Of a stretch of 64,000 bases of DNA, positions 1 through 64,000 are shown in pieces. The position numbers were made by a program, and so were the translations under genes. Under the pieces are notes generated by a model. That model worked only from the letters and a program-made list of their open reading frames with translations, was not told the DNA's origin and made no database searches. Origin of the DNA: Streptomyces sp. Tue 6430 (GTDB lineage Bacteria > Actinomycetota > Actinomycetes > Streptomycetales > Streptomycetaceae); assembly GCA_021568835.1 (NCBI GenBank), contig JAKGSH010000007.1, forward strand, positions 1 through 64,000, given 5' to 3'. How positions within the stretch are numbered: the stretch's first letter is position 1; the number at the start of each line of letters is the position of its first letter.

Positions 1-344
1 ATCGTGACGTTGCTGATCTGCTTCAGCTCGATCACCCCGGGGCCGTGTTGCAGCTGCTGCCCGACACCTTGGCCGTGTTGCCGTGGTTGATGGTGCCCTC
101 GACCTCGATGGTGATCGGGGTGCTGCTGGCCCTGCCGCACAGGGCCGCGTGGATGGCGGTCCCGGTGGTGGCCCGCACGGTCTGACCGCCGGCTCCCGGT
201 GGTACCGCCGTTCTGGGTCGCGTAACCGGTCGCGACACCGGTCGCCGCGGAGGCCCGGCATCGACACACGACACCACCGACCGCGGCCGCGAGGGCCATC
301 GCGGCCGATGCGGCGGAGAGTCGCAGGGCGGCTTTTCTTTGCAT
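1..344 (-). pseudogene. Pectate lyase, N-terminal part, frameshifted and cut by the window edge
   Basis: Reading leftward from ATG 344 (AGGAG ribosome site just upstream), the frame opens with a signal peptide (MQRKAALRLSAASAAMALA). It then has to be followed through all three frames. The pieces ATGYATQNGGTT, GAGGQTVRATTGTAIHAALC, then ITIEVEGTINHGNTAKVSG and VIELKQISNV match, from memory, the start of secreted Streptomyces family-1 pectate lyases, which cleave polygalacturonate by beta-elimination. Three to four single-base shifts (near 285, 200 and 33) interrupt it. The catalytic half lies beyond base 1, so activity cannot be judged. Given similar shifts in many neighbours, sequence error is as likely as decay. 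A LacI-type palindrome lies at 598-613 upstream. Confidence 0.7.
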
Positions 345-1129
345 GGATGTCTCCTGATTCTTCGTTCTGCCTGGCCTCGCATTGCTGCCGCACACGGCGA
401 AAATTTGTCCGTGTACGGTCAATTCGGGCCGGCGGTGAGGACACGGGGGACGGTCGCATGCCGGCTCGTCATGACGTGCACCCTTCGTTCGACGGCACGT
501 CGGCGTCGCGGGACACCCGTACCGGATCACTGGCGGCTCGTGCACAAGTCGCGGCGCCCACCGCGACAGTCGGCTCCCCCGGGGCGCCTCCGGCCTCGAG
601 AAAGCGCTTTCCGTGCGGTGACGATAGGGGTCCCGCGACGGCATGGCAAGGGTCCGAGAAAGGTCGGCACGGAGAGCGGAGTCATCCGCGACACCGCCCC
701 GTTTCGCGACGTACGGCGCTCACACCCGAGTGGCGACGTTGCTTCCGCGAACCGATTCCCCCATCCACCGAGTCGCTCCCGCCGCAACCGGGCTCCCCAG
801 GCGGCATGATGCCCGGAGCCCTTCTTCGTTCCCATATGTGAACGTGGGTGATGTACATGATTTGCGCGAGGGTCCGAGCAGCGCCACCGCGAGGGTCTCG
901 ACGCGGTGCGGAGCGACCCCGCTTTCCGCCGCCGGACCGACGCGCACCCTCCACCGGCCTGCCGCTCGGAGGGCCACGGCCAGAGCGTCACGGGCCGGGC
1001 GTCATGGTTCGGGCACCATGGTTCGGGCGCCATGGGCAGGAGCGCCATGGACAGGACGTCACGCTCAAGGCGCCATGGGCCGGGCGTCACGGGCCGGGCG
1101 TCACGGGGCCGGGCATCACGGGCCGGGCA
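345..1129. other. Gene-free stretch with a LacI-type box and a 14-bp minisatellite
   Basis: No convincing gene in either strand. Overlapping open frames here are arginine/proline-rich shadows without ribosome sites. The stretch holds a palindrome at 598-613 and the degenerate repeat from 984, both listed separately. Confidence 0.6.
598..613. promoter_or_regulatory. LacI-family-type palindromic operator
   Basis: GAAAGC|GCTTTC at 600-611 is a perfect 12-bp palindrome with the central CG step typical of LacI-family operators. It is 256 bp upstream of the pectate lyase start. The first 12 bases of the extended box (GAGAAAGCGCTT) recur at 27133-27144 upstream of the cupin gene. That a sugar-responsive LacI repressor binds here is inference. 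Confidence 0.4.
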
Positions 1130-1157
1130 TCACGATCCGGGCGTCACAGTCCGGGCC
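984..1157. repeat. Degenerate 14-bp tandem repeat (about 12 copies)
   Basis: Units of the form GGGCGTCACGGGCC follow one another, some 13 or 15 bp long, with CATGG variants in the left half. The array runs into the 3' end of the MerR gene, whose stop codon (1130-1132) lies inside a repeat unit. A 14-bp period is incompatible with a coding repeat. Confidence 0.75.
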
Positions 1158-1539
1158 AGCCGCTCGGCGAGCGTGGCCGCGAACTCCTCGGCGCGTGCCA
1201 GTTGGACCCGCAGGTCCTCGACCCGCCGCCGCGCGGCCTGTTCGAAGCCTCGGATGCGCATCCGCAGTTCGTCGCGCTCCGCGGGCGGCAGGTCGTCGCC
1301 CGAGTCCAGCCGGTCCGTCGCGTCGAGCAGGCCGCGCATCTCCTCCAGGGTGAAGCCGAGGGGCTTCATCCGGCGGACGACCATCAGACGCGCGACGTCC
1401 GCCTCGGCGTAGAGACGGAAACCGCCCTGGGAGCGGGCGGAGGGATGACGAGGCCGGCGTCCTCGTAGTGCCGGATGGTGCGCAGCGACAGCTCGGTCCG
1501 TGCGGCGACCTCGCCGATCTGCATGTGCTCGCTGCTCAC
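1130..1539 (-). CDS. MerR-family transcriptional regulator (one frameshift)
   Basis: About 136 residues. The N-terminal helix-turn-helix reads MQIGEVAARTELSLRTIRHY followed by EDAGLVIP, the MerR signature. After a one-base loss near 1441-1444 it continues SQGGFRLYAEADVARLMVV and a long dimerisation helix (residues about 80-130). GTG 1539 is the likely start, five codons before MQIGE. No cysteine cluster is visible, so a metal ligand is unlikely. It is transcribed away from the SulP gene, and the palindrome at 1592-1611 between them has MerR-promoter geometry. It probably controls the transporter and itself. The C-terminus runs into the 14-bp minisatellite, so its end may have been altered. 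Confidence 0.85.
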
Positions 1540-1591
1540 ACGGGAGCCCTTCTCGTCTCTGGCGGCGACCGCCGGGATCCGGCGCCGACCC

Positions 1592-1611
1592 CTACTCTAA
1601 CGTTAGGGTAG
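1592..1611. promoter_or_regulatory. MerR-type operator between the MerR and SulP genes
   Basis: CTACTCTAACGTTAGGGTAG is a 10+10 bp inverted repeat with one mismatch (1607), AT-rich against its surroundings. MerR proteins bind such dyads between over-spaced -35 and -10 elements. Its place between two divergent genes supports this. Binding is inferred. Confidence 0.6.
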
Positions 1612-1947
1612 AGTTGCCGATGGCGAGGGCCGCCAGGCTGCCCGTCGCTGCCGTTCCGGGGCCGATGGCGCCCCGGCGAAGATCCGATTCTTGCGGGAGA
1701 GAGCGTGCGCGAGCCCCTGACGCCGGTCGCCGCCGCCTGCCCGCCGTGATTTTCCGCCCCGAATGTGAGCTGCCCGGCCGCACGCTCGTGCCAGGCCCCG
1801 CCTCCCTCCCTCCTTTCGGCTTCCGGCCCGCCCTGCGGGTCGTCCGCAGGGCGCCGGCCCGGCCCCTGCGCATCCTTTCCGTACGCCCGGCCTGCCGATG
1901 GGGCGTGCCCGAGCACGACAGGTACGCATCCCTTGTCTTCTGCTGCT
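1612..1947 (+). other. Long leader before sulP with a strong hairpin at 1830-1852
   Basis: About 330 bases separate the operator from the first plausible sulP start. No gene is apparent. GCCCTGCGG (1830-1838) and CCGCAGGGC (1844-1852) form a perfect 9-bp stem with a 5-base loop. It could be an attenuator or an mRNA-stability element. The start may also lie further upstream if an undetected frameshift is present. Confidence 0.45.
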
Positions 1948-3437
1948 GTGACTCCCGCCGCGCGGCTGCGCGGCCTGCGCCCCGACTGGCTGAGCGACCC
2001 GAGGGTCTGGCGCACCGAGGTCCTGGCCGGCCTGGTCGTCGCCCTGGCCCTGATCCCCGAGGCGATCTCGTTCTCGATCATCGCCGGTGTCGACCCTGCG
2101 GTCGGCCTGTTCGCTTCGTTCACCATGGCCGTCGTCATCTCGGTCGTCGGCGGACGGCGCGCGATGATCTCCGCCGCCACCGGTGCCGTCGCGCTCGTCA
2201 TCGCTCCCCTGAACCGCGAGCACGGCATGGGTCACCTGATCGCCGCCGTCATCCTCGCCGGTGTGATCCAGATCGTCCTGGGCGCGCTCGGGGTGGCGAA
2301 GCTGATGCGGTTCGTGCCCCGCTCGGTGATGGTCGGGTTCGTCAACGCCCTCGCGATCCTGATCTTCATGGCGCAGGTGCCCGAGATGCACGACGTGCCG
2401 TGGGCGGTGTACCCGCTGATCATCGGCGGGCTGGCGCTGATGGTGTTCTTCCCGAAGGTCACCAAGGTGATCCCGCCCCGCTCGTCTCCATCGTCGTCCT
2501 GACCGTCATCACGGTCGCGGCCGGCATCGCGGTGCCCACGGTGGGCGACAAGGGCGCCCTGCCGTCCTCCCTGCCGGCTCCCGGCCTGCCGGACGTGCCG
2601 TTCACCCCGGGCACCTTGACGACGGTCGCCCCGTACGCGTTCGCCATGGCGTTGGTCGGCCTGATGGAGTCCCTGATGACCGCGAAGCTGGTCGACGACA
2701 TCACCGACACCCACTCCTCCAAGACCCGGGAGTCCATCGGCCAGGGCATCGCCAACATCGTCACCGGCTTCTTCGGCGGCATGGGCGGCTGTGCCATGAT
2801 CGGCCAGACGATGATCAACGTGAAGGTGTCAGGAGCCCGTACCCGCCTGTCGACCTTCCTCGCGGGCGCGTTCCTGATGGTGCTGTGCATCGCCTTCGGG
2901 CCGGTCGTCTCCGACATCCCCATGGCCGCCCTGGTCGCCGTCATGGTCATGGTGTCGTTCGCGACCTTCGACTGGCACTCCATCGCCCCCAAGACCCTCA
3001 GGCGGATGCCCGCCGGGGAGATCACCGTCATGGTCATCACCGTGATCGTGGTGGTCGCCACCGGCAACCTCGCCATCGGCGTCGTCGTCGGCTCCGTCAC
3101 CGCCATGGTCGTCTTCGCCAAGCGCGTCGCCCACCTCGCCGACGTCACCGCCGTCACCGACCCCGACGGCAGCACGGTCGTCTACCGGGTCACCGGCGAG
3201 CTGTTCTTCGCCTCCTCCAACGACCTCGTCGGCCGGTTCGACTACGCGGGCGACCCGGACAAGGTCGTCATCGACCTGTCCGCCGCCCACATCTGGGACG
3301 CCTCCTCGGTCGCCGCGCTGGACGCCGTCGAGCACAAGTACGCCCAGCGCGGCAAGACCGTCGAGATCACCGGCCTCAACGAGCCCAGCGCCCGCATCCA
3401 CGGGACGCTCAGCGGCGAACTCGCGGGCAACGGCTGA
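1948..3437 (+). CDS. SulP-family anion transporter with STAS domain (one frameshift)
   Basis: About 496 residues across a one-base loss near 2471-2476. The N-terminal half (TEVLAGLVVALALIPEAISF and onward) and the second half (LMTAKLVDDITDTHSSKTRE) carry the hydrophobic membrane core of SulP transporters, which move sulfate, bicarbonate or similar anions. The last 90 residues, from about ELFFASSNDLV through VVIDLSAAHIWDASSVAALD, are the cytoplasmic STAS domain. The GTG start at 1948 gives VTPAARLRGLRPDWLSDP. TTG 1933 is an alternative, and neither has a clear ribosome site. The MerR regulator and operator upstream suggest induction by an unknown small molecule. A GC hairpin terminator follows at 3449-3479. 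The substrate cannot be read from sequence. Confidence 0.88.
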
Positions 3438-3448
3438 CCGGAAGCCGA

Positions 3449-3479
3449 GGTCGCGCGGCGTCCCGCCCGCCGCGCGACC
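3449..3479 (+). terminator. Hairpin terminator after the SulP gene
   Basis: GGTCGCGCGGCG and CGCCGCGCGACC form a perfect 12-bp stem with a 7-base loop, 12 bases after the stop codon. There is no T-run, as is usual in streptomycetes. Confidence 0.7.
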
Positions 3480-3509
3480 GTCGCACACCCCCGTGAGGAC
3501 GAACGGCCC

Positions 3510-4094
3510 TCAGGTGCGGGCGAGTTCGGCCGCGCCGAAGGACACGTCGAAGCGGTCGCACCAGATGCTGACACTGCGGTAGTCCGACGGGTCCACGTCG
3601 GCGGGAAGGACGTAGTTCTGGCTTCCCCTGTTGCCCTTGAGCCGGCCGAGGCTGACGTGCTCTCCGTCGTCGAAGACGTGCCATCCGGCGCTCCCCCGCC
3701 GCACCGGCGCGTCGGTCAGCCAGACGCGCAGGTCCGGCCCGTTGCTGGTGTCCAGGTTCTCCAGCCGGACGACGTGGGAGCCGTCGGCCAGCCGTACGAG
3801 CTTCACCGTGCCCGAGGTCGCGTGCTCGTGGCTGATCAACTCACCACTCGCCACTGTGTGCGGACCGGTGGCCGGGACGGACTGCCCGGAGGGCTCGTCC
3901 GAGGGGGCCCCTGCGGGAGCCGACGCCGGAGGGGCCGAGCCGCCCACGGCTCCGGGGAGGGCCTCCTGGACGGTCTCGTCCTGCCACAGCTTCCACGGCT
4001 GGAACCAGTAGAGGCCGAATCCGGCGCCCGTCACCGCCACCACCAGCACCGCGATGGCCAACGGCCCGGTCAGCACCCTGCGCACACGCCCCAT
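3510..4094 (-). CDS. Membrane-anchored DM13-domain protein
   Basis: From ATG 4094 (MGRVRRVLTGPLAIAVLVV) it has one N-terminal membrane helix, a Pro/Ala/Ser-rich linker, then a DM13 domain of about 100 residues (SHEHATSGTVKLVRLADG, VRLENLDTSNGPDLRVWLTD, VSLGRLKGNRGSQNYVLP, SVSIWCDRFDVSFGAAEL). DM13 domains are thought to act in extracytoplasmic electron transfer. The single Cys in the IWCDRF motif is conserved in the family as I recall it. ATG 4136 would add 14 residues but lacks a ribosome site. It converges on the SulP gene and is separated from it by the terminator. Physiological role unknown. Confidence 0.8.
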   Translation of the reverse strand: MGRVRRVLTGPLAIAVLVVAVTGAGFGLYWFQPWKLWQDETVQEALPGAVGGSAPPASAPAGAPSDEPSGQSVPATGPHTVASGELISHEHATSGTVKLVRLADGSHVVRLENLDTSNGPDLRVWLTDAPVRRGSAGWHVFDDGEHVSLGRLKGNRGSQNYVLPADVDPSDYRSVSIWCDRFDVSFGAAELART

Positions 4095-4348
4095 CTCCGC
4101 CCCGATCCTCAGGAGTTCACTTCGTCGTCCGCCCATTCAACGGGCGCGGACGGCCGTCGCGCATCCCGTGACCGATGACGGAATCCTTACGTCGCGCCGG
4201 TCGCACCGCGCGAGCGGCGGCAACGCGCTGCGAACGGGGGCTGACCGCGGGAAGGCCGCGCTCCGTAGTATCACTTCGACACAACGCCGCACAGGCCGCG
4301 GGTCGGTGGCCCGTGACCTGTCGGGTCCTATCAAGGAGCGTGAGCGTC

Positions 4349-5050
4349 ATGTCCGAGACCACCACCCAGACAAACGGGGTGACCAGCCAGTATGTGGCGC
4401 AGGTCACCGGTGACCTGGAGCGCAACCTCAAGGAGCAGGACCGCGTCGCCGGCGAGATCGCCGCGCTCCAGGAGCAGTTGGCCTCCCTGGAGAAGGACCG
4501 CACGGTACTGCTGAACGTGCAGCAGGCCCTCGGTGTGGAGTCCGCGCCCACCGCACCCGCGGTCGAGAAGACCTCGGACGCAGCACCCGCGGCCGAGAAG
4601 GCCTCGGACGAGGAGGCCTCCGGCGAGAAGGCCGCGGCGGTCCCCGCTCCCCGGAAGAAGGCCTCGGCCGGAGCCTCCCGCCGGTCGAAGGCCGCCAAGC
4701 CCGCGGCGGAGGCTTCGAAGGCGGCCGTCAAGAAGGCGGCGCCCCGCAAGCCGGCTCCGAAGACGGCCCCGAAGGCGGATCAGCCCTCGCTCGTCTCCCT
4801 CGTCCGTGCGCACCTCGCCGACCTGAGCGAGCCGCGCTCCGCGGCCGAGGTCGCCCAGTCGTTGGGGGAGCGGTACCCCGAGCGGGGCATCAAGACCACC
4901 GTCGTACGCACCACCCTCGAAGGGCTGGTGGCCAAGAACCACGCCCAGCGCACCAAGCAGGGCTCGTCCGTCTTCTACACCTCCCCGGAAGCATCTGCCG
5001 CCCCGGCCGCGAACGCGGAAGTGGCGCCGCGAGAGGAGCGGTCCGCGTAA
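4349..5050 (+). CDS. Coiled-coil / Lys-Ala-rich / winged-helix protein
   Basis: ATG 4349 has an AAGGAG site 8 bases upstream. The 233 residues have three parts. Residues 10-60 are a predicted coiled coil (VTGDLERNLKEQDRVAGEIA and onward). Residues 70-150 are a low-complexity linker of AEKAS, KKAS and PKPA-type repeats like histone-H1-like tails. The C-terminal 80 residues fold like a winged helix (LVSLVRAHLADLSEPRSAAE, then VVRTTLEGLVAKNHAQRTKQ). A DNA-binding or nucleoid role is inferred from the basic linker and wing. I do not recognise a named family member. It appears monocistronic, with a hairpin at 5091-5113 downstream. Confidence 0.75.
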   Translation: MSETTTQTNGVTSQYVAQVTGDLERNLKEQDRVAGEIAALQEQLASLEKDRTVLLNVQQALGVESAPTAPAVEKTSDAAPAAEKASDEEASGEKAAAVPAPRKKASAGASRRSKAAKPAAEASKAAVKKAAPRKPAPKTAPKADQPSLVSLVRAHLADLSEPRSAAEVAQSLGERYPERGIKTTVVRTTLEGLVAKNHAQRTKQGSSVFYTSPEASAAPAANAEVAPREERSA

Positions 5051-5090
5051 GGCGGGGCCGACGGCTCCCGCACCCGCGTGGTCCACGAGG

Positions 5091-5113
5091 CCGCCGCGGT
5101 CGTCCCGCGGCGG
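5091..5113 (+). terminator. Hairpin terminator after the winged-helix gene
   Basis: CCGCCGCGG and CCGCGGCGG form a perfect 9-bp stem with a 5-base loop, about 40 bases after the stop codon. Confidence 0.5.
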
Positions 5114-5470
5114 TCCGGACCGCCCGCGCCCCGGACGGGCGGCCGTCACGCGGGGGCGCCGGAGCGGGACCTCGGAACTGGTCGATCGGACCGGCGCGGT
5201 CGACGGGGCGTCCCGAACCCGAGCCGAACCGTTCCCGCCGGAACCACAGCAGAGTCGGGCGCGACAAGCGCCTTCTCCGGAGGGAGCTCCGGGGACCGCT
5301 CCCGCGTGTACCGGTGCACCGGACGGTGTTCGGCCCTCATACCGACCTTCGCGTGGTTCCGGCACCCCTGCCTGCCGGCGAAGACCGGCGCCCGGCCCTC
5401 TTCCGCGACGCTCGGATCGGACCTGCGCCGGGCATCCGGCCACCCCCACACACACGACGCACGCCTGACG
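5114..5470. other. No recognisable gene
   Basis: Open frames on both strands are Arg/Pro/Gly-rich and overlap one another without ribosome sites. The stretch leads into the MmyB-domain remnant and may be eroded 5' sequence of that gene. Confidence 0.5.
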
Positions 5471-5701
5471 GAGCTGATCCGGTTCCCCGGCGCGGGCGAT
5501 CGCGCCCTCGCCCGGCTGCGGGCGAGCGGCACGGTGGCCGCGCACCGCGAGAACCGCAAGACGGTCGGACATCCCACGACAGGGCGCGTGGAGGTGGACT
5601 GCGACGTCCTGACCTACGGCGACTGCGGACTCGAGGTCGTGATCCTGACAGCGTCACCCGGCAGCCCGGCCGAGGACAGGCTGCGGCTCGCCCTGTCCGC
5701 C
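5471..5701 (+). pseudogene. Remnant of an XRE/MmyB-type regulator, C-terminal domain only
   Basis: The frame reads ELIRFPGAGDRALARLRASG, HRENRKTVGHPTTGRVEVDC, DVLTYGDCGLEVVILTASPG and SPAEDRLRLALSA. This matches the end of the MmyB ligand-binding domain found behind XRE helix-turn-helix motifs in streptomycete regulators (typical pattern: HP..G...LDCDVL......L.VV.YTA.PGS...D.L.LL). No helix-turn-helix or start can be found upstream. The domain is followed at once by a 7-bp tandem repeat, so this is a fragment rather than a gene. Confidence 0.6.
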
Positions 5702-5795
5702 GACTCCGGCAGCAAGCCCACGCCCCTCCCCGATCCCCCGTCGGCTGTCGACAGTCACTCGTCGACAGCCGACAACCCGCAATCGCCCGTTGCCC

Positions 5796-5862
5796 GTCGG
5801 CAGTCGGCAGTCGGCAGTCGGCAGTCGGCAGTCGGCAGTCGGCAGTCGGCAGTCGGCAGTCG
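5796..5862. repeat. 7-bp tandem repeat, nine copies
   Basis: GTCGGCA is repeated nine times without error (5796-5858) plus four more bases. The preceding 60 bases contain decayed relatives (GTCGACAGTC, GTCGACAGCC). It lies 85 bp before the first DUF4139 gene. Confidence 0.95.
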
Positions 5863-5947
5863 ATCGTCACCGAGCCGCATCCGGTCATCGCGGCGGGACG
5901 CGCACGGGACGTAGGCTGTGCTCGGCACGGACACGGTGGGGGCGTAC

Positions 5948-8036
5948 ATGCGGGTGGAAGAAGCAGGGAGTTGGGGGTCGGCCCTCGATTCGGTCGTGGT
6001 GTACGCGCAGGGCGCGCTCTGCCGCCGGCTCGCCCGCGGCAGCGTGCCGCCGGACGGACGGGTACGGGTGACAGGGCTGCCCCGCTCGCTGGACCCCGGC
6101 TCGCTGCGGGCGCGCGTCCTGGGCGCCCCCGGCGTGCGGGTCGTCGAGGCCAGGGTGGAGGTCGGGGCCGAGCCGCGGGACGCCGGCGTCCCCGACGCGT
6201 TGCGGCGCGAGGTGGAGCGGCTGAGCGACGCGTACGCGGCGGCGCAGGAGCGTCGGGACCGGCAGCTGGACCTGATCCGGGAAGTCGCGGCCCTGCACCC
6301 GGTCCCGCCGGCCCGCAGGCGCGACGACCCGCATCGCCGCACCCCGGTCGACGCGTGGCTGGAACTCGCCGACTTCGTCGAACGACGGCTGACGGACCTG
6401 CACACCCGCCTCGCCGAACTCGACGAGGCACTGCGCCTCGTCGGGCACGACCTCGCCGTCGCCACGGACCGGCTCGCCCGCGCCTCCACCGACGTACCGT
6501 CCGCGCACGTCGGGACCACGGTCTCCGCGGTCCTCACCCTCGCCGGCGCCACCGGTGACGCGGAAACGGAACTGGAGCTGGAGTACGGGGTGCCGGGCGC
6601 CGTCTGGGTGCCGACCTACCGCCTCGGCCACCGCCAGGGCGACGACAGCGGCCGTCTGGTGCTGCGCGCCTCGGTCGCCCAGCGCACCGGCGAGGACTGG
6701 ACGGGCGTACGGGTCGCCCTGTCCACCGCCGACCTGCGGCGCCGCACCGGTCTGCCGAGGCTCCGCTCGGTCCGGATCGGGCGCCGCCAGCCCACCCCCG
6801 CCCTTCCGGCTGGCGCGAGCCCCCGGCCGGGCTCGCCGGCCTGTTCACCGGATACGACGCCCCGGGCCCGCGTCCCGCCGCGGTCGCCGCCCCCGGGGCT
6901 CGGGGGCGGTGTCGGCGGCCGTCGCGGTCGACTTCGCTCCCCCGGCCCCTCCGTCGCACCCACCGTCCTACGGCGGGCCCCCGCCCCTGCCCGCGGCACC
7001 CGGCGGCGCACCCGGCGCCGCTGCGGCGCCCTTCGGCGGCCCGGTGCCGGGCCTCGCGGAGCCGGCCAGGTCGCGTCCGGGCGGCGCGCCGCGTACCGCC
7101 GGCCGGGCCTTCGCGGCTCCCGCGGCCAAGGCGCCATCGGCTCCGGGGCGGGCCGCGCCCCCGTCGCCGCCCGCCCCGCCGTCCGCCCCGGCGGTCGGTC
7201 CGCCCCAGCCGAGCGGTGCCGAACTCGACTACGCGGCACTGGTGTTGTGCGGCCCCGACGAGCAGGGCGAGCGACGGGGGCGGCTGTTCCCCGACTCCCC
7301 CTTCGACCCGGTGGCGGCCGAGCACCGCCGCCGCGCCGAGTCGGTGGCCGCGCTGCCGCTGCCCGGACACGCCGTGCGGCCCCGCGAGTCGGCGGGCTCG
7401 TTCGACCACCGCTTCGATGCCGTCGCCCGCGCCGACATCCCCTCGGACGGCACCTGGCACACCGTCACCGTCGGCGAGATCCCGGTCGGTCTGCGCACCG
7501 AGTACCTGTGCGTGCCGTCGGTGGAGCCGACCGTCTACGCCACCCTCGTGCTCTCCAACGCCACCGACCAGGCCCTGCTGGCCGGTCCGGTGGAGGTCAC
7601 CGTCGACGACGACTTCCTGCTGACCGCCGCACTGCCCACCCTCGCGCCCGGCGGCGTGCGCCGGGTGGGACTCGGGCCGGCCGAGGGCATCCGGGTCACC
7701 CGCCGCACGAACCTGTACGAGTCGACGGCGGGCCTGCGCAACAACATCACCGTGCTCGACCACCGCGTGCACGTGGAACTGGCCAACCGGCTCGCCGGAC
7801 CCGTGACCGTCGAGGTCCGCGAACCGGTGCCGGTGACCTCCGACCCGGATGTCCGGATCGAGGAGCGGGCGGACTGGACGGCACCCGAGGACGGTGCCGG
7901 GTCCGACCGGCACGCACCGGGCACCCGCGTCTGGCGGGTGACGCTGCCCGCCGGCGGCACCACCGCTCTCGACGGCGGTTACGAGATCCGCATCCCGGCC
8001 GGCAAGACCCTCGTCGGCGGCAACCGCAGGAGCTGA
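5948..8036 (+). CDS. DUF4140/DUF4139 (mucoidy-inhibitor-like) protein A (two frameshifts)
   Basis: About 696 residues. The N-terminus (DSVVVYAQGALCRRLARG, VRVTGLPRSLDPGSLRARVL) is a DUF4140 domain. A helical, charged segment with predicted coiled coil spans residues about 80-180. Then the DUF4139 beta-rich region begins (LELEYGVPGAVWVPTYRLG, VAQRTGEDWTGVRVALSTAD). Residues about 300-420 are a Pro/Ala-rich insertion. DUF4139 resumes at ELDYAALVLCGPDEQGERRG and ends VWRVTLPAGGTTALDGGYEI. Frame changes of -1 lie near 6798-6815 and 6898-6912, inside the low-complexity insertion. Function is unknown, the family name coming from an enterobacterial mucoidy phenotype. Its last codons contain the ribosome site of the next gene, so the two are co-translated. 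Confidence 0.82.
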
Positions 8037-8043
8037 CCCACCC

Positions 8044-9605
8044 ATGTCCACGGTCCCGAAGCCGATCGCCCTCCCCGTCACCGCCGTCACCTGCCTGGAG
8101 GACCGCGCCCACGTCGAACGAACCGCCGTGCTCGACCTGCGGGCCGGTGTCCAGCGGCTGCGGCTCGGACCGGTCAGCGCGCTGGCCGTCGACCGCACCC
8201 TGCACGCCGAACTGACCGCCGGGCACGGCGCGAGCGTGCTCGACGTGCGGATCGTCCGCGCGTGGACGCCGCGCGGGCCGCTGCCGTCCGCCGACGACGA
8301 CTCCGCCCTGCGCCGGCACGTGCACGCCCTCGAGGAGGAGCGGCTCGCCGTCGAGCGGCGTCGCGACCGGCTGCGGTCACGTCTCGACCTGCTCGGCCGC
8401 CTCGCCGCCGACCTGCTGCGGGAGATAGGCGAGGGCGCCGGTCACGGGGAGACCGAGGGGCCGCGCTGGACCCGCGAACTGGACCGGGTGGACGCCGAGC
8501 GCGACGCGTGCGGTGAGCACCTGCGTGCCGCGGAGGCCCGGCTGACCGCTCTGGCCGCCGAAACCGGGGAGGCGCAGCGGGCCTTGGACCTCACGGAGAC
8601 GGAACCCGCCGAGCTGGTCGGGCACGTCGAGCTGACCGTGGAGGCCGCTGCCGCCGGCCCGGTGGGGCTGCGCCTGACCCACCTCACCCGTGCGCGCTGT
8701 GGCGGCCCGCCTACCGGGCCGTGCTCGACGGTGACTCCCTCACCCTGGAGACCGACGCGATGGTCTGGCAGCGCACCGGCGAGGACTGGTCGGACGTACG
8801 GCTGACGTTGTCGACGGCCCGGTCCGCGTCGGCCGCCGAACCGCCGCGCCTGCGGGAGGACCGGCTGACGCTCACGGACCGCACCGCGGCGGAACGCCGC
8901 ACGGTCGACGTCGAGCTGCGCGAACAGGAGATCGGCGACCTCGGCCCGGCCCCCGTGCTCGGCCTGCCGGGGGTCGCCGACGGCGGCGAGACACGCGTGC
9001 TCGACGCCTCCGCGCCGGTCTCGGTTCCCGCGGACGGCCGCGCCCACCGCGTGCCCGTGTCCGCCTTCACCACGACGGCGCGCAGCGAGTACGCCTGCGC
9101 GCCCGAGCTGTCGCCCCTGGTCACCCGTGTGGCGCGGTTCGACAACCGCTCCGGCCACGCCCTGCTCGCCGGGCCCGTGGACCTGGTCCGCGACAGCGGG
9201 TTCACCGGCCGCGGCACTCTGGACTTCACGGCCCCGGGCGCCCCCGTCGAGCTGGCCTTCGGGAGCTGCGACGACTACCGCGTGGTGCGGCACGCCGAGG
9301 AGTCCCAGGCCTCCCCCGGTCTGACCCAGCGGACCGTGACCACCCACACCGTCCGGCTGCACCTCTCCCGGTTCTCCGCCCCCGCCGAACGGGCCGGGCG
9401 GACCGTCGCCGTGCGCGAGCGCGTCCCCGTCTCCGAGGTCTCGGCGGTGGAGGTACGCCTGCGCGAGGAGGCCTGCTCCCCCGTGCCCGACACGGTCGAT
9501 GCGGAGGGCATCGCCCGCTGGGACGTCGTCCTGCCTCCCGGCGGCCGCCGCACGATCACCCTGGTCTACGAGGTGTCGGCGAGCGCGAAGGTGGCGGGGC
9601 TGTAG
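8044..9605 (+). CDS. DUF4140/DUF4139 protein B (one frameshift)
   Basis: About 520 residues, a shorter paralogue of the preceding gene without the Pro/Ala insertion. ATG 8044 is preceded by AGGAG at 8028-8032, inside the end of gene A. N-terminal DUF4140 (VTAVTCLEDRAHVERTAVLD, LRLGPVSALAVDRTLHAEL) is followed by a coiled-coil stretch (residues about 95-185, Glu/Arg/Ala-rich). Then, after a one-base loss near 8690, comes DUF4139 (DAMVWQRTGEDWSDVRLTLS, FTTTARSEYACAPELSPLV, ARWDVVLPPGGRRTITLVYE). Shared QRTGEDW and LST motifs with gene A show common descent. No signal peptide is visible. A 15-bp perfect terminator stem follows. Role unknown. Confidence 0.82.
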
Positions 9606-9628
9606 GACGGGGCGCGCGTCCGGCCTGT

Positions 9629-9664
9629 GGTCGGCCCCGTACCGCCGTCGGTACGGGGCCGACC
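9629..9664 (+). terminator. Strong hairpin terminator after the DUF4139 pair
   Basis: GGTCGGCCCCGTACC and GGTACGGGGCCGACC form a perfect 15-bp stem with a 6-base loop, 24 bases after the stop. Confidence 0.85.
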
Positions 9665-9813
9665 GCTCCGGCGCGGGCGAGGCCGCCGCCCGGCCACCGA
9701 CCACCCTGCCGGACCGCACGTTGCAACACCGTTGCACGGTCCGGCGCGCCCGGTGGCAGCGCGCCGCTCCGCCCCGCCGGTACGCGCGGCCCCAGGCGGG
9801 TACTCCGGGTTCC

Positions 9814-10266
9814 ATGGCCGGCATCGAACTCATCAGCAGCGCGTTCGACGACCACGCCGTTCTGGCGCGCAGATACGCGTACGAAGGAGAGAACGAGTCC
9901 CCGCCGCTGGCGTGGAGCGGCATTCCGGACGAGGCGACCGAGCTGGTGCTGTTGTGCGAGGACCCCGACGCGCCGTCGGGCACGTTCGTGCACTGGGTGG
10001 TGGTCGGCATCGACCCCCGCAGCGACGGCACGGAAGCGGGCCGGGTCCCGCCCGGCGGCACCGAACTCGTCAACGGCTTCCACGAACGGGGCTGGGGCGG
10101 ACCGCACCCGCCGCCGGGGGACGAGGCGCACCGGTACCGCTTCCGCCTGTACGCACTCGGGGAGCCGTGCGTCCTCCCCGAGTCGCCGAGCGCCGACCAG
10201 GTCCACCGGGCCGTCGACGACCGGCGACTGGCCGTCGGCACCCTCGAGGCGCTCTACCGGCGCTGA
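9814..10266 (+). CDS. PEBP-family protein (YbhB/YbcL type)
   Basis: 150 residues, a normal length for bacterial phosphatidylethanolamine-binding-like proteins. Diagnostic motifs are LVLLCEDPDAPSGTFVHWVV (the DPDAP anion-pocket motif), the GWGGPHPPPG turn and the AHRYRFRLYALG strand. Members bind small anionic ligands, and their role in bacteria is poorly defined. ATG 9814 has only a weak GGCGGG upstream. It appears monocistronic: a terminator precedes it and an 8-bp hairpin follows at 10280-10310. Confidence 0.88.
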   Translation: MAGIELISSAFDDHAVLARRYAYEGENESPPLAWSGIPDEATELVLLCEDPDAPSGTFVHWVVVGIDPRSDGTEAGRVPPGGTELVNGFHERGWGGPHPPPGDEAHRYRFRLYALGEPCVLPESPSADQVHRAVDDRRLAVGTLEALYRR

Positions 10267-10279
10267 CCGCGGACCGGGA

Positions 10280-10310
10280 CCCACGGCGGGGGAGACGTCC
10301 GTGCCGTGGG
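10280..10310 (+). terminator. Weak hairpin after the PEBP gene
   Basis: CCCACGGC and GCCGTGGG form an 8-bp stem with a 15-base loop, 13 bases after the stop codon. Confidence 0.4.
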
Positions 10311-10443
10311 CCCGTGTCGCGCCGTCAGCGTGCGCCCCGCGCGCGCCGCGGCCGGCGCCCGACCACCAGGATCGGTCACCGCCGACAGGGCGAGGAGCCC
10401 GCACAGGACGGCGACGGCGATCAGCGTGCCGCGCCCCGGACTG

Positions 10444-10722
10444 TCACGCGGGTCCGAGCGGGCGGCCCAGGAGAGCGATGTCGAAGCGGTACTCGGCGGT
10501 CAGCGCGTCGTGCCGCTCCTCGCGTTCGCCGAACAGATCCATCAGCAGCGTCCCCAGCCCGGCGGTGCGCAGCTCGGCAACCACCATGCGGTTGCGCGGG
10601 CTGTGCCGGGAGCTGCCGCTGCCGTGCGCGAAGAGCACCACGGCCCCCGCCGGTGCCGGGACGACGAGGTCGCCGGGGAGCGTGACCTCGCCGGCGGGGA
10701 CCAGAACCATGTCGGAGGTCAT
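10444..10722 (-). pseudogene. Truncated alpha/beta hydrolase (dienelactone-hydrolase type), N-terminal 92 residues
   Basis: The frame begins MTSDMVLVPAGEVTLPGDLV and contains the oxyanion region VVLFAHGSGSSRHSPRNRMV, then ELRTAGLGTLLMDLFGEREE. This matches the start of the small hydrolases that streptomycetes encode next to or fused with a phosphoribosyltransferase. Family members are about 200-220 residues. This frame stops at 92, before the nucleophile and catalytic Asp/His. In the next frame downstream a short hydrophobic helix appears (LIAVAVLCGLLALSAVTD), not hydrolase-like. It is probably a remnant, divergently placed from the phosphoribosyltransferase fragment at 10941. Confidence 0.6.
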
Positions 10723-10940
10723 CGGTATCAGCCTCTTCCCCACCGGCCGATCGTGCGGATCGTGCGGACCGCCCGGCTGGACCGCCACGACCCGGATGTC
10801 CTCCACCGCGTACCCACGAGGCCGGGGGCGACCCGCTCCCGCGAGCGGGGTTCCCGTTTGGCCGTCGTCCGCGGGGAAACCCCGGACGGGAGGGGACGAC
10901 CGCGGGCACGTCCTCGTCCGAGGAAGGCAGGTGACCGGTC

Positions 10941-11331
10941 ATGCGGTTCCAGGACCGTCGCCGGGCCGGCCGGGAACTCGCCGCCCGGCTGCCGGAGTGG
11001 TCCGCGGAGGGTGCTCTCGTCGATCCCCTCGCGCCGGCCCTCCCGCGGGGAGGGGTCCCGGTGGCCGCCGAGGTCGCCCGGGCGCTCGGGGGCGCCGCTC
11101 GACGTCCTCGTGGCGCGGAAGATCGGCGTCCCGGGACGCCCCGAGACCGGCATCGGCGCGATCGTCGGGGACGGTCCTCCCCTGTTCGACCGGCGCTCGG
11201 TGCGGATGCTCGGCCTGAACGAGGAGATGCCGGACCCGGACGTGGGCCGTGAGCGGACCGAACTGCGGCGCCGGGAACGGCGGTACCGCGGCGACCGGCC
11301 CGCACCGCGCGTCGCGCGGGCAGGGACTGAG
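10941..11331 (+). pseudogene. Truncated phosphoribosyltransferase, N-terminal half (frameshift)
   Basis: Starts MRFQDRRRAGRELAARLPEW, then ALPRGGVPVAAEVARALG. After a one-base gain in the G-run at 11086-11092 it continues APLDVLVARKIGVPGRPETG, GAIVGDGPPLFDRRSVRMLG and ERTELRRRERRYRGDRPAP. This is the first half of the type I phosphoribosyltransferases of about 210 residues common in actinomycetes. The PRPP-binding loop (normally VVDDG.ATG), which should follow RYRGDRPAP, is absent. The frame instead runs into the next small gene. It is probably non-functional. The adjacent truncated hydrolase is its usual partner. Confidence 0.6.
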
Positions 11332-11349
11332 GGAAGGGAGGCCGTGGTC

Positions 11350-11661
11350 ATGGAGCGCGGGAAACGGGACGACGACGCGCGGCGGGGAGGCCGGAGCGCT
11401 CCGCAGAGCCGGTCCTTCGAAGGCCGCGGGCCGTACTCCGAGGAGCACGAGCGGGTCTTCCAGGCGTTGAGGCGTCTGCAGCGGGAACACCGGGGCGAGG
11501 CCGTCCACCTGGAGGAGGTGGCGAGCGCCTCGCGCCTGCCGTCGGAGGAGACCTCCGGGCTGCTGCACGACCTGGTGACCGTCCACGGCCTCGCCACCGA
11601 ACTGGCCGGATCGGACACCCCGGACCTGGGGCCGCGCTTCGAACTCCGACCCCACCTGTGA
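11350..11661 (+). CDS. Small predicted winged-helix protein
   Basis: 103 residues from ATG 11350, with GGGAGG about 10 bases upstream. After a charged N-terminal 25 residues there are helices (YSEEHERVFQALRRLQREH, VHLEEVASASRLPSEETSGL, LHDLVTVHGLATELAGSD) that look like a compact winged-helix fold, ending PDLGPRFELRPHL. Similar small proteins of unknown function occur in streptomycetes. It lies in frame with the phosphoribosyltransferase fragment just upstream, but its own ribosome site supports an independent start. Confidence 0.6.
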   Translation: MERGKRDDDARRGGRSAPQSRSFEGRGPYSEEHERVFQALRRLQREHRGEAVHLEEVASASRLPSEETSGLLHDLVTVHGLATELAGSDTPDLGPRFELRPHL

Positions 11662-11690
11662 GGCCGGGGCCCGGCTCCGCGCACCCGCAC

Positions 11691-11736
11691 GGGAGACATC
11701 AGGAGACACGGGAGACACGGGAGACACGGGAGACAC
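11691..11736. repeat. 9-bp tandem repeat, five copies
   Basis: GGGAGACAC units (first GGGAGACAT, second AGGAGACAC) run from 11691 to 11736 with one extra base between units 1 and 2. They sit between the small winged-helix gene and a terminator. Confidence 0.9.
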
Positions 11737-11742
11737 GCACGA

Positions 11743-11774
11743 GAGAGGGGCCCGGCTGATGCCGGGCCCCTCTC
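11743..11774. terminator. Bidirectional hairpin terminator beside tRNA-fMet
   Basis: GAGAGGGGCCCGGC and GCCGGGCCCCTCTC form a perfect 14-bp stem with a TGAT loop. It is 2 bases from the encoded CCA end of the tRNA and also ends plus-strand transcription. Confidence 0.85.
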
Positions 11775-11776
11775 CT

Positions 11777-11853
11777 TGGTAGCGGGGACAGGATTTGAAC
11801 CTGCGACCTCTGGGTTATGAGCCCAGCGAGCTACCGAGCTGCTCCACCCCGCG
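11777..11853 (-). tRNA. Initiator tRNA-fMet (CAT)
   Basis: 77 bases on the minus strand from CGCGGGGTGGAGCAG to an encoded CCA. The anticodon loop is CTCATAA inside a stem with three consecutive G-C pairs (CTGGG/CCCAG). The first acceptor pair is mismatched (C1 with U72). Both are hallmarks of initiator rather than elongator tRNA-Met. The T arm (GGTTCAAATCC) and D arm are canonical. Confidence 0.97.
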
Positions 11854-11902
11854 TCGGTTCTGCCACTCTACACGGCGATCCGGGCGGGCTGGGTACAGGG
11901 GG

Positions 11903-12105
11903 TCAGCCGCGGACGATGTTCTCCGCCTGGGGCCCTTCTGTCCCTGGGTCACGTCGAAGGTGACCGCCTCCCCCTCCACCAGCTCACGGTAGCCGTTGCC
12001 GGAGATGTTGGAGTAGTGCGCGAAGACATCCGGGCCGCCGCCGTCCTGGGCGATGAATCCGAAGCCCTTTTCGGCGTTGAACCACTTCACGGTGCCGCTG
12101 GCCAT
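11903..12105 (-). CDS. Cold-shock protein (one frameshift)
   Basis: [20 protein letters not shown] is the RNP1-containing start of the 67-residue single-stranded nucleic acid chaperones. DVFAHYSNI is RNP2. After [15 protein letters not shown] the frame needs one extra base in the G/C run at 11929-11935 to give the family's invariant ending QAENIV-R-G and stop at 11903. Without it the protein would run on into the tRNA gene. AAGGA lies 8 bases before ATG. These genes are essentially never frameshifted in living streptomycetes, which makes this locus the best evidence for sequence error in this half of the window. Confidence 0.93.
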
Positions 12106-12270
12106 ACTGCTGTGTCCTTCGTTCTCGCCGGCGGACGCCGGCTGGAATGGGTGTGGGCGCCATCCATGATCACGGATCGCGTCCCAGACCCGTTCTACCC
12201 CACGAAGGGCCCCGCAATCCGCACCTGGCGCTCAAAAACTTCTCCATCGTGACCTGTTCTCAGCCGATGG

Positions 12271-12310
12271 ACGGACGGTGACGCTGCACACTCGCCGCGT
12301 CACCGTCCGT
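12271..12310 (-). terminator. Hairpin terminator for the small membrane protein gene
   Basis: ACGGACGGTGACGC and GCGTCACCGTCCGT form a perfect 14-bp stem with a 12-base loop, 5 bases after the stop codon of the minus-strand gene ending at 12316. Confidence 0.75.
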
Positions 12311-12315
12311 GGCGG

Positions 12316-12516
12316 TCAGTCGCCACCGCCGCCTCCGCAGGACGACCCACCGCCGCAGGACGATCCGCCGCCGCACGACCAGCCGTCACCGCCGCCGTCA
12401 CTGCCCCCGTCTCCGCTCCAGGAGCGGCCCCGCGACCTGAAGCGGCGCCGGTCCTGACGTATTCCCGCGATCAGGATCACGAGGAGCGCGAACCCTGCGA
12501 TCACCACGAATTCCAC
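12316..12516 (-). CDS. Small membrane protein with Gly/Cys-rich tail
   Basis: GTG 12516, with a GGGGG site close upstream, gives 66 residues. They form one membrane helix (EFVVIAGFALLVILIAGI), a basic stop-transfer stretch (RQDRRRFRSRGRSW) and a flexible tail in which SCGGG occurs three times with aspartates and glycines. Such tails are seen at the end of several streptomycete membrane proteins. Three evenly spaced cysteines could bind metal or a cofactor, but this is speculation. A strong terminator follows. Confidence 0.6.
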   Translation of the reverse strand: MEFVVIAGFALLVILIAGIRQDRRRFRSRGRSWSGDGGSDGGGDGWSCGGGSSCGGGSSCGGGGGD

Positions 12517-12640
12517 TGCACTCGACCCCCGTAGTCGTCCGATGTGAATTTCTACCAGGGCCATGCCCGGCGGGACGGACGGGTCAAGCGCGTCTTGAGG
12601 AACTCCAGAGCTTCGGCCGTCCACCCGGGCCGGCGGCGGC

Positions 12641-13204
12641 TCAGTCCACGGTCGCCACCGTTGCCGGCACGTGGGCGGGGCGGGTGGACGCGGCGCCGAA
12701 GTCGCCCTCGACCTCCGCCTTCTCGGCCGCGTTCGGGTAGGGGTTCGTGCACGCGACGCCGGCGCTGGAACCCGACATCAGGCTGGTGCAGGGGCCGGGT
12801 TTACGGTCCGGCAGGCCGAGAATGTGGCCGAGTTCGTGCGCCGAGATGCGGACCGTGTCGTAGCCCTGGTCGACGGCCTGCCGTCCGATGTACACGGTGC
12901 CGTTGCCGAGCGAGGTGGTCAGGGCGCGGGGCCAGCCGTTGTCGGCGATGATCCGGATGTTGGCGCGCTGCCCGGAGGCGACGGGGCGCAGTTCGACGTT
13001 GTCCACGCTCTCGTTCCAGATCGCCGCGCCGCGGTCGACGGCGGCCCGGAACTCCGCGGACGCGCCGGCGTCGTAGGTGACGACCCGGGCCGCGAGGGGC
13101 TGGTCGGCGGGGGCTTGCGCGTGCGCGTAGGCCGGCCCTGCGAAGAGGGTGGCGGCCGCCGCGAGGGTGGCGGCCAGTGCCGGGACGCGGGTGCGTGAGT
13201 GCAT
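12641..13204 (-). CDS. Snapalysin-type secreted zinc protease (M7)
   Basis: 187 residues. AGGAGGT is ideally placed before ATG 13204. An N-terminal signal peptide (residues 1-28) precedes the mature region LAARVVTYDAGASAEFRAAV. Zinc site HELGHILGLPD gives His, His and Asp ligands plus the catalytic Glu, the HExxHxxGxxD pattern of snapalysins. The C-terminal part contains PGPCTSLMSGSS (Met-turn) and a Cys pair (CTSL, ACTNPYP). The enzyme degrades extracellular protein. The classical divergent LysR activator (snpR) is not present beside it. Confidence 0.93.
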   Translation of the reverse strand: MHSRTRVPALAATLAAAATLFAGPAYAHAQAPADQPLAARVVTYDAGASAEFRAAVDRGAAIWNESVDNVELRPVASGQRANIRIIADNGWPRALTTSLGNGTVYIGRQAVDQGYDTVRISAHELGHILGLPDRKPGPCTSLMSGSSAGVACTNPYPNAAEKAEVEGDFGAASTRPAHVPATVATVD

Positions 13205-13413
13205 GATCGACCTCCTGTGGGGGAAGGTGGGCGTGCTCATGTCACGTGCTGCCCGGCTCTCTGCCCATGTCGCGCGACCGTCAATCCGTCGTTCGGCACC
13301 GCACCGCTTGAACGAGACCCCCCGTGCACACGTAGGGAGAACCGGGAGCCCCGCCGCCGCGTCAGGACACGGCATCGCCCCGCACCCGGACCGCAGCCAC
13401 CCAAGGAGCACCG

Positions 13414-13839
13414 ATGACCACTTCGCGCCTCAGCGACCGGCTGACGACGCACCAGCCCCTCGTACTGGGCCTGTTCCGCATGGTGCTCGGCCTGTTGTTC
13501 GCCAGTGAGGGCGCCGCCACGGTCTTCGGGGTGCTGGGGCGCAAGGCCGCTCCGGTGGGCGACTGGCCCTTCTGGTACGCCGGAGTGATCGAACTGACGT
13601 GTGGCGTACTCGTCCTCCTGGGGGCGGTGACCCGCAGTGCGGCGTTCCTCAGCTCGGGCGTGATGGCGTTCGCCTACTTCACCGAGCACCAGCCGGACGG
13701 CCTGTTCCCGTTGCAGAACGGCGGGCTCTCCCCCGCCCTGTTCTGCTGGGGCTTCCTGCTGCTGGTCTTCTCCGGGCCGGGCGCCCTGTCCCTGACCGCT
13801 CCGACGGGCCGGAAGGGGGACCCGCGGGCCGGGGCGTGA
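13414..13839 (+). CDS. DoxX-family membrane protein
   Basis: 141 residues from ATG 13414 with AAGGAG 6 bases upstream. Four hydrophobic helices ([72 protein letters not shown]) and the conserved GxxxELxxGxxLLxG pattern identify DoxX. Members sit in the cytoplasmic membrane. Some are quinone- or thiosulfate-linked redox proteins and most are uncharacterised. No frameshift. Confidence 0.88.
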
Positions 13840-13930
13840 CCGAGCCGTCCCGGTGACGCCCGTCCGCCGTTCCGCGGGGCCGCCCCGAAATGCGTTTCAC
13901 GTGCGGAGAACAGGTCCCTGGAGTGACGCG

Positions 13931-14465
13931 GTGACGACGACTCGGATGATCATTCTCAACGGTGGTTCCAGCTCGGGGAAGTCCGGCATCGTGCGGTGCC
14001 TCCAAGCCGTACTGCCCGATCCCTGGCTCGCGTTCGGGGTCGACTCGTTCGTCGACGCGCTGCCCGCCGCGCTCCAGGCGTCCGGGGCGGGGCTCGAGAT
14101 CGCGGCGGACGGCCGGGTGAGCGTCGGAGCGGAGTTCCGGGCCCTGGAGGAGGCCTGGACCGAGGGCGTCGTGGCGATGGCCCGCGCCGGCGCCCGGATC
14201 GTCGTCGACGACGTCTTCCTCGGCGGAGCCGCGTCCCAGCAGCGGTGGCAGAAGGCACTGGGGACGTGACGGCGCTGTGGGTCGGCGTCAGGTGCGGGAG
14301 CGAGGTCGCCGCGGGCCGTGAGATCGCGCGGGGGACCGCGTGCGGGGGATGGCCGCTTCGCAGGCGGACGCGGTCCACCGGGGGGTGCTCTACGACCTGG
14401 AGGTCGACACCACGCACACCGAGTCCCTGGCGTGCGCGCGCGCCATCGCCGCCCACGTCCGCTGA
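13931..14465 (+). CDS. cpt: Chloramphenicol 3-O-phosphotransferase-like protein (two frameshifts)
   Basis: Restoring two single-base losses (near 14265 and 14331) gives 178 residues, the length of the Streptomyces venezuelae enzyme as I recall it. [20 protein letters not shown] contains the Walker A loop. [14 protein letters not shown] carries the Asp near the substrate, [12 protein letters not shown] the second acidic motif, [20 protein letters not shown] follows, and the end reads [20 protein letters not shown]. The enzyme phosphorylates the primary hydroxyl of chloramphenicol. Here it may give self-resistance or act on another phenicol-like alcohol. GTG 13931 has GGAG upstream. A large bipartite terminator follows. 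Confidence 0.85.
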
Positions 14466-14518
14466 CCGGTTCCGTACCCCTGCCCGTCCCGCGTGGGCGG
14501 GCAGGGGCGCGGAACCGG
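14466..14518 (+). terminator. Large hairpin terminator after cpt
   Basis: Outer arms CCGGTTCCG/CGGAACCGG and inner arms CCCCTGCCCGTCCC/GGGCGGGCAGGGG form one long stem starting at the base after the stop codon. Confidence 0.85.
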
Positions 14519-15002
14519 CCGGGCCGGTCGACGCGGTGCCGGGTGCCGCCCGGCGGGGGCGCCGGCTTCGGGTCGTCGGCGCAGGAAGGACGACCTCGTC
14601 CTCCTCGGCGGTCACGGCATCCAGCACGTGAAGTCGCGGCACGTCGGCGGCGCCGCCGGCGTGCCTGCCCGCTGCCACGCCCTGGCAGGATCGTCGCGGT
14701 CGGGGCGTCGCCGCTCGGCACGGACGCCGCGGCGGCGGGCAGCGCCGCGCTCGTCCTGCACGCCATCTGCTCGCCGCAGTCGTCGGCGCCGCCCGCGGAC
14801 TGAACGCCGCTTCGCGTGCGGCCTCGTGGAACTCGTGCGGCTCATGGAGCTCGTGCGGCCTCGCGCGGCTCGTGGCCGAGCAGCGTACGCCCGGCGGGTG
14901 CCCCGGCGGGCCGGTGGCGGCCCGGTGGCGGGCGCGGGTGCCCGGCACGTCGTACCGGTCGGGCGGCGGGCGGGTCGGTGCGTCGGTGTCCGTACCGGGG
15001 TT
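14519..15002. other. Gene-free stretch with a 9-bp repeat
   Basis: No recognisable gene. Frames are short or Arg-rich. From about 14824 to 14874 a degenerate 9-bp repeat (CTCGTGCGG / CTCGTGGAA / CTCATGGAG) is visible. Confidence 0.5.
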
Positions 15003-15990
15003 TCAGTCGCGGACCAGTGCCAGCGCCTCGTCGAGGTTGTGCTCGGCTATGGACGCCATGGCGGCACGGTCGGGGAAGTCGCCGTCGAGCAGGCGCAGCG
15101 GACCCGCCGTCAGCGAGAGTCGCCGGGCGAGCGTGTAGAGGCGAGCCGGGTCTCGTCCAGGCCCGGTGCCGTCTGCGGGCGATGGGCTTCGCGCAGGCGG
15201 ATCCTCAGGAAGACGTGCTCCCACTCGACGTCGAAGTACATCGTGTCCTCGATGTCGATCAGTACGGGATCACCGTCCGCGTCCACGCGCACGTGGTCCG
15301 GACCCAGTTCGCCGTGCACGACGGCGTACTCGGCACGTGGCCGCACCGCCGCCGTCAGGTCCAGCAGGCGCTCCGCCAGCCGGTCGCGGGCTCGCGCGAT
15401 CCGCGGATCACGCGATGCGGCCTCGGCGAGGTCACGCAGTGCGCGGTCCAGGACGACCGCCTCGCACGACGAGCCCCGTGAGGTGCCGCCTCCGTCGACC
15501 AGGGCCACCTTGCCGTAGGCGGGCGCCCGATGGCGCCGCATCGCCTCCAGCGCCTCCCCGAGCCTGGCCACGACGGGGGCGGCCGCGCCCGGGTCGCGTG
15601 CGAGCAGTTCCTCCAGGGTCTCGCCCGTGAGGTCCTCGACGATCGCGAGGCCGCCCGGGCAGCGGGCGTCGTCGCGGTCGACGAAACGGATCGCCGGGAC
15701 CTTGACTCCGAGCGCGTCCAGCCGCGCGTGCGCGGCCTCGAACAGGTCGAGTCCGAGGCCGGGCGAGAAGGGGTCGGTGAGGTCGTCGTCGCCGTGGGCC
15801 GCCGGCCAGTAGTTCTCGGCGGCGTCCCAGAGGTACGCGATCGCCGTCGTCCCGTCGTCCGTCACCAGGCGGTACACGCCCTTCTTGCTGCCGCCCGCGA
15901 CGCGGACGACCGCCTCCAGTCGCCGCCCGCCGCCCAGCGCGGACCGCGCCGCGTCCGCCAGCCGCTCCCGCGCCGCCGCCCGAGTCTCAC
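15003..15990 (-). CDS. Phosphotransferase, aminoglycoside-phosphotransferase fold (frameshifted)
   Basis: The kinase-like fold is clear. A glycine-rich N-lobe (VVRVAGGSKKGVYRLVTDDG), then AIAYLWDAAENYWPA, the catalytic loop VVHGELGPDHVRVD (normally HGD) and Mg-site PVLIDIEDTMYFDVEWEHVF. A one-base loss near 15141-15147 separates the C-terminal helices (RLYTLARRLSLTAGPLRLLD to HNLDEALALVRD). The start is uncertain. The open frame upstream of the N-lobe reaches a stop near 16010 without a good start codon, so another shift close to 15985 is likely. The substrate (antibiotic, sugar or metabolite) cannot be told from sequence. HGE in place of HGD is worth noting. Confidence 0.75.
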
Positions 15991-16379
15991 GTCCTGAACC
16001 GCCTCTCCATCTCTACGACTTGGGCACCCTACGAGGGTGCGGACGCGGGAGCGACCGGTTTCTCCCGCGCCCCGTCGCCCCTGACTTCGGCCGTCCGGGC
16101 CGTCCGGGCCGTCTCGGTCGTCTCAGCCGTTTCGGCCGCCTCACCGGCCCCACCCTTCCGGCCGGTTGCCGTCGCGGCCGGGCCGGCGGCGCGCAGGACT
16201 CCGCGGCGGGAGCCGGCGGGTACGCACCCGCCGTGTTGCACCGTCACCGCGGTCGGGCGACCTCTACACTGCGATCACTCTCGCGCCGAAAATACCCATT
16301 TGTCACTTTCTCTATGGATGTGGATGTCGATGTGGATGTCGGCCGTCCACTGTCCGTCTGCTGCCCGAGGAGGCACCCC
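15991..16379. other. Intergenic stretch with a 9-bp repeat and 12-bp repeat
   Basis: No gene. It contains the 9-bp minisatellite at 16089-16142 and a duplicated GATGTGGATGTC at about 16315-16340. It also carries the AT-richer sequence expected for the multicopper oxidase promoter (about 16280-16320). Confidence 0.5.
16089..16142. repeat. 9-bp tandem repeat, six copies
   Basis: Units GGCCGTCCG, GGCCGTCCG, GGCCGTCTC, GGTCGTCTC, AGCCGTTTC and GGCCGCCTC run without gaps between the phosphotransferase and multicopper oxidase genes. Confidence 0.9.
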
Positions 16380-17930
16380 GTGACCACTCTGCCCCGACGC
16401 GGCGTGCTGAAAGGCCTGCCGCTCGCCGCCGGTGCGGTCCTGACGGCATCGGCGGCGAGCGCTCACGCGATGCCGCCCGTGCATGCCCACGCGGTGCCGC
16501 GCCGCGAGGAGGACCCCGGCTTTCCGCAGCCGGAGACGCGCAGCACCCCGCCCTGGGCAACTCCCTGACCACACGGCTCACGGTCGGATTCACCGAAGCG
16601 GTGATCCCCGGCGTGGGCACCGTCCGCACCCGTACCTACGAAGGGGCGGTCCCCGGGCCGACCTTGCGGGTGCGCCCCGGCGACACCCTTCGGATCACGC
16701 ACGTCAACACGCTGCCGCCGAACCCCGCGGGCCCCCACCAGGACGTCAACGTCCCCCACCGTTTCCACACCTTCAACCTGCACACCCACGGCATGCACGT
16801 GGACCCGACGGGCGACGCGGACAACGTGTTCCGGGCCTTCGAACCCGCCGCGGAGCCGGGCGGCGCCACGATCCACCGCAGCAGGGTCACGGTCCCGGCC
16901 GGGCATCCCGCCGGCACCTTCTGGTACCACCCCCACCATCACGGGTCGACGGCCACCCACGTGCTCAACGGCATGGCCGGTGTCATCGTCGTGGAGGGCG
17001 ACGTCGACCGGGTCCCCGAGATCGCCGCCGCCCGTGAGGTCGTCGTCTGCGTCAACGAACTCCGCCTGAACGGCGGGCGGGTGCCGGACCTGACGTCGGA
17101 GGGCGCCTTCGAGGGCCTCGCCCCCACCTTCCTCGTCAACGGGGCGCGGAATCCCGTCCTCACCATCGCGCCCGGCGAGGTGCAGCGGTGGCGGATCGTG
17201 CACGCCGGGGCGCTCGCCCCGCTCTCCCTGCGGCTGGACCGGCACACGATGCACCAGATCGCCCGGGACGGCATCACCTTGATGGCCCCGTCGCCTCCTC
17301 CACGGTGGCCCTGCCCATGGGCGGCCGGGCCGACGTGCTGGTCCGCGGCGGTGCGCCCGGCACGTACGAGCTGATCACGGACGGCGTCGACCGGCCCCTG
17401 ATGACGGTGGTCGTCACCGGCCGGCCCCGCGAGATGTCGCTGCCGGCCGACCTGCCCGGACTGCCCACCAGCCTGCCCGCCCCCACCCGCACCCGGCACG
17501 TGGCCTTCCGCAGCTACAGCAACGTCTTCCCCGGCGCCTTCCCCAACGCCTACCGCATCCTGGGCGACGGGGAGACGCCGCACGCCGACGCCTCGGCGGG
17601 CCCACGGGACCTTGCCTGGGGCCGCTTCTCCCCGACCACGTCAACCACCGCGTCCGGCTGGGCGAGGTGGAGGAGTGGACCGTCGCCAACAACTCGCACA
17701 GCCATGCCCACCACCCCTTCCACCTGCACACCAACCACTTCCTGCTCACGGCGGTCAACGGCCGCCCGCTGACCACCCCCGTCTGGCACGACACCGTCGA
17801 CGTCCCGCCCCGCAGCACGATCACCTTCCGGCTGTGCGCCGAGGACTTCGAGGGTCGCTCGATGCTGCACTGCCACCATCTCCAGCACGAGGACGAGGGC
17901 ATGATGCAGATCGTCGAATACGTCCGCTGA
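16380..17930 (+). CDS. Tat-exported multicopper oxidase (three frameshifts)
   Basis: About 517 residues once -1 shifts near 16548, 17280 and 17628 are bridged. GTG 16380 has GAGGAGG upstream. The twin-arginine signal is LPRRGVLKGLPLAAGAV. All four copper motifs are present: FNLHTHGMHV, WYHPHHHGS, HAHHPFHLHTNHF and MLHCHHLQHEDEGMM. The last has the Cys ligand of the blue-copper site and an axial Met. Three cupredoxin domains fit bilirubin-oxidase/CotA-like enzymes, which oxidise phenols, bilirubin or metal ions with reduction of O2 to water outside the cell. It appears to be a single-gene unit. Substrate not predictable. Confidence 0.9.
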
Positions 17931-18074
17931 GCCCGCCCGCGGACGAGGCCGCCCACCCCCGGCACCGTGAACGGTGGTGGATCCGGCGAGATCCTGTCAC
18001 CAAGCCGTGAAGAACCCGCGGGACTCTGGAGCAGCACTCCGGAACACCACGCTTCTCATCGGGGGATCCACGCC

Positions 18075-18796
18075 ATGAGCACCGCACGCAGAACCGCCTT
18101 CGTCCTCACCGCCCTTTGCGCACTGGCACTGACCGCCTGTGGTCCCGCCGAGGACGACGCGGCGGGCGGCACCGGCACGACATCGTCCACGAGCCCGTCG
18201 GCGACCCCGTCGAAGGCGCCGTCAGCAGGACCGGCGGGGCCGGCTTCCCCCGCCGGGAGTCCGTCCGCCACCGGCTCGGCCGGCGGCGGGAGCGGCTCGG
18301 CCGGCGGCGGCTCCTCGTCCGGCACCGGGAGCGGCTCGTCCGGCGGCAGCTCGGCCGGCGGCTCCTCGGCCGACGCCGACCACGACGTCTTCCCGTGCAG
18401 CACGTACGACGTGAAGTTCACCGCGAGCCTCGCCGAACCGACCACCAGCAGCTACCTGTTGAAGATCACCAACAAGGGCAAGAAGGCCTGCCGGGCGCTG
18501 GGCCACCCGGTCGTGACCTTCGGCGAGCTGGACGGTCAGGCCACGGAGCGGGGCGCGGCCCCCGGCATCGAGGACGCGCTCAGGCTCGCACCGGGTGAGT
18601 CGGCCTACGCCGGCCTCATGGGGGGCGCCGACGACGGCAAGGGCAGGACGGTCGCTTCGATCGCGATGACCATGGACACCGAGTCCGATCTCGAACAGAC
18701 CCCCCTCAGCGCCTCGACCCCGGGCCTGTACGTCTCCCCGACACCAACTCCGTGACCCCGTGGATGAACAACGTGGAGGACGCGCTCAGCCTGTAG
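18075..18796 (+). CDS. DUF4232 lipoprotein (one frameshift near the end)
   Basis: About 240 residues. ATG 18075 starts a lipoprotein signal with lipobox LTAC (Cys about residue 22). A long Ser/Gly/Ala/Pro linker follows (residues 25-110). The C-terminal DUF4232 domain reads DVFPCSTYDVKFTASLAEPT, SSYLLKITNKGKKACRALG and RLAPGESAYAGLMGG, with two Cys likely to form a disulfide. A one-base loss near 18738 should be bridged so that the protein ends VTPWMNNVEDALSL at 18796 rather than at 18755. Members are cell-surface proteins of unknown function, abundant in Streptomyces. Confidence 0.85.
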
Positions 18797-18840
18797 GCCG
18801 AGCCGAAAACCGCACGTCCGCCCGGGAGTTGTGCCCCTCG

Positions 18841-21694
18841 TCAGTGCTCCGCCGGCAGCCCCGTCACACGGAGCGCTGACACGCCACGGGCCGCGGCCGG
18901 TCCCTCGGCCCTGGTGGTGAGGACCGACAACAGGCCGTCCCAGGCCTCGAGGCGGCCCGCGTCCACGGCGGTGCGGTAGGCCTCGTGCGCCTCGACGAGG
19001 CGGCCGGCCTCCCGGTAGAGGGCGCCGAGCAGGGCGTACGCGTCCGTGTCTCCGCCCGCCGCGCCTGCGCGGTAGGCCTGCTCGGCCGCCGGCCTGTCGC
19101 CGACGTCCTCGCGGACCCGGCCCAGGGCTGTCCAGGCGTCCGTCGCACCCAGCGTGGTGGCCCGCTCCACGGCGCGCCGCGACCCGTCGCGGTCTCCGGC
19201 CCGCTCGCGGACACGGGCCAGCGCGGACCAGGCCGACGGGGAGCCGTGTTCGGCGGCGAGGTCGGCGGCCCGTTCCGCACCCGGTGGGTCGCCGGCGGTC
19301 TCGCGCGCCCTGGACAGCGAGATCCAGGCCTCGACGTCCCCGGAGCGGGCGGCCTCCGCCGCGGCGCGCTCCGCGCCGGCATCGTCGCCGCGCGCCCGGC
19401 GGACCGCCGACAGGGCGGTCCACGCGTCGCCGTCGCCCGCCTGTGCCGCCCGGGCCGCGGCGTCCTCGGCCGCGTCGCGGTCGTCATGCGCGTCGGCGAG
19501 CAGGGCGAGGTCGCGCCAGGCGGCGCTGACCCCGTGCGCGGCCGCCTGCCGGTGGGCGGCCCGCGCTCCCTCGGCGTCGCCGTCCCGCGTCCGCAGGAAC
19601 GCCAGTGCCGACCAGCCTTCGGCGGTACCGGCCCGCGCGCCTTCCTCGGCCGCGCGCAGGGCCGCCTCCCGGTCGTCGCGCGACCAGTGCAGACGCACCG
19701 ACTCCGCCCAGGCGGCCGTGACTCCCGCGGCTGCCGCGCGCGACGCGTGTCCGGCCGCCGCCGCGGTGTCGCCCGTGCCCGCCGCCAGGCGGGCCAGCCC
19801 CATGTGCGCCCAGGTGTCGCCGGCGGCGACCGCACGGGCGTACGCGTGTGCCGCCGACGGCGGGTCCCCGCACGCATGCGGCCGAGAACACCCCACACCA
19901 GCGGGTGCCCCGCGGCCACCGCCTCGTCCGCCACGGCGTCGGCTCCGGCCCGGTCCCCGCTCTCCTCGCGCAGCCGCGCCAGCGCGGCCCAGGCCCAGCC
20001 GTCCCCCAGTTCGGCCGCCCGCCGGTACGCGGCCTGCGCGCCGCCGCCCGCGTCCTCCCGTGCCACGGCGAGGGCCGCCCAGGCCGTCGCGCTCGGGCCG
20101 GCGGTCTCCTCTGCGGCGGCAGGGCTCGCCGTGGTGTCCAGGAGCACGGCCCAGGCCGCGCGCGCCCGTTCGCTGCCCAGCTCCACGGCCCGCTCGTACA
20201 GGACGACGGCTCCGGCGTAGCGTCGTCGCTCCTCGGCGGCCCGGCCCAGCGCAAAAGCGTCGTCGCCCGTTCTGGTCCACCGCCCGGCTTCCCAGAAGCC
20301 GGGCGGTGGCGCCCGGTGAGCGCGAACCCGGCGTACGTGCTGTTCGAGGTAGTCGTCCGGCCGGTAGCCGTCCGCCTTGCCGACTCCCGGCCCGTGGCGG
20401 TCGGCGATCAGTGCTGCGGGGCCGCTGTCCGGCGACGTCAGGGTGTCGATCGCGGTCTCGAACCAGTTCTCGCCCGCGGTGGCCCGGGCGGTGGAGTCCA
20501 TGAAGGCGACCGCCGCGTCCATCAGCAGGAGCGGCGGACCGCGCTGGTGTGGCCCAGGCGACGCACCTCGACGGCCGCGGTGAGTACGGCGTGCTCGGCC
20601 GCGGTGAACCAGTGATCGGGGCCGTCCTCCCAGTGCCGCACCAACTCCGGTCCGCAGGTGAGGTGCTGGAGGATCCGCCGGCCGGTACCGGCCGCTCGCA
20701 CGGCGGCGGCCATCCGCGGGTCCCGGGCCGCGGCCCGCCTGGTCGCGGGATGGTCCGCCGGCAGCAGTTCGGGCACGCGGACGGTGGCGTTCCGCCCGAC
20801 GATCAGAGAACGGACGTGGAAGTTCTCCTCCGGGTCGCCGCGGCCGGTGGCGGTCAGCCGCCGCAGGTGCTCGGGCCACATCGTGCCGATGACGGCGAGC
20901 GGCGCGATCCGGTCCAGCAGGTCACCCAGCGCCCGGGCGGCGGCCTCGCCGGACGCGCCGGTGACATAGCGCTGGGTCTCGTCGAGCCACAGCACGGTCC
21001 GCGCGTCGATGCCGTCCTCGTCGATCCAGCCGGTCAACTGGCGGGCGTCGGCGGGGTGCAGGACGGGCCAGTCCGGCAGTGTCTCCCTGACGGCTTCGTA
21101 GGCCGCGCGCGTCTTGCCCGTCGCGGAGCGCCCCACCAGCAGCGCGAACACGGTGCCGTCGGCCGCCGCCGCGTGGGCGAGGCGCCGGCGCAGCGTCGCG
21201 TCGTGCGGACGCTCGACGTACTCGGTCAGCGGCCCGCTCGCCGTCCCGTCGCTGCCGGGCGAGGGGCGCACCCCCAGTCCTACGGCGTCCCAGTGGGCGG
21301 CGGTGCGGAGCGCGACCGGGCGTTCCTGCTCGGCCCGCAGCCAGAGCGGATGCAGGTCCGCCGCCACGACGGCCGGGTCCGCACCCGCGCGCCGGGCCAG
21401 GGCCGACGCCAGTGCGAGCGTGTCCCGGAGCGATCCGGGTTCGGGCGAGCCCAGGAGCCCGAGGACCGTGGCCTCCGTCGTGTCCCCCTCCCCCGGCTCC
21501 CCCGGTCCCTGCGTCTCCGCCGTCATCGCGGCGAGTCGGGCGGGGGACGGCGTGCCGCCCGCGCGGTACAGGGCGTGGAGGCGTCGTTTCAAGGTGCGCA
21601 GTGCGCTCGGCGGGAGCCGAGGAGGTGTCAGGGGGCCCGTGCCGGCGGCGGGCCGAGGCGTCGTGTCCGGCTCGGGGACCTGCCCGCTCAGCAT
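18841..21694 (-). CDS. P-loop NTPase with eleven 32-residue helical repeats (two frameshifts)
   Basis: About 951 residues, last gene of a coupled run. ATG 21694 overlaps the stop of the double-STAS gene (ATGCTGA) and has AGGAGG upstream. Residues 28-60 are a short helical segment I cannot assign. Residues 165-370 are a P-loop domain with Walker A GRSATGKT (188-195) and Walker B VLWLDETQ (234-241). From about residue 550 to the end there are tandem repeats of exactly 32 residues, consensus G...AW.aLarvRe..GD..gAerA...A. TPRs are 34 and Sel1 repeats about 36 residues. One-base losses lie near 20540 and 19868. The layout resembles STAND-type signalling ATPases with a repeat sensor arm, but I do not recognise the family. 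Link to STAS partners suggests a phospho-switch-controlled ATPase. Confidence 0.78.
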
Positions 21695-22533
21695 CTGCCG
21701 CCTCCTGCGGGCCGGGCCTGTACGACTCGGTCGGGAACGCGTCTCCCGGCGGCGTCCGCGCCGTGGCGCCCCAGCCGCTCGACGACTCTCCCGACCGAGT
21801 CGTACAGGTCGAAGTGTCTGTTCGGAGCGGTGATGCGGAAGATCTTCCGCACTCGCTCCGACGTCACCACCAGGGTGACGTCACCGCCGCGAGCACGGGC
21901 CCGTACGAGCGTCCTGCGCAGCATGAGCAGTCCGGCCGAATCGATCAGGCCCAGTCCGGTCAGGTCCACGACCAGCAGGCACCGCCCCTGTCCGATCAGG
22001 TCGGCCGTGAGAGCGTGCATCGGCCGGGCGGTGTCGACGTTCAGGTCGTCGGTGTCGGGGTCGTTGCCGACCCGTACCACGCCGACGCTCTCGGACAGGT
22101 GCTCGTACGACAGAGGAGCAGGTGCCGGTCGCTCCGTGGGGCCGCCCCGGTCACCGGAGCCCGCCGACTGTTCCGGGCGGGCCAGGTGCTCGACGGCGCG
22201 GGCGACGGTGGGAAACACGAGGACGGCCTTCACCAGCCCCGTGACCCGCAGGATCTTCCCGATCCGCTCCTCGGTGAACACGAGCACCAGGGCGCCGCCC
22301 CGCGCCCGGCTGCGCGCCACCCCGCGGGTGATCTCGCCAAGGCCGGTGCTGTCCAGGTGGCCGGAGCGGCTCAGGTCGACGATCAGCCGGCTTCGCCCCT
22401 GTCGCAGCAGATCGAGCAGGGTGGCCCGGAGTACGGGCGCGCCGTACACGGTGACGTCCCCGGCGACGCGGATCACGGTGACGGCGTCCGACAGGTGCTC
22501 GTGGGTCACCTCGATCGGGTCGTGCGTCGTCAC
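21688..22533 (-). CDS. Double STAS-domain protein (anti-anti-sigma-like)
   Basis: 281 residues from GTG 22533, whose GTGA overlaps the stop of the upstream STAS gene. Two full STAS domains lie in tandem. The first (residues about 8-100) has VTVYGAPVLRATLLDLLRQG and phospho-site VDLSRSGHLDSTGLGEI. The second (about 130-245) has VVDLTGLGLIDSAGLLML. Both keep the Asp-Ser pair phosphorylated in SpoIIAA/RsbV proteins. Such proteins bind anti-sigma kinases when unphosphorylated. No kinase or sigma factor gene is adjacent. Instead the downstream coupled gene is a repeat NTPase. Two domains in one chain suggest bridging or avidity. Confidence 0.88.
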   Translation of the reverse strand: MTTHDPIEVTHEHLSDAVTVIRVAGDVTVYGAPVLRATLLDLLRQGRSRLIVDLSRSGHLDSTGLGEITRGVARSRARGGALVLVFTEERIGKILRVTGLVKAVLVFPTVARAVEHLARPEQSAGSGDRGGPTERPAPAPLSYEHLSESVGVVRVGNDPDTDDLNVDTARPMHALTADLIGQGRCLLVVDLTGLGLIDSAGLLMLRRTLVRARARGGDVTLVVTSERVRKIFRITAPNRHFDLYDSVGRVVERLGRHGADAAGRRVPDRVVQARPAGGGRC

Positions 22534-22907
22534 GGGGCGACCTCGGGGGGCTGGACGCGAGCGAGCGACTCGACGGCTTGCGGCACGGTGTCGGACAGGA
22601 CGAAGACGGCGTCGAGACCGGCCTTGGCCAGTGCCTCCCGGTGTTGCCGCATGCCGCAGACCAGCGCGATCGCGCCCCCACCGGTCCGGCACAGCTGGAG
22701 GCCGTGCATCAGCGCCGCCAGGTCGAAGCTCCACAGCTCCCCCATGTCGGCGAGGTCGAGGACGATCCGTACCCGCCCCTGCCGCGCCAGGTCCGCGATC
22801 AGGACCCGCAGCTGCCTGCCGTCGCGCGAATGCTGCACCGCGGCGGTCGGAGCCACCAGGGTGACCTCGTCCGTGAGATGTTCGACCGAGGCCAGGTGGT
22901 CGTCCAC
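22530..22907 (-). CDS. Single STAS-domain protein with altered phospho-site
   Basis: 125 residues from GTG 22907 with GGGGAG 5 bases upstream. The fold is STAS: VTLVAPTAAVQHSRDGRQLR, VRIVLDLADMGELWSFDLAA, LVCGMRQHREALAKAGLDAV. The usual Asp-Ser phospho-motif (DSxGL) reads WSFDL here: a Ser is kept but the preceding Asp is Trp. It may therefore escape the normal kinase or act as a constitutive partner. Its stop overlaps the start of the double-STAS gene by four bases, showing translational coupling. Confidence 0.82.
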   Translation of the reverse strand: MDDHLASVEHLTDEVTLVAPTAAVQHSRDGRQLRVLIADLARQGRVRIVLDLADMGELWSFDLAALMHGLQLCRTGGGAIALVCGMRQHREALAKAGLDAVFVLSDTVPQAVESLARVQPPEVAP

Positions 22908-23043
22908 GTACTCCCCGCTTCACAAAGGCGTTTGACAGCACATCAGCGTGCCACAGGAGTGGCGTCGCGTGCCGGGAGAACGCGTCGGCCCCGCGCCGGG
23001 TTCCGATGGCCGGGGAAGCGCCGGGACGGAGGGCGCCGCCCGG

Positions 23044-23655
23044 TCACTCCGTGCCGGTCAACGCGGTCCGGGCCGCGCTCAGGAACTCCCGATGGGCGAG
23101 GGCGTGACGCTCGGGCGGCTCGGACTCCGCGAGGGTCGTTTCGAGGGCCTCGGCGGCCACGGTGACGGTGTCGGGGCCCTCCAGCCGGATCACGTTGAGC
23201 GCTTCCCGGACGGCGGGCAGGGCCGCGCGGTACGCGTCCCGGTGTGCGGCCGCGTCCGTCGTGCCGGCCGCGTCCAGCCACCGGCGGCGCCGCTGGTGGG
23301 CCAGGTCGGCGCCGGCCAGAAAGGTGACGTACGCGGCCCGGCGCACCGTCCGCCGGGCCGCCAGCGCCTGGGCGTCGAGGGTCCGGGTGGCGACACTGAG
23401 CTGTGCCTCGGCCTGCAGGCGTCCGGCGTCCCACGCCGCGTCGGCCTGCCGACGCCCCGCCTCCCAGGCGGCCTCGGCCTGGCGCCGGCCGGCCGCCCAT
23501 GCCGCGTCCGCCTGACGGACCGCCGCGTCGACGGTGCTCTGCGCCTGGCGTCTGGCCGAAGCCAGTGTGAACCATCCCGTCACGGCGCCGCCGGCGACCG
23601 CGCCGGCCAGCGCGGAGCCGGCGGCGATCCACGCGGTGATCATCTCGTCGGCCAC
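23044..23655 (-). CDS. Membrane-anchored coiled-coil protein with 11-residue repeats
   Basis: GTG 23655 has GGGGGAG just upstream and gives 203 residues. ATG 23643 is an alternative. One N-terminal membrane helix (ITAWIAAGSALAGAVAGGAV) is followed by a coiled coil in which an 11-residue unit (QADAAWAAGRR, QAEAAWEAGRR, QADAAWDAGRL) is repeated three times. This hendecad pattern gives a slightly right-handed coil. The C-terminal 100 residues are helical and charged. It lies 136 bp upstream of the STAS genes on the same strand and could be the membrane end of that system. No family recognised. Confidence 0.65.
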   Translation of the reverse strand: MADEMITAWIAAGSALAGAVAGGAVTGWFTLASARRQAQSTVDAAVRQADAAWAAGRRQAEAAWEAGRRQADAAWDAGRLQAEAQLSVATRTLDAQALAARRTVRRAAYVTFLAGADLAHQRRRRWLDAAGTTDAAAHRDAYRAALPAVREALNVIRLEGPDTVTVAAEALETTLAESEPPERHALAHREFLSAARTALTGTE

Positions 23656-23716
23656 TCGCTCCCCCGGCCCGCTCGTCGTGACGGAGCGACAGTCTCCCAG
23701 AGAACCCCCTCGGGCC

Positions 23717-24072
23717 GCCGTGAGGAACGGCACGCCGATCAGCGTCTCGGCCGTCGCCCGGCAAGCCGGAGCCGATCGCGGCTCCCTCTGTCGTCACCGC
23801 GACCTGCTCGAAATCGTCCATGCGGCCGAACTCGAACCTGCACCCAGGACCCGGCCGTCGGCTCGCCGGTCAGCCGGGCATCGCTCCACGCCGACCTCGC
23901 CGACGCCCAGGCCCGCCGCACCCGCCTGGCTGTCCGCACACAGCAGTGGGAAAAGCGACTGTCACAGACGCCGGGAGCTCAGGCAGGGCAGGAGTCAGGG
24001 CCCGGAGTCCCAGCGGGCGTCGACGAGCTCCAGCGGAAGGTCACGAGGCTGGAGCAGCACAGCTCTGGACAG
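23717..24072 (+). pseudogene. Remnant of a DUF6262 / TnpC-like mobile-element gene
   Basis: Two frames joined near 23840 read AVRNGTPISVSAVARQAGAD, RGSLCRHRDLLEIVHAAELE, then VGSPVSRASLHADLADAQAR, RTRLAVRTQQWEKRLSQTPG and VDELQRKVTRLEQHSSGQ. This matches, from memory, the helix-turn-helix plus coiled-coil proteins encoded as the third gene of Tn554-like tyrosine-recombinase elements. No start codon or recombinase genes are present and the C-terminus is lost. It is a scar of a past mobile element. The G+C content here is visibly lower than in neighbouring genes. Confidence 0.55.
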
Positions 24073-24252
24073 ACGCGGCTGAGTCAAAGGCTGTGGCGGA
24101 ACGTCCGTCTGCTCTTCAGAAGCATGAACCGGATACCGGACGAGGGAGGGGGTGTGGAGGATGCCCGGCGTGATGTCCATCCGGCCGGCACCCGTTGGAG
24201 ACGGGGCGTATGCCGGATGGCTGGTGGCCCTTGTCGTTCCTAGCCTCGGGTC

Positions 24253-25427
24253 ATGATCTTTCGTCGTTTGCGGTTATCAGCCGCGGTGCTGGCGCTGGCT
24301 GTGTCATCCCTGCCGTCCGTTGCGGCCTCGGCCGCGCCGCGCCCGTCCGGCACGGCCTGGTCCGTGCAGCGTGACGCCGACGCGCTGCGGGACACCGGGG
24401 TCACCGGGGTGGCGGTCCGCCTGGAAACCTCGCGCGGGACGGTCACGGCCCGCTCCGGGGTGGGGGACCTGGTCACTCGCCGGCCGGTTCCGAAGGACGG
24501 CTACCTGCGTCTGGGCAGCACCACCAAGACGTTCGTCGCCACCGTCGTGCTGCAACTGGTGGGCGAAAAACGGATCTCCCTCGACCGGACGGTGGAGCAA
24601 CTGCTGCCCGGGGTCGTGTCCGGTGCGGGAAACGACGGCCGGACCATCACCCTCCGCGACCTGCTGCAGCACACCAGTGGCCTGTCCGACTACATCCATG
24701 ACGTCTTCCCCGACCCGGCGCCCAGACCTACTTCGCCAACCGGTGGCGGTCCTACGAACCCGAAGAGCTGGTGGACCTGGCCATGCGCCATGAACCCGCC
24801 TTCCCGGCAGGCACCGGTTGGGCGTACTCCAACACGAATTACGTGCTCATCGGAATGATCATCGAGAAGATCACAGGCCGTACCTGGGAACAGCAGGTCC
24901 ACGACCGCATCCTGCGCCCGCTCGGCCTGCGGCACACCGACACCCCCGGCACCCGGCCCTTCCTTCCGCATCCGCACACGGCCAACCACCAGCAGTTCAC
25001 CGCGGACGGCCCGATGGTCGACACCACGATCCCCTACCGTCCCTTCGACAGCGGGGCCGACGGCTCGATGACCGGCACAGCCCGCGACCTCAACCGCTTC
25101 TTCGCGGCGCTGACAGGTGGACAGTTGCTGAAGCCCGTCGAACTCGCTGCCATGCGGAACACCGTGCCGGTGCCGCAGGACAGCGGTCACCCGGAAGGCA
25201 CCGAAGACGGCCTGGGCCTGTTCTTCACTCCTCTGTCCTGCGGCGGCGGCTACCTCGGGCATGGAGGAAGCGGCTTCGGCTATGTCGTCCGGGCGGCGAG
25301 CACCACGGACGGTCGACGCACCATCACCGTCTCCGCACACAGCCGCTCCGCGGACCCGCAGACCACGGCCCGTCAGGAAGACGCACTGCGCGACCTCATC
25401 GACCACGCCCTGTGCCGCACCGCCTGA
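24253..25427 (+). CDS. Secreted serine hydrolase, beta-lactamase/DD-peptidase family S12 (one frameshift)
   Basis: About 391 residues. Signal peptide residues 1-28 (LRLSAAVLALAVSSLPSVAA). The active-site tetrad motif is STTK in LGSTTKTFVATVVLQLV, the second motif is YSN in GWAYSNTNYVLIG and the third is HGG in YLGHGGSGFGYVV. A one-base loss near 24720 splits the frame within the AQTYFANRWRSYEPEELV region. Family members hydrolyse peptidoglycan D-Ala-D-Ala or small esters/peptides outside the cell. Resemblance to the Streptomyces R61 DD-peptidase group is apparent but not specific. No partner genes. Confidence 0.88.
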
Positions 25428-25634
25428 ACACGCACTCGGCACCACGATGAGGCTCACCGGGTTCGTGCCGGGCCGGGCGACCGCCCGCGGGCGCGACGCC
25501 GGCGGAGGTGTCGGAGGCGCCCGACCGGCACGCGGTCCGGCGGTTCGGGTGACGGATCCGCCGAACGGTGCAACCATTCGGCCAAGCGGGCTGTCTCACC
25601 CGATAACAGTCACACGCACCTCTAGGGGGACACC

Positions 25635-26230
25635 ATGGCGCGAACCAGAACCATTTGGGTCACCGCCGCCGTCATGACGGCCACGCTCGGTGCGGCCGCG
25701 GTCCCGGCGCAGGCCGCGATGCCGACCGCCCCGGCCGCCGCCTCGCGCGCGGCCGTCGCCTGCCCCACCGGCTGGGGCAGTCTCGACAAGGCGTACACCG
25801 CCGGCACGGCGACCCCGGTGCGCAACGCGCGGACCGGACAGCACGACTGCTACGACCGGCTCGTCATCGACGTCCCGGGCGCGGCCGCCGGCGAACTCGG
25901 GTACTCGGTCCGTTACGTGGACCGCCTGTACCAGGACGGTTCCGGCCGTCTCATCCCGGTGGGCGGCGGGGCGATCCTGGAGGTGCGGGTGAGCGCGCCC
26001 GCCTACGACCCCGACACCGGCACCCCGACGTACCCCGCGCGTGCCGCCCAGCCGCTGCCCGGCGTGAACATCACCGGCTACCGGACCTTCCGCGACACCC
26101 GGTACGCCGGCAGCTTCGAGGGCGAGACGCAGATCGGGCTCGGGGTGCGGGCACGGCTGCCCTTCCGGGTGCAGCGGCTCGACGGCCACCTCGTCGTCGA
26201 CGTCGCCACGGCTGGACGGCCGCCCGCTGA
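25635..26230 (+). CDS. Secreted AMIN-like domain protein (one frameshift at the end)
   Basis: About 198 residues. ATG 25635 has GGGGGA upstream. Signal peptide to about residue 33 (VPAQAAMPTAPAAASRAAVA). The mature part, CPTGWGSLDKAYTAG, TGQHDCYDRLVIDVPGA, YVDRLYQDGSGRLIPVGGGA, ITGYRTFRDTRYAGSFEGET and LGVRARLPFRVQRLDGHLVV, matches the AMIN-like proteins of streptomycetes. Two Cys probably form a disulfide. With one base restored near 26207 the protein ends naturally HGWTAAR at 26230 instead of running on for 180 Arg-rich residues. AMIN domains bind cell-wall components. The exact role is unknown. Confidence 0.82.
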
Positions 26231-26242
26231 CGCGGGCCGCGG

Positions 26243-26273
26243 CCGCGGCCGCCGCCGTCGGGGGCGGCCGCGG
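26243..26273 (+). terminator. Hairpin terminator after the AMIN-like gene
   Basis: CCGCGGCCGCC and GGCGGCCGCGG form a perfect 11-bp stem with a 9-base loop, 12 bases after the repaired stop. Confidence 0.6.
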
Positions 26274-26367
26274 CGGTACGCCGACGACGGAGAACGTGAC
26301 ACGGGAGGGGTGCGCGCCCTCCGGAGCGGGCAGTACGCGCCGGTCCGCTCACGGCGTCGTGCGCGGC

Positions 26368-27117
26368 TCACACGGGAGTGGTACCCGGCAGCGCGTACTC
26401 GTCCCTGCGGCCGCACATCCCGAAGCCGCCGCGCCGGGCCGGCGCGGTCTCGTACGCGGTCGCGCCGGCGAGGTACGACGGCTCGCCGGCCGCCAGCGCG
26501 TCGAGCTGGGCGCCGGTGCGTTCGGCCGTGGCGAGCGCACCGGCCCGCCACAGCTCGCGCCACACCGGCACCTTCTCGCGCACCAGTGCGGCGGCGGCCC
26601 GCTGGAAGGCCAGGAGTGGTCGCGGGTCACCGGCGACGAGGGCCTTCCGCAGGTCGACGTACCCCTCGACCGCGAGGTCCCGGCGCCGGCGCGCGGCCGC
26701 GGCCGCCTCCGGGCCGGTTCCGGGCGGGAGCTCCGCGGCGGCCGCGTACCGGCGCGGATCGGCGAGCACCTCGGGCGGGAACGTGAAGACGGCGTCCCCG
26801 GCCTCGGGCAGGCCGCTGTTCTGCATCAGCACCGTGACGCGCAGGCCGCCGCCCTGCACCATCCGGTGCACGGTGCCCGGCGTGAACCAGGCCACCGATC
26901 CGGGCTCCAGGGGGACGTCCCGGTGGCCGTCGGGGCTCAGGGTCTGCACCGCTCCCCGGCCGCCGGTGACGACGTACGCCTCCGTGCACACCAGGTGCAG
27001 GTGCGGGCTGCCGCCGCAGACGCCGTCGGCGGCCTCCCAGTCGTACGCGGTCAGGTGGGACAGGCCGACGGCACCGGGCAGCGGGTGCGGCGGCGCGGAT
27101 CCGGACTCGCTCACCAC
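26368..27117 (-). CDS. Cupin-domain protein
   Basis: 249 residues from GTG 27117 (27114 also possible). The N-terminal 110 residues are a single cupin barrel: SPHLHLVCTEAYVVTGGRGA gives the HxHxxxxE-type metal ligands (His, His, Glu), and PGSVAWFTPGTVHRMVQGG the second motif with its His. The C-terminal 130 residues are helical and charged (RRRRDLAVEGYVDLRKALVA). Fusion of a sugar-isomerase-like cupin to a helical tail occurs in streptomycete proteins of unknown substrate. A LacI-type box lies 16 bp upstream (27133-27148), suggesting carbohydrate control. Confidence 0.8.
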   Translation of the reverse strand: MVSESGSAPPHPLPGAVGLSHLTAYDWEAADGVCGGSPHLHLVCTEAYVVTGGRGAVQTLSPDGHRDVPLEPGSVAWFTPGTVHRMVQGGGLRVTVLMQNSGLPEAGDAVFTFPPEVLADPRRYAAAAELPPGTGPEAAAAARRRRDLAVEGYVDLRKALVAGDPRPLLAFQRAAAALVREKVPVWRELWRAGALATAERTGAQLDALAAGEPSYLAGATAYETAPARRGGFGMCGRRDEYALPGTTPV

Positions 27118-27132
27118 GACGCACCCTTCACC

Positions 27133-27148
27133 GAGAAAGCGCTTGCTC
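27133..27148. promoter_or_regulatory. LacI-family-type operator before the cupin gene
   Basis: GAGAAAGC|GCTTGCTC is an 8+8 palindrome with one mismatch. It shares GAGAAAGCGCTT with the box at 598-613. It is 16 bp upstream of the start codon, where a repressor would block transcription. Confidence 0.5.
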
Positions 27149-27223
27149 CACGGCGAGACTAGGCCAGGGGGCGGGTGGGTACAAGGCCGCCCGTTCGACG
27201 CCGGTGCCGGCCCCGCGACACGC

Positions 27224-27260
27224 GTCGGCCGGCGAGGGCCCGGCGCCCTCGCCGGCCGAC
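27224..27260 (-). terminator. Strong terminator after the mannanase gene
   Basis: GTCGGCCGGCGAGGGC and GCCCTCGCCGGCCGAC form a perfect 16-bp stem with a 5-base loop, 13 bases beyond the stop codon. Confidence 0.85.
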
Positions 27261-27273
27261 GGCGACGGGTCGC

Positions 27274-28950
27274 TCAACCGGTCGTGCAGGCGGTGCCGTT
27301 GAGGGTGAAGGCGGTCGGCGCCGTGTTGGCGGCGCCCTTGGTGCCGATGAAGCCCACGGTCACCGAACCGCCGACGGGGATCGTCGAGGTGTACGACGCC
27401 GCGGCCACGCTCACCGTGCTCCCGCTCTGGGCGGGGGTGCCGCCCCACATGTTCGCCACCGTCTGGCCGTCCGGGAAGGCGAAGGCGAGCGTCCAGCCGT
27501 CGACCGCCGCCGTGCCGGTGTTGCGCAGGGCGATCTCGGCCTGGAAACCGCCGGACCACTGCCCCACCACGCGGTAGCCGACCGAGCACGCCGCACCCGG
27601 GGTGCCACCGTCCTCGCCGGTGGTGACGTCCACCGTGGCCGAGCGCGCCGAGCGGTTGCCGGCCGCGTCCCGGGCGTAGACGGCGAACGTGTACGCCGTG
27701 TCCGGGGTGAGGCCCGTCAGCGTGAGGGTGTTCGCCGTGGACGCGGCGACCTCGGTCTCGGTACCGCCGCCGATCCGCACGACGTCGTAACCGGTGACGC
27801 CGACGTCGTCGGTGGACGCGCCCCAGGTGAGGGTCGCGGAGGTGGCCGAGACGGCGGAGGCCACCGGGGCGCCGGGAGCGGTCGGCGCCCGGGTGTCGCC
27901 CGGGGTGCCGCCGCCGAAGACGGTGGCCTCCTTCGCGGTCCGGGCGATGCCGTTGACGCCGTTGAAGATCCGCTGCCCCCAGGAGCTGAGGCGGGTCGGG
28001 TCGAAGTCGGTGGCGAGGTCGAGGACCGGGTCGGTGTTGCCGCTCCAGGACCAGGCCAGATAGCCGAGGCCGAGCTGTTCGGCGGTGGCCATCATGGTGT
28101 CCTCGTCGGGGTCGCCCCACTGGTCGGCGGGCCCGCCGAACTCGCCTATGAGCAGGGGGAGTTTCGCGTCGACGAAGGCGTTGAGGTAGTCGGTGACCTC
28201 CGCCGCGGTGTCGAAGACGCTGTACATGTGGATGGAGAAGATCAGGTTGCCGGTGGGATCGGCGTCGTAGACGGTCCGGGCGTTGGCCCGCATGACGCCC
28301 TGCCAGTCCTGTCCCCAGTTGGGGGCGTCGACCATGATCGTGTGCTGGAGGCCGGCGGCGCGCAGTTTCTTCACGGCGGCGATCGTCGGGTCGGTCCACC
28401 CCTCCGGGGCGGTGTTGCCCCAGGGCTCGTTGCCGATGTTGACGATGACGTAGTCCTCCTGGCCGGCCAGCACGTCCTTCAGGCCGATCCAGTAGTCGGC
28501 GGCGTGGTCGAGGGTGCCGGCCGCACTGTCCTCGCCGTAGCCCGTGGTGTCGTGCACCTCCAGGACGCAGATGAGGCGGTTGGCCTTGCACCGGGCGATG
28601 ACGGCGGCCACGTCCTCGGGGGTGTTCCGGGTCCAGCGGTGGCCGTCGGAGAGGACGACGCGGACGGTGTTGGCGCCCAGCGCCTTGACGTCGGCGAGGG
28701 ACTGCGTCTCGCCGGGGTACCAGGTGTGGGCGTGGTTGACGCCGCGCATGACGAAATCGTTGCCGTTGCCCTCCAGCAGACGGCCGTCGCTGATGTGCAG
28801 GCCGGTGGCGAGGGCGCGAGGGGCGTCGGCGGCCTGCGCGCCGGCCGGGGCGAAGAAGCCCAGGGCGACGGCGAGTGCGAGCAGAGCGGCGAGGACGGGG
28901 GTGGGGGCGGGCAGGAACCTCTTCCGGGTCGTGCTGCGTGCTCTTCTCAC
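27274..28950 (-). CDS. Secreted beta-mannanase (GH5) with FnIII and CBM2 domains
   Basis: 558 residues. GTG 28950 with GGAG 5 bases upstream begins a basic, hydrophobic signal peptide (to about residue 43). The catalytic GH5 barrel runs from GLHISDGRLLEGNGNDFVMR to about residue 350. The acid/base is Glu in NIGNEPWGN and the nucleophile Glu in LLIGEFGGP. The sequence strongly resembles the Streptomyces endo-1,4-beta-mannanase ManA as I recall it. A fibronectin type III domain follows (APGAPVASAVSATSATLTWG to VDVTTG), then a CBM2 cellulose-binding module with terminal cysteines (ACSVGYRVVGQWSGGF to TACTTG). It attacks mannan in plant walls. A perfect CebR box 50 bp upstream implies cello-oligosaccharide induction. 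Confidence 0.93.
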   Translation of the reverse strand: MRRARSTTRKRFLPAPTPVLAALLALAVALGFFAPAGAQAADAPRALATGLHISDGRLLEGNGNDFVMRGVNHAHTWYPGETQSLADVKALGANTVRVVLSDGHRWTRNTPEDVAAVIARCKANRLICVLEVHDTTGYGEDSAAGTLDHAADYWIGLKDVLAGQEDYVIVNIGNEPWGNTAPEGWTDPTIAAVKKLRAAGLQHTIMVDAPNWGQDWQGVMRANARTVYDADPTGNLIFSIHMYSVFDTAAEVTDYLNAFVDAKLPLLIGEFGGPADQWGDPDEDTMMATAEQLGLGYLAWSWSGNTDPVLDLATDFDPTRLSSWGQRIFNGVNGIARTAKEATVFGGGTPGDTRAPTAPGAPVASAVSATSATLTWGASTDDVGVTGYDVVRIGGGTETEVAASTANTLTLTGLTPDTAYTFAVYARDAAGNRSARSATVDVTTGEDGGTPGAACSVGYRVVGQWSGGFQAEIALRNTGTAAVDGWTLAFAFPDGQTVANMWGGTPAQSGSTVSVAAASYTSTIPVGGSVTVGFIGTKGAANTAPTAFTLNGTACTTG

Positions 28951-28999
28951 TGCGACTCCAGGAGTGAGCGCCAGAAACTCAGGCATCGGGAGGATGGGG

Positions 29000-29013
29000 T
29001 GGGAGCGCTCCCA
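29000..29013. promoter_or_regulatory. CebR operator (perfect consensus)
   Basis: TGGGAGCGCTCCCA is identical to the 14-bp box bound by the LacI-family repressor CebR in streptomycetes. CebR is released by cello-oligosaccharides. The box lies 50-63 bp upstream of the mannanase start. The match is seen; regulation is inferred from the known consensus. Confidence 0.88.
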
Positions 29014-29090
29014 TGAAGCCACTACGACAAGTACACGTCAAGACATCGCACACGGACCGGCGCACGGATCGGCGCCCGGGCCCCACGCAC

Positions 29091-29132
29091 GGGCCGTCGG
29101 CACCCGTCGTCTCGACGTGGTGCCGACGGCCC
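29091..29132 (-). terminator. Terminator after the catalase gene
   Basis: GGGCCGTCGGCACC and GGTGCCGACGGCCC form a perfect 14-bp stem with a 14-base loop, about 90 bases past the catalase stop. Confidence 0.7.
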
Positions 29133-29173
29133 GTCTCCGCGGCGGCTTTCCCCGTCTCCGCGGCGGCTTTCCC
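29132..29173. repeat. Exact 21-bp tandem duplication
   Basis: Bases 29132-29152 are repeated exactly at 29153-29173 (unit begins CGTCTCCGCGGCGG). It lies between the catalase stop and its terminator. Confidence 0.95.
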
Positions 29174-29222
29174 CGCCGCCGCCCGCCGCCGCGACGTCCC
29201 GGCGCGTCCGCGTGCCGACCGC

Positions 29223-30880
29223 TCAGCGGTTCACGACGTGCCGCTCGTCCGGTACGCAGTGGGTCATGGTGAGGCCCTCCACGTCGCGGGGCGGGTTCTT
29301 GCCCAGGTGGGCGAGCCGGTCGCGGTCCTCCTCGGTCAGGTCCTGGCTCGCCAGCGGTTCCAGCTCCGCCACGTCCTCGGGGGTGATGCCGAGCCCCTCG
29401 GCGATCCTGAGGCCGAGGTCGTTCTCGACCAGGAGGAAGTGCCACACCATGCGCTCCTGCACCGGCCGGTCGCACTCGGCGAGCGCCCCCGTGAGGTTCT
29501 TGACCAGGTCGTCGCGCTCCCACTGCTCCATCAGCAGGTAGCGCTGACCGGCCTGCTGGTAGTCGTTGGTGCGCGGGATGCGCTTGCGGGTCAGCCGGCC
29601 GCGGATCTCCGGGCCCTGTTCGTCGTGCGCGGGGTACCGGCCCTCCCGCAGCCCGCCGGTGATCGACGGTTCGTAGTTGACGCTCGGGCTCTCGCCGCCG
29701 CCGTCCACGTGGTACGTCATCTGCCCGTCGCGCTGGTTGGTGCGCACGTCGGCGTTCTTCGCGTGGTTCACCGGCAGCTGAAGGTAGTTCGGGCCGACCC
29801 GGTGGCGCTGCGTGTCGCTGTAGGAGAAGGTGCGGCCGACGAGCATCTTGTCGTCGGAGAAGTCCAGGCCGTCGACGAGGACTCCGGTGCCGAAGGAGAT
29901 CTGCTCGTTCTCGGCGAAGAAGTTCTCCGGCATGCGGTTCAGCACCATCTTGCCGACCGGCTTGGGCGGGAAGTCCTGCTCGGGCCAGGTCTTGGTGTCG
30001 TCGAGCGGGTCGAAGTCCAGCTCCGGGTGCTCGCCGTCGTCCATCATCTGCACGAGCAGCTCCCACTCGGGGTGTTCGCCGCGCGCGACGCTCTCGTAGA
30101 GGTCCTTGGTGGCGTGGCCGAGGGAGTCGGCCTGCACGTTGGCGGCGTCCTCCTCGGTCATGCTGCGCACCCCGGCCCTGGGCATCCAGTGGTACTTGAC
30201 CAGTTTGGTCCCGCCCTCGGCGTCGACCCACTTGTAGGTGTTGACGCCGAAGCCCTGCATGTGGCGGTAGTCGGCGGGGATGCCGCGCGGGCTGAACAGG
30301 TTGACCAGCATGTGCATCGCCTCGGGGGTCTGCGACATGAAGTCGAAGATGCGGCGCGGCTGCTGCTCGAAGGTGACCGGGTCGGGCTTGAGGGCGTGGA
30401 TGACGTCCGGGAACTTGATCGCGTCCCGGATGAAGAAGACGCCGAGGTTGTTGCCGACGAGGTCCCAGTTGCCGTCCTCGGTGTAGAACTTCACGGCGAA
30501 GCCGCGCGGGTCGCGGGCGGCCTCGGAGGAGTCGCGCCCGCCGATCACCGTGGAGAAGCGGACCGCCAGGTCGGTGCGCTTGCCGCGCTCCTGGAACAGC
30601 TTGGCGCGGGTGTACCGGCTGATCGGCTCGTCCCCCAGGTGCCGTACGCCTCGAAGTAGCCGTACGCGGTGACGCCGCGGGCATGGACGACGCGCTCGGG
30701 GATGCGTTCGCGGTCGAAGTGGCTGATCTTCTCGAGGAACTGGTAGTTCTCCAGGGTGGCGGGGCCGCGGGCGCCGACGGTGCGCTGGTTCTGGTTGTCG
30801 TGGACCGGGTGGCCCTGCCGGTTGGTGAGCACCTTCCGGCCGTCGCCGCGATCGGGCCCCTTGCTCGATACGTCGGTCAT
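29223..30880 (-). CDS. Monofunctional haem catalase (one frameshift)
   Basis: About 552 residues. ATG 30880 lies 10 bases after AAGGA. ATG 30886 is too close. The essential His is in [16 protein letters not shown], the distal Asn in [15 protein letters not shown], and the proximal haem-ligand Tyr in [20 protein letters not shown] one-base loss in the C-run at 30631-30635 separates FEAYGT from [20 protein letters not shown]. The rest is intact. It decomposes H2O2 in the cytoplasm. No furA/catR regulator gene is adjacent, though other catalases in streptomycetes have one. Confidence 0.95.
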
Positions 30881-31093
30881 GTCCATGCGCTCCTTCGCGT
30901 GGGTTCCCCGCGGTCACGGGGCGCGGGGCTGCCGCGCAGCCACCGCCGGGGTCTCGGACGGACGGCCCGGGTGCCCGAGGGGCCGGGACGAGTCACACGA
31001 GTCAGCTTGGGGCCGGGCCCGGCGCGCTGCATCCGGACGGCGGGGACGCCCGCCCGGAAACCCGCTGGACAGCCGCCGGGCCGTTCACCTGGA

Positions 31094-31996
31094 ATGAGCG
31101 GCATGTGTGCGGTGAGGATGCGTCCGGACGAGATCGACGTGGACCCGGCGCTGGTACGACGGCTCGTCGCCGCGCAGTTCCCGCGGTGGGCGTCGCTGCC
31201 GGTGGAGCGGCTGGAGTCCTCGGGGACGGAGAACGCGATGTTCCGGCTGGGCGCCGACAAGGTGGTGCGGCTGCCCCGGTATCCGGGGGCGGTGGAGAGC
31301 GTGGCCCACGAGCGGCTCTGGCTGGAGCGGCTGGGACCGCGGCTGTCCGTCGCCGCGCCGGTGCCGCTGGAACGGGGCGCTCCCGGTGCGGGGTTCCCCT
31401 GGCCGTGGTCCGTCTACCGGTGGCTGGACGGCCGCAATCCCGTCGCGGGGGCCCTGGAGCGGCCCGGGGAGCTGGCCGCGGACCTGGGGGCGTTCGTCGC
31501 CGGGCTGCGCCGGGTCGACGCGCGGGGCGGGCCGCCCGGGCACCGGGGTGTGCCGTTGGCGGAGCGGGACGCGCCCACCCGTTCGGCCATCGCCCGATTG
31601 GCGGGCGGGATCGACACGGCCGCGGTCACCGCCCTGTGGGAGGAGGCGCTACGGGCACCGGGCCGCACGGCCCCGCCCGCGTGGGCCCACGGCGATCTGT
31701 CGCCGGGCAACGTGCTGGTGGCGGACGGCCGGCTGGCGGCGGTGATCGACTTCGGCAGCGTGGGCGTCGGTGACCCGGCCGTGGACCTGATCGTGGCCTG
31801 GAACCTGCTGCCGGCGTCGGCCCGCGCCGTCTTCCGGGCGGCGGTGGGCGCGGACGACGCCGAATGGGCGCGCGGCCGGGGGTGGGCGCTGTCGATCTCG
31901 CTGATCCAGTTGCCGTTCTACCGGGAGACCAATCCGCCGCTGGCGGAGAACTCCCGGCACGTGATCAAGGAGATCCTGGCGGAGGCCGGGAGGTGA
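31094..31996 (+). CDS. Aminoglycoside-phosphotransferase-family protein
   Basis: 300 residues, complete frame. Kinase-like fold: N-lobe (VERLESSGTENAMFRLGADK, VVRLPRYPGAVESVAHERLW), catalytic loop WAHGDLSPGNVLVADGRLAA with the HGD base, and Mg-binding VIDFGSVGVGDPAVDLIVAW. This is the common streptomycete Aph-like group whose substrates are mostly unknown. Some confer antibiotic resistance. ATG 31094 is used. ATG 31103 and ATG 31121 (MRPDEIDVD) are possible. Divergent from catalase. Confidence 0.88.
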   Translation: MSGMCAVRMRPDEIDVDPALVRRLVAAQFPRWASLPVERLESSGTENAMFRLGADKVVRLPRYPGAVESVAHERLWLERLGPRLSVAAPVPLERGAPGAGFPWPWSVYRWLDGRNPVAGALERPGELAADLGAFVAGLRRVDARGGPPGHRGVPLAERDAPTRSAIARLAGGIDTAAVTALWEEALRAPGRTAPPAWAHGDLSPGNVLVADGRLAAVIDFGSVGVGDPAVDLIVAWNLLPASARAVFRAAVGADDAEWARGRGWALSISLIQLPFYRETNPPLAENSRHVIKEILAEAGR

Positions 31997-32132
31997 CGGG
32001 GGCCGGGACCCGGAGGTGACGGGCTGCGGACGGGCGGGCCCCGGCCGCGGCCCGGGAAGGCACGGGCCGGCGGTGGCAGGCCTTCGGGGCCGGCCGTACG
32101 AGGCCCGCCCCTCCCGGCGGCCCCTCGCCCGT

Positions 32133-32621
32133 CTACTCCCCCTCCCCCTCGTAGGCCTTCCGCAGGGCGGCGATGTCGAGCTTGCCCATGGCGAGCATGG
32201 CCCTGGTGGCGCGGGCGGCCTTCTCCTGGTCCGGCGAGGTGAGCATCCGCATCAGTTCGGTGGGCACGACCTGCCAGGACACGCCGTACTTGTCCTTGAG
32301 CCAGCCGCAGGGGCCGGGCTCGCCACCGCCCTCGATGAGCTTGTCCCAGTAGTAGTCGACCTCTTCCTGGTCGGCGCAGTCGATCTGGAACGAGACGGCC
32401 TCGTTGAACGTGAACTGCGGGCCGCCGTTCAGGCCGACGAACTTCTGGCCGTTGGCCGTGAACTCCACGGTGATCACGGAGCCGGCGGGGCCCGGGCCGG
32501 CCTCGGTGTAGCGGGCGACGGTGCCGACGCTCGAGTTCTTGAAGATCGACGCGTAGTGGTGGGCGGCTTCCTCCGCCTGGCCGTCGAACCAGAGGCACGT
32601 GGTGAATCCGTCGGTGGTCAT
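32133..32621 (-). CDS. VOC-superfamily (PhnB-type) protein
   Basis: 162 residues from ATG 32621 with GGAGG 6 bases upstream. FTTCLWFDGQAEEAAHHYAS starts the first beta-alpha-beta unit. FVGLNGGPQFTFNEAVSFQI and DYYWDKLIEGGGEPGPCGWL with DKYGVSWQVVP give the second. PhnB-like proteins fold as vicinal-oxygen-chelate dimers. Most lack known activity. Frame intact. A helical tail (MLTSPDQEKAARATRAMLAM) is characteristic of this subgroup. Confidence 0.9.
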   Translation of the reverse strand: MTTDGFTTCLWFDGQAEEAAHHYASIFKNSSVGTVARYTEAGPGPAGSVITVEFTANGQKFVGLNGGPQFTFNEAVSFQIDCADQEEVDYYWDKLIEGGGEPGPCGWLKDKYGVSWQVVPTELMRMLTSPDQEKAARATRAMLAMGKLDIAALRKAYEGEGE

Positions 32622-32775
32622 GGGTTCCTCCAGGAGCGCGAGTGTGCGGGGAACGCTGTCATCAGTGTCGACCGGTGCGGCGCCCGGAACTCATCGACCG
32701 GCGGCGCCCCGGTTTCGGTTCGTCCGATGCGGGCTCGTCCGGGGAACCGCCCGCGCAGGCCGCGGCAGGAGGCCC

Positions 32776-32805
32776 TCTGCTGTCGGCGAATCTGCCCAGG
32801 GCAGG
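32776..32805 (+). promoter_or_regulatory. Two adjacent PopR-like boxes upstream of clpP3
   Basis: TCTGCTGTCGGCGAA (32776-32790) and TCTGCCCAGGGCAGG (32791-32805) lie head to tail about 100 bp before clpP3. As I recall, PopR recognises TCTGCC-N3-GGCAGA. The second box differs at one base, the first at three. Adjacent popR supports the assignment. Confidence 0.5.
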
Positions 32806-32899
32806 GAAATCCGCCGCGGGGGCGGTCACGCGCCGAGAGTGGGTGGCGCGGCGGCCGACGCCGCCGCACTCACCTCTCGCCTCTCGACAAGGAGCGCCC

Positions 32900-33553
32900 A
32901 TGTCCCGACACCTCACCGGTCCCGCGCCGGCCCTGCTGCCACGGGCCGAGGAGGGCGACACCCCTCCCAGCCGCTTCGACGACCAGCTTGCGGCCCAACT
33001 GCTCAACCGGCGCATCGTGTTGCTCGGCACCCAGGTCGACGAGGTGTCCGCCAACCGGGTCTGCGCGCAGTTGCTGATCCTGTCGGCCGAGGACCCGCGC
33101 ACCGACATCAGCCTGTACGTCAACAGCCCCGGCGGCTCGGTCCACGCGGGCCTGGCCATCTACGACACGATGCGGCTCATCCCGAACGACGTCTCGACGC
33201 TGGCGATGGGATTCGCGGCCAGCATGGGCCAGTTCCTGCTGAGCGTCGGTACGGCCGGCAAGCGGTACGCGCTGCCGAACGCGCGCGTCATGATGCACCA
33301 GCCGTCGGCCGGTATCGGCGGCACCACCGCGGACATCGAGATCCAGGCCGAGAACCTGGAGTTCACCAAGCGGACCATCGAGCGGATCACCGCCGAGCAC
33401 ACCGGTCAGAGCCCCGAGACCATCTCCCGGGACGGCGACCGCGACCGCTGGTTCACGGCCGAGGAGGCCAGGGAGTACGGCATCGTCGACCGGGTGGTGG
33501 AGTCGCTGGCCGATGTCCGTCCGGCCGCCTCGAAGCGACGGACGGGGCTCTGA
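32900..33553 (+). CDS. clpP3: ClpP-family serine protease, ClpP3
   Basis: 217 residues from ATG 32900 with AAGGAG 6 bases upstream. [20 protein letters not shown] forms the oxyanion region. The catalytic triad is visible: Ser in [12 protein letters not shown], His in [13 protein letters not shown] and Asp in [17 protein letters not shown]. It would form tetradecamers with ClpP4 and cooperate with ClpX/ClpC ATPases. Position before clpP4 and popR reproduces the clpP3-clpP4-popR locus of S. lividans and S. coelicolor, a back-up protease induced when ClpP1P2 fails. Frame intact. Confidence 0.93.
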
Positions 33554-33554
33554 C

Positions 33555-34155
33555 ATGGGGACGTACACGATCCCGAACGTGGTGGAGCGAACCCCGCAGG
33601 GCGAGCGGTCCTACGACGTCTACAGCCGGCTGCTGGCCGAGCGGATCATCTTCCTCGGCAGCGAGATCGACGACGGCGTCGCCAACGTCGTGATCGCGCA
33701 ACTGCTCCACCTGGAGTCGTCGGCACCGGAGAGCGAGATCGCGATCTACATCAACTCCCCCGGCGGCTCGTTCACCTCGCTGATGGCCGTCTACGACACG
33801 ATGACGTTCGTCCAGGCCCCCTCGCGACGTTCTGCGTGGGCCAGGCCGCCTCCACCGCGGCCGTACTGCTGGCGGCCGGGACCCCGGGCGGCGGTTCGTG
33901 CTGGAGCACGCGCGGGTGCTGCTCGGGCAGCCCGCCAGCGGCGGGCGGCAGGGCACGGTGTCGGACCTGGCGCTCCAGGCAAAGGAGATGGTGCGCATCC
34001 GCGCCCAGGTCGAGGAGGTGCTGGCCCGGCACACGCACCACGACGCCGCGACCCTGCGCGCGGACATGGACCGCGACAAGGTGTTCACCGCGCGTGAGGC
34101 CGTGGCGTACGGCCTGGCCGACGAGGTGCTGAGCCGGCGCCCCGTACGGGGCTGA
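33555..34155 (+). CDS. clpP4: ClpP4 (two frameshifts; catalytic His not seen)
   Basis: About 200 residues, start ATG one base after the clpP3 stop (TGACATG). [20 protein letters not shown] and [16 protein letters not shown] (Ser) are normal. One-base losses lie near 33820 and 33890. In the next segment, reading [15 protein letters not shown], the residue aligned with the catalytic His of ClpP (normally M.HQP) is Gly. The Asp-region [20 protein letters not shown] is kept. If correct, ClpP4 would be a non-catalytic partner of ClpP3. The reading depends on the frames assigned around the nearby shift. Confidence 0.85.
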
Positions 34156-34176
34156 GGCACCGGCCCGGTCGTGCCG

Positions 34177-34596
34177 TCAGGCTGCCAGGCAGAGTCCGTC
34201 GAGCGAGGACGTGGTCGTCGTCGTACGGCGCGGGTGCGAGGTCCGGCTGGTGAGCCGGACCAACTCGCCCTGGGCGCGCGCCAGCAGGTCGCCGAGGCTC
34301 AGGCCGAGCGCGCGGGCGGCGGCCGCCAGGACCTCCGAGGAGGCCTCCTTGCGGCCGCGCTCCACCTCCGACAGATACGGCATGGAGATACGGGCGGCGT
34401 CGGCGACGTCCCGCAGCGTGCGCCCCTGGGACCGGCGTTCGCGGCGCAGGACGTCGCCGACGAGGTCGCGCCAGAGGGGTTCTCTGAGGGATTCCCCGGG
34501 GGTGGGCGGCCGGCCGGCGGGGCGGGCGGTGGCGGGGCGCTCCGTCGAGGGGCGCAGCGGGATCACGCGGGCGTGGTTCGGCGCTTGGTTGCTCAC
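34177..34596 (-). CDS. popR: PopR, XRE-type activator of clpP3-clpP4
   Basis: 139 residues from GTG 34596. Helix-turn-helix DVLRRERRSQGRTLRDVADA / ARISMPYLSEVERGRKEASS closely resembles ClgR/PopR-class regulators of Clp genes. The protein ends LCLAA. Two terminal alanines are reported to make PopR a ClpP1P2 substrate in S. lividans. Location next to and convergent with clpP4 matches that locus. When ClpP1P2 is impaired PopR accumulates and turns on clpP3-clpP4. Confidence 0.85.
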   Translation of the reverse strand: MSNQAPNHARVIPLRPSTERPATARPAGRPPTPGESLREPLWRDLVGDVLRRERRSQGRTLRDVADAARISMPYLSEVERGRKEASSEVLAAAARALGLSLGDLLARAQGELVRLTSRTSHPRRTTTTTSSLDGLCLAA

Positions 34597-34712
34597 CGTC
34601 CCAGCCTAGGAGGACCGGCCGCCGCGGGAAGACCTCCGGCGTTCCGCCCTCAGGGAAATCACGGCCGGACCCCCGGCGGGGCACGGCAGACGGAACCGGT
34701 ACGTTTTCGTGT

Positions 34713-34737
34713 GCATGTGTGCGCCGACTCGGGGTAT
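34713..34737 (+). promoter_or_regulatory. Candidate SigB-type promoter
   Basis: GCAT (34713-34716), 15 bases, then GGGTAT (34732-34737) fits the GNNT-N14-16-GGGTAY pattern of SigB-family promoters. It is 86 bp upstream of a SigB-family sigma gene, so autoregulation is plausible. Confidence 0.5.
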
Positions 34738-34822
34738 TCGCCCCCGAGTGGGCCTGCCGTACCCGGTTCGCTCACCCAGTGCGCACAGAGAATGTCGAAC
34801 CGTGACTTTCGTGGGAGAGGTA

Positions 34823-35708
34823 ATGCACACCGCCGTGATCGGGTCGCAGGCACAGGTCGTCGAGGACACCGCCGGGGCCGGCACGGGTGGCGCGCCGCTG
34901 CCGGGAATCGAGGACCCCGGGCGCGTGGCCCCCGCGACGCGCGTCAGCTGTCGCGTCAGTTCTTCCGGCGGCTGACGGAGCTGGAGGAGGGACGCACGAG
35001 TACCAGTACGCGCGCAACACCCTCATCGAGATGAACATGTCGCTGGTGCGGTTCGCGGCCGGCCGGTTCCGGGGCCGCGGCGACGACATGGACGACGTCG
35101 TCCAGACCGGGATGATCGGCCTGATCAAGGCGATCGACCGGTTCGAGATCTCGCGCGAGGTCGAGTTCACCTCCTTCGCGCTGCCCTACATCGTGGGGGA
35201 GATCAAGCGCTTCTTCCGGGACACGACCTGGGCCGTGCACGTGCCGCGGCGGCTCCAGGAGCTGCGGGTGGAGCTGGCCAAGGCCCGCGACGAGCTCTCC
35301 AGCCGCCTCGACCGGGACCCGACCGTCGCCGAGCTGGCCACGCTGATGAACCTCACGGAGCCCGAGGTGATCGAGGCGCAGATCGCCTCCAACGGCTACA
35401 ACTCCTCCTCCCTGGACGCCGCCCTCACCGGCGACGGGCCCGAGGGCGGCGAAGCGGTGCTGGCCGACTTCATCGGGGTGGAGGAGGAGGGCCTGCGGCT
35501 CGTCGAGGACTTCCACTCGCTGGCTCCGCTGATGGCGGAGCTGAGCGAGCGCGACCGGCAGATCATCCATCTGCGGTTCGTGGAGGAGGCCACCCAGGCG
35601 GAGATCGGGGAGCGTCTCGGCTGCTCCCAGATGCACGTCTCCCGCCTGATCAAGCGGATCATCGTGCGGCTGCGCGAGGGGATGCTGGGCGAGCTCGGCT
35701 GCGCCTGA
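34823..35708 (+). CDS. SigB/SigF-family RNA polymerase sigma factor (two frameshifts)
   Basis: About 295 residues. ATG 34823 with GGGAGAGG 4 bases upstream. After shifts near 34931 and 34991 (both -1, in G/C runs) the core reads YARNTLIEMNMSLVRFAAGR, region 2 DDMDDVVQTGMIGLIKAIDR with FTSFALPYIVGEIKRFFRD, region 3 LQELRVELAKARDELSSRLD and region 4 LSERDRQIIHLRFVEEATQA with helix-turn-helix GCSQMHVSRLIKRI. This is the stress/differentiation sigma group of streptomycetes. The convergent neighbour is an RsbW-like ATPase, and a 23-bp stem separates the two. Confidence 0.9.
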
Positions 35709-35720
35709 GCACCCGTCGCC

Positions 35721-35769
35721 GCCGGCTGACCCGCCGTGGGGCCGGCGGCCCCACGGCGGGTCAGCCGGC
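35721..35769. terminator. 23-bp perfect bidirectional terminator
   Basis: Arms 35721-35743 and 35747-35769 (left arm starts GCCGGCTGACCCGCC) are exactly complementary with a 3-base loop. The right arm contains the stop codon of the minus-strand ATPase gene. The stem ends both convergent genes. Confidence 0.9.
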
Positions 35770-36215
35770 GGCGACCCCGAGGACGGCGCGGACGCGCTTG
35801 CCGACCGGGACGCGGTCGACGGTGACCTCGGTGGCGATGGCGTGCACGATCTCCAGACCGTGGCGGCCCACCCGGCGGGGGTCCTTGGGGAAGCGCAGCG
35901 GCAGCCGGTCGCTGCTGTCGTACACGGCGACCGTCACCGAGGTGTCGGTGCCCTCCAGCTCCAGGATGTAGGGCCGTTGCTGTGCCGGTCGGCATTGGTG
36001 ACCAGCTCGCTGACGACCAGCATGACGTCGTCGCCGAAGCGGTCGTCCATGCCCGCGCACCACTCCGTCCTGAGCTGGTCGACGAAGTGGGCGGCGAAGT
36101 CGCGGGCCTCGGCGATGGAGCCGGGTTCACCGGTGTAGTGCGCCGCGCGGCGGAGCGGCTCCACGGGTACGTCGAAACCGGTCGGTATCACTGCCCCGTC
36201 CAGGTGCTTGATCAT
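35761..36215 (-). CDS. Anti-sigma-like histidine-kinase-type ATPase (one frameshift)
   Basis: About 151 residues from ATG 36215. SIAEARDFAAHFVDQLRTEW and FGDDVMLVVSELVTNADRHS carry the N-box (ELVTNADRH) of HATPase_c_2 proteins. After a one-base loss at about 35973 it continues YILELEGTDTSVTVAVYDSS and PKDPRRVGRHGLEIVHAIAT (G-box). Proteins of this RsbW/SpoIIAB-like group bind sigma factors or phosphorylate STAS antagonists. Facing the sigma gene end to end suggests that sigma is its partner, but that is inference. N-terminal 40 residues are extra to the minimal domain. Confidence 0.85.
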
Positions 36216-36321
36216 GCTGTTCTCTCTCGGAGGCCGGCCTGGCCGGACGCTGCTGCCCAGTGCTGCTACCCGAAGCGGGCCGTGCAGTCCCCCGGCCCCG
36301 GTCCGGCCGCCATGGGCTGCC

Positions 36322-37543
36322 TCACAGCACGGGTGAACGGCTCGGGGACCGGTCGGCCGAGGGGGGCTCGGAGCGGGACGTGGTGTCGGCCGCCCCGGAG
36401 GACGGGGAGCCGTCGGTCCGCGGTTCGCCCGACGGCCCCGACGGGCCCGAGTCCTGCGGGGGTTGCGGGGGTTCCGAGGGCCCCGGCGAGGAGGGCGGCT
36501 CCTCGGAGCCGGGCGGCGGGGGCTGGTCGACTCCGGCGGTCCGGGGCTGCGGGAGGTGGACGGCGAGGTGGGCGACGTGGGCGTGGTGACGCTCGCGGAC
36601 GGTTCGGGCAGGGTCGCCGGGGGCTTGGCGGGCCGGTCCTTGCCGCCGGTGTCGCCCCGCTGCCGGGCGAACCAGCGGTCGGCGCCGGGGTCGTACAGGA
36701 CGAAGACGTCCACGACGGTCGTCGACGGGGCGACCACGACGACGTTCGCGGGGTGGTACGACGGCCAGGAGTCGCCGGTGCGCTTCGGGGTGGTCTGCTG
36801 CGCGACGGGCGGGGTCAGCGGGTTGCCGCAGGCGCAGCGCACGCGGGGCACGCCGTGGCCGTCGACGAGGACGGCGGTGCCGGACTGCAGGACGGCCTGG
36901 TAGGAGGTGGCGGCGCCGTCGCGGTAGCCGTGGTTGGTGACGCGGGTGTCCATGCGCAGCTGGACGGGGGTGAGGGCCCGCAGGTAGGCGGGGACCTCGG
37001 CCGGGTCGATGCCGGGGACGGACGCGAACGCCCGGTTCTTGTCGGGGTCGGCCCGCAGTGCCGTGACCTGCTTCTCCACGTCGCAGGCGGCCACGTCCCG
37101 GGTGCCGCCGTACAGGCCGGGGGCGCCGCCGTCGACGCCCCGTACGGCGTTGGCGGGCGCGGAGGTGGTCGCCGGGGCCGTGGTGGTGGGCGGGGGTGAG
37201 CTGCCGGTGGCGGTGGACTCGGTGAAGGGGTCCGGGCCCGTCTTGCCCGCGGCCTGGAGGAAGACCTCGCTCTCGCCGCCGGATCCGCCGCCACCGCCGG
37301 AGCGGGTCGTCAGGACGATCGCGACGGCCGCCGCGACGACGAGGGCGGTGGTGAGCAGCGCGATACGGGACGCGGACCTCCACCACGGCCGGTTCGGTCC
37401 GGGGCCGCCGCCGGGCGAGGTCGAGCCGCCCGGGGTTCCGCCGGGCGGCGGGGCGGGCGGGCCGGAGGGCGGCTGCGAGGGCCGGACAGCGGGCCTGAGG
37501 GCGGGCCTGAGGGGCGGCCGGAGGAGGGCGGTTCGACACTCAC
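36322..37543 (-). CDS. DUF6777 membrane-anchored protein (two frameshifts)
   Basis: About 407 residues from GTG 37543 (GGGAG upstream). Residues 1-55 are Pro/Gly/Ser-rich and cytoplasmic. One membrane helix follows (RIALLTTALVVAAAVAIVLT). The extracellular domain has SEVFLQAAGKTGPDPFTEST, GAPGLYGGTRDVAACDVEKQ, PAEVPAYLRALTPVQLRMDT, RVRCACGNPLTPPVAQQTTP and VVVVAPSTTVVDVFVLYDPG, which I recognise as DUF6777. Four cysteines (two in RCACG) suggest disulfides. The C-terminal 90 residues are a Pro/Ser-rich tail reached through a shift near 36545. Another shift lies near 37480. Divergent from the streptophobe gene. Function unknown. Confidence 0.75.
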
Positions 37544-37706
37544 GAGCACTCCCGACGGGATCTCCCGCGACGCCGCTTGCGCAACACCGCACGCCGCTTG
37601 GTCCACTGCCTCTTCATTGTGTGCTCTCGTCCTCCTTCCTCCGCAAGTGGACGCGGACGGCCCTCCCGGCAGGCGTGCGGGCCGGGCCCTGCTTAGCGTG
37701 GCGAGG

Positions 37707-38977
37707 GTGAGCCCGAACCTCCCCCCCGGCCAGGCGCCGTCCCGTCAGGGCTGGGTGCCGGCGGTCGCCGTGGCACTGGCCGCGCTGATCACCATGGGGG
37801 TCACGGCCGCGCTGGGACTGTGGGCGGCCGGCGCCACCGACCTGCCCGGTGGGGCCTACCCGAGGGTGGTCGCGGCGACCGTCGTCACCGCGGTCGGGGG
37901 CGTGGTCGAACTCTCCGGCGATGCCGGGGGATCGCCGGCACGCGGGCGGACCTCACGGTGATCCCGCTGTCCGTGACGCTCGTCGGCGTCCTGGTGACCG
38001 CCGCCGGGTTCCTGCGGCCGCTGCGGCACCGGGCGGTCGCCTCGGCCGCCGAACTCGCCGGCTGGGCGGCCCGGATCGCCGTGGTGTGGCTCCTCGGCCT
38101 GTCGGCGGTGGCCCTGGCCGCCCGCCGGACGTTCGCGGTGTCGCTGGGCGACGACACGCTGAACGACCTCGGTGAGGTGTTCGGCGTGACCCCGAAGGCC
38201 GGTTTCACCACCGATGTGCCGCTCACCCTGCTGTCCGGGCTGCTGTGGCTGGCCGGCGTGCTGGTGCTGGCGCTGCTGGTCTCCCGCGGGGCTCCGCTGC
38301 CGCCTCGGCTGCTGCGCTTCCAGGAGTCGGTGCGCCCGGCGGCGTACGCGATGGTCGTGCTGCTGCTCGCGTGCGTCGCGCTGGGGGTGGTCGTCGCGCT
38401 CGTGACCGCGGCGGTGCGCGGCCGTGCCGCGCAGACCCTCGCCGTGGTGCTGCTGGGCCTGCCCAACCTGGTGTGGCTCGCGTTCACCGTCGGGCTGGGC
38501 GCCACCTGGGAGGGCCGGGTGCAGGGGCCGTTCGGGCTGCCGATGCCGCACGTGCTGGACGAGGTGCTGCGCGGCTCGGACACCGCCACGCTGAACCTGC
38601 GCACGCTCGGGGAGCAGGACGGCCGGGTGTGGTGGCTGGTCGCCGTGGACGCGGTGCTGCTGCTGGCGGCGGCGTTCGTGACGGCGGCCCGCTCCCCGGC
38701 CCGGACGCCGGCCTGGCGGCACGCGGTGCACATGGCGGTGGCCCTGGTGCTGACGGTGCTGACGATCTGCCTCGTCGGCCGGATCTCCGCGCACTACGGC
38801 CTGACGCTGTTCGGCATCAGCGACCTGGGCGGCACGGGCCTGACCGGTGACCTGTTCCTGCGCCCCGAGGTGTGGTCGGCACTGGGCCTCGCCGCGCTGT
38901 GGGGGCTGGTCGCCGGCTTCCTGGGCGGACTGTGGGCCCGCGGGAGAGCCGGCCGGGGACGAGTGGACCTTCGTTAG
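37707..38977 (+). CDS. Streptophobe-family polytopic membrane protein (one frameshift)
   Basis: About 423 residues from GTG 37707. Roughly ten hydrophobic helices (VAVALAALITMGVTAALGLW; TVIPLSVTLVGVLVTAAGFL; VPLTLLSGLLWLAGVLVLAL; AYAMVVLLLACVALGVVVAL; and others) alternate with short loops. The FAVSLGDDTLNDLGEVFGVT loop and GLPMPHVLDEVL segment match the streptophobe family as I know it. A one-base loss lies at about 37928. Its stop is only 6 bases from the convergent kinase stop with no terminator between. Function unknown. Repeated association with kinase/FHA genes in this locus suggests a cell-envelope signalling role. Confidence 0.8.
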
Positions 38978-38983
38978 GGCACG

Positions 38984-39988
38984 TCAGGCACGGTCGTCCC
39001 GTGGGGCGAAGACCGGGGCCGCCCACCGGGGCGGGGGCTCGGGGCGGTCCGGCTCCGCCGCCGCGGGCCCGCGGGCCGCCTCCGTCGGCGGGTGCCGGCG
39101 GGGTGAGCCGGACAGCAGTGCCGTCCTCAGGGCGGCGACGAACGCGAGGCAGGTGGGGTGGCGGGCGTCGGGGGACTTGGCGAGGGCCCGCGCGAAGACC
39201 TCGTCGACGGCGGGCGGCAGGTCGGGGCGGGCGGTGGTGAGCGGGGGCGGCTCGTCGTACTGGTGGGCCCACAGCAGGGCCATGTCGTCGTCGCGGCGGA
39301 ACGGCGGGTGGCCCGTGAGGGTCTCGTGGACGACGCAGGCCAGGCCGTACACGTCGCAGCGGCCGTCGACGGGGCGGCCGGAGATCTGCTCGGGGGCCAC
39401 GTAGTCGAGGGTGCCGACGAACTGGCCGACGGTGGTGAAGCCGGTCAGGGACAGCGACTTCTTCGTCAGGCCGAAGTCGGTGAGGTAGACGTGTTCGGGG
39501 TGGTCGCTGTCGGTGCCGCGGTCCACGAGGATGTTGCCGGGTTTGACGTCGCGGTGGACGAGGCCGTGCTCGTGGGCGGCGTCGAGGGCGGAGGCGACCT
39601 GGGCGGCGATCCGGGTGGCGGTGGCCGGCTGCAGGGGTCCGTGGTCGTCGAGGAGGTGGCGCAGGTCGCCGCCGGGGACGTAGCGCATGGCGATGTAGAG
39701 GAGTCCGTCGGTCTCGTCGGCCTCGAAGACCGGCACGATGTGCGGGTGGTCGATCGCGGCGGCGACCCGGGACTCGTGGGTGAAACGCTTGCGGAAGGTG
39801 TCGTTGCGGGCCAGTTCGGGGGCGAGCAGTTTGAGCGCGACGGTCCGTTCCAGGCGCAGGTCGCGGGCGCGGTACACGACGGCCATGCCGCCGCGTCCGA
39901 TCTCCTGCTCGATGCGGTAGCCCGCCACCTGGCGGCCGATCAGCTCGGAGGGCCGGCCGGAGAAGAGGCTCGTCGTCTCGCGGGTCAT
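38984..39988 (-). CDS. Cytosolic Ser/Thr protein kinase (PknB type)
   Basis: 334 residues. Gly-rich loop EIGRGGMAVVYRARD (residues 29-43), Lys53 in ALKLL, catalytic HRDVKPGN (145-152), DFG (171-173) and APE (198-200). All catalytic residues are present. No membrane helix follows the kinase domain, and the last 60 residues are Pro/Ala-rich. ATG 39988 overlaps the stop of the upstream gene by four bases. Upstream in the same operon is an exporter with two FHA domains, which bind phosphothreonine. The kinase is therefore expected to phosphorylate that exporter, as PknF does with Rv1747 in mycobacteria. Confidence 0.95.
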   Translation of the reverse strand: MTRETTSLFSGRPSELIGRQVAGYRIEQEIGRGGMAVVYRARDLRLERTVALKLLAPELARNDTFRKRFTHESRVAAAIDHPHIVPVFEADETDGLLYIAMRYVPGGDLRHLLDDHGPLQPATATRIAAQVASALDAAHEHGLVHRDVKPGNILVDRGTDSDHPEHVYLTDFGLTKKSLSLTGFTTVGQFVGTLDYVAPEQISGRPVDGRCDVYGLACVVHETLTGHPPFRRDDDMALLWAHQYDEPPPLTTARPDLPPAVDEVFARALAKSPDARHPTCLAFVAALRTALLSGSPRRHPPTEAARGPAAAEPDRPEPPPRWAAPVFAPRDDRA

Positions 39989-40653
39989 CGGCGTTCACCG
40001 TCGGGCGTCACGACCCGGGTCGGGGCGTGACCGATGTCGGGGCCGCTGTCCGGGCCGACGTCGGGGGCGCTGTCGGGGCCGGCATCGGGGCCGCCGTGCG
40101 GACCGGCGCCGGGGCCATCGTGCGGACCGGCATGCGGACCGGCGTCCTGGCCGCCGTCCTGGACCGCGGCGGGCGGGTCGTCGGCCGCGTAGGTGCTCAG
40201 CCGGCTGCCGTCGCCGTACACCCAGCGGTGCTGGGCGGGGTCGTAGAGCCAGACGGACTCGCCGTCGACGACCGCGCCGATCCGCAGGCCCCGGGTGCGG
40301 CGCTGGAAGGTCTCGCCGTCGAGGCCGCCCGTGGCGAGTTCCTCGACCGCGGCCCGGTAGCGGGTGAGGGCCTGTTCGGTGCGGCCGAGCAGGGGGCGCG
40401 GGTCGGCGGCGGTGGTGAGGGGGTCGTCGGGGAGGGGCGGGTCCTGGGGCACGGCGACGAGGTAGCGGCCGTCCACCCAGGCCGACCAGCCGTTGGAGCA
40501 CAGCACGTGTCCCCAGTCGCCGCGCCGTTCGACGAGCCGGACGGGCAGCAACGGGTCGAGGGGGACGGTGGGCCGGTCCGGGTCGGGGGTCTCCCAGGCG
40601 GGCATGCCCTGCTGGGGGACGACGTGCGTGGGCCGGAAGCCGGGGTGCGTCAT
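39985..40653 (-). CDS. Hypothetical protein of the kinase-ABC operon with Gly-Pro repeat tail
   Basis: 222 residues from ATG 40653. Residues 35-75 (LPVRLVERRGDWGHVLCSNG, WSAWVDGRYLVAVP) look like an SH3-type barrel. Residues 85-125 are helical. Another small domain contains VVDGESVWLYDPAQHRWVYG. The C-terminal 60 residues repeat GPxAGP/GPD triplets. It starts 7 bases after the exporter stop and overlaps the kinase start, so all three are coupled. I do not recognise a family. The binding-type domains suggest an adaptor between kinase and transporter. Confidence 0.75.
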   Translation of the reverse strand: MTHPGFRPTHVVPQQGMPAWETPDPDRPTVPLDPLLPVRLVERRGDWGHVLCSNGWSAWVDGRYLVAVPQDPPLPDDPLTTAADPRPLLGRTEQALTRYRAAVEELATGGLDGETFQRRTRGLRIGAVVDGESVWLYDPAQHRWVYGDGSRLSTYAADDPPAAVQDGGQDAGPHAGPHDGPGAGPHGGPDAGPDSAPDVGPDSGPDIGHAPTRVVTPDGERR

Positions 40654-40660
40654 CGCGGTC

Positions 40661-43000
40661 CTACTTCCGCATCACGGCGGGTTCGTGCCGGCGCAGCAGC
40701 CGGGAGACCACGAATCCGAAGACGGCCGAGAGCACGACGAGCATGCCCACGTCGAGCAGCCACACCCCCGCCGAGTGGGCGAACAGCGGGTCGCCGGTGA
40801 GGCCGCCGGGCACGATCCGGGCGAGGTCGAGGGTGCCGGCCATGGCGGCGAACGCCCAGCGGGAGGGGATGAGCCAGGCGAGCTGTTCGAGGCCCGGCAC
40901 TCCGTCCAGCGACAGCAGGGCGCCGCAGAAGACGACCTGGACGATGGCGAGGAGCACCAGCAGCGGCATGGTGACCTCCTCCTTGCGCACCAGGGCGGAG
41001 ACCACCAGGCCGAGCATCATCGCGGTGAAGGAGAGCAGGGCGACCGCGACGGTGATCTCGACCAGCGGAGGCATCAGCACGCCCTGCCCGCCGGGGGCGT
41101 CGAGGTCGACGCCGAGCAGGGCGACGAGCGTGAGCACGACCGCCTGCACGACGGTGACCGCGCCCAGCACGACCACCTTCGACATCAGGTACGCCGATCT
41201 GGACAGGCCGACGGCGCGTTCGCGCTGGTAGATCACGCGTTCCTTGACGAGTTCGCGCACGGCGTTGGCGGCGCCGGTGAGGACGCCGCCGACGCACAGG
41301 ATCAGCAGCGCGTTCATCGCGGTGTCCCGGGTGAGCCGGTCGCCGGCGAGGGCGCGGGCCATGGCCCCCATCACGAACGGCAGGGCGATCATGATGACGA
41401 GGAAGGTGCGGTCGGCGCTCAGCGCCGTCGTGTAGCGGCGCACGAGGGTCCCGAGCTGGGCGCCGCGGCTGCGCGGGCGGGGCGGCGCCGGTACGGCGAT
41501 CGCGTCGGAGTGGGGCAGCAGCGGCTGGGCGCTGGAGTCGACGACGTAACGGCGGTGGAGGGGGGAGGCGGCGTACTCCCCGGCCCAGTCGCGGTCCCGG
41601 TCCCGTTCGAAGGCCTCGAAGGCCTCGGGCCAGTCCGCGAACCCGAAGAAGGCGAGGGCGTCGTCGGGCGGACCGTAGTAGGCGATCCGGCCGCCGGGCG
41701 CGAGGACGAGGAGACGGTCGCAGACGTCGAGGCTGAGGACGCTGTGGGTGACGACGACGACCGTGCGGCCGTCGTCGGCGAGGCCGCGCAGCATGTGCAT
41801 CACCGAGCGGTCCATGCCGGGGTCGAGTCCGGAGGTCGGCTCGTCGAGGAAGAGCAGGGACGGCTTGGTCAGCAGTTCCAGGGCGACGCTGACGCGTTTG
41901 CGCTGGCCGCCGGAGAGGCTGTGCACGGGCTGGTCGGCGCGCTGTTCGAGACCCAGTTCGCGGATGACCTCCTCGACGCGCGCCCGTCGTTCGGCCTTGG
42001 CGGTGTCCTGGGGGAAGCGCAGTTCGGCGGCATAGGTCAGCGCGGCGCGGACGGTGAGCTGGGCGTGCAGGATGTCGTCCTGCGGGACCAGGCCGACGCG
42101 CTGGCGCAGTTCGGCGTAGTCGTGGTAGAGGTCGCGGCCGTCGTAGACGACGGTGCCGTGGTCGGCGGGACGCTGTCCGGTGAGGGCGCCGAGCAGGGTG
42201 GACTTGCCGGCGCCGCTGGGTCCGACGACCGCGAGCAGGCACTTCTCCCCCACCGGGAAGGACACGTGGTCGAGGAGGACCTTGCGGCCGCGGTCGACGG
42301 CGACGGTGAGGTCCTGCACGTCCAGGGAGACCTCGCCGGTGTCGACGTACTCCTGGAGTTCGTCGCCGATCAGGCAGAACGCCGAGTGGCCGATGCCGAC
42401 GATGTCCCCGGCCCCGAGGGGGGCGGCGGTGACGGGCAGGCCGTTGAGGTAGGTGCCGTTGTGGCTGCCGAGGTCGGCGATCTCGTAGGTGCCGTCGGGC
42501 AGGGCGCGCAGCTCGGCGTGATGGCGGGAGACGACGAGGTCGTCGAGGACCAGGTCGTTGTCGGGGGCGCGGCCGACGCGGACGGTGCGGGTGGGCAGCG
42601 GGCGGACGGTGGTGGGCCGGCGGAACGTCCCGGTCACGGCGGGGTTGGCCACCGCGGAGGGGCGTGGCGGTACGGGCGGCGGGCGGCCGGTCAGGACGGC
42701 GCACGGGCCGTCGTCCGGGCTGCCGAAGCGGATGACGCTGCCGGGGCCGATGCTCCGCTCCCGGACCCGGCGGCCGTCGGCGTAGGTGCCGTTGGTGCTG
42801 TGCTCGTCCGCGAGGGTCCAGTGGTCGCCGTCCGGCCGCAGGACCGCGTGGTGCCAGGAGACGCGGGCGTCGTCGAGGACGATGTCGCTGAGCGGGTCGC
42901 GGCCGACGTGGTAGTCGTGGCTCGGGATCATCACCGTGGTGCCCGTCTCGGTCTCCAGCACGAGTTCGGGCGCGGTGGACGTGATCGGCGACTCCGCCAT
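40661..43000 (-). CDS. ABC exporter with two FHA domains (Rv1747-like)
   Basis: 779 residues. FHA1 (about 30-95: GRDPLSDI, RVSWHHAVL, STNGTYADG) and FHA2 (about 140-200: GRAPDNDL, VSRHHAEL, SHNGTYLNG) precede an ABC domain with Walker A GPSGAGKST (260-268), signature LSGGQRKR and Walker B LLFLDEPTSGLDPG. Six membrane helices follow as in ABCG half-transporters. The linker between the FHA domains (residues 122-139) is Thr-rich (VTGTFRRPTTVRPLPTRTV), where Rv1747 carries its PknF phosphosites. Phosphothreonine bound by FHA domains would cluster or activate the exporter. Substrate unknown; cell-wall glycolipids are exported by the mycobacterial relative. Confidence 0.93.
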   Translation of the reverse strand: MAESPITSTAPELVLETETGTTVMIPSHDYHVGRDPLSDIVLDDARVSWHHAVLRPDGDHWTLADEHSTNGTYADGRRVRERSIGPGSVIRFGSPDDGPCAVLTGRPPPVPPRPSAVANPAVTGTFRRPTTVRPLPTRTVRVGRAPDNDLVLDDLVVSRHHAELRALPDGTYEIADLGSHNGTYLNGLPVTAAPLGAGDIVGIGHSAFCLIGDELQEYVDTGEVSLDVQDLTVAVDRGRKVLLDHVSFPVGEKCLLAVVGPSGAGKSTLLGALTGQRPADHGTVVYDGRDLYHDYAELRQRVGLVPQDDILHAQLTVRAALTYAAELRFPQDTAKAERRARVEEVIRELGLEQRADQPVHSLSGGQRKRVSVALELLTKPSLLFLDEPTSGLDPGMDRSVMHMLRGLADDGRTVVVVTHSVLSLDVCDRLLVLAPGGRIAYYGPPDDALAFFGFADWPEAFEAFERDRDRDWAGEYAASPLHRRYVVDSSAQPLLPHSDAIAVPAPPRPRSRGAQLGTLVRRYTTALSADRTFLVIMIALPFVMGAMARALAGDRLTRDTAMNALLILCVGGVLTGAANAVRELVKERVIYQRERAVGLSRSAYLMSKVVVLGAVTVVQAVVLTLVALLGVDLDAPGGQGVLMPPLVEITVAVALLSFTAMMLGLVVSALVRKEEVTMPLLVLLAIVQVVFCGALLSLDGVPGLEQLAWLIPSRWAFAAMAGTLDLARIVPGGLTGDPLFAHSAGVWLLDVGMLVVLSAVFGFVVSRLLRRHEPAVMRK

Positions 43001-43138
43001 GCCGGAATTCTATCGATTCGCACCCTCGTGCGCCGTACGGGAGGTCCGGCGGGAGGTCCCGCGGCGGATCCGGCTGCGGGCCGCGGACCGGCGGCGCGGG
43101 GTCCGGCGTGAGGCCCCGGACCGGCCGGCGGGCACCGG

Positions 43139-43549
43139 TCAGCCGACCGGCATCACCAGCGGCGGGACGGTGCGCTGCATGCGCAGGGCGTCGACCGACT
43201 CGGCGAGCAGTTCGTACTCGGTGGTCTCGTCGCTGGCGGCGACCCGCACCAGCCGACCGGCCCCCAGCTCGTCGGCGATCAGTTCCTGCCGGCCGACGTC
43301 GGCGCACCAGGCCCGCAGCAGGCGGGGGACGTCCGGCGCGGTGTCGGAGACCGGGACGAGGGCGCTGGGCGGGATGCTCGTGCTCTCCGGCTGCGGGTCG
43401 AGCCGCTCGGCGATCCAGGAGGCGCGGTCCCTCAGCCACCACAGGGCGAGCGCCAGCGTCGGGGCCCGGTAGGTGCCGAGCGGGACGCCGATGCGGCGCC
43501 CGTCGCACACCCCGTACGCGGTGACATGGCACAGGAATTCGTCGTGCAC
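43139..43549 (-). CDS. Conserved hypothetical protein
   Basis: 136 residues from GTG 43549 with GGGAGAAGGA 7 bases upstream. Sequence FLCHVTAYGVCDGRRIGVPL, LALALWWLRDRASWIAERLD, PSALVPVSDTAPDVPRLLRA and TTEYELLAESVDALRMQRTV is globular with no signal peptide or membrane helix. Two Cys lie near the N-terminus. Similar proteins of unknown function occur in streptomycetes. It precedes the exporter operon by 139 bp on the same strand and may or may not belong to it. Upstream lies an unusually AT-rich stretch (43620-43680) likely to hold its promoter. Confidence 0.7.
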   Translation of the reverse strand: MHDEFLCHVTAYGVCDGRRIGVPLGTYRAPTLALALWWLRDRASWIAERLDPQPESTSIPPSALVPVSDTAPDVPRLLRAWCADVGRQELIADELGAGRLVRVAASDETTEYELLAESVDALRMQRTVPPLVMPVG

Positions 43550-43736
43550 GTCCTTCTCCCCGTCGCTCGCTGCCGGTGCGGGCCTCGCTTTCCGTGCGGC
43601 TCCTGCGGGGTGAACTGCCCCATACGTTTGAGTATGTTGACTACTGAAACACTGTCACCATGCTTTTTTGGCCAGTCTCCTGGCATATTCCCGGCCGTTC
43701 ATGGCCGAAATGCGGCGGGCCTTGCCCGGCGCTGCC

Positions 43737-43753
43737 ATTACCCGCGGGGTAAT
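43737..43753. promoter_or_regulatory. Palindromic operator candidate
   Basis: ATTACCCGCGGGGTAAT is a perfect 7+7 inverted repeat with a 3-bp centre, about 100 bp upstream of the SnoaL gene and 190 bp from the divergent gene. Size and symmetry fit a TetR/GntR-type operator. No regulator gene is adjacent. Confidence 0.4.
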
Positions 43754-43854
43754 CGACCGGCCGGGCGGGCGCGGGCAAGGTGGTCACACCGGATCGGTGA
43801 AGCCCGAATCCGGGTCCTGACCAGGATCGACGACCCATTGGGGGCTGATTTCCC

Positions 43855-44238
43855 ATGTCCGCGCAGACCGATCGCCACCAGAACGCCGCCGCCCGCTACT
43901 TCGAGGCCTGGAACGCCCGCGAGCCCGGGACCCGGGCCAAGGCGGTGGCCGGCGCCTGGGCCCCGCAGGGCAGCTACACCGACCCTCTCACCGACGTACG
44001 CGGCCACGAGGGGATCACGGCCGTCGTCACGGCGACGCAGGAGCAGTTCCCCGGTTTCGCCTTCCGGCTCACCGGCACGGTCGACGGCCACCACGACACG
44101 GCCCGCTTCTCCTGGGAACTGGTGAGTGAGGCGGACGGGTCGGCGCCGGTGGCCGGCTCCGACGTCATCACGCTGGACGCCGACGACCGCATCGTCGCCG
44201 TCCTCGGTTTTCTCGACCGGGTGCCCGGCGGGGCGTGA
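43855..44238 (+). CDS. SnoaL-like (NTF2-fold) protein
   Basis: 127 residues from ATG 43855. RHQNAAARYFEAWNAREPGT, GAWAPQGSYTDPLTDVRGHE, FPGFAFRLTGTVDGHHDTAR and FSWELVSEADGSAPVAGSDV form the cone-shaped alpha+beta barrel of SnoaL/NTF2 proteins. It ends DDRIVAVLGFLDRVPG. Members include polyketide cyclases, hydrolases and ligand-binding proteins. Nothing nearby points to a pathway. Confidence 0.85.
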   Translation: MSAQTDRHQNAAARYFEAWNAREPGTRAKAVAGAWAPQGSYTDPLTDVRGHEGITAVVTATQEQFPGFAFRLTGTVDGHHDTARFSWELVSEADGSAPVAGSDVITLDADDRIVAVLGFLDRVPGGA

Positions 44239-44339
44239 CCGGCGAATTCCTCCGCTCGCGGCGTTCCACTCGGGGAAAGGCGATGACCGCCCGAAAGGCG
44301 GTGGCCGCCGCGAAATGATCGCCGCGAACGGAGGGCACC

Positions 44340-44387
44340 GTGGATGACGGCGTGCGCGATGCCGTGGACGACGGCGTGCACGATCCC
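44340..44387. repeat. 24-bp tandem duplication
   Basis: Bases 44340-44363 and 44364-44387 are near-identical copies (unit starts GTGGATGACGGCGTGC; 3 differences). They follow a GGAGG and open a frame, but that frame has no stop before running antisense through the aldo/keto reductase gene. Confidence 0.75.
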
Positions 44388-44407
44388 GTGCGCCAAGCCG
44401 GAAAAGC

Positions 44408-44470
44408 GGCGGCGGAATTCACCGCCGTCCCGTGCGGGAGATCCGGAAAGGGGCGGGTGAATCCGCCGCC
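44408..44470 (-). terminator. Bulged hairpin, likely terminator of the aldo/keto reductase gene
   Basis: GGCGGCGGAATTCACC (44408-44423) pairs with GGTGAATCCGCCGCC (44456-44470) with one bulged A. The loop contains a smaller hairpin. It lies 20 bases beyond the stop. Confidence 0.5.
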
Positions 44471-44489
44471 GTCCGGCCGGTGGAGCGGC

Positions 44490-45482
44490 TCAGCCGTTGA
44501 TCACCGCGTCGATGCGGGCCAGTTCGTCCGCCTCGAACTCCAGGTTGTCCAGGGCGCCGACGCTGTCCTCGATCTGCCGGGCGCTGCTCGCGCCGACCAG
44601 CGCGGAGGTGACCCGGCCGCCGCGCAGCACCCAGGCCAGGGCGAGCTGGGCCAGCGACTGGCCGCGGGACCTGGCGATGTCGTCGAGGGCGCGGAGCTTG
44701 CCCACCAGTTCACCGGTGAGGGCGTCGGAGTTCAGGAAGGGGCTGTCGCTCGCGGCCCGCGAGTCCTCCGGGATGCCGTCGAGGTAGCGGGCGGTGAGCA
44801 CGCCCTGCTCCAGCGGGGAGAAGACGATGGAGCCGACCTGGAGCTCGTCCAGCGCGTCCAGCAGGCCCTCGCTCTCGGGCCGTCGGTCGAGCATCGAGTA
44901 GCGCGGCTGGTGGATGAGCAGCGGGGTGCCCAGCTCGCCCAGGATGCGGGCGGCCTCGCGGGTCTGCTCGGCCGAGTAGTTGGAGACGCCGACGTACAGC
45001 GCCTTGCCCTGCTGGACCGCGGAGTGCAGGGCGCCCATCGTCTCCTCCAGCGGAGTCTCCGGGTCGGGGCGGTGCGAGTAGAAGACGTCGACGTATTCCA
45101 GGCCCATCCGCTGCAGGCTCTGGTCCAGCGAGGACAGCACGTACTTGCGCGAGCCCCACTCGCCGTAGGGGCCCGGCCACATCAGATAGCCGGCCTTGGT
45201 GGAGATCACCAGTTCGTCGCGGTACGGCGCGAAGTCGGCCTTCAGGAACTCGCCCAGCGCGGACTCGGCGGCGCCGGGCGGCGGGCCGTAGTTGTTCGCC
45301 AGGTCGAAGTGGGTGATGCCGAGGTCGAAGGCGCGGCGCAGGATGGCCCGCTGGGTCTCCACGGGACGGTCGGGCCCGAAGTTGTGCCACAGTCCGAGCG
45401 ACAGCGCGGGGAGCTTCAGGCCACTGCGTCCGGTGCGCCGGTAGGGCATGTGCGCGTAGCGGTCGGGGTGTGCGGTGTACAA
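44490..45482 (-). CDS. Aldo/keto reductase (YghZ-like)
   Basis: 330 residues. A TTG at 45482 is chosen because GGAG lies 5 bases before it. ATG 45447 lacks a ribosome site. Catalytic tetrad elements Asp and Tyr (ITHFDLANNYGPPPG), Lys (LVISTKAGYLMWPG) and His (VDVFYSHRPDPETP) are in place, with the NADPH-binding end TSALVGASSARQIEDSVGAL. The long GYLMWPGPYGEWGSRKYVLS insert is typical of the YghZ group, which reduces L-glyceraldehyde 3-phosphate or methylglyoxal. Divergent from a LysR regulator that probably controls it. Confidence 0.93.
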   Translation of the reverse strand: MYTAHPDRYAHMPYRRTGRSGLKLPALSLGLWHNFGPDRPVETQRAILRRAFDLGITHFDLANNYGPPPGAAESALGEFLKADFAPYRDELVISTKAGYLMWPGPYGEWGSRKYVLSSLDQSLQRMGLEYVDVFYSHRPDPETPLEETMGALHSAVQQGKALYVGVSNYSAEQTREAARILGELGTPLLIHQPRYSMLDRRPESEGLLDALDELQVGSIVFSPLEQGVLTARYLDGIPEDSRAASDSPFLNSDALTGELVGKLRALDDIARSRGQSLAQLALAWVLRGGRVTSALVGASSARQIEDSVGALDNLEFEADELARIDAVING

Positions 45483-45626
45483 CGCGACTCCAGGAGGGGG
45501 TTGGCTCGGAAGACCGGTCCCGGCAACCGTAGGCCGGTCACGGGACCGTCACCCACTCTCACCCCGCCCGCGGGCAGTGGTCCAACAGAAGAATCCGATG
45601 GAATTCAGCGGATAGGCTTCTCAATC

Positions 45627-46514
45627 ATGGAACTGCGCCACCTCCAGCACTTCGTCGCGGTCGCCGAGGACCAGCACTTCACCCGGGCCGCCGAACGCCT
45701 GATGGTCTCCCAGTCGGGACTGTCGGCGTCCATCCGCGCGCTCGAACGGGAGCTGCGGGCACCCCTGTTCGTCCGTACGACCCGCCGGGTGACGCTGACC
45801 GAGGCGGGCCGCGCGCTGCTGGCGGAGGCGGAACGGATCCTGGTGCAGGTGCGCGCCGCGCACGAGGCGGTGGCGGCCGTGCAGGGCGTGGTGCGCGGCA
45901 CCCTCTCGGTGGGCACCGAGCAGTGCATCGCCGGGGTGCACGTGGCGGGGCTGCTGGCCGCGTTCCGGCGGCGCCACCCGGACGTGGAGATCCGGCTCCG
46001 GCAGTCCGGTTCGGGCGCGCTCGCCGAGGAGGTGGCCGCCGGACGGCTGGACCTGGCCTTCGCCTACCGCACGCAGGCGGACAGCGACCAGCTGCGTTCC
46101 GCCTCGCTCACCGGCGAGCCGATGTACGTGCTGTGCCACCCCGACCACCGGCTCGCCGGCGCCGCGGCCGCGCCGGCCCCGGCCGACGTCGCCGACGAGG
46201 TGTTCGTCGACTTCCACCCCGACTGGGGCCCGCGCCGCGCCACCGACGCGGCCTTCGCGGCGGCCGGGGTCCGCCGGACGGTCGCGCTGGAGGTCAACGA
46301 CGTGCACAGTCTGCTGGACCTGGTGGACGAGAACCTCGGCGTCGCCGTCGTACCGCGCCACTTCCGGCACAAGCGGGAGGCGCTCACCGCGCTGCCCCTG
46401 AAGGGGACGGGCGAGGTGGTGTACGAGACGGTCGCCCTGCTGCCGCCCGCCCGGGCGACCAGCCCGGCGGCACGCGCCCTGATGGCCCTGCTGGAGACGG
46501 AGCGCGGCAGGTAG
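45627..46514 (+). CDS. LysR-family regulator
   Basis: 295 residues from ATG 45627. N-terminal winged helix MELRHLQHFVAVAEDQHFTR, AAERLMVSQSGLSASIRALE, then the linker helix and a periplasmic-binding-like effector domain (GTLSVGTEQCIAGVHVAGLL to VVPRHFRHKREALTALPL). It is transcribed away from the aldo/keto reductase gene across 144 bp, the usual arrangement for a LysR protein and its target. Effector unknown. Confidence 0.92.
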   Translation: MELRHLQHFVAVAEDQHFTRAAERLMVSQSGLSASIRALERELRAPLFVRTTRRVTLTEAGRALLAEAERILVQVRAAHEAVAAVQGVVRGTLSVGTEQCIAGVHVAGLLAAFRRRHPDVEIRLRQSGSGALAEEVAAGRLDLAFAYRTQADSDQLRSASLTGEPMYVLCHPDHRLAGAAAAPAPADVADEVFVDFHPDWGPRRATDAAFAAAGVRRTVALEVNDVHSLLDLVDENLGVAVVPRHFRHKREALTALPLKGTGEVVYETVALLPPARATSPAARALMALLETERGR

Positions 46515-46596
46515 GACCCGGCCGGCGGGCCGTGCCGGACGGGCCCGAGGGGAGGGAGGGGCGGCGCCGGGGCGGCGGGTGCGCGATGGTGGACGT

Positions 46597-47112
46597 ATGC
46601 ATGCCAAGGACATCCTCATCGACGGCTACGGCCGCGTCCGGGAAGAGGTCCACGCCGCCGTCGCGGACCTCGGCCCGGACGACCTCGCCGCCCGGCCGGC
46701 CGCCGGGGCGAACCCGGTCGCCTGGCTGGTCTGGCACCTCACCCGCGTCCAGGACGACCACGTGGCCGACGCCTTCGGGCTCGACCAGGTGTGGCTCTCA
46801 CAGGACTGGGAGGAACGGTTCGGCCTGCGTCTGCCGCGCCGGGACACCGGGTACGGGCACAGCGCGGCGCAGGTCGCCGAGGTGCGGGTCGCCGACGGCG
46901 GCCTGCTGACCGGGTACCACGACGCCGTCCACGCGCAGACCCTGCGGGCGCTGCGCGGGGTGAGCGCGGCGGACCTGGAGCGCGTCGTGGACGAGCGCTG
47001 GGACCCGCCGGTCACGCTCGGCGTGCGCCTGGTCAGCGTCCTGTCCGACGACCTCCAGCACGTCGGACAGGCCGCCTACGTGCGCGGGCTGCTTCAGAGC
47101 GCGGCCGCGTAG
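46597..47112 (+). CDS. DinB-family (DUF664) protein
   Basis: 171 residues from ATG 46597. A four-helix bundle with the three metal-binding histidines of DinB proteins: [28 protein letters not shown] and [15 protein letters not shown]. In actinomycetes many relatives are mycothiol-dependent transferases or detoxifying enzymes. The 3' end overlaps the convergent adenosine deaminase gene by 19 bp, so both stop codons lie inside the other gene. Confidence 0.88.
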
Positions 47113-48164
47113 CCCGGCAGGACGACGTCCTCGATGAGTGCCTCGCGCTCGTCGAACGGGAGGAAGGCGCTCTTGAGGGCGTTCACGGTGACGGTGCGCA
47201 GGTCCTCGACCGTCCAGCCCGCCTCCTCGACCAGCAGCGACATCTCGCGCGTCATCGTCGTCCCCGAGACCAGACGGTTGTCGGTGTTGAGGGTGACGCG
47301 GAAGCCGAGGTCCTTCAGCGCGGTGATCGGGTGCTCGGCGATGGAGGTGGCGGCGCCGGTCTGGAGGTTGGACGTCGGGCACATCTCCAGCGCGACACGG
47401 CGGTCCCGCACCCAGCCGGCCAGGCGGCCGAGCTTGCCGTCGACGATGTCGTCGGTGATGCGCACGCCGTGGCCGATGCGCTGGGCGCCGCAGACCTGGA
47501 GGGCCTGGTGGATGCTGGGCAGGCCGTGCGCCTCGCCGGCGTGGATGGTGAAGGGGACGTTCTCGCGGCGCAGGTGCGCGAAGGCGTCCAGGTGGTCGGC
47601 GGGCGGGAAGCCGTCCTCGGCGCCGGCGATGTCGAAGCCGACGACGCCGGCGTCCCGGAAGGCGACCGCGAGGTCGGCGGTGGCACGGGTCCGGTCGAAC
47701 ATCCGCATGCCGCACAGCAGGGTGCCGACGCGGACCGGGGTGCCGGCGGCGGCCGCCCTGGCCATGCCGGCCGCGAGGCCCTCCTGGACGGCCTCGACGA
47801 CCTCGGCCAGGGTGAGGCCGCCGTCGAGCATCAGCTCGGGGGCGTAGCGCACCTCGCCGTAGACGACGCCGTCCGCGGCCAGGTCGAGGACGTACTCCTC
47901 CGCCGTGCGCAGCAGGCCCTCGCGGGTCTGCATGACGGCGAGGGTGTGCTCGAAGGTCGCTATGTACCGGACCAGGTCACCGGAGTCGGCGGCCTCGACG
48001 TACCAGGCGGCCAGCTCCTGCGGGTCCGTGGTCGGCAGGGTGTGGCCGAGCTCGGCCGCCAGCTCGACGACGGTGGCGGGGCGCAGACCGCCGTCGAGGT
48101 GGTCGTGCAGGACGGCCTTGGGGAGCCGACGGAGGGTGGCGGAGTCTACGCGCGTAGCGGTCAT
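47094..48164 (-). CDS. add: Adenosine deaminase
   Basis: 356 residues from ATG 48164 with AGGAAAG about 10 bases upstream. Zinc ligands lie in [14 protein letters not shown] (two His) and the catalytic Glu in [14 protein letters not shown] further His follows in QRIGHGVRI and an Asp in [13 protein letters not shown]. It converts adenosine or deoxyadenosine to inosine in purine salvage. The usual SxNTDDP motif is NTDNRLVSG, as in other streptomycete copies. Frame intact. Confidence 0.95.
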
Positions 48165-48234
48165 GGTGGATCTTTCCTCGGGCAGGGGGTGAGCGGGGTG
48201 CGGGGCCGCGGGAGGGGCCGGCGGGCCGGTCGGG

Positions 48235-48636
48235 TCAGCCCGGCCGGTCGGCGGGCTGGAGCAGGTCCCAGCGGTTCCCGTACAGGTCCCGGAAGACGGC
48301 GACGGAGCCGTACGGCTCGTGGCGGGGCTCCTCCAGGAAGGTCACGCCGGCGGCGCGCATCCGGGCGTGATCCCCCGCGAAGTCGTCGGTGTGCAGGAAG
48401 AAGCCGACCCGCCCGCCGGTCTGGTCGCCGACCCGGGAGCGCTGAGCGTCGCCCTTGGCCCTGGCCAGCAGCAGGCCGGTGCCGTCCTGGTGGCCGCCGG
48501 GCCGCACGACGACCCAGCGCGATCCGTCGGGACGCACCGCGTCCTCGGCCAGGTGGAAACCGACGGCCTCGGTGTAGAAGCGGATCGCCTCGTCGTAGTC
48601 GTCGACGACGAGGGTGACCAGCGCGATGCGGCTCAT
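48235..48636 (-). CDS. Glyoxalase/VOC-family protein
   Basis: 133 residues from ATG 48636 with AAAGG upstream. [20 protein letters not shown] and [20 protein letters not shown] form the first half, [20 protein letters not shown] and [19 protein letters not shown] the second, with the [12 protein letters not shown] metal-side motif. The group covers glyoxalases, dioxygenases and resistance proteins. Substrate not evident. Confidence 0.9.
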
Positions 48637-48739
48637 CGGGACCTTTCGGGAGAGCTGATTAGCGGGAGAGGTTATACGTAAAACCTGACGGACGCCAGTC
48701 GCTTCCGGAGGAACCCGGTCCAGCCTGGGCTCGCGCCGT

Positions 48740-49205
48740 GAGCAGGGGGAAGCCGCGGCCGGATCGCCCACGGCCGGGGACGCGGGGGTCTTCGCGGATG
48801 CGGCGGCCGACGCCGTGGCCGCGGAAGTCGGCCGGCGTGCCGCAGCTCGCCGCGCGGGCGACGCTGTCGACGGCGTGCGGGATGCCGCCGACGCGACTGC
48901 CGACCGGGGCGGCGGCGAGGCCCGCGTCGAGTGCCCGCCGGGGCGCGTCGATCGGGTCGAGGCCGCCGGGACGGGGAGTGCCGACGGCGACGGCGACGGC
49001 GACGGGGACGGCCGACGGGGACGGCCGCGTCGCCGGTCCCGCCGTCGAGCCGGGCGCCGCGGTCGACGCCCACCGGGTCACCGTCCCGCAACCGCTGGTC
49101 GGTGGTCGGTGGTCGGTGGTCGGTAGGGATGCTGTACGGGACGGCGTCGTCGACCGAGGTGCGGATCACGGCGGGGAGGGGGACCGGGGCGAAGGACGGC
49201 CGGTA
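48740..49205 (-). pseudogene. Methionine aminopeptidase remnant with two simple-repeat insertions
   Basis: Reading leftward, YRPSFAPVPLPAVIRTSVDD, then RLRDGDPVGVDRGARLDGGT and GDAAV, then after a frame change VGTPRPGGLDPIDAPRRALD, VGSRVGGIPHAVDSVARAAS and GTPADFRGHGVGRRIREDPR match type I methionine aminopeptidases. One metal Asp (GTGD) and the His of GHGVGRR are still seen. The Glu-Pro-Met ligand and all that follows are gone. The N-terminal 80 residues are also unrecognisable. A TGGTCGG repeat (49096-49123) and a GACGGC-type repeat (about 48978-49025) interrupt the homology. This is a decayed paralogue, not the housekeeping gene. Confidence 0.65.
49096..49123. repeat. 7-bp tandem repeat, four copies
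   Basis: TGGTCGG is repeated four times without error inside the methionine aminopeptidase remnant. Confidence 0.93.
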
Positions 49206-49424
49206 CCCGTCGATGCGGTCGACGCCGAGGCCGACCGCCTCGCGCGGGACGGCGATCGACCGGGCGCGGTCGCCCGGTGCGCCGAGATGGAAGGCGGCGC
49301 CCGGCGGCCGCATCGTGCCGAGGCCGATGCGACCGACGGGCGTGCCGCCGGGTTTCCCGGTGCCCGCGGCATCCGCGGTGCCCGAACCGGGGTGATCGGC
49401 GGAGCGCCGACCAGGCCCCCGGGT

Positions 49425-50315
49425 TCAGCAGTAGAGGTTGCCCCCCGGGGAGACGCCCAGGATCTGGGCGAACTGCTGGTACTTGGTCACCCGGCTCTGC
49501 ACCTGCGCCGGGTTCTTGCCGTCGCACTCCAGAGAGCCGTTGATGGAGCGTATGGTCTGGCCGAATCCGGCACCGTCGACCATGGCGTTGTGCGGGGTCA
49601 TGGTGCCGGGGCCGCTCTGGGTGTTCCAGTACCACAGGGCCGTCTTCCAGGCCACGGCCGCGTCGTTCTGCACCAGCCAGGGGTTGTTGAGGAGGTCGAT
49701 GCCGAGCGCGTCGCCCGCGGCCTTGTAGTTGAAGTTCCAGCTGAGCTGGATGGGGCCGCGCCCGTAGTAGGCGGCCTGGCCGGCCGGGCAGCCGTACCAC
49801 TGGCTCCAGTCGCAGTAGTGCGGGTAGTTCGCGGTGTTCTGCTCGACGACGTGCACCAGACCGCCGGTCTCGTGACCGACGTTGGCGAGGAAGGCCGCCG
49901 CCTCCTGCTTCTTGGTGGTGTCGCTGCCGGTGGTGGTGAAGCCGGGGTAGGCACCGAGGGCGGCAGTGAGGCCGCTGTAGGAGTAGAAGGAGTTCCGGCC
50001 CGGGAACATCTGGTTGAACTGCGCCTCGGTGACCACGAAGCTGCCGACCGGCGTGCCGGGGCCGGTGTCACAGGCGTACGGCTCCCAGTACCAGGTGCTG
50101 ATGACGGGGTCGTAGCCCGGGTTGTCGTGCTCGGCCACGTAGGCCCTGCCGTCGGTGTAGCGGACGATGTCGCCGGTGCGGTAGGCCTTGCCGGCCACCC
50201 AGCCGGGATAGCTCGAACAGGCTGCGGCGGACGCGCTCGTGGCCGGCAGGAGCACCGGCACGGCACCGGAGAGGACGAGTGCGGTCACGACCGCGGAGAT
50301 ACGGCGCCTCGACAC
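49425..50315 (-). CDS. GH19 chitinase with N-terminal chitin-binding module
   Basis: 296 residues. GTG 50315 has AAGGAG 8 bases upstream. Signal peptide to about residue 31. A CBM5/12-type module of about 50 residues follows (CSSYPGWVAGKAYRTGDIVR, STWYWEPYAC). The GH19 catalytic domain starts at VVTEAQFNQMFPGRNSFYSY. Catalytic Glu residues are in LANVGHETGGLVHVVE, and GRGPIQLSWNFNYKAAGDAL is the family signature. It hydrolyses chitin with inversion. The upstream TGGTCTGTACCA box suggests DasR control by N-acetylglucosamine. Confidence 0.95.
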   Translation of the reverse strand: MSRRRISAVVTALVLSGAVPVLLPATSASAAACSSYPGWVAGKAYRTGDIVRYTDGRAYVAEHDNPGYDPVISTWYWEPYACDTGPGTPVGSFVVTEAQFNQMFPGRNSFYSYSGLTAALGAYPGFTTTGSDTTKKQEAAAFLANVGHETGGLVHVVEQNTANYPHYCDWSQWYGCPAGQAAYYGRGPIQLSWNFNYKAAGDALGIDLLNNPWLVQNDAAVAWKTALWYWNTQSGPGTMTPHNAMVDGAGFGQTIRSINGSLECDGKNPAQVQSRVTKYQQFAQILGVSPGGNLYC

Positions 50316-50451
50316 GGGATCAACTCCTTCACGGAGCACGGCCGTCCCCGGCGCAGGGCAGGGCGGAGCCGGCCTCGTGCGCGTACCGGAGGAGCCGGTC
50401 GCGGCTCGGGGGCGGCCGTGGTGGGGGGTGTGGAGGCACACTCAACCGCTT

Positions 50452-50482
50452 TGGTCTGTACCAGTCAAGGGTGTAGACCAGT
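50452..50482 (-). promoter_or_regulatory. DasR-like site in the chitinase promoter
   Basis: TGGTCTGTACCA (50452-50463) differs from the TGGTCTAGACCA palindrome bound by DasR at two central bases. A second half, GTGTAGACCAGT (50471-50482), lies 7 bp on. Such paired 12-bp elements are typical of streptomycete chitinase promoters. The site is about 140 bp before the start codon. Confidence 0.65.
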
Positions 50483-50510
50483 CGTCCCGGCCGGGCCGCG
50501 GCCGGGACGA
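50482..50510. terminator. Hairpin between chitinase promoter and 22-bp repeats
   Basis: TCGTCCCGGCC and GGCCGGGACGA form an 11-bp perfect stem with a 7-base loop. It may insulate the chitinase promoter from aldehyde dehydrogenase transcription arriving from the right. Confidence 0.45.
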
Positions 50511-50515
50511 CTGCC

Positions 50516-50578
50516 CGAGGTGTCACTGCCGACCGTCCGAGGTGTCACTGCCGACCGTCCGAGGTGTCACTGCCGACC
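50516..50578. repeat. 22-bp tandem repeat, three copies
   Basis: Units at 50516-50537, 50538-50559 and 50560-50578 (unit begins CGAGGTGTCACTGCCGACCG). The first two are identical and the third is shortened. Confidence 0.95.
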
Positions 50579-50713
50579 GACAGGGGGCGTCGTCGACCGC
50601 GAGGGGCCCCGTCGGCCATCCGGATCTCCCGTCGGGTGCCCGGGGACCCTGGGGCCCCCGGAACCTCCCGCGGCCCGGGAGGACGGCCCTGCTCGGCCGC
50701 CCTGCTCGGCGGC

Positions 50714-52036
50714 TCAGCCCAGCGGCTTCTCCAGCACCGCCTTGCGGTGGCTGAAGGTCTCCATCGAGTAGCGGCCGTGGTAGTTGCCCATGCCGCTCTC
50801 CCCCACTCCGCCGAACGGCAGGTCGGAGACGGTGAGATGGGCGAGCGGCAGGCCGTGGCCGAGGCCGCCGGAGGAGGTCTCGGCGGCGATGCGCGCGCGG
50901 GTCTCCTCGGAGCCGGAGAAGACGTACAGCGCGAGGGGCTTGTCGCGGTCGTTGACGAACGCGATCGCCGCGTCGAGGTCGTCGACGGTCACGATCGGCA
51001 GGATCGGGCCGAAGATCTCCTCCCCCATGACGGGCGAGGCGGGGTCGACGTCGGCCAGGACGGTCGGCGCGATGTACTTGTCCGCGCGGTCGCTGCCGCC
51101 GCCGACCACGACGCGGCCGGAGCCGAGCAGGCCGGTGAGCCGGTCGAAGTGACGCTCGTTGACGATCCGGCCGTACTCGCCGGAGGTCTGCGGGTCGGCG
51201 CCGTAGACCTTCTCGACGGCCTGGGCGAGGAGAGGCTCCAGGGCGGCGGCGGTCGCGGGGTCGGTGAGGACGTAGTCGGGGGCGACGCAGGTCTGGCCGG
51301 CGTTGAGGAACTTGCCGCGGGCCAGCCGGTCGGCGACGACGGCGAGGTCGGTGTCGCGGTCGACGAACGCCGGTGACTTGCCGCCGAGTTCGAGGGTGAC
51401 CGGGGTGAGGTGCTCGGCGGCGGCCCGCATCACGATGCGGCCGACGGTGCCGTTGCCGGTGTAGAAGATGTGGTCGAACCGTTCGGCCAGCAGGGCCGTG
51501 GTCTCCGGGACGCCGCCCTCGACGACGGCGACCGCGTCGGTGTCGAGGTGGGCGGGCAGCAGCCGGGCCAGCGCGGCGGAGGTGGCCGGGGCCAGCTCGC
51601 TGGGCTTGACGACGACGGCGTTGCCCGCGGCGAGGGCGCCGACGAGCGGGGCGAGCAGCAGCTGGGCGGGGTAGTTCCAGGGCGCGATGACGAGAACGAC
51701 GCCGAGCGGGTCGTACTGGGTCCAGGCACGGGCGTCGGCGCCGAGGTGGGCGGGGGCCGGGGCGGGCTCGGGGCGCAGCCAGTCGTCGAGGTGGTCGAGG
51801 GTGTGGTCGATCTCGCGGACCGTGAAGTCGATCTCGGTGCGGTAGGCCTCCGTGGCGCTCTTGCCGAGGTCGGCATGAAGGGCGGCGGCCAGGTCCTCGC
51901 CCCGTTCGGTGAGCATCTCGCGCAGGCGGCGCAGCTGTCCGGTCCGCCAGGCGACGGGCTTGGTGCGGCCGGTGCGGAAGGTGGCGCGCAGCCGGGCGAC
52001 GACGTCGGCGGGCTGCGCGGAGGTGGCGGTGTTCAC
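50714..52036 (-). CDS. Aldehyde dehydrogenase
   Basis: 440 residues from GTG 52036. NAD-binding [20 protein letters not shown], general base Glu in [17 protein letters not shown] and nucleophile Cys in [18 protein letters not shown]. It ends [20 protein letters not shown]. The short length and GMGNYHG ending place it with class-3-like, coniferyl/fatty-aldehyde dehydrogenases. Upstream AT-rich DNA (52090-52135) holds the promoter. It is flanked by an ATATG...CATAT inverted element that might be an operator. Confidence 0.93.
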
Positions 52037-52175
52037 GGTGCCTCGCTGGTGGTGCGCGGGCTTCTCAGCCCTGGGTACGGATGGCGAGCGGTCGGCTCGG
52101 TGTATATGCCAACCTTTCATGCACCAAAACATATTCCCCGGCTCGGCGCTTTCCCGCGCGGGCCTGCCGCCGGGA

Positions 52176-53363
52176 TCAGCGGGGCGGTTCGCCGCGGCGC
52201 CGGTCGAGGTGGGCCCGCTCGGCCGGGCTGTCGGTGAGCGCGAGCGCGCGCTCGTACGCGCGCACCGCCTCGGGAGTGCGGCCCAGCCGGCGGAGCAGGT
52301 CGGCGCGGACCGCGTGCCACACGTGGTAGCCGTCGAGGCCGAGCGCGTCCACGAGGTCGAGGGCCTGGCGCGGACCCTGCGTCTCGGCCACGGCGACCGC
52401 CCGGTTGAGGGCCACGACCGGGCTCGGGGCGACGGCCGTCAGCTGGTCGTACAGCCGCAGGATCTGGCCCCAGTCGGTGGCACCGGCGGTCGGCGCGTCG
52501 CTGTGGACGGCCTGGATCGCGGCCTGGATCTGGTACGGACCGGGCCGGTCGCGGCGCAGACAGCGGCGGACCAGGTCCTGGCCCTCCGCGATCAGGTCGC
52601 AGCCCCAACGCCCGCGGTCCTGCTCGGGCAGCGGCACCAGTTCCCCGTGCGCGCCCCGGCGGGCCGGCCGGCGCGACTCGACGAGCAGCATGAGCGCGAG
52701 CAGGCCCGACGCCTCGGGCTCGTCCGGCATCAGCTCGACGAGAAGCCGGCCCAGACGTACGGCCTCGTCGCACAGGCCGGGCTCACCCGTGTAGCCCTCG
52801 TTGAAGATCAGGTAGACGACGGCCAGGACGCCCTGGAGCCGGTCGGGCAGGTCGGCGTCGCGGGGCACCCGGTACGGGATCCGCGCGTCGCGGATCTTCG
52901 CCTTGGCGCGGACCAGCCTCTGCGCCATCGTCGGCTCGGGCACGAGGAAGGCACGGGCGATCTGCCGGGTGCTCAGCCCGCCGAGGAGCCGCAGGGTAAG
53001 GGCGACCCGCGCCTGCGGGGCGAGCGCCAGGTGGCAGCAGGTGAAGATCAGCCGGAGCCGGTCGTCGTGCACGGGTCCCTCCTCGGCGGGCGGGGCGGCC
53101 GCGTGCAGCCTGGCGGCCTCGGCGTGCCGGGCGTCCCGGGACGACTCGCGGCGCAGCCGGTCGATCGCCCGGTTGCGGGCGGTGGTGATGATCCAGCCGG
53201 CCGGGCTCGGTGGGACGCCGGTCTCCGGCCAGCGGCGCACGGCCGTGGTGAACGCGTCCTGCACCGCTTCCTCGGCGAGGTCGATGTCGCCGAGGAAGCG
53301 GACGAGGACGGCGACGGCACGGCCGTACTCAGCGCGGAACACGGCCTCGACGTCGAGGGGCAT
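52176..53363 (-). CDS. ECF sigma factor with C-terminal helical extension (ECF42 type)
   Basis: 395 residues. Sigma region 2 ([40 protein letters not shown]) and region 4 ([40 protein letters not shown]) are followed by a 200-residue DUF6596/TPR-like extension ([20 protein letters not shown] to [17 protein letters not shown]). No anti-sigma gene is linked. ATG 53363 shares its A with the stop of the YciI gene upstream. In the ECF42 group the extension itself is thought to regulate activity, and the partner is a YciI/DGPF protein, exactly as here. Confidence 0.93.
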
Positions 53364-53713
53364 CAGGCCTCGCCCATGAAGGGGCGCACCTCGACGGGCA
53401 GGGTGGTGGCCCAGGTCGCGCGGCGGCCCCAGTGCAGGGCGGCGTCCAGGTCCGGGGCCCTGACGACGCAGATCCCGCCGAGGTGTTCCTTGCCCTCGGC
53501 GTACGGCCCGTCGGTGACCAGCACGTCACCGCCCTCGGGCCGCAGCACGGTGGCCGTCTCCGGGCCGTGCAGTCCGCCGGCGAAGACCCAGGCGCCGGCC
53601 TCGCGCAGCTCCTGGTGGAAGGTCTCGAGGTTGCGGCCGATCCGCGCCATCTCCTCCCCGGCGGGGGGCTCTCCGCCGGTGGGGGTGATCACGCTGAGCA
53701 GGTAGTGCTTCAT
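53363..53713 (-). CDS. YciI/DGPF-domain protein linked to the ECF sigma factor
   Basis: 116 residues from ATG 53713 with GGAGG 5 bases upstream. [60 protein letters not shown] and [20 protein letters not shown] carry the DGPF-family signature [10 protein letters not shown] (His/Asp pocket). Its stop overlaps the sigma start (TGATG), so it is the first gene of a coupled pair. It may be a target, sensor or enzyme of the regulon. Confidence 0.9.
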
Positions 53714-53830
53714 GGCGGCCTCCGTGACGCGGTCCACGGCACCGCCGTGCCGCGGTGCCCTTCACCTCCTACACGAACGGAACACCCCCGGATCGACACC
53801 CCGCGCGGCGACACGGGAAGAATCCGGTCC

Positions 53831-54862
53831 ATGACCGCACCGCACCCGCTCGTCACCCGTGCCCGGCACCTCGCCCAGACCCTCCTCGCCCCGCACGCCG
53901 AAGAGGTGGACCGGACGGAGGTCCCCACCGGTCATCTCACGGAGATCCGCCGCTCGGGCCTGCTCGGCCTGCACGCGCCCGAGGAGTACGGCGGCTCGGA
54001 CGCGCCCGCGTCGGTGGTGCGGAAGACGGCGGAGATCCTCGCCGGGGCGTGCTGCTCGACCTGGTTCGTGCAGACCCAGCACCACACGCCGGTCCTGACG
54101 CTCGTCAGGAGCGAGCACCCGGTCCGCGAACGGCTGCTGGGGCCCCTGGCCCGCGGCGAGCTGCTGTCGGGTGTCGCCTACGCCCATCTGCGGGCGCATC
54201 CGCGGATTCCGGTGCGGGTCACCCGGGACGGCGACGGCTGGCGCTTCGACGGACGGGTCCCCTGGTACACGGGGTGGGGGCTGAACGACGTGATGCTGCT
54301 GGCCGGTGTGACCGACGCCGACGAGGCGCTGTTCGCCTTCACCGAGGCGCGGGAGCAGCCGGGACTGCGGGCCTCGGCACCGATGCGGCTGACCGCGCTG
54401 ACCGCGGCCCGCACGGTGTCCCTGGAGCTGGACGGGCTGCGGCTGCCGGAGGAGGCGGTGGCGCTGCGGACGCCGTTCGCGCGGTGGGCCGCGGCGGACC
54501 GCCCGAAGACGGTGGCCGCGAACCCGGCGGTGTTCGGTGTGGCGGAGGCGGCCCTCGCCCTGCTGGACGAGGACACGGCGGCCGCCCTGCGCGCCCGTCT
54601 CACCGGGGTCCGCGACCGGGCCTACGCCCTGGCCGACCATCCGGTTCCGCACGAGCACACGGAGGAGCGTCTGGCCGTCAGGATCCGGGCGTACGAGGTG
54701 CTGCACGCGGCCACGACGGCGGCGGTGGTGGCGGGCGGCGGCCGGTCCCTGGCGCTGACGAATCGGGCCCAGCGGCTGGCGCGGGAGGCCCTGTTCCTCA
54801 TGGTCCAGGGCCAGACGCGGGAGTCCCGCGGGGCCCACCTCGACGCCTTGGCGGGCCGCTAG
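53831..54862 (+). CDS. Acyl-CoA-dehydrogenase-like flavoprotein
   Basis: 343 residues from ATG 53831. HLTEIRRSGLLGLHAPEEYG is the typical N-terminal substrate-side motif. The beta domain (LLSGVAYAHLRAHPRIPVRV, WRFDGRVPWYTGWGLNDVML) and C-terminal helical domain (YEVLHAATTAAVVAGGGRSL) follow. The catalytic Glu of true acyl-CoA dehydrogenases is not evident. It may belong to the group D flavin monooxygenases or nitroalkane-oxidase-like enzymes. Divergent from the YciI-sigma operon, so it is a possible target of it. Confidence 0.83.
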   Translation: MTAPHPLVTRARHLAQTLLAPHAEEVDRTEVPTGHLTEIRRSGLLGLHAPEEYGGSDAPASVVRKTAEILAGACCSTWFVQTQHHTPVLTLVRSEHPVRERLLGPLARGELLSGVAYAHLRAHPRIPVRVTRDGDGWRFDGRVPWYTGWGLNDVMLLAGVTDADEALFAFTEAREQPGLRASAPMRLTALTAARTVSLELDGLRLPEEAVALRTPFARWAAADRPKTVAANPAVFGVAEAALALLDEDTAAALRARLTGVRDRAYALADHPVPHEHTEERLAVRIRAYEVLHAATTAAVVAGGGRSLALTNRAQRLAREALFLMVQGQTRESRGAHLDALAGR

Positions 54863-54895
54863 GCTCCGTTCCCCGTGGGGCGTGTGCGCACGAAG

Positions 54896-54933
54896 ACGGC
54901 CGGTGCCCGCCCCGCGGGGTGGGCACCGGCCGT
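54896..54933 (+). terminator. Terminator after the flavoprotein gene
   Basis: ACGGCCGGTGCCC and GGGCACCGGCCGT form a perfect 13-bp stem with a 12-base loop followed by a pyrimidine tract (CCTTCTCTCC). Confidence 0.85.
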
Positions 54934-54943
54934 CCTTCTCTCC

Positions 54944-55111
54944 TCAGTCCTCGTCGCCCGCCTGCACCACGACGAGGAAGGCGTCCGACTTCAGGTCCAT
55001 CACCACGGTGGCGGGCTCCCCCTCGGCTCGCCGCCTGGCCGCGGACTCCTCCGCCGGCCACGATCCGCGCGGGGCTCCCGCGGGGAAACGCTCCAACACC
55101 TTCGCGCCCAT
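54944..55111 (-). CDS. Small conserved hypothetical protein
   Basis: ATG 55111 with GGGAGG about 11 bases upstream gives 55 residues (MGAKVLERFPAGAPRGSWPA, EGEPATVVMDLKSDAFLVVV). A GTG at 55153 would add 14 residues. The sequence alternates charged and hydrophobic residues and looks like a small globular domain. No family recognised. It lies 73 bp beyond the MMPL stop on the same strand. Confidence 0.6.
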   Translation of the reverse strand: MGAKVLERFPAGAPRGSWPAEESAARRRAEGEPATVVMDLKSDAFLVVVQAGDED

Positions 55112-55184
55112 AGCGGCAGACACCTCCCGATTCGATACGAACACGTCCGTCACCTACGCCTGCCCGCTGCCGGCCGAAACATGT

Positions 55185-57314
55185 TCAGGACGCGTCCACC
55201 TGGGCGACATCCCGGTCCCGGTCGCCGGGCCGGTCGTGGTCGTGGTCACGGCTGAGCCGTCCCGGCCACCAGGCGCGGGCGCCGAGGTCCCGCACCAGAG
55301 CGGGCACCAGCAGCGAACGCACCACGAGCGTGTCGAGCAGCACGCCGAAAGCGACGATGAAGGCGATCTGCACGAGGAAGGCCAGCGGAATCACGCCGAG
55401 CGCGGCGAAGGTGGCGGCCAGCACCACCCCGGCGGAGGTGATGACGCCGCCGGTGGTGATCACACCGCGCAGCACGCCTTCGCGAACCCCGTGCCGCAGG
55501 GACTCCTCACGCACCCGGGACATGAGGAAGATGTTGTAGTCGACGCCCAGCGCCACGAGGAAGACGAACCCGTACAGCGGAACGGACGGATCCGTGCCGG
55601 TGAAGCCGAAGACGTGCTCGAAGACGAGGCCGGCGACCCCCAGGGTGGCGAGGAAGTTCAGTCCCACGGTGGCGACCAGCAGGGCGGGCGTGAGCAGGGA
55701 GCGCAGCAGCACGGTCAGGATGAGGAAGATGATGGCGAGGACCACCGGCACGATCAGGGTGCGGTCGCGCTCGGCGGTGCGCAGGGTGTCGTACTGCTGG
55801 GCCGTGTAGCCGCCCACCAGGGCGTCCGCGCCGGGAACGGCGTGCAGCGCGGTGCGCAGCCGCGCCACCGTGTCCTTGGCCGCGTCGCTGTCCGCCGCCG
55901 CCTTCAGGGTGACGTCGACACGGGTCCGTCCGTCGACGACGAGCGGCTCCCCGCCAGGCGCTCCGGACGCGCTCACCGCCGCGGCCGCGGCCACGCCGTC
56001 GGTCGTGCGGGACGTCTCGACCACCTTCGTCAGCCGGTCGGCGTCGGCGATGACCACCACCGGGTTGCCCGCACCGCCTGGGAAGTGCCGGGCGAGCGTC
56101 TGCTGGGCCGCCACGGACGGGGCGTCGTTGACGAAGGTCTCGTCCAGCGGGACGCCCTTGGAGGTGAGGCCGGGCGCGAACGCGGCGCAGGCGAGCAGTG
56201 CGGCCAGCGACACGGCCCACACCTTGCGGGGGGCCCGGTCCACCAGGGCCGCGACGCGGTGCCAGATCCGGCCGCCGGCACCCCGGTCGTCGGCGGGCCG
56301 GGGCTTGGCGGGCCAGTAGGCGGCGCGACCGAGGAGCACCAGGACGGCGGGCAGGAACGTCAGCGTGCTCACCACGGCGGCGATGATGCCGATGGCCCCG
56401 ACGGGCCCCAGCGCCCGGTTGTTGGTGAGGTCGCTGAGCAGCAGCGCGAGCAGCCCCAGGGCGACGGTCGCGGCACTGGCCACCACGGTGCTCCAGGACC
56501 GGCCCAGCGCGGCCCGCATGGCCGCGAACCGGTCCGTGCGGGAGGCGAGTTCCTCGCGGTAGCGGGCGGTCAGGAGCAGGGCGTAGTCGGTGGCCGCGCC
56601 GATGACGAGGATCGACAGGATGCCCTGGACCTGCCCGTCCACGCGCACCACGTCGTGGTCGGCGAGCACGTAGACGACGGCGCAGGCGAGGCCGAGCGCG
56701 AGGACGGCGCCGACGATGATCACCAGGGGGAGCAGCACACTGCGGTAGACGAGCAGCAGGATCACCAGGACGGTCACCAGCGCGACGGCGAGGAGCAGGC
56801 CGTCGATGCCGGCGAACGCGTCGGAGAGGTCGGCCTGGGTCGCGGCCGGTCCGGCCAGTTCGACGGTGGTGCCGGGGACCCGCTCGGCCGCGGCGCGGAT
56901 CCGCTCCAGGGCCGGGGCCAGTTCCTCCCCGAGGTCGGGGCGCAGCGGCACCACGCCCTCCAGGGCCTCGCCGTCCTCGGAGAGCAGCGCGGGCGAGACC
57001 CGGCCCGCCACCCCCGGGGCGTCGGCGAGCGAGGTGAGGGCCTGTGCGGCGGCCTCGCGCCGGTCCGCCACGCCGGTGTCCCCGTCCGACGTCCACACGA
57101 CGATGGCGGGCAGGGTCTCCTCCTGGCGGAAGGCCCGCTGGGCGCTGACGACCTCGGTCGATTCGGCGCTGCGCGGCAGGAAGGCGGCCTGGTCGTTGGT
57201 GGCGACCTCGCCCAGGCGCCCGGCGAACGGCCCGAGGACGCCGCCGAGGACGAGCCAGACGGCGACGAGCAGGACCGGGACGAGCCGGCGGGCCCGTCGA
57301 AGGGTGGTGGACAT
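55185..57314 (-). CDS. MMPL-family RND exporter
   Basis: 709 residues from ATG 57314 with GGAG 4 bases upstream. Two similar halves, each with one leading helix, a large extracytoplasmic loop and five clustered helices (GLLLAVALVTVLVILLLVYR with DYALLLTARYREELASRTDR; RTLIVPVVLAIIFLILTVLL with VDYNIFLMSRVREESLRHGV). The paired ATDYALLL and GVDYNIFL motifs carry the proton-relay Asp-Tyr pairs of MmpL proteins. It exports lipids or toxic compounds using the proton gradient. A MarR gene upstream on the same strand and an inverted repeat just before the start indicate inducible expression. Confidence 0.94.
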   Translation of the reverse strand: MSTTLRRARRLVPVLLVAVWLVLGGVLGPFAGRLGEVATNDQAAFLPRSAESTEVVSAQRAFRQEETLPAIVVWTSDGDTGVADRREAAAQALTSLADAPGVAGRVSPALLSEDGEALEGVVPLRPDLGEELAPALERIRAAAERVPGTTVELAGPAATQADLSDAFAGIDGLLLAVALVTVLVILLLVYRSVLLPLVIIVGAVLALGLACAVVYVLADHDVVRVDGQVQGILSILVIGAATDYALLLTARYREELASRTDRFAAMRAALGRSWSTVVASAATVALGLLALLLSDLTNNRALGPVGAIGIIAAVVSTLTFLPAVLVLLGRAAYWPAKPRPADDRGAGGRIWHRVAALVDRAPRKVWAVSLAALLACAAFAPGLTSKGVPLDETFVNDAPSVAAQQTLARHFPGGAGNPVVVIADADRLTKVVETSRTTDGVAAAAAVSASGAPGGEPLVVDGRTRVDVTLKAAADSDAAKDTVARLRTALHAVPGADALVGGYTAQQYDTLRTAERDRTLIVPVVLAIIFLILTVLLRSLLTPALLVATVGLNFLATLGVAGLVFEHVFGFTGTDPSVPLYGFVFLVALGVDYNIFLMSRVREESLRHGVREGVLRGVITTGGVITSAGVVLAATFAALGVIPLAFLVQIAFIVAFGVLLDTLVVRSLLVPALVRDLGARAWWPGRLSRDHDHDRPGDRDRDVAQVDAS

Positions 57315-57342
57315 CGTTCTCCTGCTGCGAAGGGACAGATAT

Positions 57343-57371
57343 CTCGATGGATGACAATCTCAATCATCGAG
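57343..57371. promoter_or_regulatory. MarR-type operator upstream of the MMPL gene
   Basis: CTCGATGG at 57343-57350 and CATCGAG at 57365-57371 face each other within an AT-rich 30-bp window, arms extending imperfectly. It lies 29 bp before the MMPL start and between it and the marR-type gene. Confidence 0.55.
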
Positions 57372-57466
57372 TAATCGTGAACGGGGGGATCCTAGACTGC
57401 GTTCCTTCTTCTGCCCTCACAGGGTCGGCGGATGCGCCGGATCGCGCCCGTCCCCAGCGGCCGTCC

Positions 57467-57973
57467 TCAGCGGCCGAGAGTGGCTATCCCCGAGAGTTCC
57501 TCGTTCATCGCCGTCAGGAAGCGCAGCACCACCGACAGCTCTTCCTCGGTGAAACGGGACCGGGCGGCCTGTGTGGCCTCGGCCAGGGGCCGGAAATGGG
57601 CCCGCGCCGCGGACCGGGCGTCCGGCGCGTAGTGCAGGTGCACCACTCTGCGGTCGGCGCTCTCGCGGACCCGCCGGACGTGGCCGGCGCGCTCCAGCCG
57701 GTCGACGCACGCGGTGACGGCACCGGAGGTCAGCCCGAGGTGCTCGCGCAGCCGCTTGGGGGTCATGGGCTCCTCCGCGTCGAGGATCGCCGCCAGCGCC
57801 TGGACGTCCGTGGCGTGCAGTCCGTGGTCGCCCGCGAACCCGTGCACCAGCCGGTTGATCTCACCGTTCATCCGCCGCAGCCCGACCGCGAAGGCGTACA
57901 GGTCGGCCGGTGGCGCGGGCGCCTGGGTGTCCCGTCCCCGTTCGTGCTGCTCGCGCTCGTTCCCTGTGGCCAC
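57467..57973 (-). CDS. MarR-family regulator
   Basis: 168 residues from GTG 57973. Dimer helices (DLYAFAVGLRRMNGEINRLV) flank a winged helix (LREHLGLTSGAVTACVDRLE, AGHVRRVRESADRRVVHLHY), the DRR turn being the MarR wing signature. It is transcribed toward the MMPL exporter, 152 bp away, with a palindrome in between. It is probably a repressor of the exporter relieved by its substrate. Confidence 0.93.
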   Translation of the reverse strand: MATGNEREQHERGRDTQAPAPPADLYAFAVGLRRMNGEINRLVHGFAGDHGLHATDVQALAAILDAEEPMTPKRLREHLGLTSGAVTACVDRLERAGHVRRVRESADRRVVHLHYAPDARSAARAHFRPLAEATQAARSRFTEEELSVVLRFLTAMNEELSGIATLGR

Positions 57974-58111
57974 GCGATCAGCGTAGCCGCTGCCCGCGAT
58001 CACCCGATCGTGCCCTCGGAGCCCGTCGCGCATCCGCCGCCCGCCCGCACGGGGAAGACACCCGGGGAAGGCACACCGGGTGGGGGCGTCGACGCGAAGG
58101 ACCGAGGACTC

Positions 58112-59638
58112 ATGACCGCACAGGGCCAAGGCCACGACCGGGAACCCCTCCGCTGCCTGGTCACCGGCGCCACGGGCTACATCGGCGGCCGGCTCGTCCC
58201 GGAGCTGCTGGCGGCCGGCCACCGGGTGCGCTGCCTGGCCCGTTCCCCGGAACGGCTGCGCGACCACCCGTGGGCCGGGGAGGTGGAGGTGGCGCGCGGG
58301 GACGTCACGGACGCCGCGTCGGTCGCGGAGGCGATGCGCGACGTCGACGTCGCCTACTACCTGGTGCACGCCCTGGGCTCGGGCCGGGACTTCGAGGAGA
58401 CCGACCGGCGGGCGGCGCACATCTTCGGCGAGCGGGCCCGCGCCGCCGGGGTGCGCCGCATCGTCTACCTCGGAGGCCTCACCCCGCCCGGTGTCCCCGA
58501 GCGGGAGCTGTCGCCGCACCTGCGCTCGCGCGCCGAGGTCGGCCGCATCCTGCTGGACTCGGGGGTGCCGACCACCGTGCTGCGGGCGGCCGTGGTCATC
58601 GGCTCGGGCTCGGTCTCCTTCGAGATGCTCCGCTACCTCACCGAACGCCTGCCCGTCATGGTCACGCCGAGCTGGGTGCGCACCAGGATCCAGCCCGTCG
58701 CCGTCCGGGACGTGCTGCGCGCCCTGGTCGGCAGCGCCCGGATGCCCGAGGACGTCAACCGGGCCTTCGACATCGGCGGGCCGGAGGTGCTGACGTACCG
58801 GGAGATGATGATCCGCTACGCCGCGGTGGCGGGCCTGCCGCGCCGGATCATCGTCCCGGTGCCCGTGCTCACCCCCCGGCTCTCCAGCCACTGGGTGGGC
58901 CTCGTCACGCCCGTGCCCGCCTCCATCGCGCGGCCGCTCACCGAGTCGCTGCGCCACGAGGTGGTGTGCCGGGAGCACGACATCGCCCGGTACGTGCCGG
59001 ACCCGCCCGGACATCCGGTGGGCTTCGACGAGGCGGTACGGCTGGCGCTGCGGCGGGTCCGCGACGCGGAGGTCGTCACCCGCTGGTCCTCCGCCTCCCT
59101 GCCCGGCGCTCCCAGCGACCCGCTGCCGACCGACCCCGACTGGGCGGGCGGCAGCCTGTACACCGACTGCCGGGAGGTGCCCGTGCAGGCCTCCCGGGAG
59201 GCGCTGTGGCGGGTGATCGAGGGCGTGGGCGGCGACAACGGCTGGTACTCCTTCCCGCTGGCCTGGGCGGTGCGCGGATGGCTGGACCGGCTGGTCGGCG
59301 GGGTGGGACTGCGCCGGGGCCGGCGCGACGCGGCGCGTCTGCGGGTGGGCGACTCGCTGGACTTCTGGCGGGTCGAGGAGATCGAGCCCGGACACCTGCT
59401 CCGGCTGCGGGCCGAGATGCGGCTGCCCGGTCTGGCCTGGCTGGAGATGTCCGTGGAGACGGACGGGGCGGGCGGCACCCGCTACCGCCAGCGCGCCCTG
59501 TTCCATCCGCACGGGCTGCTCGGCCAGGCCTACTGGTGGAGCGTCTCCCCCTTCCACGCGGTGGTGTTCGGCGGCATGGCCCGCAACATCGCCAAGGCCT
59601 CGGCGGCCGAGGTTCCCGGCCGGGCGTCCGCCGCATGA
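58112..59638 (+). CDS. SDR/NmrA-like protein fused to DUF2867
   Basis: 508 residues from ATG 58112. The N-terminal Rossmann domain has the VTGATGYIGGRLVPELLAAG dinucleotide loop and continues to about residue 320 (DVAYYLVHALGSGRDFEETD, AFDIGGPEVLTYREMM). The C-terminal 170 residues (YTDCREVPVQASREALWRVI, SLDFWRVEEIEPGHLLRLRA, YRQRALFHPHGLLGQAYWWS) are a DUF2867 (START-like) domain. Widespread in actinomycetes and unstudied. A lipid or ketone substrate is possible. Divergent from the MarR gene. Confidence 0.9.
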   Translation: MTAQGQGHDREPLRCLVTGATGYIGGRLVPELLAAGHRVRCLARSPERLRDHPWAGEVEVARGDVTDAASVAEAMRDVDVAYYLVHALGSGRDFEETDRRAAHIFGERARAAGVRRIVYLGGLTPPGVPERELSPHLRSRAEVGRILLDSGVPTTVLRAAVVIGSGSVSFEMLRYLTERLPVMVTPSWVRTRIQPVAVRDVLRALVGSARMPEDVNRAFDIGGPEVLTYREMMIRYAAVAGLPRRIIVPVPVLTPRLSSHWVGLVTPVPASIARPLTESLRHEVVCREHDIARYVPDPPGHPVGFDEAVRLALRRVRDAEVVTRWSSASLPGAPSDPLPTDPDWAGGSLYTDCREVPVQASREALWRVIEGVGGDNGWYSFPLAWAVRGWLDRLVGGVGLRRGRRDAARLRVGDSLDFWRVEEIEPGHLLRLRAEMRLPGLAWLEMSVETDGAGGTRYRQRALFHPHGLLGQAYWWSVSPFHAVVFGGMARNIAKASAAEVPGRASAA

Positions 59639-59708
59639 CGGCGCATCCGCCGGGCGCCCCGCCGCGGAAGCACCCGGTGGCCCCTCACCCCCGTCGGAAG
59701 CCGGCTTC

Positions 59709-61070
59709 ATGAACGTGTCCGTCGTCCTGTTCACCTCCGATCTGCGGCTGCACGACCATCCGCCGCTGCGGGCGGCTCTGGAAGGGGCCCGGGAGGTGGT
59801 CCCGCTGTTCGTGCGCGACCGGGCCGTCGACGCCGCCGGGTTCGCCGCGCCCAACCGGCTGGCCTTCCTCTCCGACTGCCTGCGGGACCTGGACGCGGGG
59901 CTGCGCGAACGGGGCGGACGGCTCGTGCTCCGCTCGGGGGACGTGGTCGAGGAGGTGTGCCGGGTCGCCGGCGAGGCGGGCGCCGACGAGGTCCATCTGG
60001 CCGCCGACGTCAGCCGGTACGCGCAGCACCGCGAGGAGCGGCTGCGGCACGCCCTGGAGGCGAAGGGCGTACGGCTGCACGTGCACGACGCCGTGACGGC
60101 CGCCGTCGCGCCGGGGGCGGTGACACCGGCCGGGTCGGACCGCTTCGCCGTGTTCACGCCGTACTTCCGGCGCTGGTCGCGGGAGCGGCTGCGGGAGGTG
60201 CTCGACGCGCCGCGCGCCGTCACCGTCCCGGACGGCGTCGGCTCGGAGGAACTCCCGGCGCACGAGGGCGTGTCCGAGGGACTGGCGGCGGGCGGCGAGC
60301 GCGAGGGGCGGGCCCGGCTGGCGGCCTGGCTGCGCCACGGGATCGCCGCGTACGAGGACCGGCACGACGACCTGGCCGGCGACGCCACCTCCCGGCTGTC
60401 GCCCCATCTGCACTTCGGCACCCTCTCCCCCGTCGAACTCGTGCGCCGGTCGCGCACGGCGGGCGGTGCGGGCGCCGAGGCGTTCGTACGGCAGGTCGCC
60501 TGGCGCGACTTCCACCGGCAGGTGCTGGCGGCCCGTCCGGCCGCCGCCGTCGCCGACTACCGGCCCCGGCACGACGACTGGCGCACCGAGCGGACCGCGC
60601 ACGACGACATCGAGGCGTGGCGGGAGGGCCGTACCGGCTATCCGATCGTGGACGCGGCGATGCGGCAGCTGCGCCACGAGGGCTGGATGCACAACCGGGG
60701 CCGGCTGCTGACGGCGAGTTTCCTCACCAAGACGCTGTACGTCGACTGGCGGATCGGCGCGCGCCACTTCCTGGAGCTGCTCGTCGACGGGGACCTGGCG
60801 AACAACCAGCTCAACTGGCAGTGGGTCGCGGGCACCGGCACCGACAGCCGCCCCAACCGGGTCCTCAACCCGGTCACCCAGGCGAAGCGGTACGACCCGG
60901 ACGGGGCGTACGTGCGGCGCTGGGTGCCGGAACTGGCGGGGATCGGGGGCGGGGCGGTGCACGAGCCGTGGAAGCTGCGCGGCCCGGACCGGGCGGCCGG
61001 CTACCCCGACCCGGTGGTCGAGCTGTCCGAGGGCCTGGCGCGCTTCCGGCGGGCGCGCGGGCTCGACTGA
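59709..61070 (+). CDS. phr: Deoxyribodipyrimidine photolyase (class I)
   Basis: 453 residues, frame intact. VSVVLFTSDLRLHDHPPLRA opens the antenna-binding domain. FAD domain motifs: SRLSPHLHFGTLSPVELVRR, FVRQVAWRDFHRQVLAARP, WMHNRGRLLTASFLTKTLYV, and NQLNWQWVAGTGTDSRPNRV with NPVTQAKRYDPDGAYVRRWV. These contain the Trp residues used in electron transfer to FAD. It repairs UV-induced cyclobutane dimers in light. It starts 70 bp after the SDR gene and may share its transcript. Confidence 0.95.
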   Translation: MNVSVVLFTSDLRLHDHPPLRAALEGAREVVPLFVRDRAVDAAGFAAPNRLAFLSDCLRDLDAGLRERGGRLVLRSGDVVEEVCRVAGEAGADEVHLAADVSRYAQHREERLRHALEAKGVRLHVHDAVTAAVAPGAVTPAGSDRFAVFTPYFRRWSRERLREVLDAPRAVTVPDGVGSEELPAHEGVSEGLAAGGEREGRARLAAWLRHGIAAYEDRHDDLAGDATSRLSPHLHFGTLSPVELVRRSRTAGGAGAEAFVRQVAWRDFHRQVLAARPAAAVADYRPRHDDWRTERTAHDDIEAWREGRTGYPIVDAAMRQLRHEGWMHNRGRLLTASFLTKTLYVDWRIGARHFLELLVDGDLANNQLNWQWVAGTGTDSRPNRVLNPVTQAKRYDPDGAYVRRWVPELAGIGGGAVHEPWKLRGPDRAAGYPDPVVELSEGLARFRRARGLD

Positions 61071-61206
61071 GGTGCGGGCGGTGCCGGTGGACGGGCGGCG
61101 ACACGGGGCGGCACGCCGCACGGCCGTCGCCGGACGTGCGGCCCGCCGGTCACGGCGGCGCCGGTCCGCGTGGCCGTCCGTCCCCCGCCCGTGCGCGCGG
61201 GCCCGC

Positions 61207-62112
61207 TCACCACGTGCGGCCCGCGTCCAGCAGCAGCTCGTGGACGCGGGTGACGTCCGGGTTCTCCACGGCTCCGGGCCGCTGGACGAGGAAGGCCGTG
61301 TTGATCGGCGGGTCCTCCGGCTCGTGCAGGGCGACGAGGACTCCCGAGGCCAGCTCGTCGAGGCAGAGGTAGCGCGGCAGGACGGTGAAACCGGCGCCCG
61401 CCGCGACCGCGGCGAGCACGCCGCGCAGGTCGGGCACGGTCACGGCGGCGGGACCGGACAGCCGCCGGCCGAAGACGTGCCGCCAGTAGCGGCGGGCGAT
61501 CGGCAGGTCCTGCGCGTAGGTGACCAGCGGGACCGGGTGCAGGGCCGCCGGCAGTTCGGCGGCCGGCCGGTCCCCGAGCCGCTCGGCCCAGACGGGCGCG
61601 GCGACCAGGACGAACTCCTCGTCCATGAAGGGGGTCGAGTTCAGGGTGCGGCCGCGCGGGCGGGTCGTGGCGATGACCAGGTCGTGCCGTCCGGCCCGCA
61701 GTTCGTCGAGCAGCGGCTCGGTCAGGCCCGGCGCCACGCGCAGCCGGACGCCCTCGGCCGCCAGCGGCGCGAGTGCGGGCAGGACGCGCAGGCACAGCAG
61801 TTCCGCGGGACCGGCGAGGTGCACGGGATCGGCGCGCCCCGGCGCGGGGCCGGGCCCGGCCACCACGGCCAGCTCGTCGAGCGGCGCCGCGATCCGCGCG
61901 GCGAGCGCCTCGGCGACGGCGGTGGGGGTGACGCCGCGCGGAAGCCGCTCGAACAGCTCCCGTCCGGCCTGCCTCTCCAGGGTCCGCATCTGTGTCGTCA
62001 CGGTCGGCTGCGACAGTCCGAGCAGTTGGGCGGCGCCGGTGAACGACCCCGAGCGGTAGACCGCGAGGAAGGTCCGCAACAGGTTCAGGTCCAGGTGATG
62101 GCTTGGTTCCAC
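61207..62112 (-). CDS. LysR-family regulator
   Basis: 301 residues from GTG 62112. Winged helix LDLNLLRTFLAVYRSGSFTG, AAQLLGLSQPTVTTQMRTLE, followed by the effector domain (ADPVHLAGPAELLCLRVLPA to FTVLPRYLCLDELASGVLVA). Divergent from the DJ-1/PfpI gene across 153 bp. The ATTCC-N13-GGAAT dyad at 62143-62165 lies between them and is a candidate binding site. Confidence 0.93.
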   Translation of the reverse strand: MEPSHHLDLNLLRTFLAVYRSGSFTGAAQLLGLSQPTVTTQMRTLERQAGRELFERLPRGVTPTAVAEALAARIAAPLDELAVVAGPGPAPGRADPVHLAGPAELLCLRVLPALAPLAAEGVRLRVAPGLTEPLLDELRAGRHDLVIATTRPRGRTLNSTPFMDEEFVLVAAPVWAERLGDRPAAELPAALHPVPLVTYAQDLPIARRYWRHVFGRRLSGPAAVTVPDLRGVLAAVAAGAGFTVLPRYLCLDELASGVLVALHEPEDPPINTAFLVQRPGAVENPDVTRVHELLLDAGRTW

Positions 62113-62142
62113 CGTAAGCAGTATTCCGTGTGGGCCATCGGG

Positions 62143-62165
62143 ATTCCCATACCTGGCATTGGAAT
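62143..62165. promoter_or_regulatory. LysR-type dyad between divergent genes
   Basis: ATTCC (62143-62147) and GGAAT (62161-62165) are inverted across 13 bp in an AT-rich patch 100 bp before the DJ-1/PfpI start. A T-N11-A motif fits inside. Confidence 0.4.
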
Positions 62166-62265
62166 TCTCATTGGTTGCCTATGGCTTGACGGCTTAGGTT
62201 CGGGGCATCGACACACCGACGTTCCACACCCGGAGCGTCAGGCACGACCCTCTGGAGAGAGCACC

Positions 62266-62961
62266 ATGGCAAAGATCCTTTTCGTGATGACCGGCGCGGA
62301 CCACTGGACGCTCGCCGACGGCAGCCGGCACCCCACCGGTTTCTGGGCCGAGGAGGCCGTCGCCCCGTACCAGGCGTTCCGCGCGGCGGGCCACGAGGTG
62401 GTCGTCGCCACGCCGGGCGGTGTGGTCCCGCCGGTGGACAAGGGCAGTCTCGCCGCCGAGTCGAACGGCGGCCAGGAGGAGGCCGACCGCGTCGCGGCCG
62501 GCCTCGAGAAGATGACCGAGCTGCGGCGTCCGGTGCGCCTGGAGGACGTGGACCTCGCCGACTACGCGGCCGTCTTCTACCCCGGCGGGCACGGCCCGAT
62601 GGAGGACCTGGCCGTCGACACCACCTCCGGCCGGATCCTCGCGACGGCCCTGGAGTCCGGCACGCCGCTCGGCGTCGTCTGCCACGGCCCGGCCGCCCTG
62701 CTGGCCGCCGTGAAGGAGGACGGCACCAACGTCTTCGCCGGCCGCCGCGTCGCCGCCTTCACCAACGACGAGGAGACGCAGGCCGGCCTCGCCGACAAGG
62801 CCAAGTGGCTCCTCCAGGACCGGCTGACCGAGGCGGGCGTCGACGTGCAGATCGGCGAGCCGTGGGCGCCGTACGTGATCGTGGACGGCAACCTCGTCAC
62901 CGGCCAGAACCCGGCCTCCTCGGCCCCGCTCGCCGCCGAGCTGCTGAAGAAGCTGGCCTGA
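62266..62961 (+). CDS. DJ-1/PfpI-family protein
   Basis: 231 residues from ATG 62266 with GGAGAG upstream. AKILFVMTGADHWTLADGSR, GHEVVVATPGGVVPPVDKGS, YAAVFYPGGHGPMEDLAVDT and nucleophile Cys in PLGVVCHGPAALLAAVKEDG. It ends VDGNLVTGQNPASSAPLAAE. The longer form with a GFWAEEAVAPY insert resembles Hsp31/glyoxalase-III-like members that detoxify methylglyoxal or protect proteins. Probably under the divergent LysR regulator. Confidence 0.93.
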   Translation: MAKILFVMTGADHWTLADGSRHPTGFWAEEAVAPYQAFRAAGHEVVVATPGGVVPPVDKGSLAAESNGGQEEADRVAAGLEKMTELRRPVRLEDVDLADYAAVFYPGGHGPMEDLAVDTTSGRILATALESGTPLGVVCHGPAALLAAVKEDGTNVFAGRRVAAFTNDEETQAGLADKAKWLLQDRLTEAGVDVQIGEPWAPYVIVDGNLVTGQNPASSAPLAAELLKKLA

Positions 62962-63276
62962 GCCCGTCGGCCGGCCGGCTCCGCGAGGCCCCGGACGCCG
63001 TCTCCGGGTGCCCGCGCCGGCCGGGTCCGGCCCTTTCCCCCAGCGGTTCGCGGGCGACTCCGCGCGCCCCGTGAGCCGCTGAGGCAGAGGGCCGCCGAGG
63101 CGAAAAGGGCCGCTGAACCGGACGGGACCGCCCTTCCGGCACGGGCTCCGGCCCTGAGGACGCGCCGGATGCCCACCACCCACCGGACCCGACGGGGACG
63201 CGCCGGTCCGGTCGGCCCGCGGCGGTCTGCGCCGGTCCAGCCCGCCCACGCCGGTCCGGTCGGCCCGCGGCGGACC
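62962..63276. other. Intergenic stretch with a 25-bp direct repeat
   Basis: No gene seen. Bases 63201-63225 recur exactly at 63249-63273 (unit begins CGCCGGTCCGGTCGGC), immediately before the stop codon of the minus-strand regulator gene. Confidence 0.65.
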
Positions 63277-64000
63277 TCACCTGCCCGACAGCAGGGTCAG
63301 GGCCTCCTTCAGTCCCGCCGGTCGCGGCAGTCCCCGCGCGGAGCGCCCCGCCCACCCGGGGCCGCCGAGCACCACCGTCGGCCCGCGCCGCGCACCGCTG
63401 ACGCCCCACCGCATGTCCGCGACCTGCCGGGCGAGTGCCGGACTCGCCGTGGAGCGGGCCTGGGCCCACAGGACCACGGCGACCGGGCCCAGCCGGCCGA
63501 CCGCCGCGGCGAGCGCCTCGGCCGGGACGGCCGCCCCGAACATGCGGGTGGCCGTGCCGCGTTCGAGCAGGGCCGCGTTGAGCGCCTCCAGCGGCAGGGT
63601 GTGTTGCTCCCCCGGCACGCATGCCAGCATCACGGGCCCGGCACCCTCCGTGCGCCGGCCCGTCGCGGGCGGGCCGGTGACACGGCGCAGGGTGGTCGAG
63701 ACGTGCCAGGACAGCAGGTGCTCGACCTCCACGTACCGGTCGCCGGACGACTCCCACTTGCGTCCCACGGCGTGCAGGGCCGGCACCATCACCTCCTCCC
63801 AGGCGACGGGCAGTCCGTGCCGTTCGACGGCTTCGGCCAGCAGTTCCTCCACGGCGGGCGCGTCCAGCCGTACCGCGGCACGGGCCAGGCCCCGGCACTC
63901 CTGGCGGACGTCGGCGCCCAGGGGCAGCGCACCGGCGGCGCGGGAGCGCTCCGGCGGGACCTCGGCCGTGCGGGGCGGCGTGTCGGCGCCCGCTCGCGCG
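63277..64000 (-). CDS. B12-binding-type MerR/LitR-like regulator, C-terminal part (cut by window edge)
   Basis: The frame is open to base 64000, so the N-terminus (expected MerR helix-turn-helix) is outside. Visible: a four-helix cap (CRGLARAAVRLDAPAVEELL, WEEVMVPALHAVGRKWESSG, DRYVEVEHLLSWHVSTTLRR) and a Rossmann-like domain (GPVMLACVPGEQHTLPLEAL, VGRLGPVAVVLWAQARSTAS, GPTVVLGGPGW). The cap has the Trp...Glu-His pattern of the cobalamin photoreceptors CarH/LitR, with one extra residue. The corrinoid motif DxHxxG reads EQHTLP, so cobalamin binding is doubtful though the His is kept. Confidence 0.8.
   Translation of the reverse strand, partial: ARAGADTPPRTAEVPPERSRAAGALPLGADVRQECRGLARAAVRLDAPAVEELLAEAVERHGLPVAWEEVMVPALHAVGRKWESSGDRYVEVEHLLSWHVSTTLRRVTGPPATGRRTEGAGPVMLACVPGEQHTLPLEALNAALLERGTATRMFGAAVPAEALAAAVGRLGPVAVVLWAQARSTASPALARQVADMRWGVSGARRGPTVVLGGPGWAGRSARGLPRPAGLKEALTLLSGR

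Follow-up and report, generated by a model that had tools for sequence, protein, structure and literature searches.

A row of genes lies on the minus strand of a 64,000-nucleotide stretch of Streptomyces sp. Tue 6430 DNA (the window). It runs from a putative membrane coiled-coil (TM-coil) gene through a single and a tandem STAS gene to an NTPase gene with a long repeat arm, and its features are as follows.

23044..23655 (minus strand): TM-coil gene, 203 aa; first gene of the row, 136 bp upstream of the single STAS gene
22530..22907 (minus strand): single STAS gene, 125 aa, site ELWSFDLA; TIGR00377 (6e-6) and PF01740 (E=0.001), both below cut-off
21688..22533 (minus strand): tandem STAS gene, 281 aa, sites HLDSTG and LIDSAG; PF01740 E=6e-25 in two stretches, TIGR00377 3.5e-27
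21688..21694 (minus strand): ATGCTGA start/stop overlap of the tandem STAS gene and the NTPase gene, read in the sequence
20522..21694 (minus strand): NTPase reading-frame piece 1; helical domain at the N-terminus (roughly residues 20-130), P-loop GRSATGKT, Walker-B-like VLWLDETQ; AAA_16 below cut-off
19881..20537 (minus strand): NTPase reading-frame piece 2, in another frame, the start of the repeat arm; matches the intact L042 protein at residues 386-606
18841..19860 (minus strand): NTPase reading-frame piece 3, the TPR/Sel1-type arm up to the stop; aligns to L042 residues 627-951 and L067 residues 490-826; TPR_14 9e-7

The gene row in the window

The translational coupling of three genes proposed in the first-pass annotation is borne out on the minus strand, where a GTGA overlap joins the single to the tandem STAS gene and the ATGCTGA overlap joins the latter to the NTPase gene. 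The two STAS genes lie in the order described. The phospho-site of the single STAS protein, said to be changed, does read WSFD where DSTG is usual, but the serine itself is retained. Likewise, the membrane coiled-coil gene is where it was placed, but the membrane nature of its product is borderline (best 19-residue hydropathy 1.45; 1.34-1.78 across three copies measured). The TM-coil protein is predicted to begin with a Gly/Ala-rich hydrophobic helix, followed by a long helix and a helical bundle (AlphaFold mean pLDDT 88, with the N-terminal part uncertain). It had no Foldseek match at E<=0.001 and no significant match by sequence.

An NTPase of about 950 residues in one open reading frame, as first read, is not what the assembly GCA_021568835.1 holds: the frame from 21694 ends at 20522, and the gene is interrupted by two frame changes. 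The intact relative L042 matches the window in three successive frames (21673-20537, 20537-19881 and 19821-18847). Assembly errors are likelier than decay, given a genome completeness of 85.5% over 10 contigs and a neighbouring PF00144 gene (24253-25427) that is likewise split across two frames. The window copy may still be a broken gene.

A wide NTPase family with STAND-like layout

The wide family to which the NTPase belongs looks like STAND/NLR receptors, with a P-loop core, a TPR/Sel1-type arm and exchangeable front domains. The STAND-like layout suggested for the linked ATPase thus finds support among its relatives, whose front domains are swapped between TIR (8e-33), caspase (1e-10), trypsin (6e-13) and alpha/beta-hydrolase (1e-10); no fused effector domain was seen in the STAS clade members scanned (the window, L043 and L067). 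The Walker A consensus is GxSSTGKT, with G65 and K66 invariant in a 65-row alignment. The Walker B consensus, VLWLNETQ, carries Asn for Asp relative to the expected hhhhD[D/E]; the window protein has Asp.

AAA_16, a general profile, matches 54 of 65 members weakly (best 4.2e-8, which may pass the cut-off). The window core reaches 17.6 bits against the 32.6 needed, and no Pfam profile matches it at cut-off. None of the STAND-specific profiles fits the 65 members well; nSTAND_NTPase5 matches two of them (best 0.005), and comparison with the NB-ARC profile gave an hhalign probability of 35.5 over 97 columns. Sequence searches for solved relatives of the core returned nothing significant (best mitochondrial DAP3 at E=0.18; best in another search 0.36). 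The C-terminal repeats match TPR profiles, and a fold search with the full-length L042 model placed Sel1/TPR superhelices best (Z up to 19.2, high rmsd). The repeat arm (residues 501-923) took up these matches, and the search therefore barely probes the fold of the NTPase domain. PADLOC returned only JetB (0.0027, tandem STAS) and LeoBC (0.028, TM-coil) for the window pieces, only front domains for ten full-length family proteins (5/10, best 2.4e-6), and, for the 65 cores, six families that each matched a single core (best 0.0013).

STAS linkage as a trait of one clade

A tree of 68 rows groups the 14 NTPases closest to that of the window in a single clade with support of 100/99, and STAS genes adjoin the NTPase in all 14. 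In the subset that includes the window (clade A, n=8), the TM-coil gene comes first, followed by two to four STAS domains and then the NTPase; every one of the eight loci has this full order, and in each the last STAS stop overlaps the NTPase start. In clade B the STAS gene lies about 0.4 kb upstream of the NTPase in divergent orientation, and tblastn found no TM-coil gene. Outside the clade, one of 54 tree rows has a STAS gene, at a distance of 3.4 kb. An NTPase mostly without STAS genes, which the first-pass annotation had named as evidence against the system, is therefore what the wide family shows and the clade does not; within the clade, STAS genes are lasting neighbours of the NTPase. 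The row itself is genuine, and its linkage is conserved.

Several choices define this sample. Before the tree was built we dropped the duplicates L044 (of L068) and L095 (of L050), the short pieces L110 and L111, and L054; also left out were L078 (same MAG as L082), L113 (no match), L126 and L180-L187. The absence of STAS genes is less telling at some loci because these are short (for example L083, 3.5 kb; L098, 8.7 kb; L107, 9.8 kb). The STAS profile was seeded with the STAS sequences of these loci, including L125, whose STAS gene was missed by tblastn with the window STAS proteins, and was then run on all. A first scan of genome contigs found no relatives. The profile scan for relatives relied on two peptide patterns drawn from near-clade members, and distant relatives are therefore undersampled. 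Relatives occur in 70 of 72,556 plasmid records, in none of them over 80% of the query. In one record a place reaches 60-80% identity, so that a partial near relative may be carried on a plasmid.

Six full-length TM-coil genes were found in 238 genomes, and each has a member of the NTPase family within about 2 kb; two of the six lie outside the STAS clade. Another seven TM-coil places, either partial or diverged, turned up in the same genomes; six lack an NTPase by profile.

Could the adjacency be chance, preserved by common descent of related strains? Some loci do share flanks (L043/L062, L070-L072, L065/L067; L042 and L063-L067 partly, over 0.15-2.4 kb upstream), but six to nine genomic surroundings remain, depending on how short common upstream stretches are counted. 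The linkage is above chance, because a random point is expected to have a STAS gene within 1.5 kb only about 0.2-0.4% of the time (reckoned from STAS counts in two genomes). With the start and stop codons coupled as well, we regard this explanation as very improbable.

Proposed STAS gating of a receptor-like ATPase

Of the 30 STAS domains in these loci, 24 have Ser/Thr at the phospho-site and six have lost it; the domain directly before the NTPase retains Ser/Thr in all eight clade A loci. In a STAS tree, in which paralogous STAS rows come from two genomes only, these domains cluster with a STAS gene, taken to be BldG, that adjoins a HATPase. A single origin of the linked STAS proteins apart from this BldG-like gene does not come out. 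In line with the first-pass annotation, which saw an ATPase as the only linked effector, profile scans detected the positive controls (L127 and L128) and found no HATPase kinase gene within about 6 kb of the row in the available DNA of 16 loci (for L064, only 2 kb downstream). The nearest matches are about 6 kb off at L063 and about 12 kb off at the window. HATPase_c_2 matches number 38-91 per genome across 14 genomes, and a kinase could be supplied from elsewhere in the genome.

Known STAS proteins offer two close parallels. MlaB binds the ATPase MlaF (PMC7367683), and the pair resembles the present one in that a single-domain STAS protein is bound to a P-loop ATPase with Thr at the interface; it differs in being part of an ABC transporter rather than a STAND-like protein. 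Even in MlaB a simple phospho-switch is unsure, because a Thr-to-Ala change left binding intact, as that paper's account of the site has it. VapS holds the toxin VapC through its phospho-site face, and CapS is a further STAS protein (PMC13373217). In CapK+CapS and VapKSC, as described there, a STAS protein adjoins immune or toxin genes, as in the row; unlike in those systems, no kinase was found by profile near the row, and the partner is an NTPase. CapK+CapS pairs an HTH-STAS-GHKL kinase with a STAS-wHTH repressor, whereas by Pfam the window tandem protein has two STAS stretches and no winged helix. Anti-sigma factor antagonists of the RsbV type (PMC8256260), and likewise BldG, share the STAS fold and mostly a DS[T/A]G site, but here the copies are tandem and partly degenerate.

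By analogy with MlaB-MlaF and VapS-VapC, we infer that BldG-type STAS proteins most likely gate the NTPase. The NTPase with its repeat arm would act as a sensor, and dedicated STAS proteins, whose translation is coupled to its own, would bind it through the face carrying the phosphorylatable Ser/Thr, either keeping it in a resting state or releasing it from one. An unlinked HATPase kinase would phosphorylate the STAS proteins, and the TM-coil protein would be the likely output or membrane anchor. To this STAS-gated signalling module on a STAND/NLR-like ATPase we give about an even chance. The lasting and coupled STAS neighbours, the Ser/Thr kept next to the NTPase and the front-domain fusions of relatives speak for it; the lack of a kinase by profile near the row at the 16 loci, the clade B layout, the sub-cut-off window core, the Asn in the Walker B consensus and the TM-coil places lacking an NTPase speak against it. 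The first-pass idea of partner switching that acts on a repeat NTPase in place of a sigma factor is partly supported.

Signals could also flow the other way, the NTPase sensing and the STAS proteins passing the output into the genome's anti-sigma kinases, a BldG-like network whose end target would be a sigma factor. The BldG-like character of the STAS domains, most of them with Ser/Thr, and the many HATPase_c_2 matches per genome fit such a flow. The lack of a HATPase gene by profile within about 6 kb of the row in the available DNA of 16 loci argues against it, as do the domains that lost Ser/Thr, a loss that a pure antagonist role would not favour, and we think it possible but rather unlikely. 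Those same degenerate domains, the WSFD site in the window and the several STAS copies per locus would suit stressosome-like oligomer scaffolds for the NTPase without a phospho-switch; since the NTPase-adjacent copy retains Ser/Thr throughout clade A, scaffolding alone seems improbable. Nor do we expect the NTPase to be an AfsR-type DNA-binding regulator (helical N-terminal domain, NTPase, TPR) with merely co-regulated STAS genes. NOD and TPR domains are both present in AfsR (PMC10936776), and many relatives have N-terminal regions that look HTH-like by eye. However, HTH_3 matched one of five N-termini scanned at E=0.1 and an HTH match in L061 reached 0.016, weak support for an HTH function, which we set aside, and in six of eight clade A NTPases the N-terminal domain is missing and the protein begins at the STAS stop. 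We rate this regulator as a poor prospect.

A more specific form of STAS gating, an NLR-like cell-suicide or immunity module, is tentative and on balance doubtful. In it, phospho-switch STAS adaptors would fill the role that death-fold or amyloid adaptors have elsewhere, unlinked HATPase kinases would tune the threshold to the stress state, and the TM-coil protein would be a BELL/HeLo-like membrane executioner. In BASS/BELL amyloid signalosomes (PMC7889193), an NLR gene likewise has as its neighbour a gene for a small helical bundle that carries a hydrophobic helix. One pattern tried on 73 loci found an RHIM-like motif in three relatives of the wider family (L080, L087 and L106) and none in the STAS clade, where STAS proteins take the place of the amyloid adaptor. 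The NTP-dependent conflict systems, iSTAND and others (Kaur et al. 2020, PMC7159879), similarly combine NTPase, repeats and exchangeable effectors, among them TIR, caspase-like and trypsin-like peptidases and hydrolases; they differ in that no MoxR or vWA gene lies within the present row itself. In the sections of that paper drawn on here, STAS is mentioned for the fold of Csx3 and nowhere as a partner, and the open-access literature searched yielded no description of a STAS-linked STAND-like NTPase.

Partner-switching has so far been a topic of sigma factors and stress, and NLR-like receptors a topic of immunity. That STAS proteins, small switches commonly connected with sigma factors, and an NLR-like ATPase travel together in some Streptomyces suggests a new way to restrain such a receptor. 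A clade that joins both in one translation-coupled row would, in multicellular bacteria, provide a direct and testable tie between developmental or stress state and the switching on of a receptor-like ATPase. The wider NTPase family, with its TIR, caspase, trypsin and hydrolase fusions and its weak AAA_16 matches, is a lead for undescribed conflict systems.

Linkage of STAS genes to one NTPase clade

In a tree of 68 NTPase cores, the window's NTPase and its nearest relatives form one clade of 14 rows (support 100/99). A STAS profile search covering 76 sources placed a STAS gene at all 14 of its loci, and also at the duplicate L044. Outside this STAS clade, the NTPase at locus L125 lies 3.4 kb from a STAS gene (5272-5604) and also has a TM-coil neighbour, that is, a helical gene with an N-terminal hydrophobic helix; the flanking DNA examined for the other 53 tree rows held no STAS gene by profile. 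The clade comprises two subgroups.

Subgroups of the STAS clade
Clade A, 8 rows (window, L042, L063-L067, L069): order TM-coil, STAS, NTPase, same strand
Clade B, 6 rows (L043, L062, L068, L070-L072): STAS gene divergent, about 0.4 kb upstream

Clade A loci carry 2-4 STAS domains each, and the STAS stop overlaps the NTPase start in 8/8. Two further loci located via the TM-coil gene and left out of the NTPase tree, L180 and L181, have the clade A order too; counting them, the full row occurs in 4/238 genomes of the genus (G000, G078, G228, G276). No TM-coil gene was found by tblastn at the six clade B loci, of which two (L043 and L062) carry an additional STAS gene downstream. Between the STAS genes of L063 (after 9066) and L066 (after 9105) we saw by eye a stretch resembling an NTPase start, perhaps the scar of a tandem duplication of the STAS-NTPase start.

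The 6-kb flanks resolve into six distinct surroundings when any common stretch joins two loci, and nine when short common upstream stretches are disregarded. From the genome-wide STAS matches (16 in G078, three at the NTPase locus; 8 in G082, two at the locus), a point picked at random would have a STAS gene within 1.5 kb with a probability of 0.2-0.4%.

The gene row in the window

The first-pass annotation described four genes with GTGA and ATGCTGA overlaps and a 136-bp gap, all borne out by the window sequence, where the genes lie on the minus strand:
23044..23655, minus strand, TM-coil gene
22530..22907, minus strand, single STAS
21688..22533, minus strand, tandem STAS
18841-21694, minus strand, NTPase

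Elsewhere in the window, CPT-like and multicopper oxidase genes (13853-14269 and 16166-17772) appear cut short.

The NTPase had been described as a protein of about 950 residues. That size agrees with the intact relative at L042 (952 residues if read from the earliest possible start, 942 from the ATG overlapping the STAS stop), but the window's gene is not open: its first frame stops at 20522, and the alignment with L042 runs through three successive frames. These breaks are likely assembly errors, because the genome is 85.5% complete and the adjoining PF00144 serine hydrolase gene (24253-25427) is split too, with profile positions 8-114 in one frame and 130-301 in another. Alternatively, the gene may have decayed.

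Putative gating of the NTPase by STAS proteins

Ser or Thr occupies the phospho-site in 24/30 STAS domains from the 14 loci; at that position the remaining six carry Arg, Ala, Asp or Tyr. The copy preceding the NTPase retains Ser/Thr at 8/8 clade A loci, and Ser is present in all 8 clade B domains. In the window, the single STAS protein, previously read as having a changed phospho-site, has an altered setting but keeps its Ser. In the STAS tree, the 30 domains and a paralog pair, L127/L128, make a 32-row group (95/91); the tree gives no resolution on a single origin of the system's STAS proteins. A HATPase gene adjoins the paralogs, which we take to be BldG.

We built a HATPase profile on 18 sequences; it matched both positive controls, L127 and L128, and found no such gene within about 6 kb of the row in the DNA covered at 16 loci (only 2 kb downstream at L064). 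One match at L063 lies some 6 kb from the row; in the window, a kinase-like gene broken into two reading-frame pieces (35785-36125) lies about 12 kb off. Each of 14 genomes has 38-91 HATPase matches, and thus an unlinked kinase is available.

Published work describes STAS proteins that hold P-loop or toxin partners via the phospho-site face, namely MlaB-MlaF (PMC7367683) and VapS-VapC (PMC13373217). In MlaB-MlaF, Thr52 lies at the interface; a phosphomimetic change weakened pull-down, and Thr-to-Ala did not abolish binding (PMC7367683). By analogy with these pairs, we propose that the coupled STAS proteins would gate the NTPase, and we infer STAS-NTPase binding, phosphorylation and output. The main rival explanation reverses the direction, such that the NTPase acts on an anti-sigma network through STAS. 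We found no report of a STAS-linked STAND-like NTPase in one open-access library. In the available portions of studies of conflict systems, STAS is either named for the Csx3 fold alone (PMC7159879) or absent (PMC8195603, PMC10907252).

The TM-coil protein and the wider NTPase family

The TM-coil AlphaFold model is a single helix of about 100 residues plus a helical bundle (mean pLDDT 88, pTM 0.63), with the N-terminal hydrophobic helix uncertain. Matches occur in 12/238 genomes. All six full-length copies lie within about 2 kb of an NTPase family member: four in the STAS row, one beside a caspase-NTPase (G119) and one divergent from an NTPase (G125). Matches at seven more places are partial or diverged. 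By profile, an NTPase lies 1.6 kb from the second place in G276, and none was found at the other six; at one of these (G170), tblastn detects an NTPase-like piece of 39 residues. The TM-coil genes of L126, L182 and L185 are in pieces, apparently decaying copies.

NTPase matches were present in 19/61 genomes searched (1e-10) and in 16/150 of the genus (1e-30), the window's own counted in both. In the latter sample the near clade occurs in the window's genome, G078, G082 and G033; with so few close relatives, this patchiness fits accessory genes. Searching a genome contig collection with two peptide patterns from a four-row profile gave 88 stretches, of which 52 loci were confirmed.

The core bears GxSSTGKT and WLNE motifs; the fold of the arm is a TPR/Sel1 superhelix. 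The general AAA_16 profile matches 54/65 cores, the window's falling below the cut-off. The N-terminal helical domain is lost in 6/8 clade A NTPases. The NTPases of L058 and L075 carry two putative transmembrane helices (by eye), and a short RHIM/BASS3-like motif, of the form VVQAG..(V/I).G.VH.H, precedes those of L080, L087 and L106, with a comparable motif seen by eye at L085. Other relatives have TIR, caspase, trypsin or alpha/beta-hydrolase domains in front (L089, L124, L100, L108, L046, L059, L073; L059 and L108 by eye). From the AAA_16 matches, the arm and the front domains, we predict that the family works like a STAND/NLR receptor; membership is not proved, since no STAND-specific profile fits the cores well and the comparison with NB-ARC is weak. 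In the fused members, general AAA_16 is the only profile matched by the core, mostly weakly, and these fusions are a lead for undescribed conflict systems.
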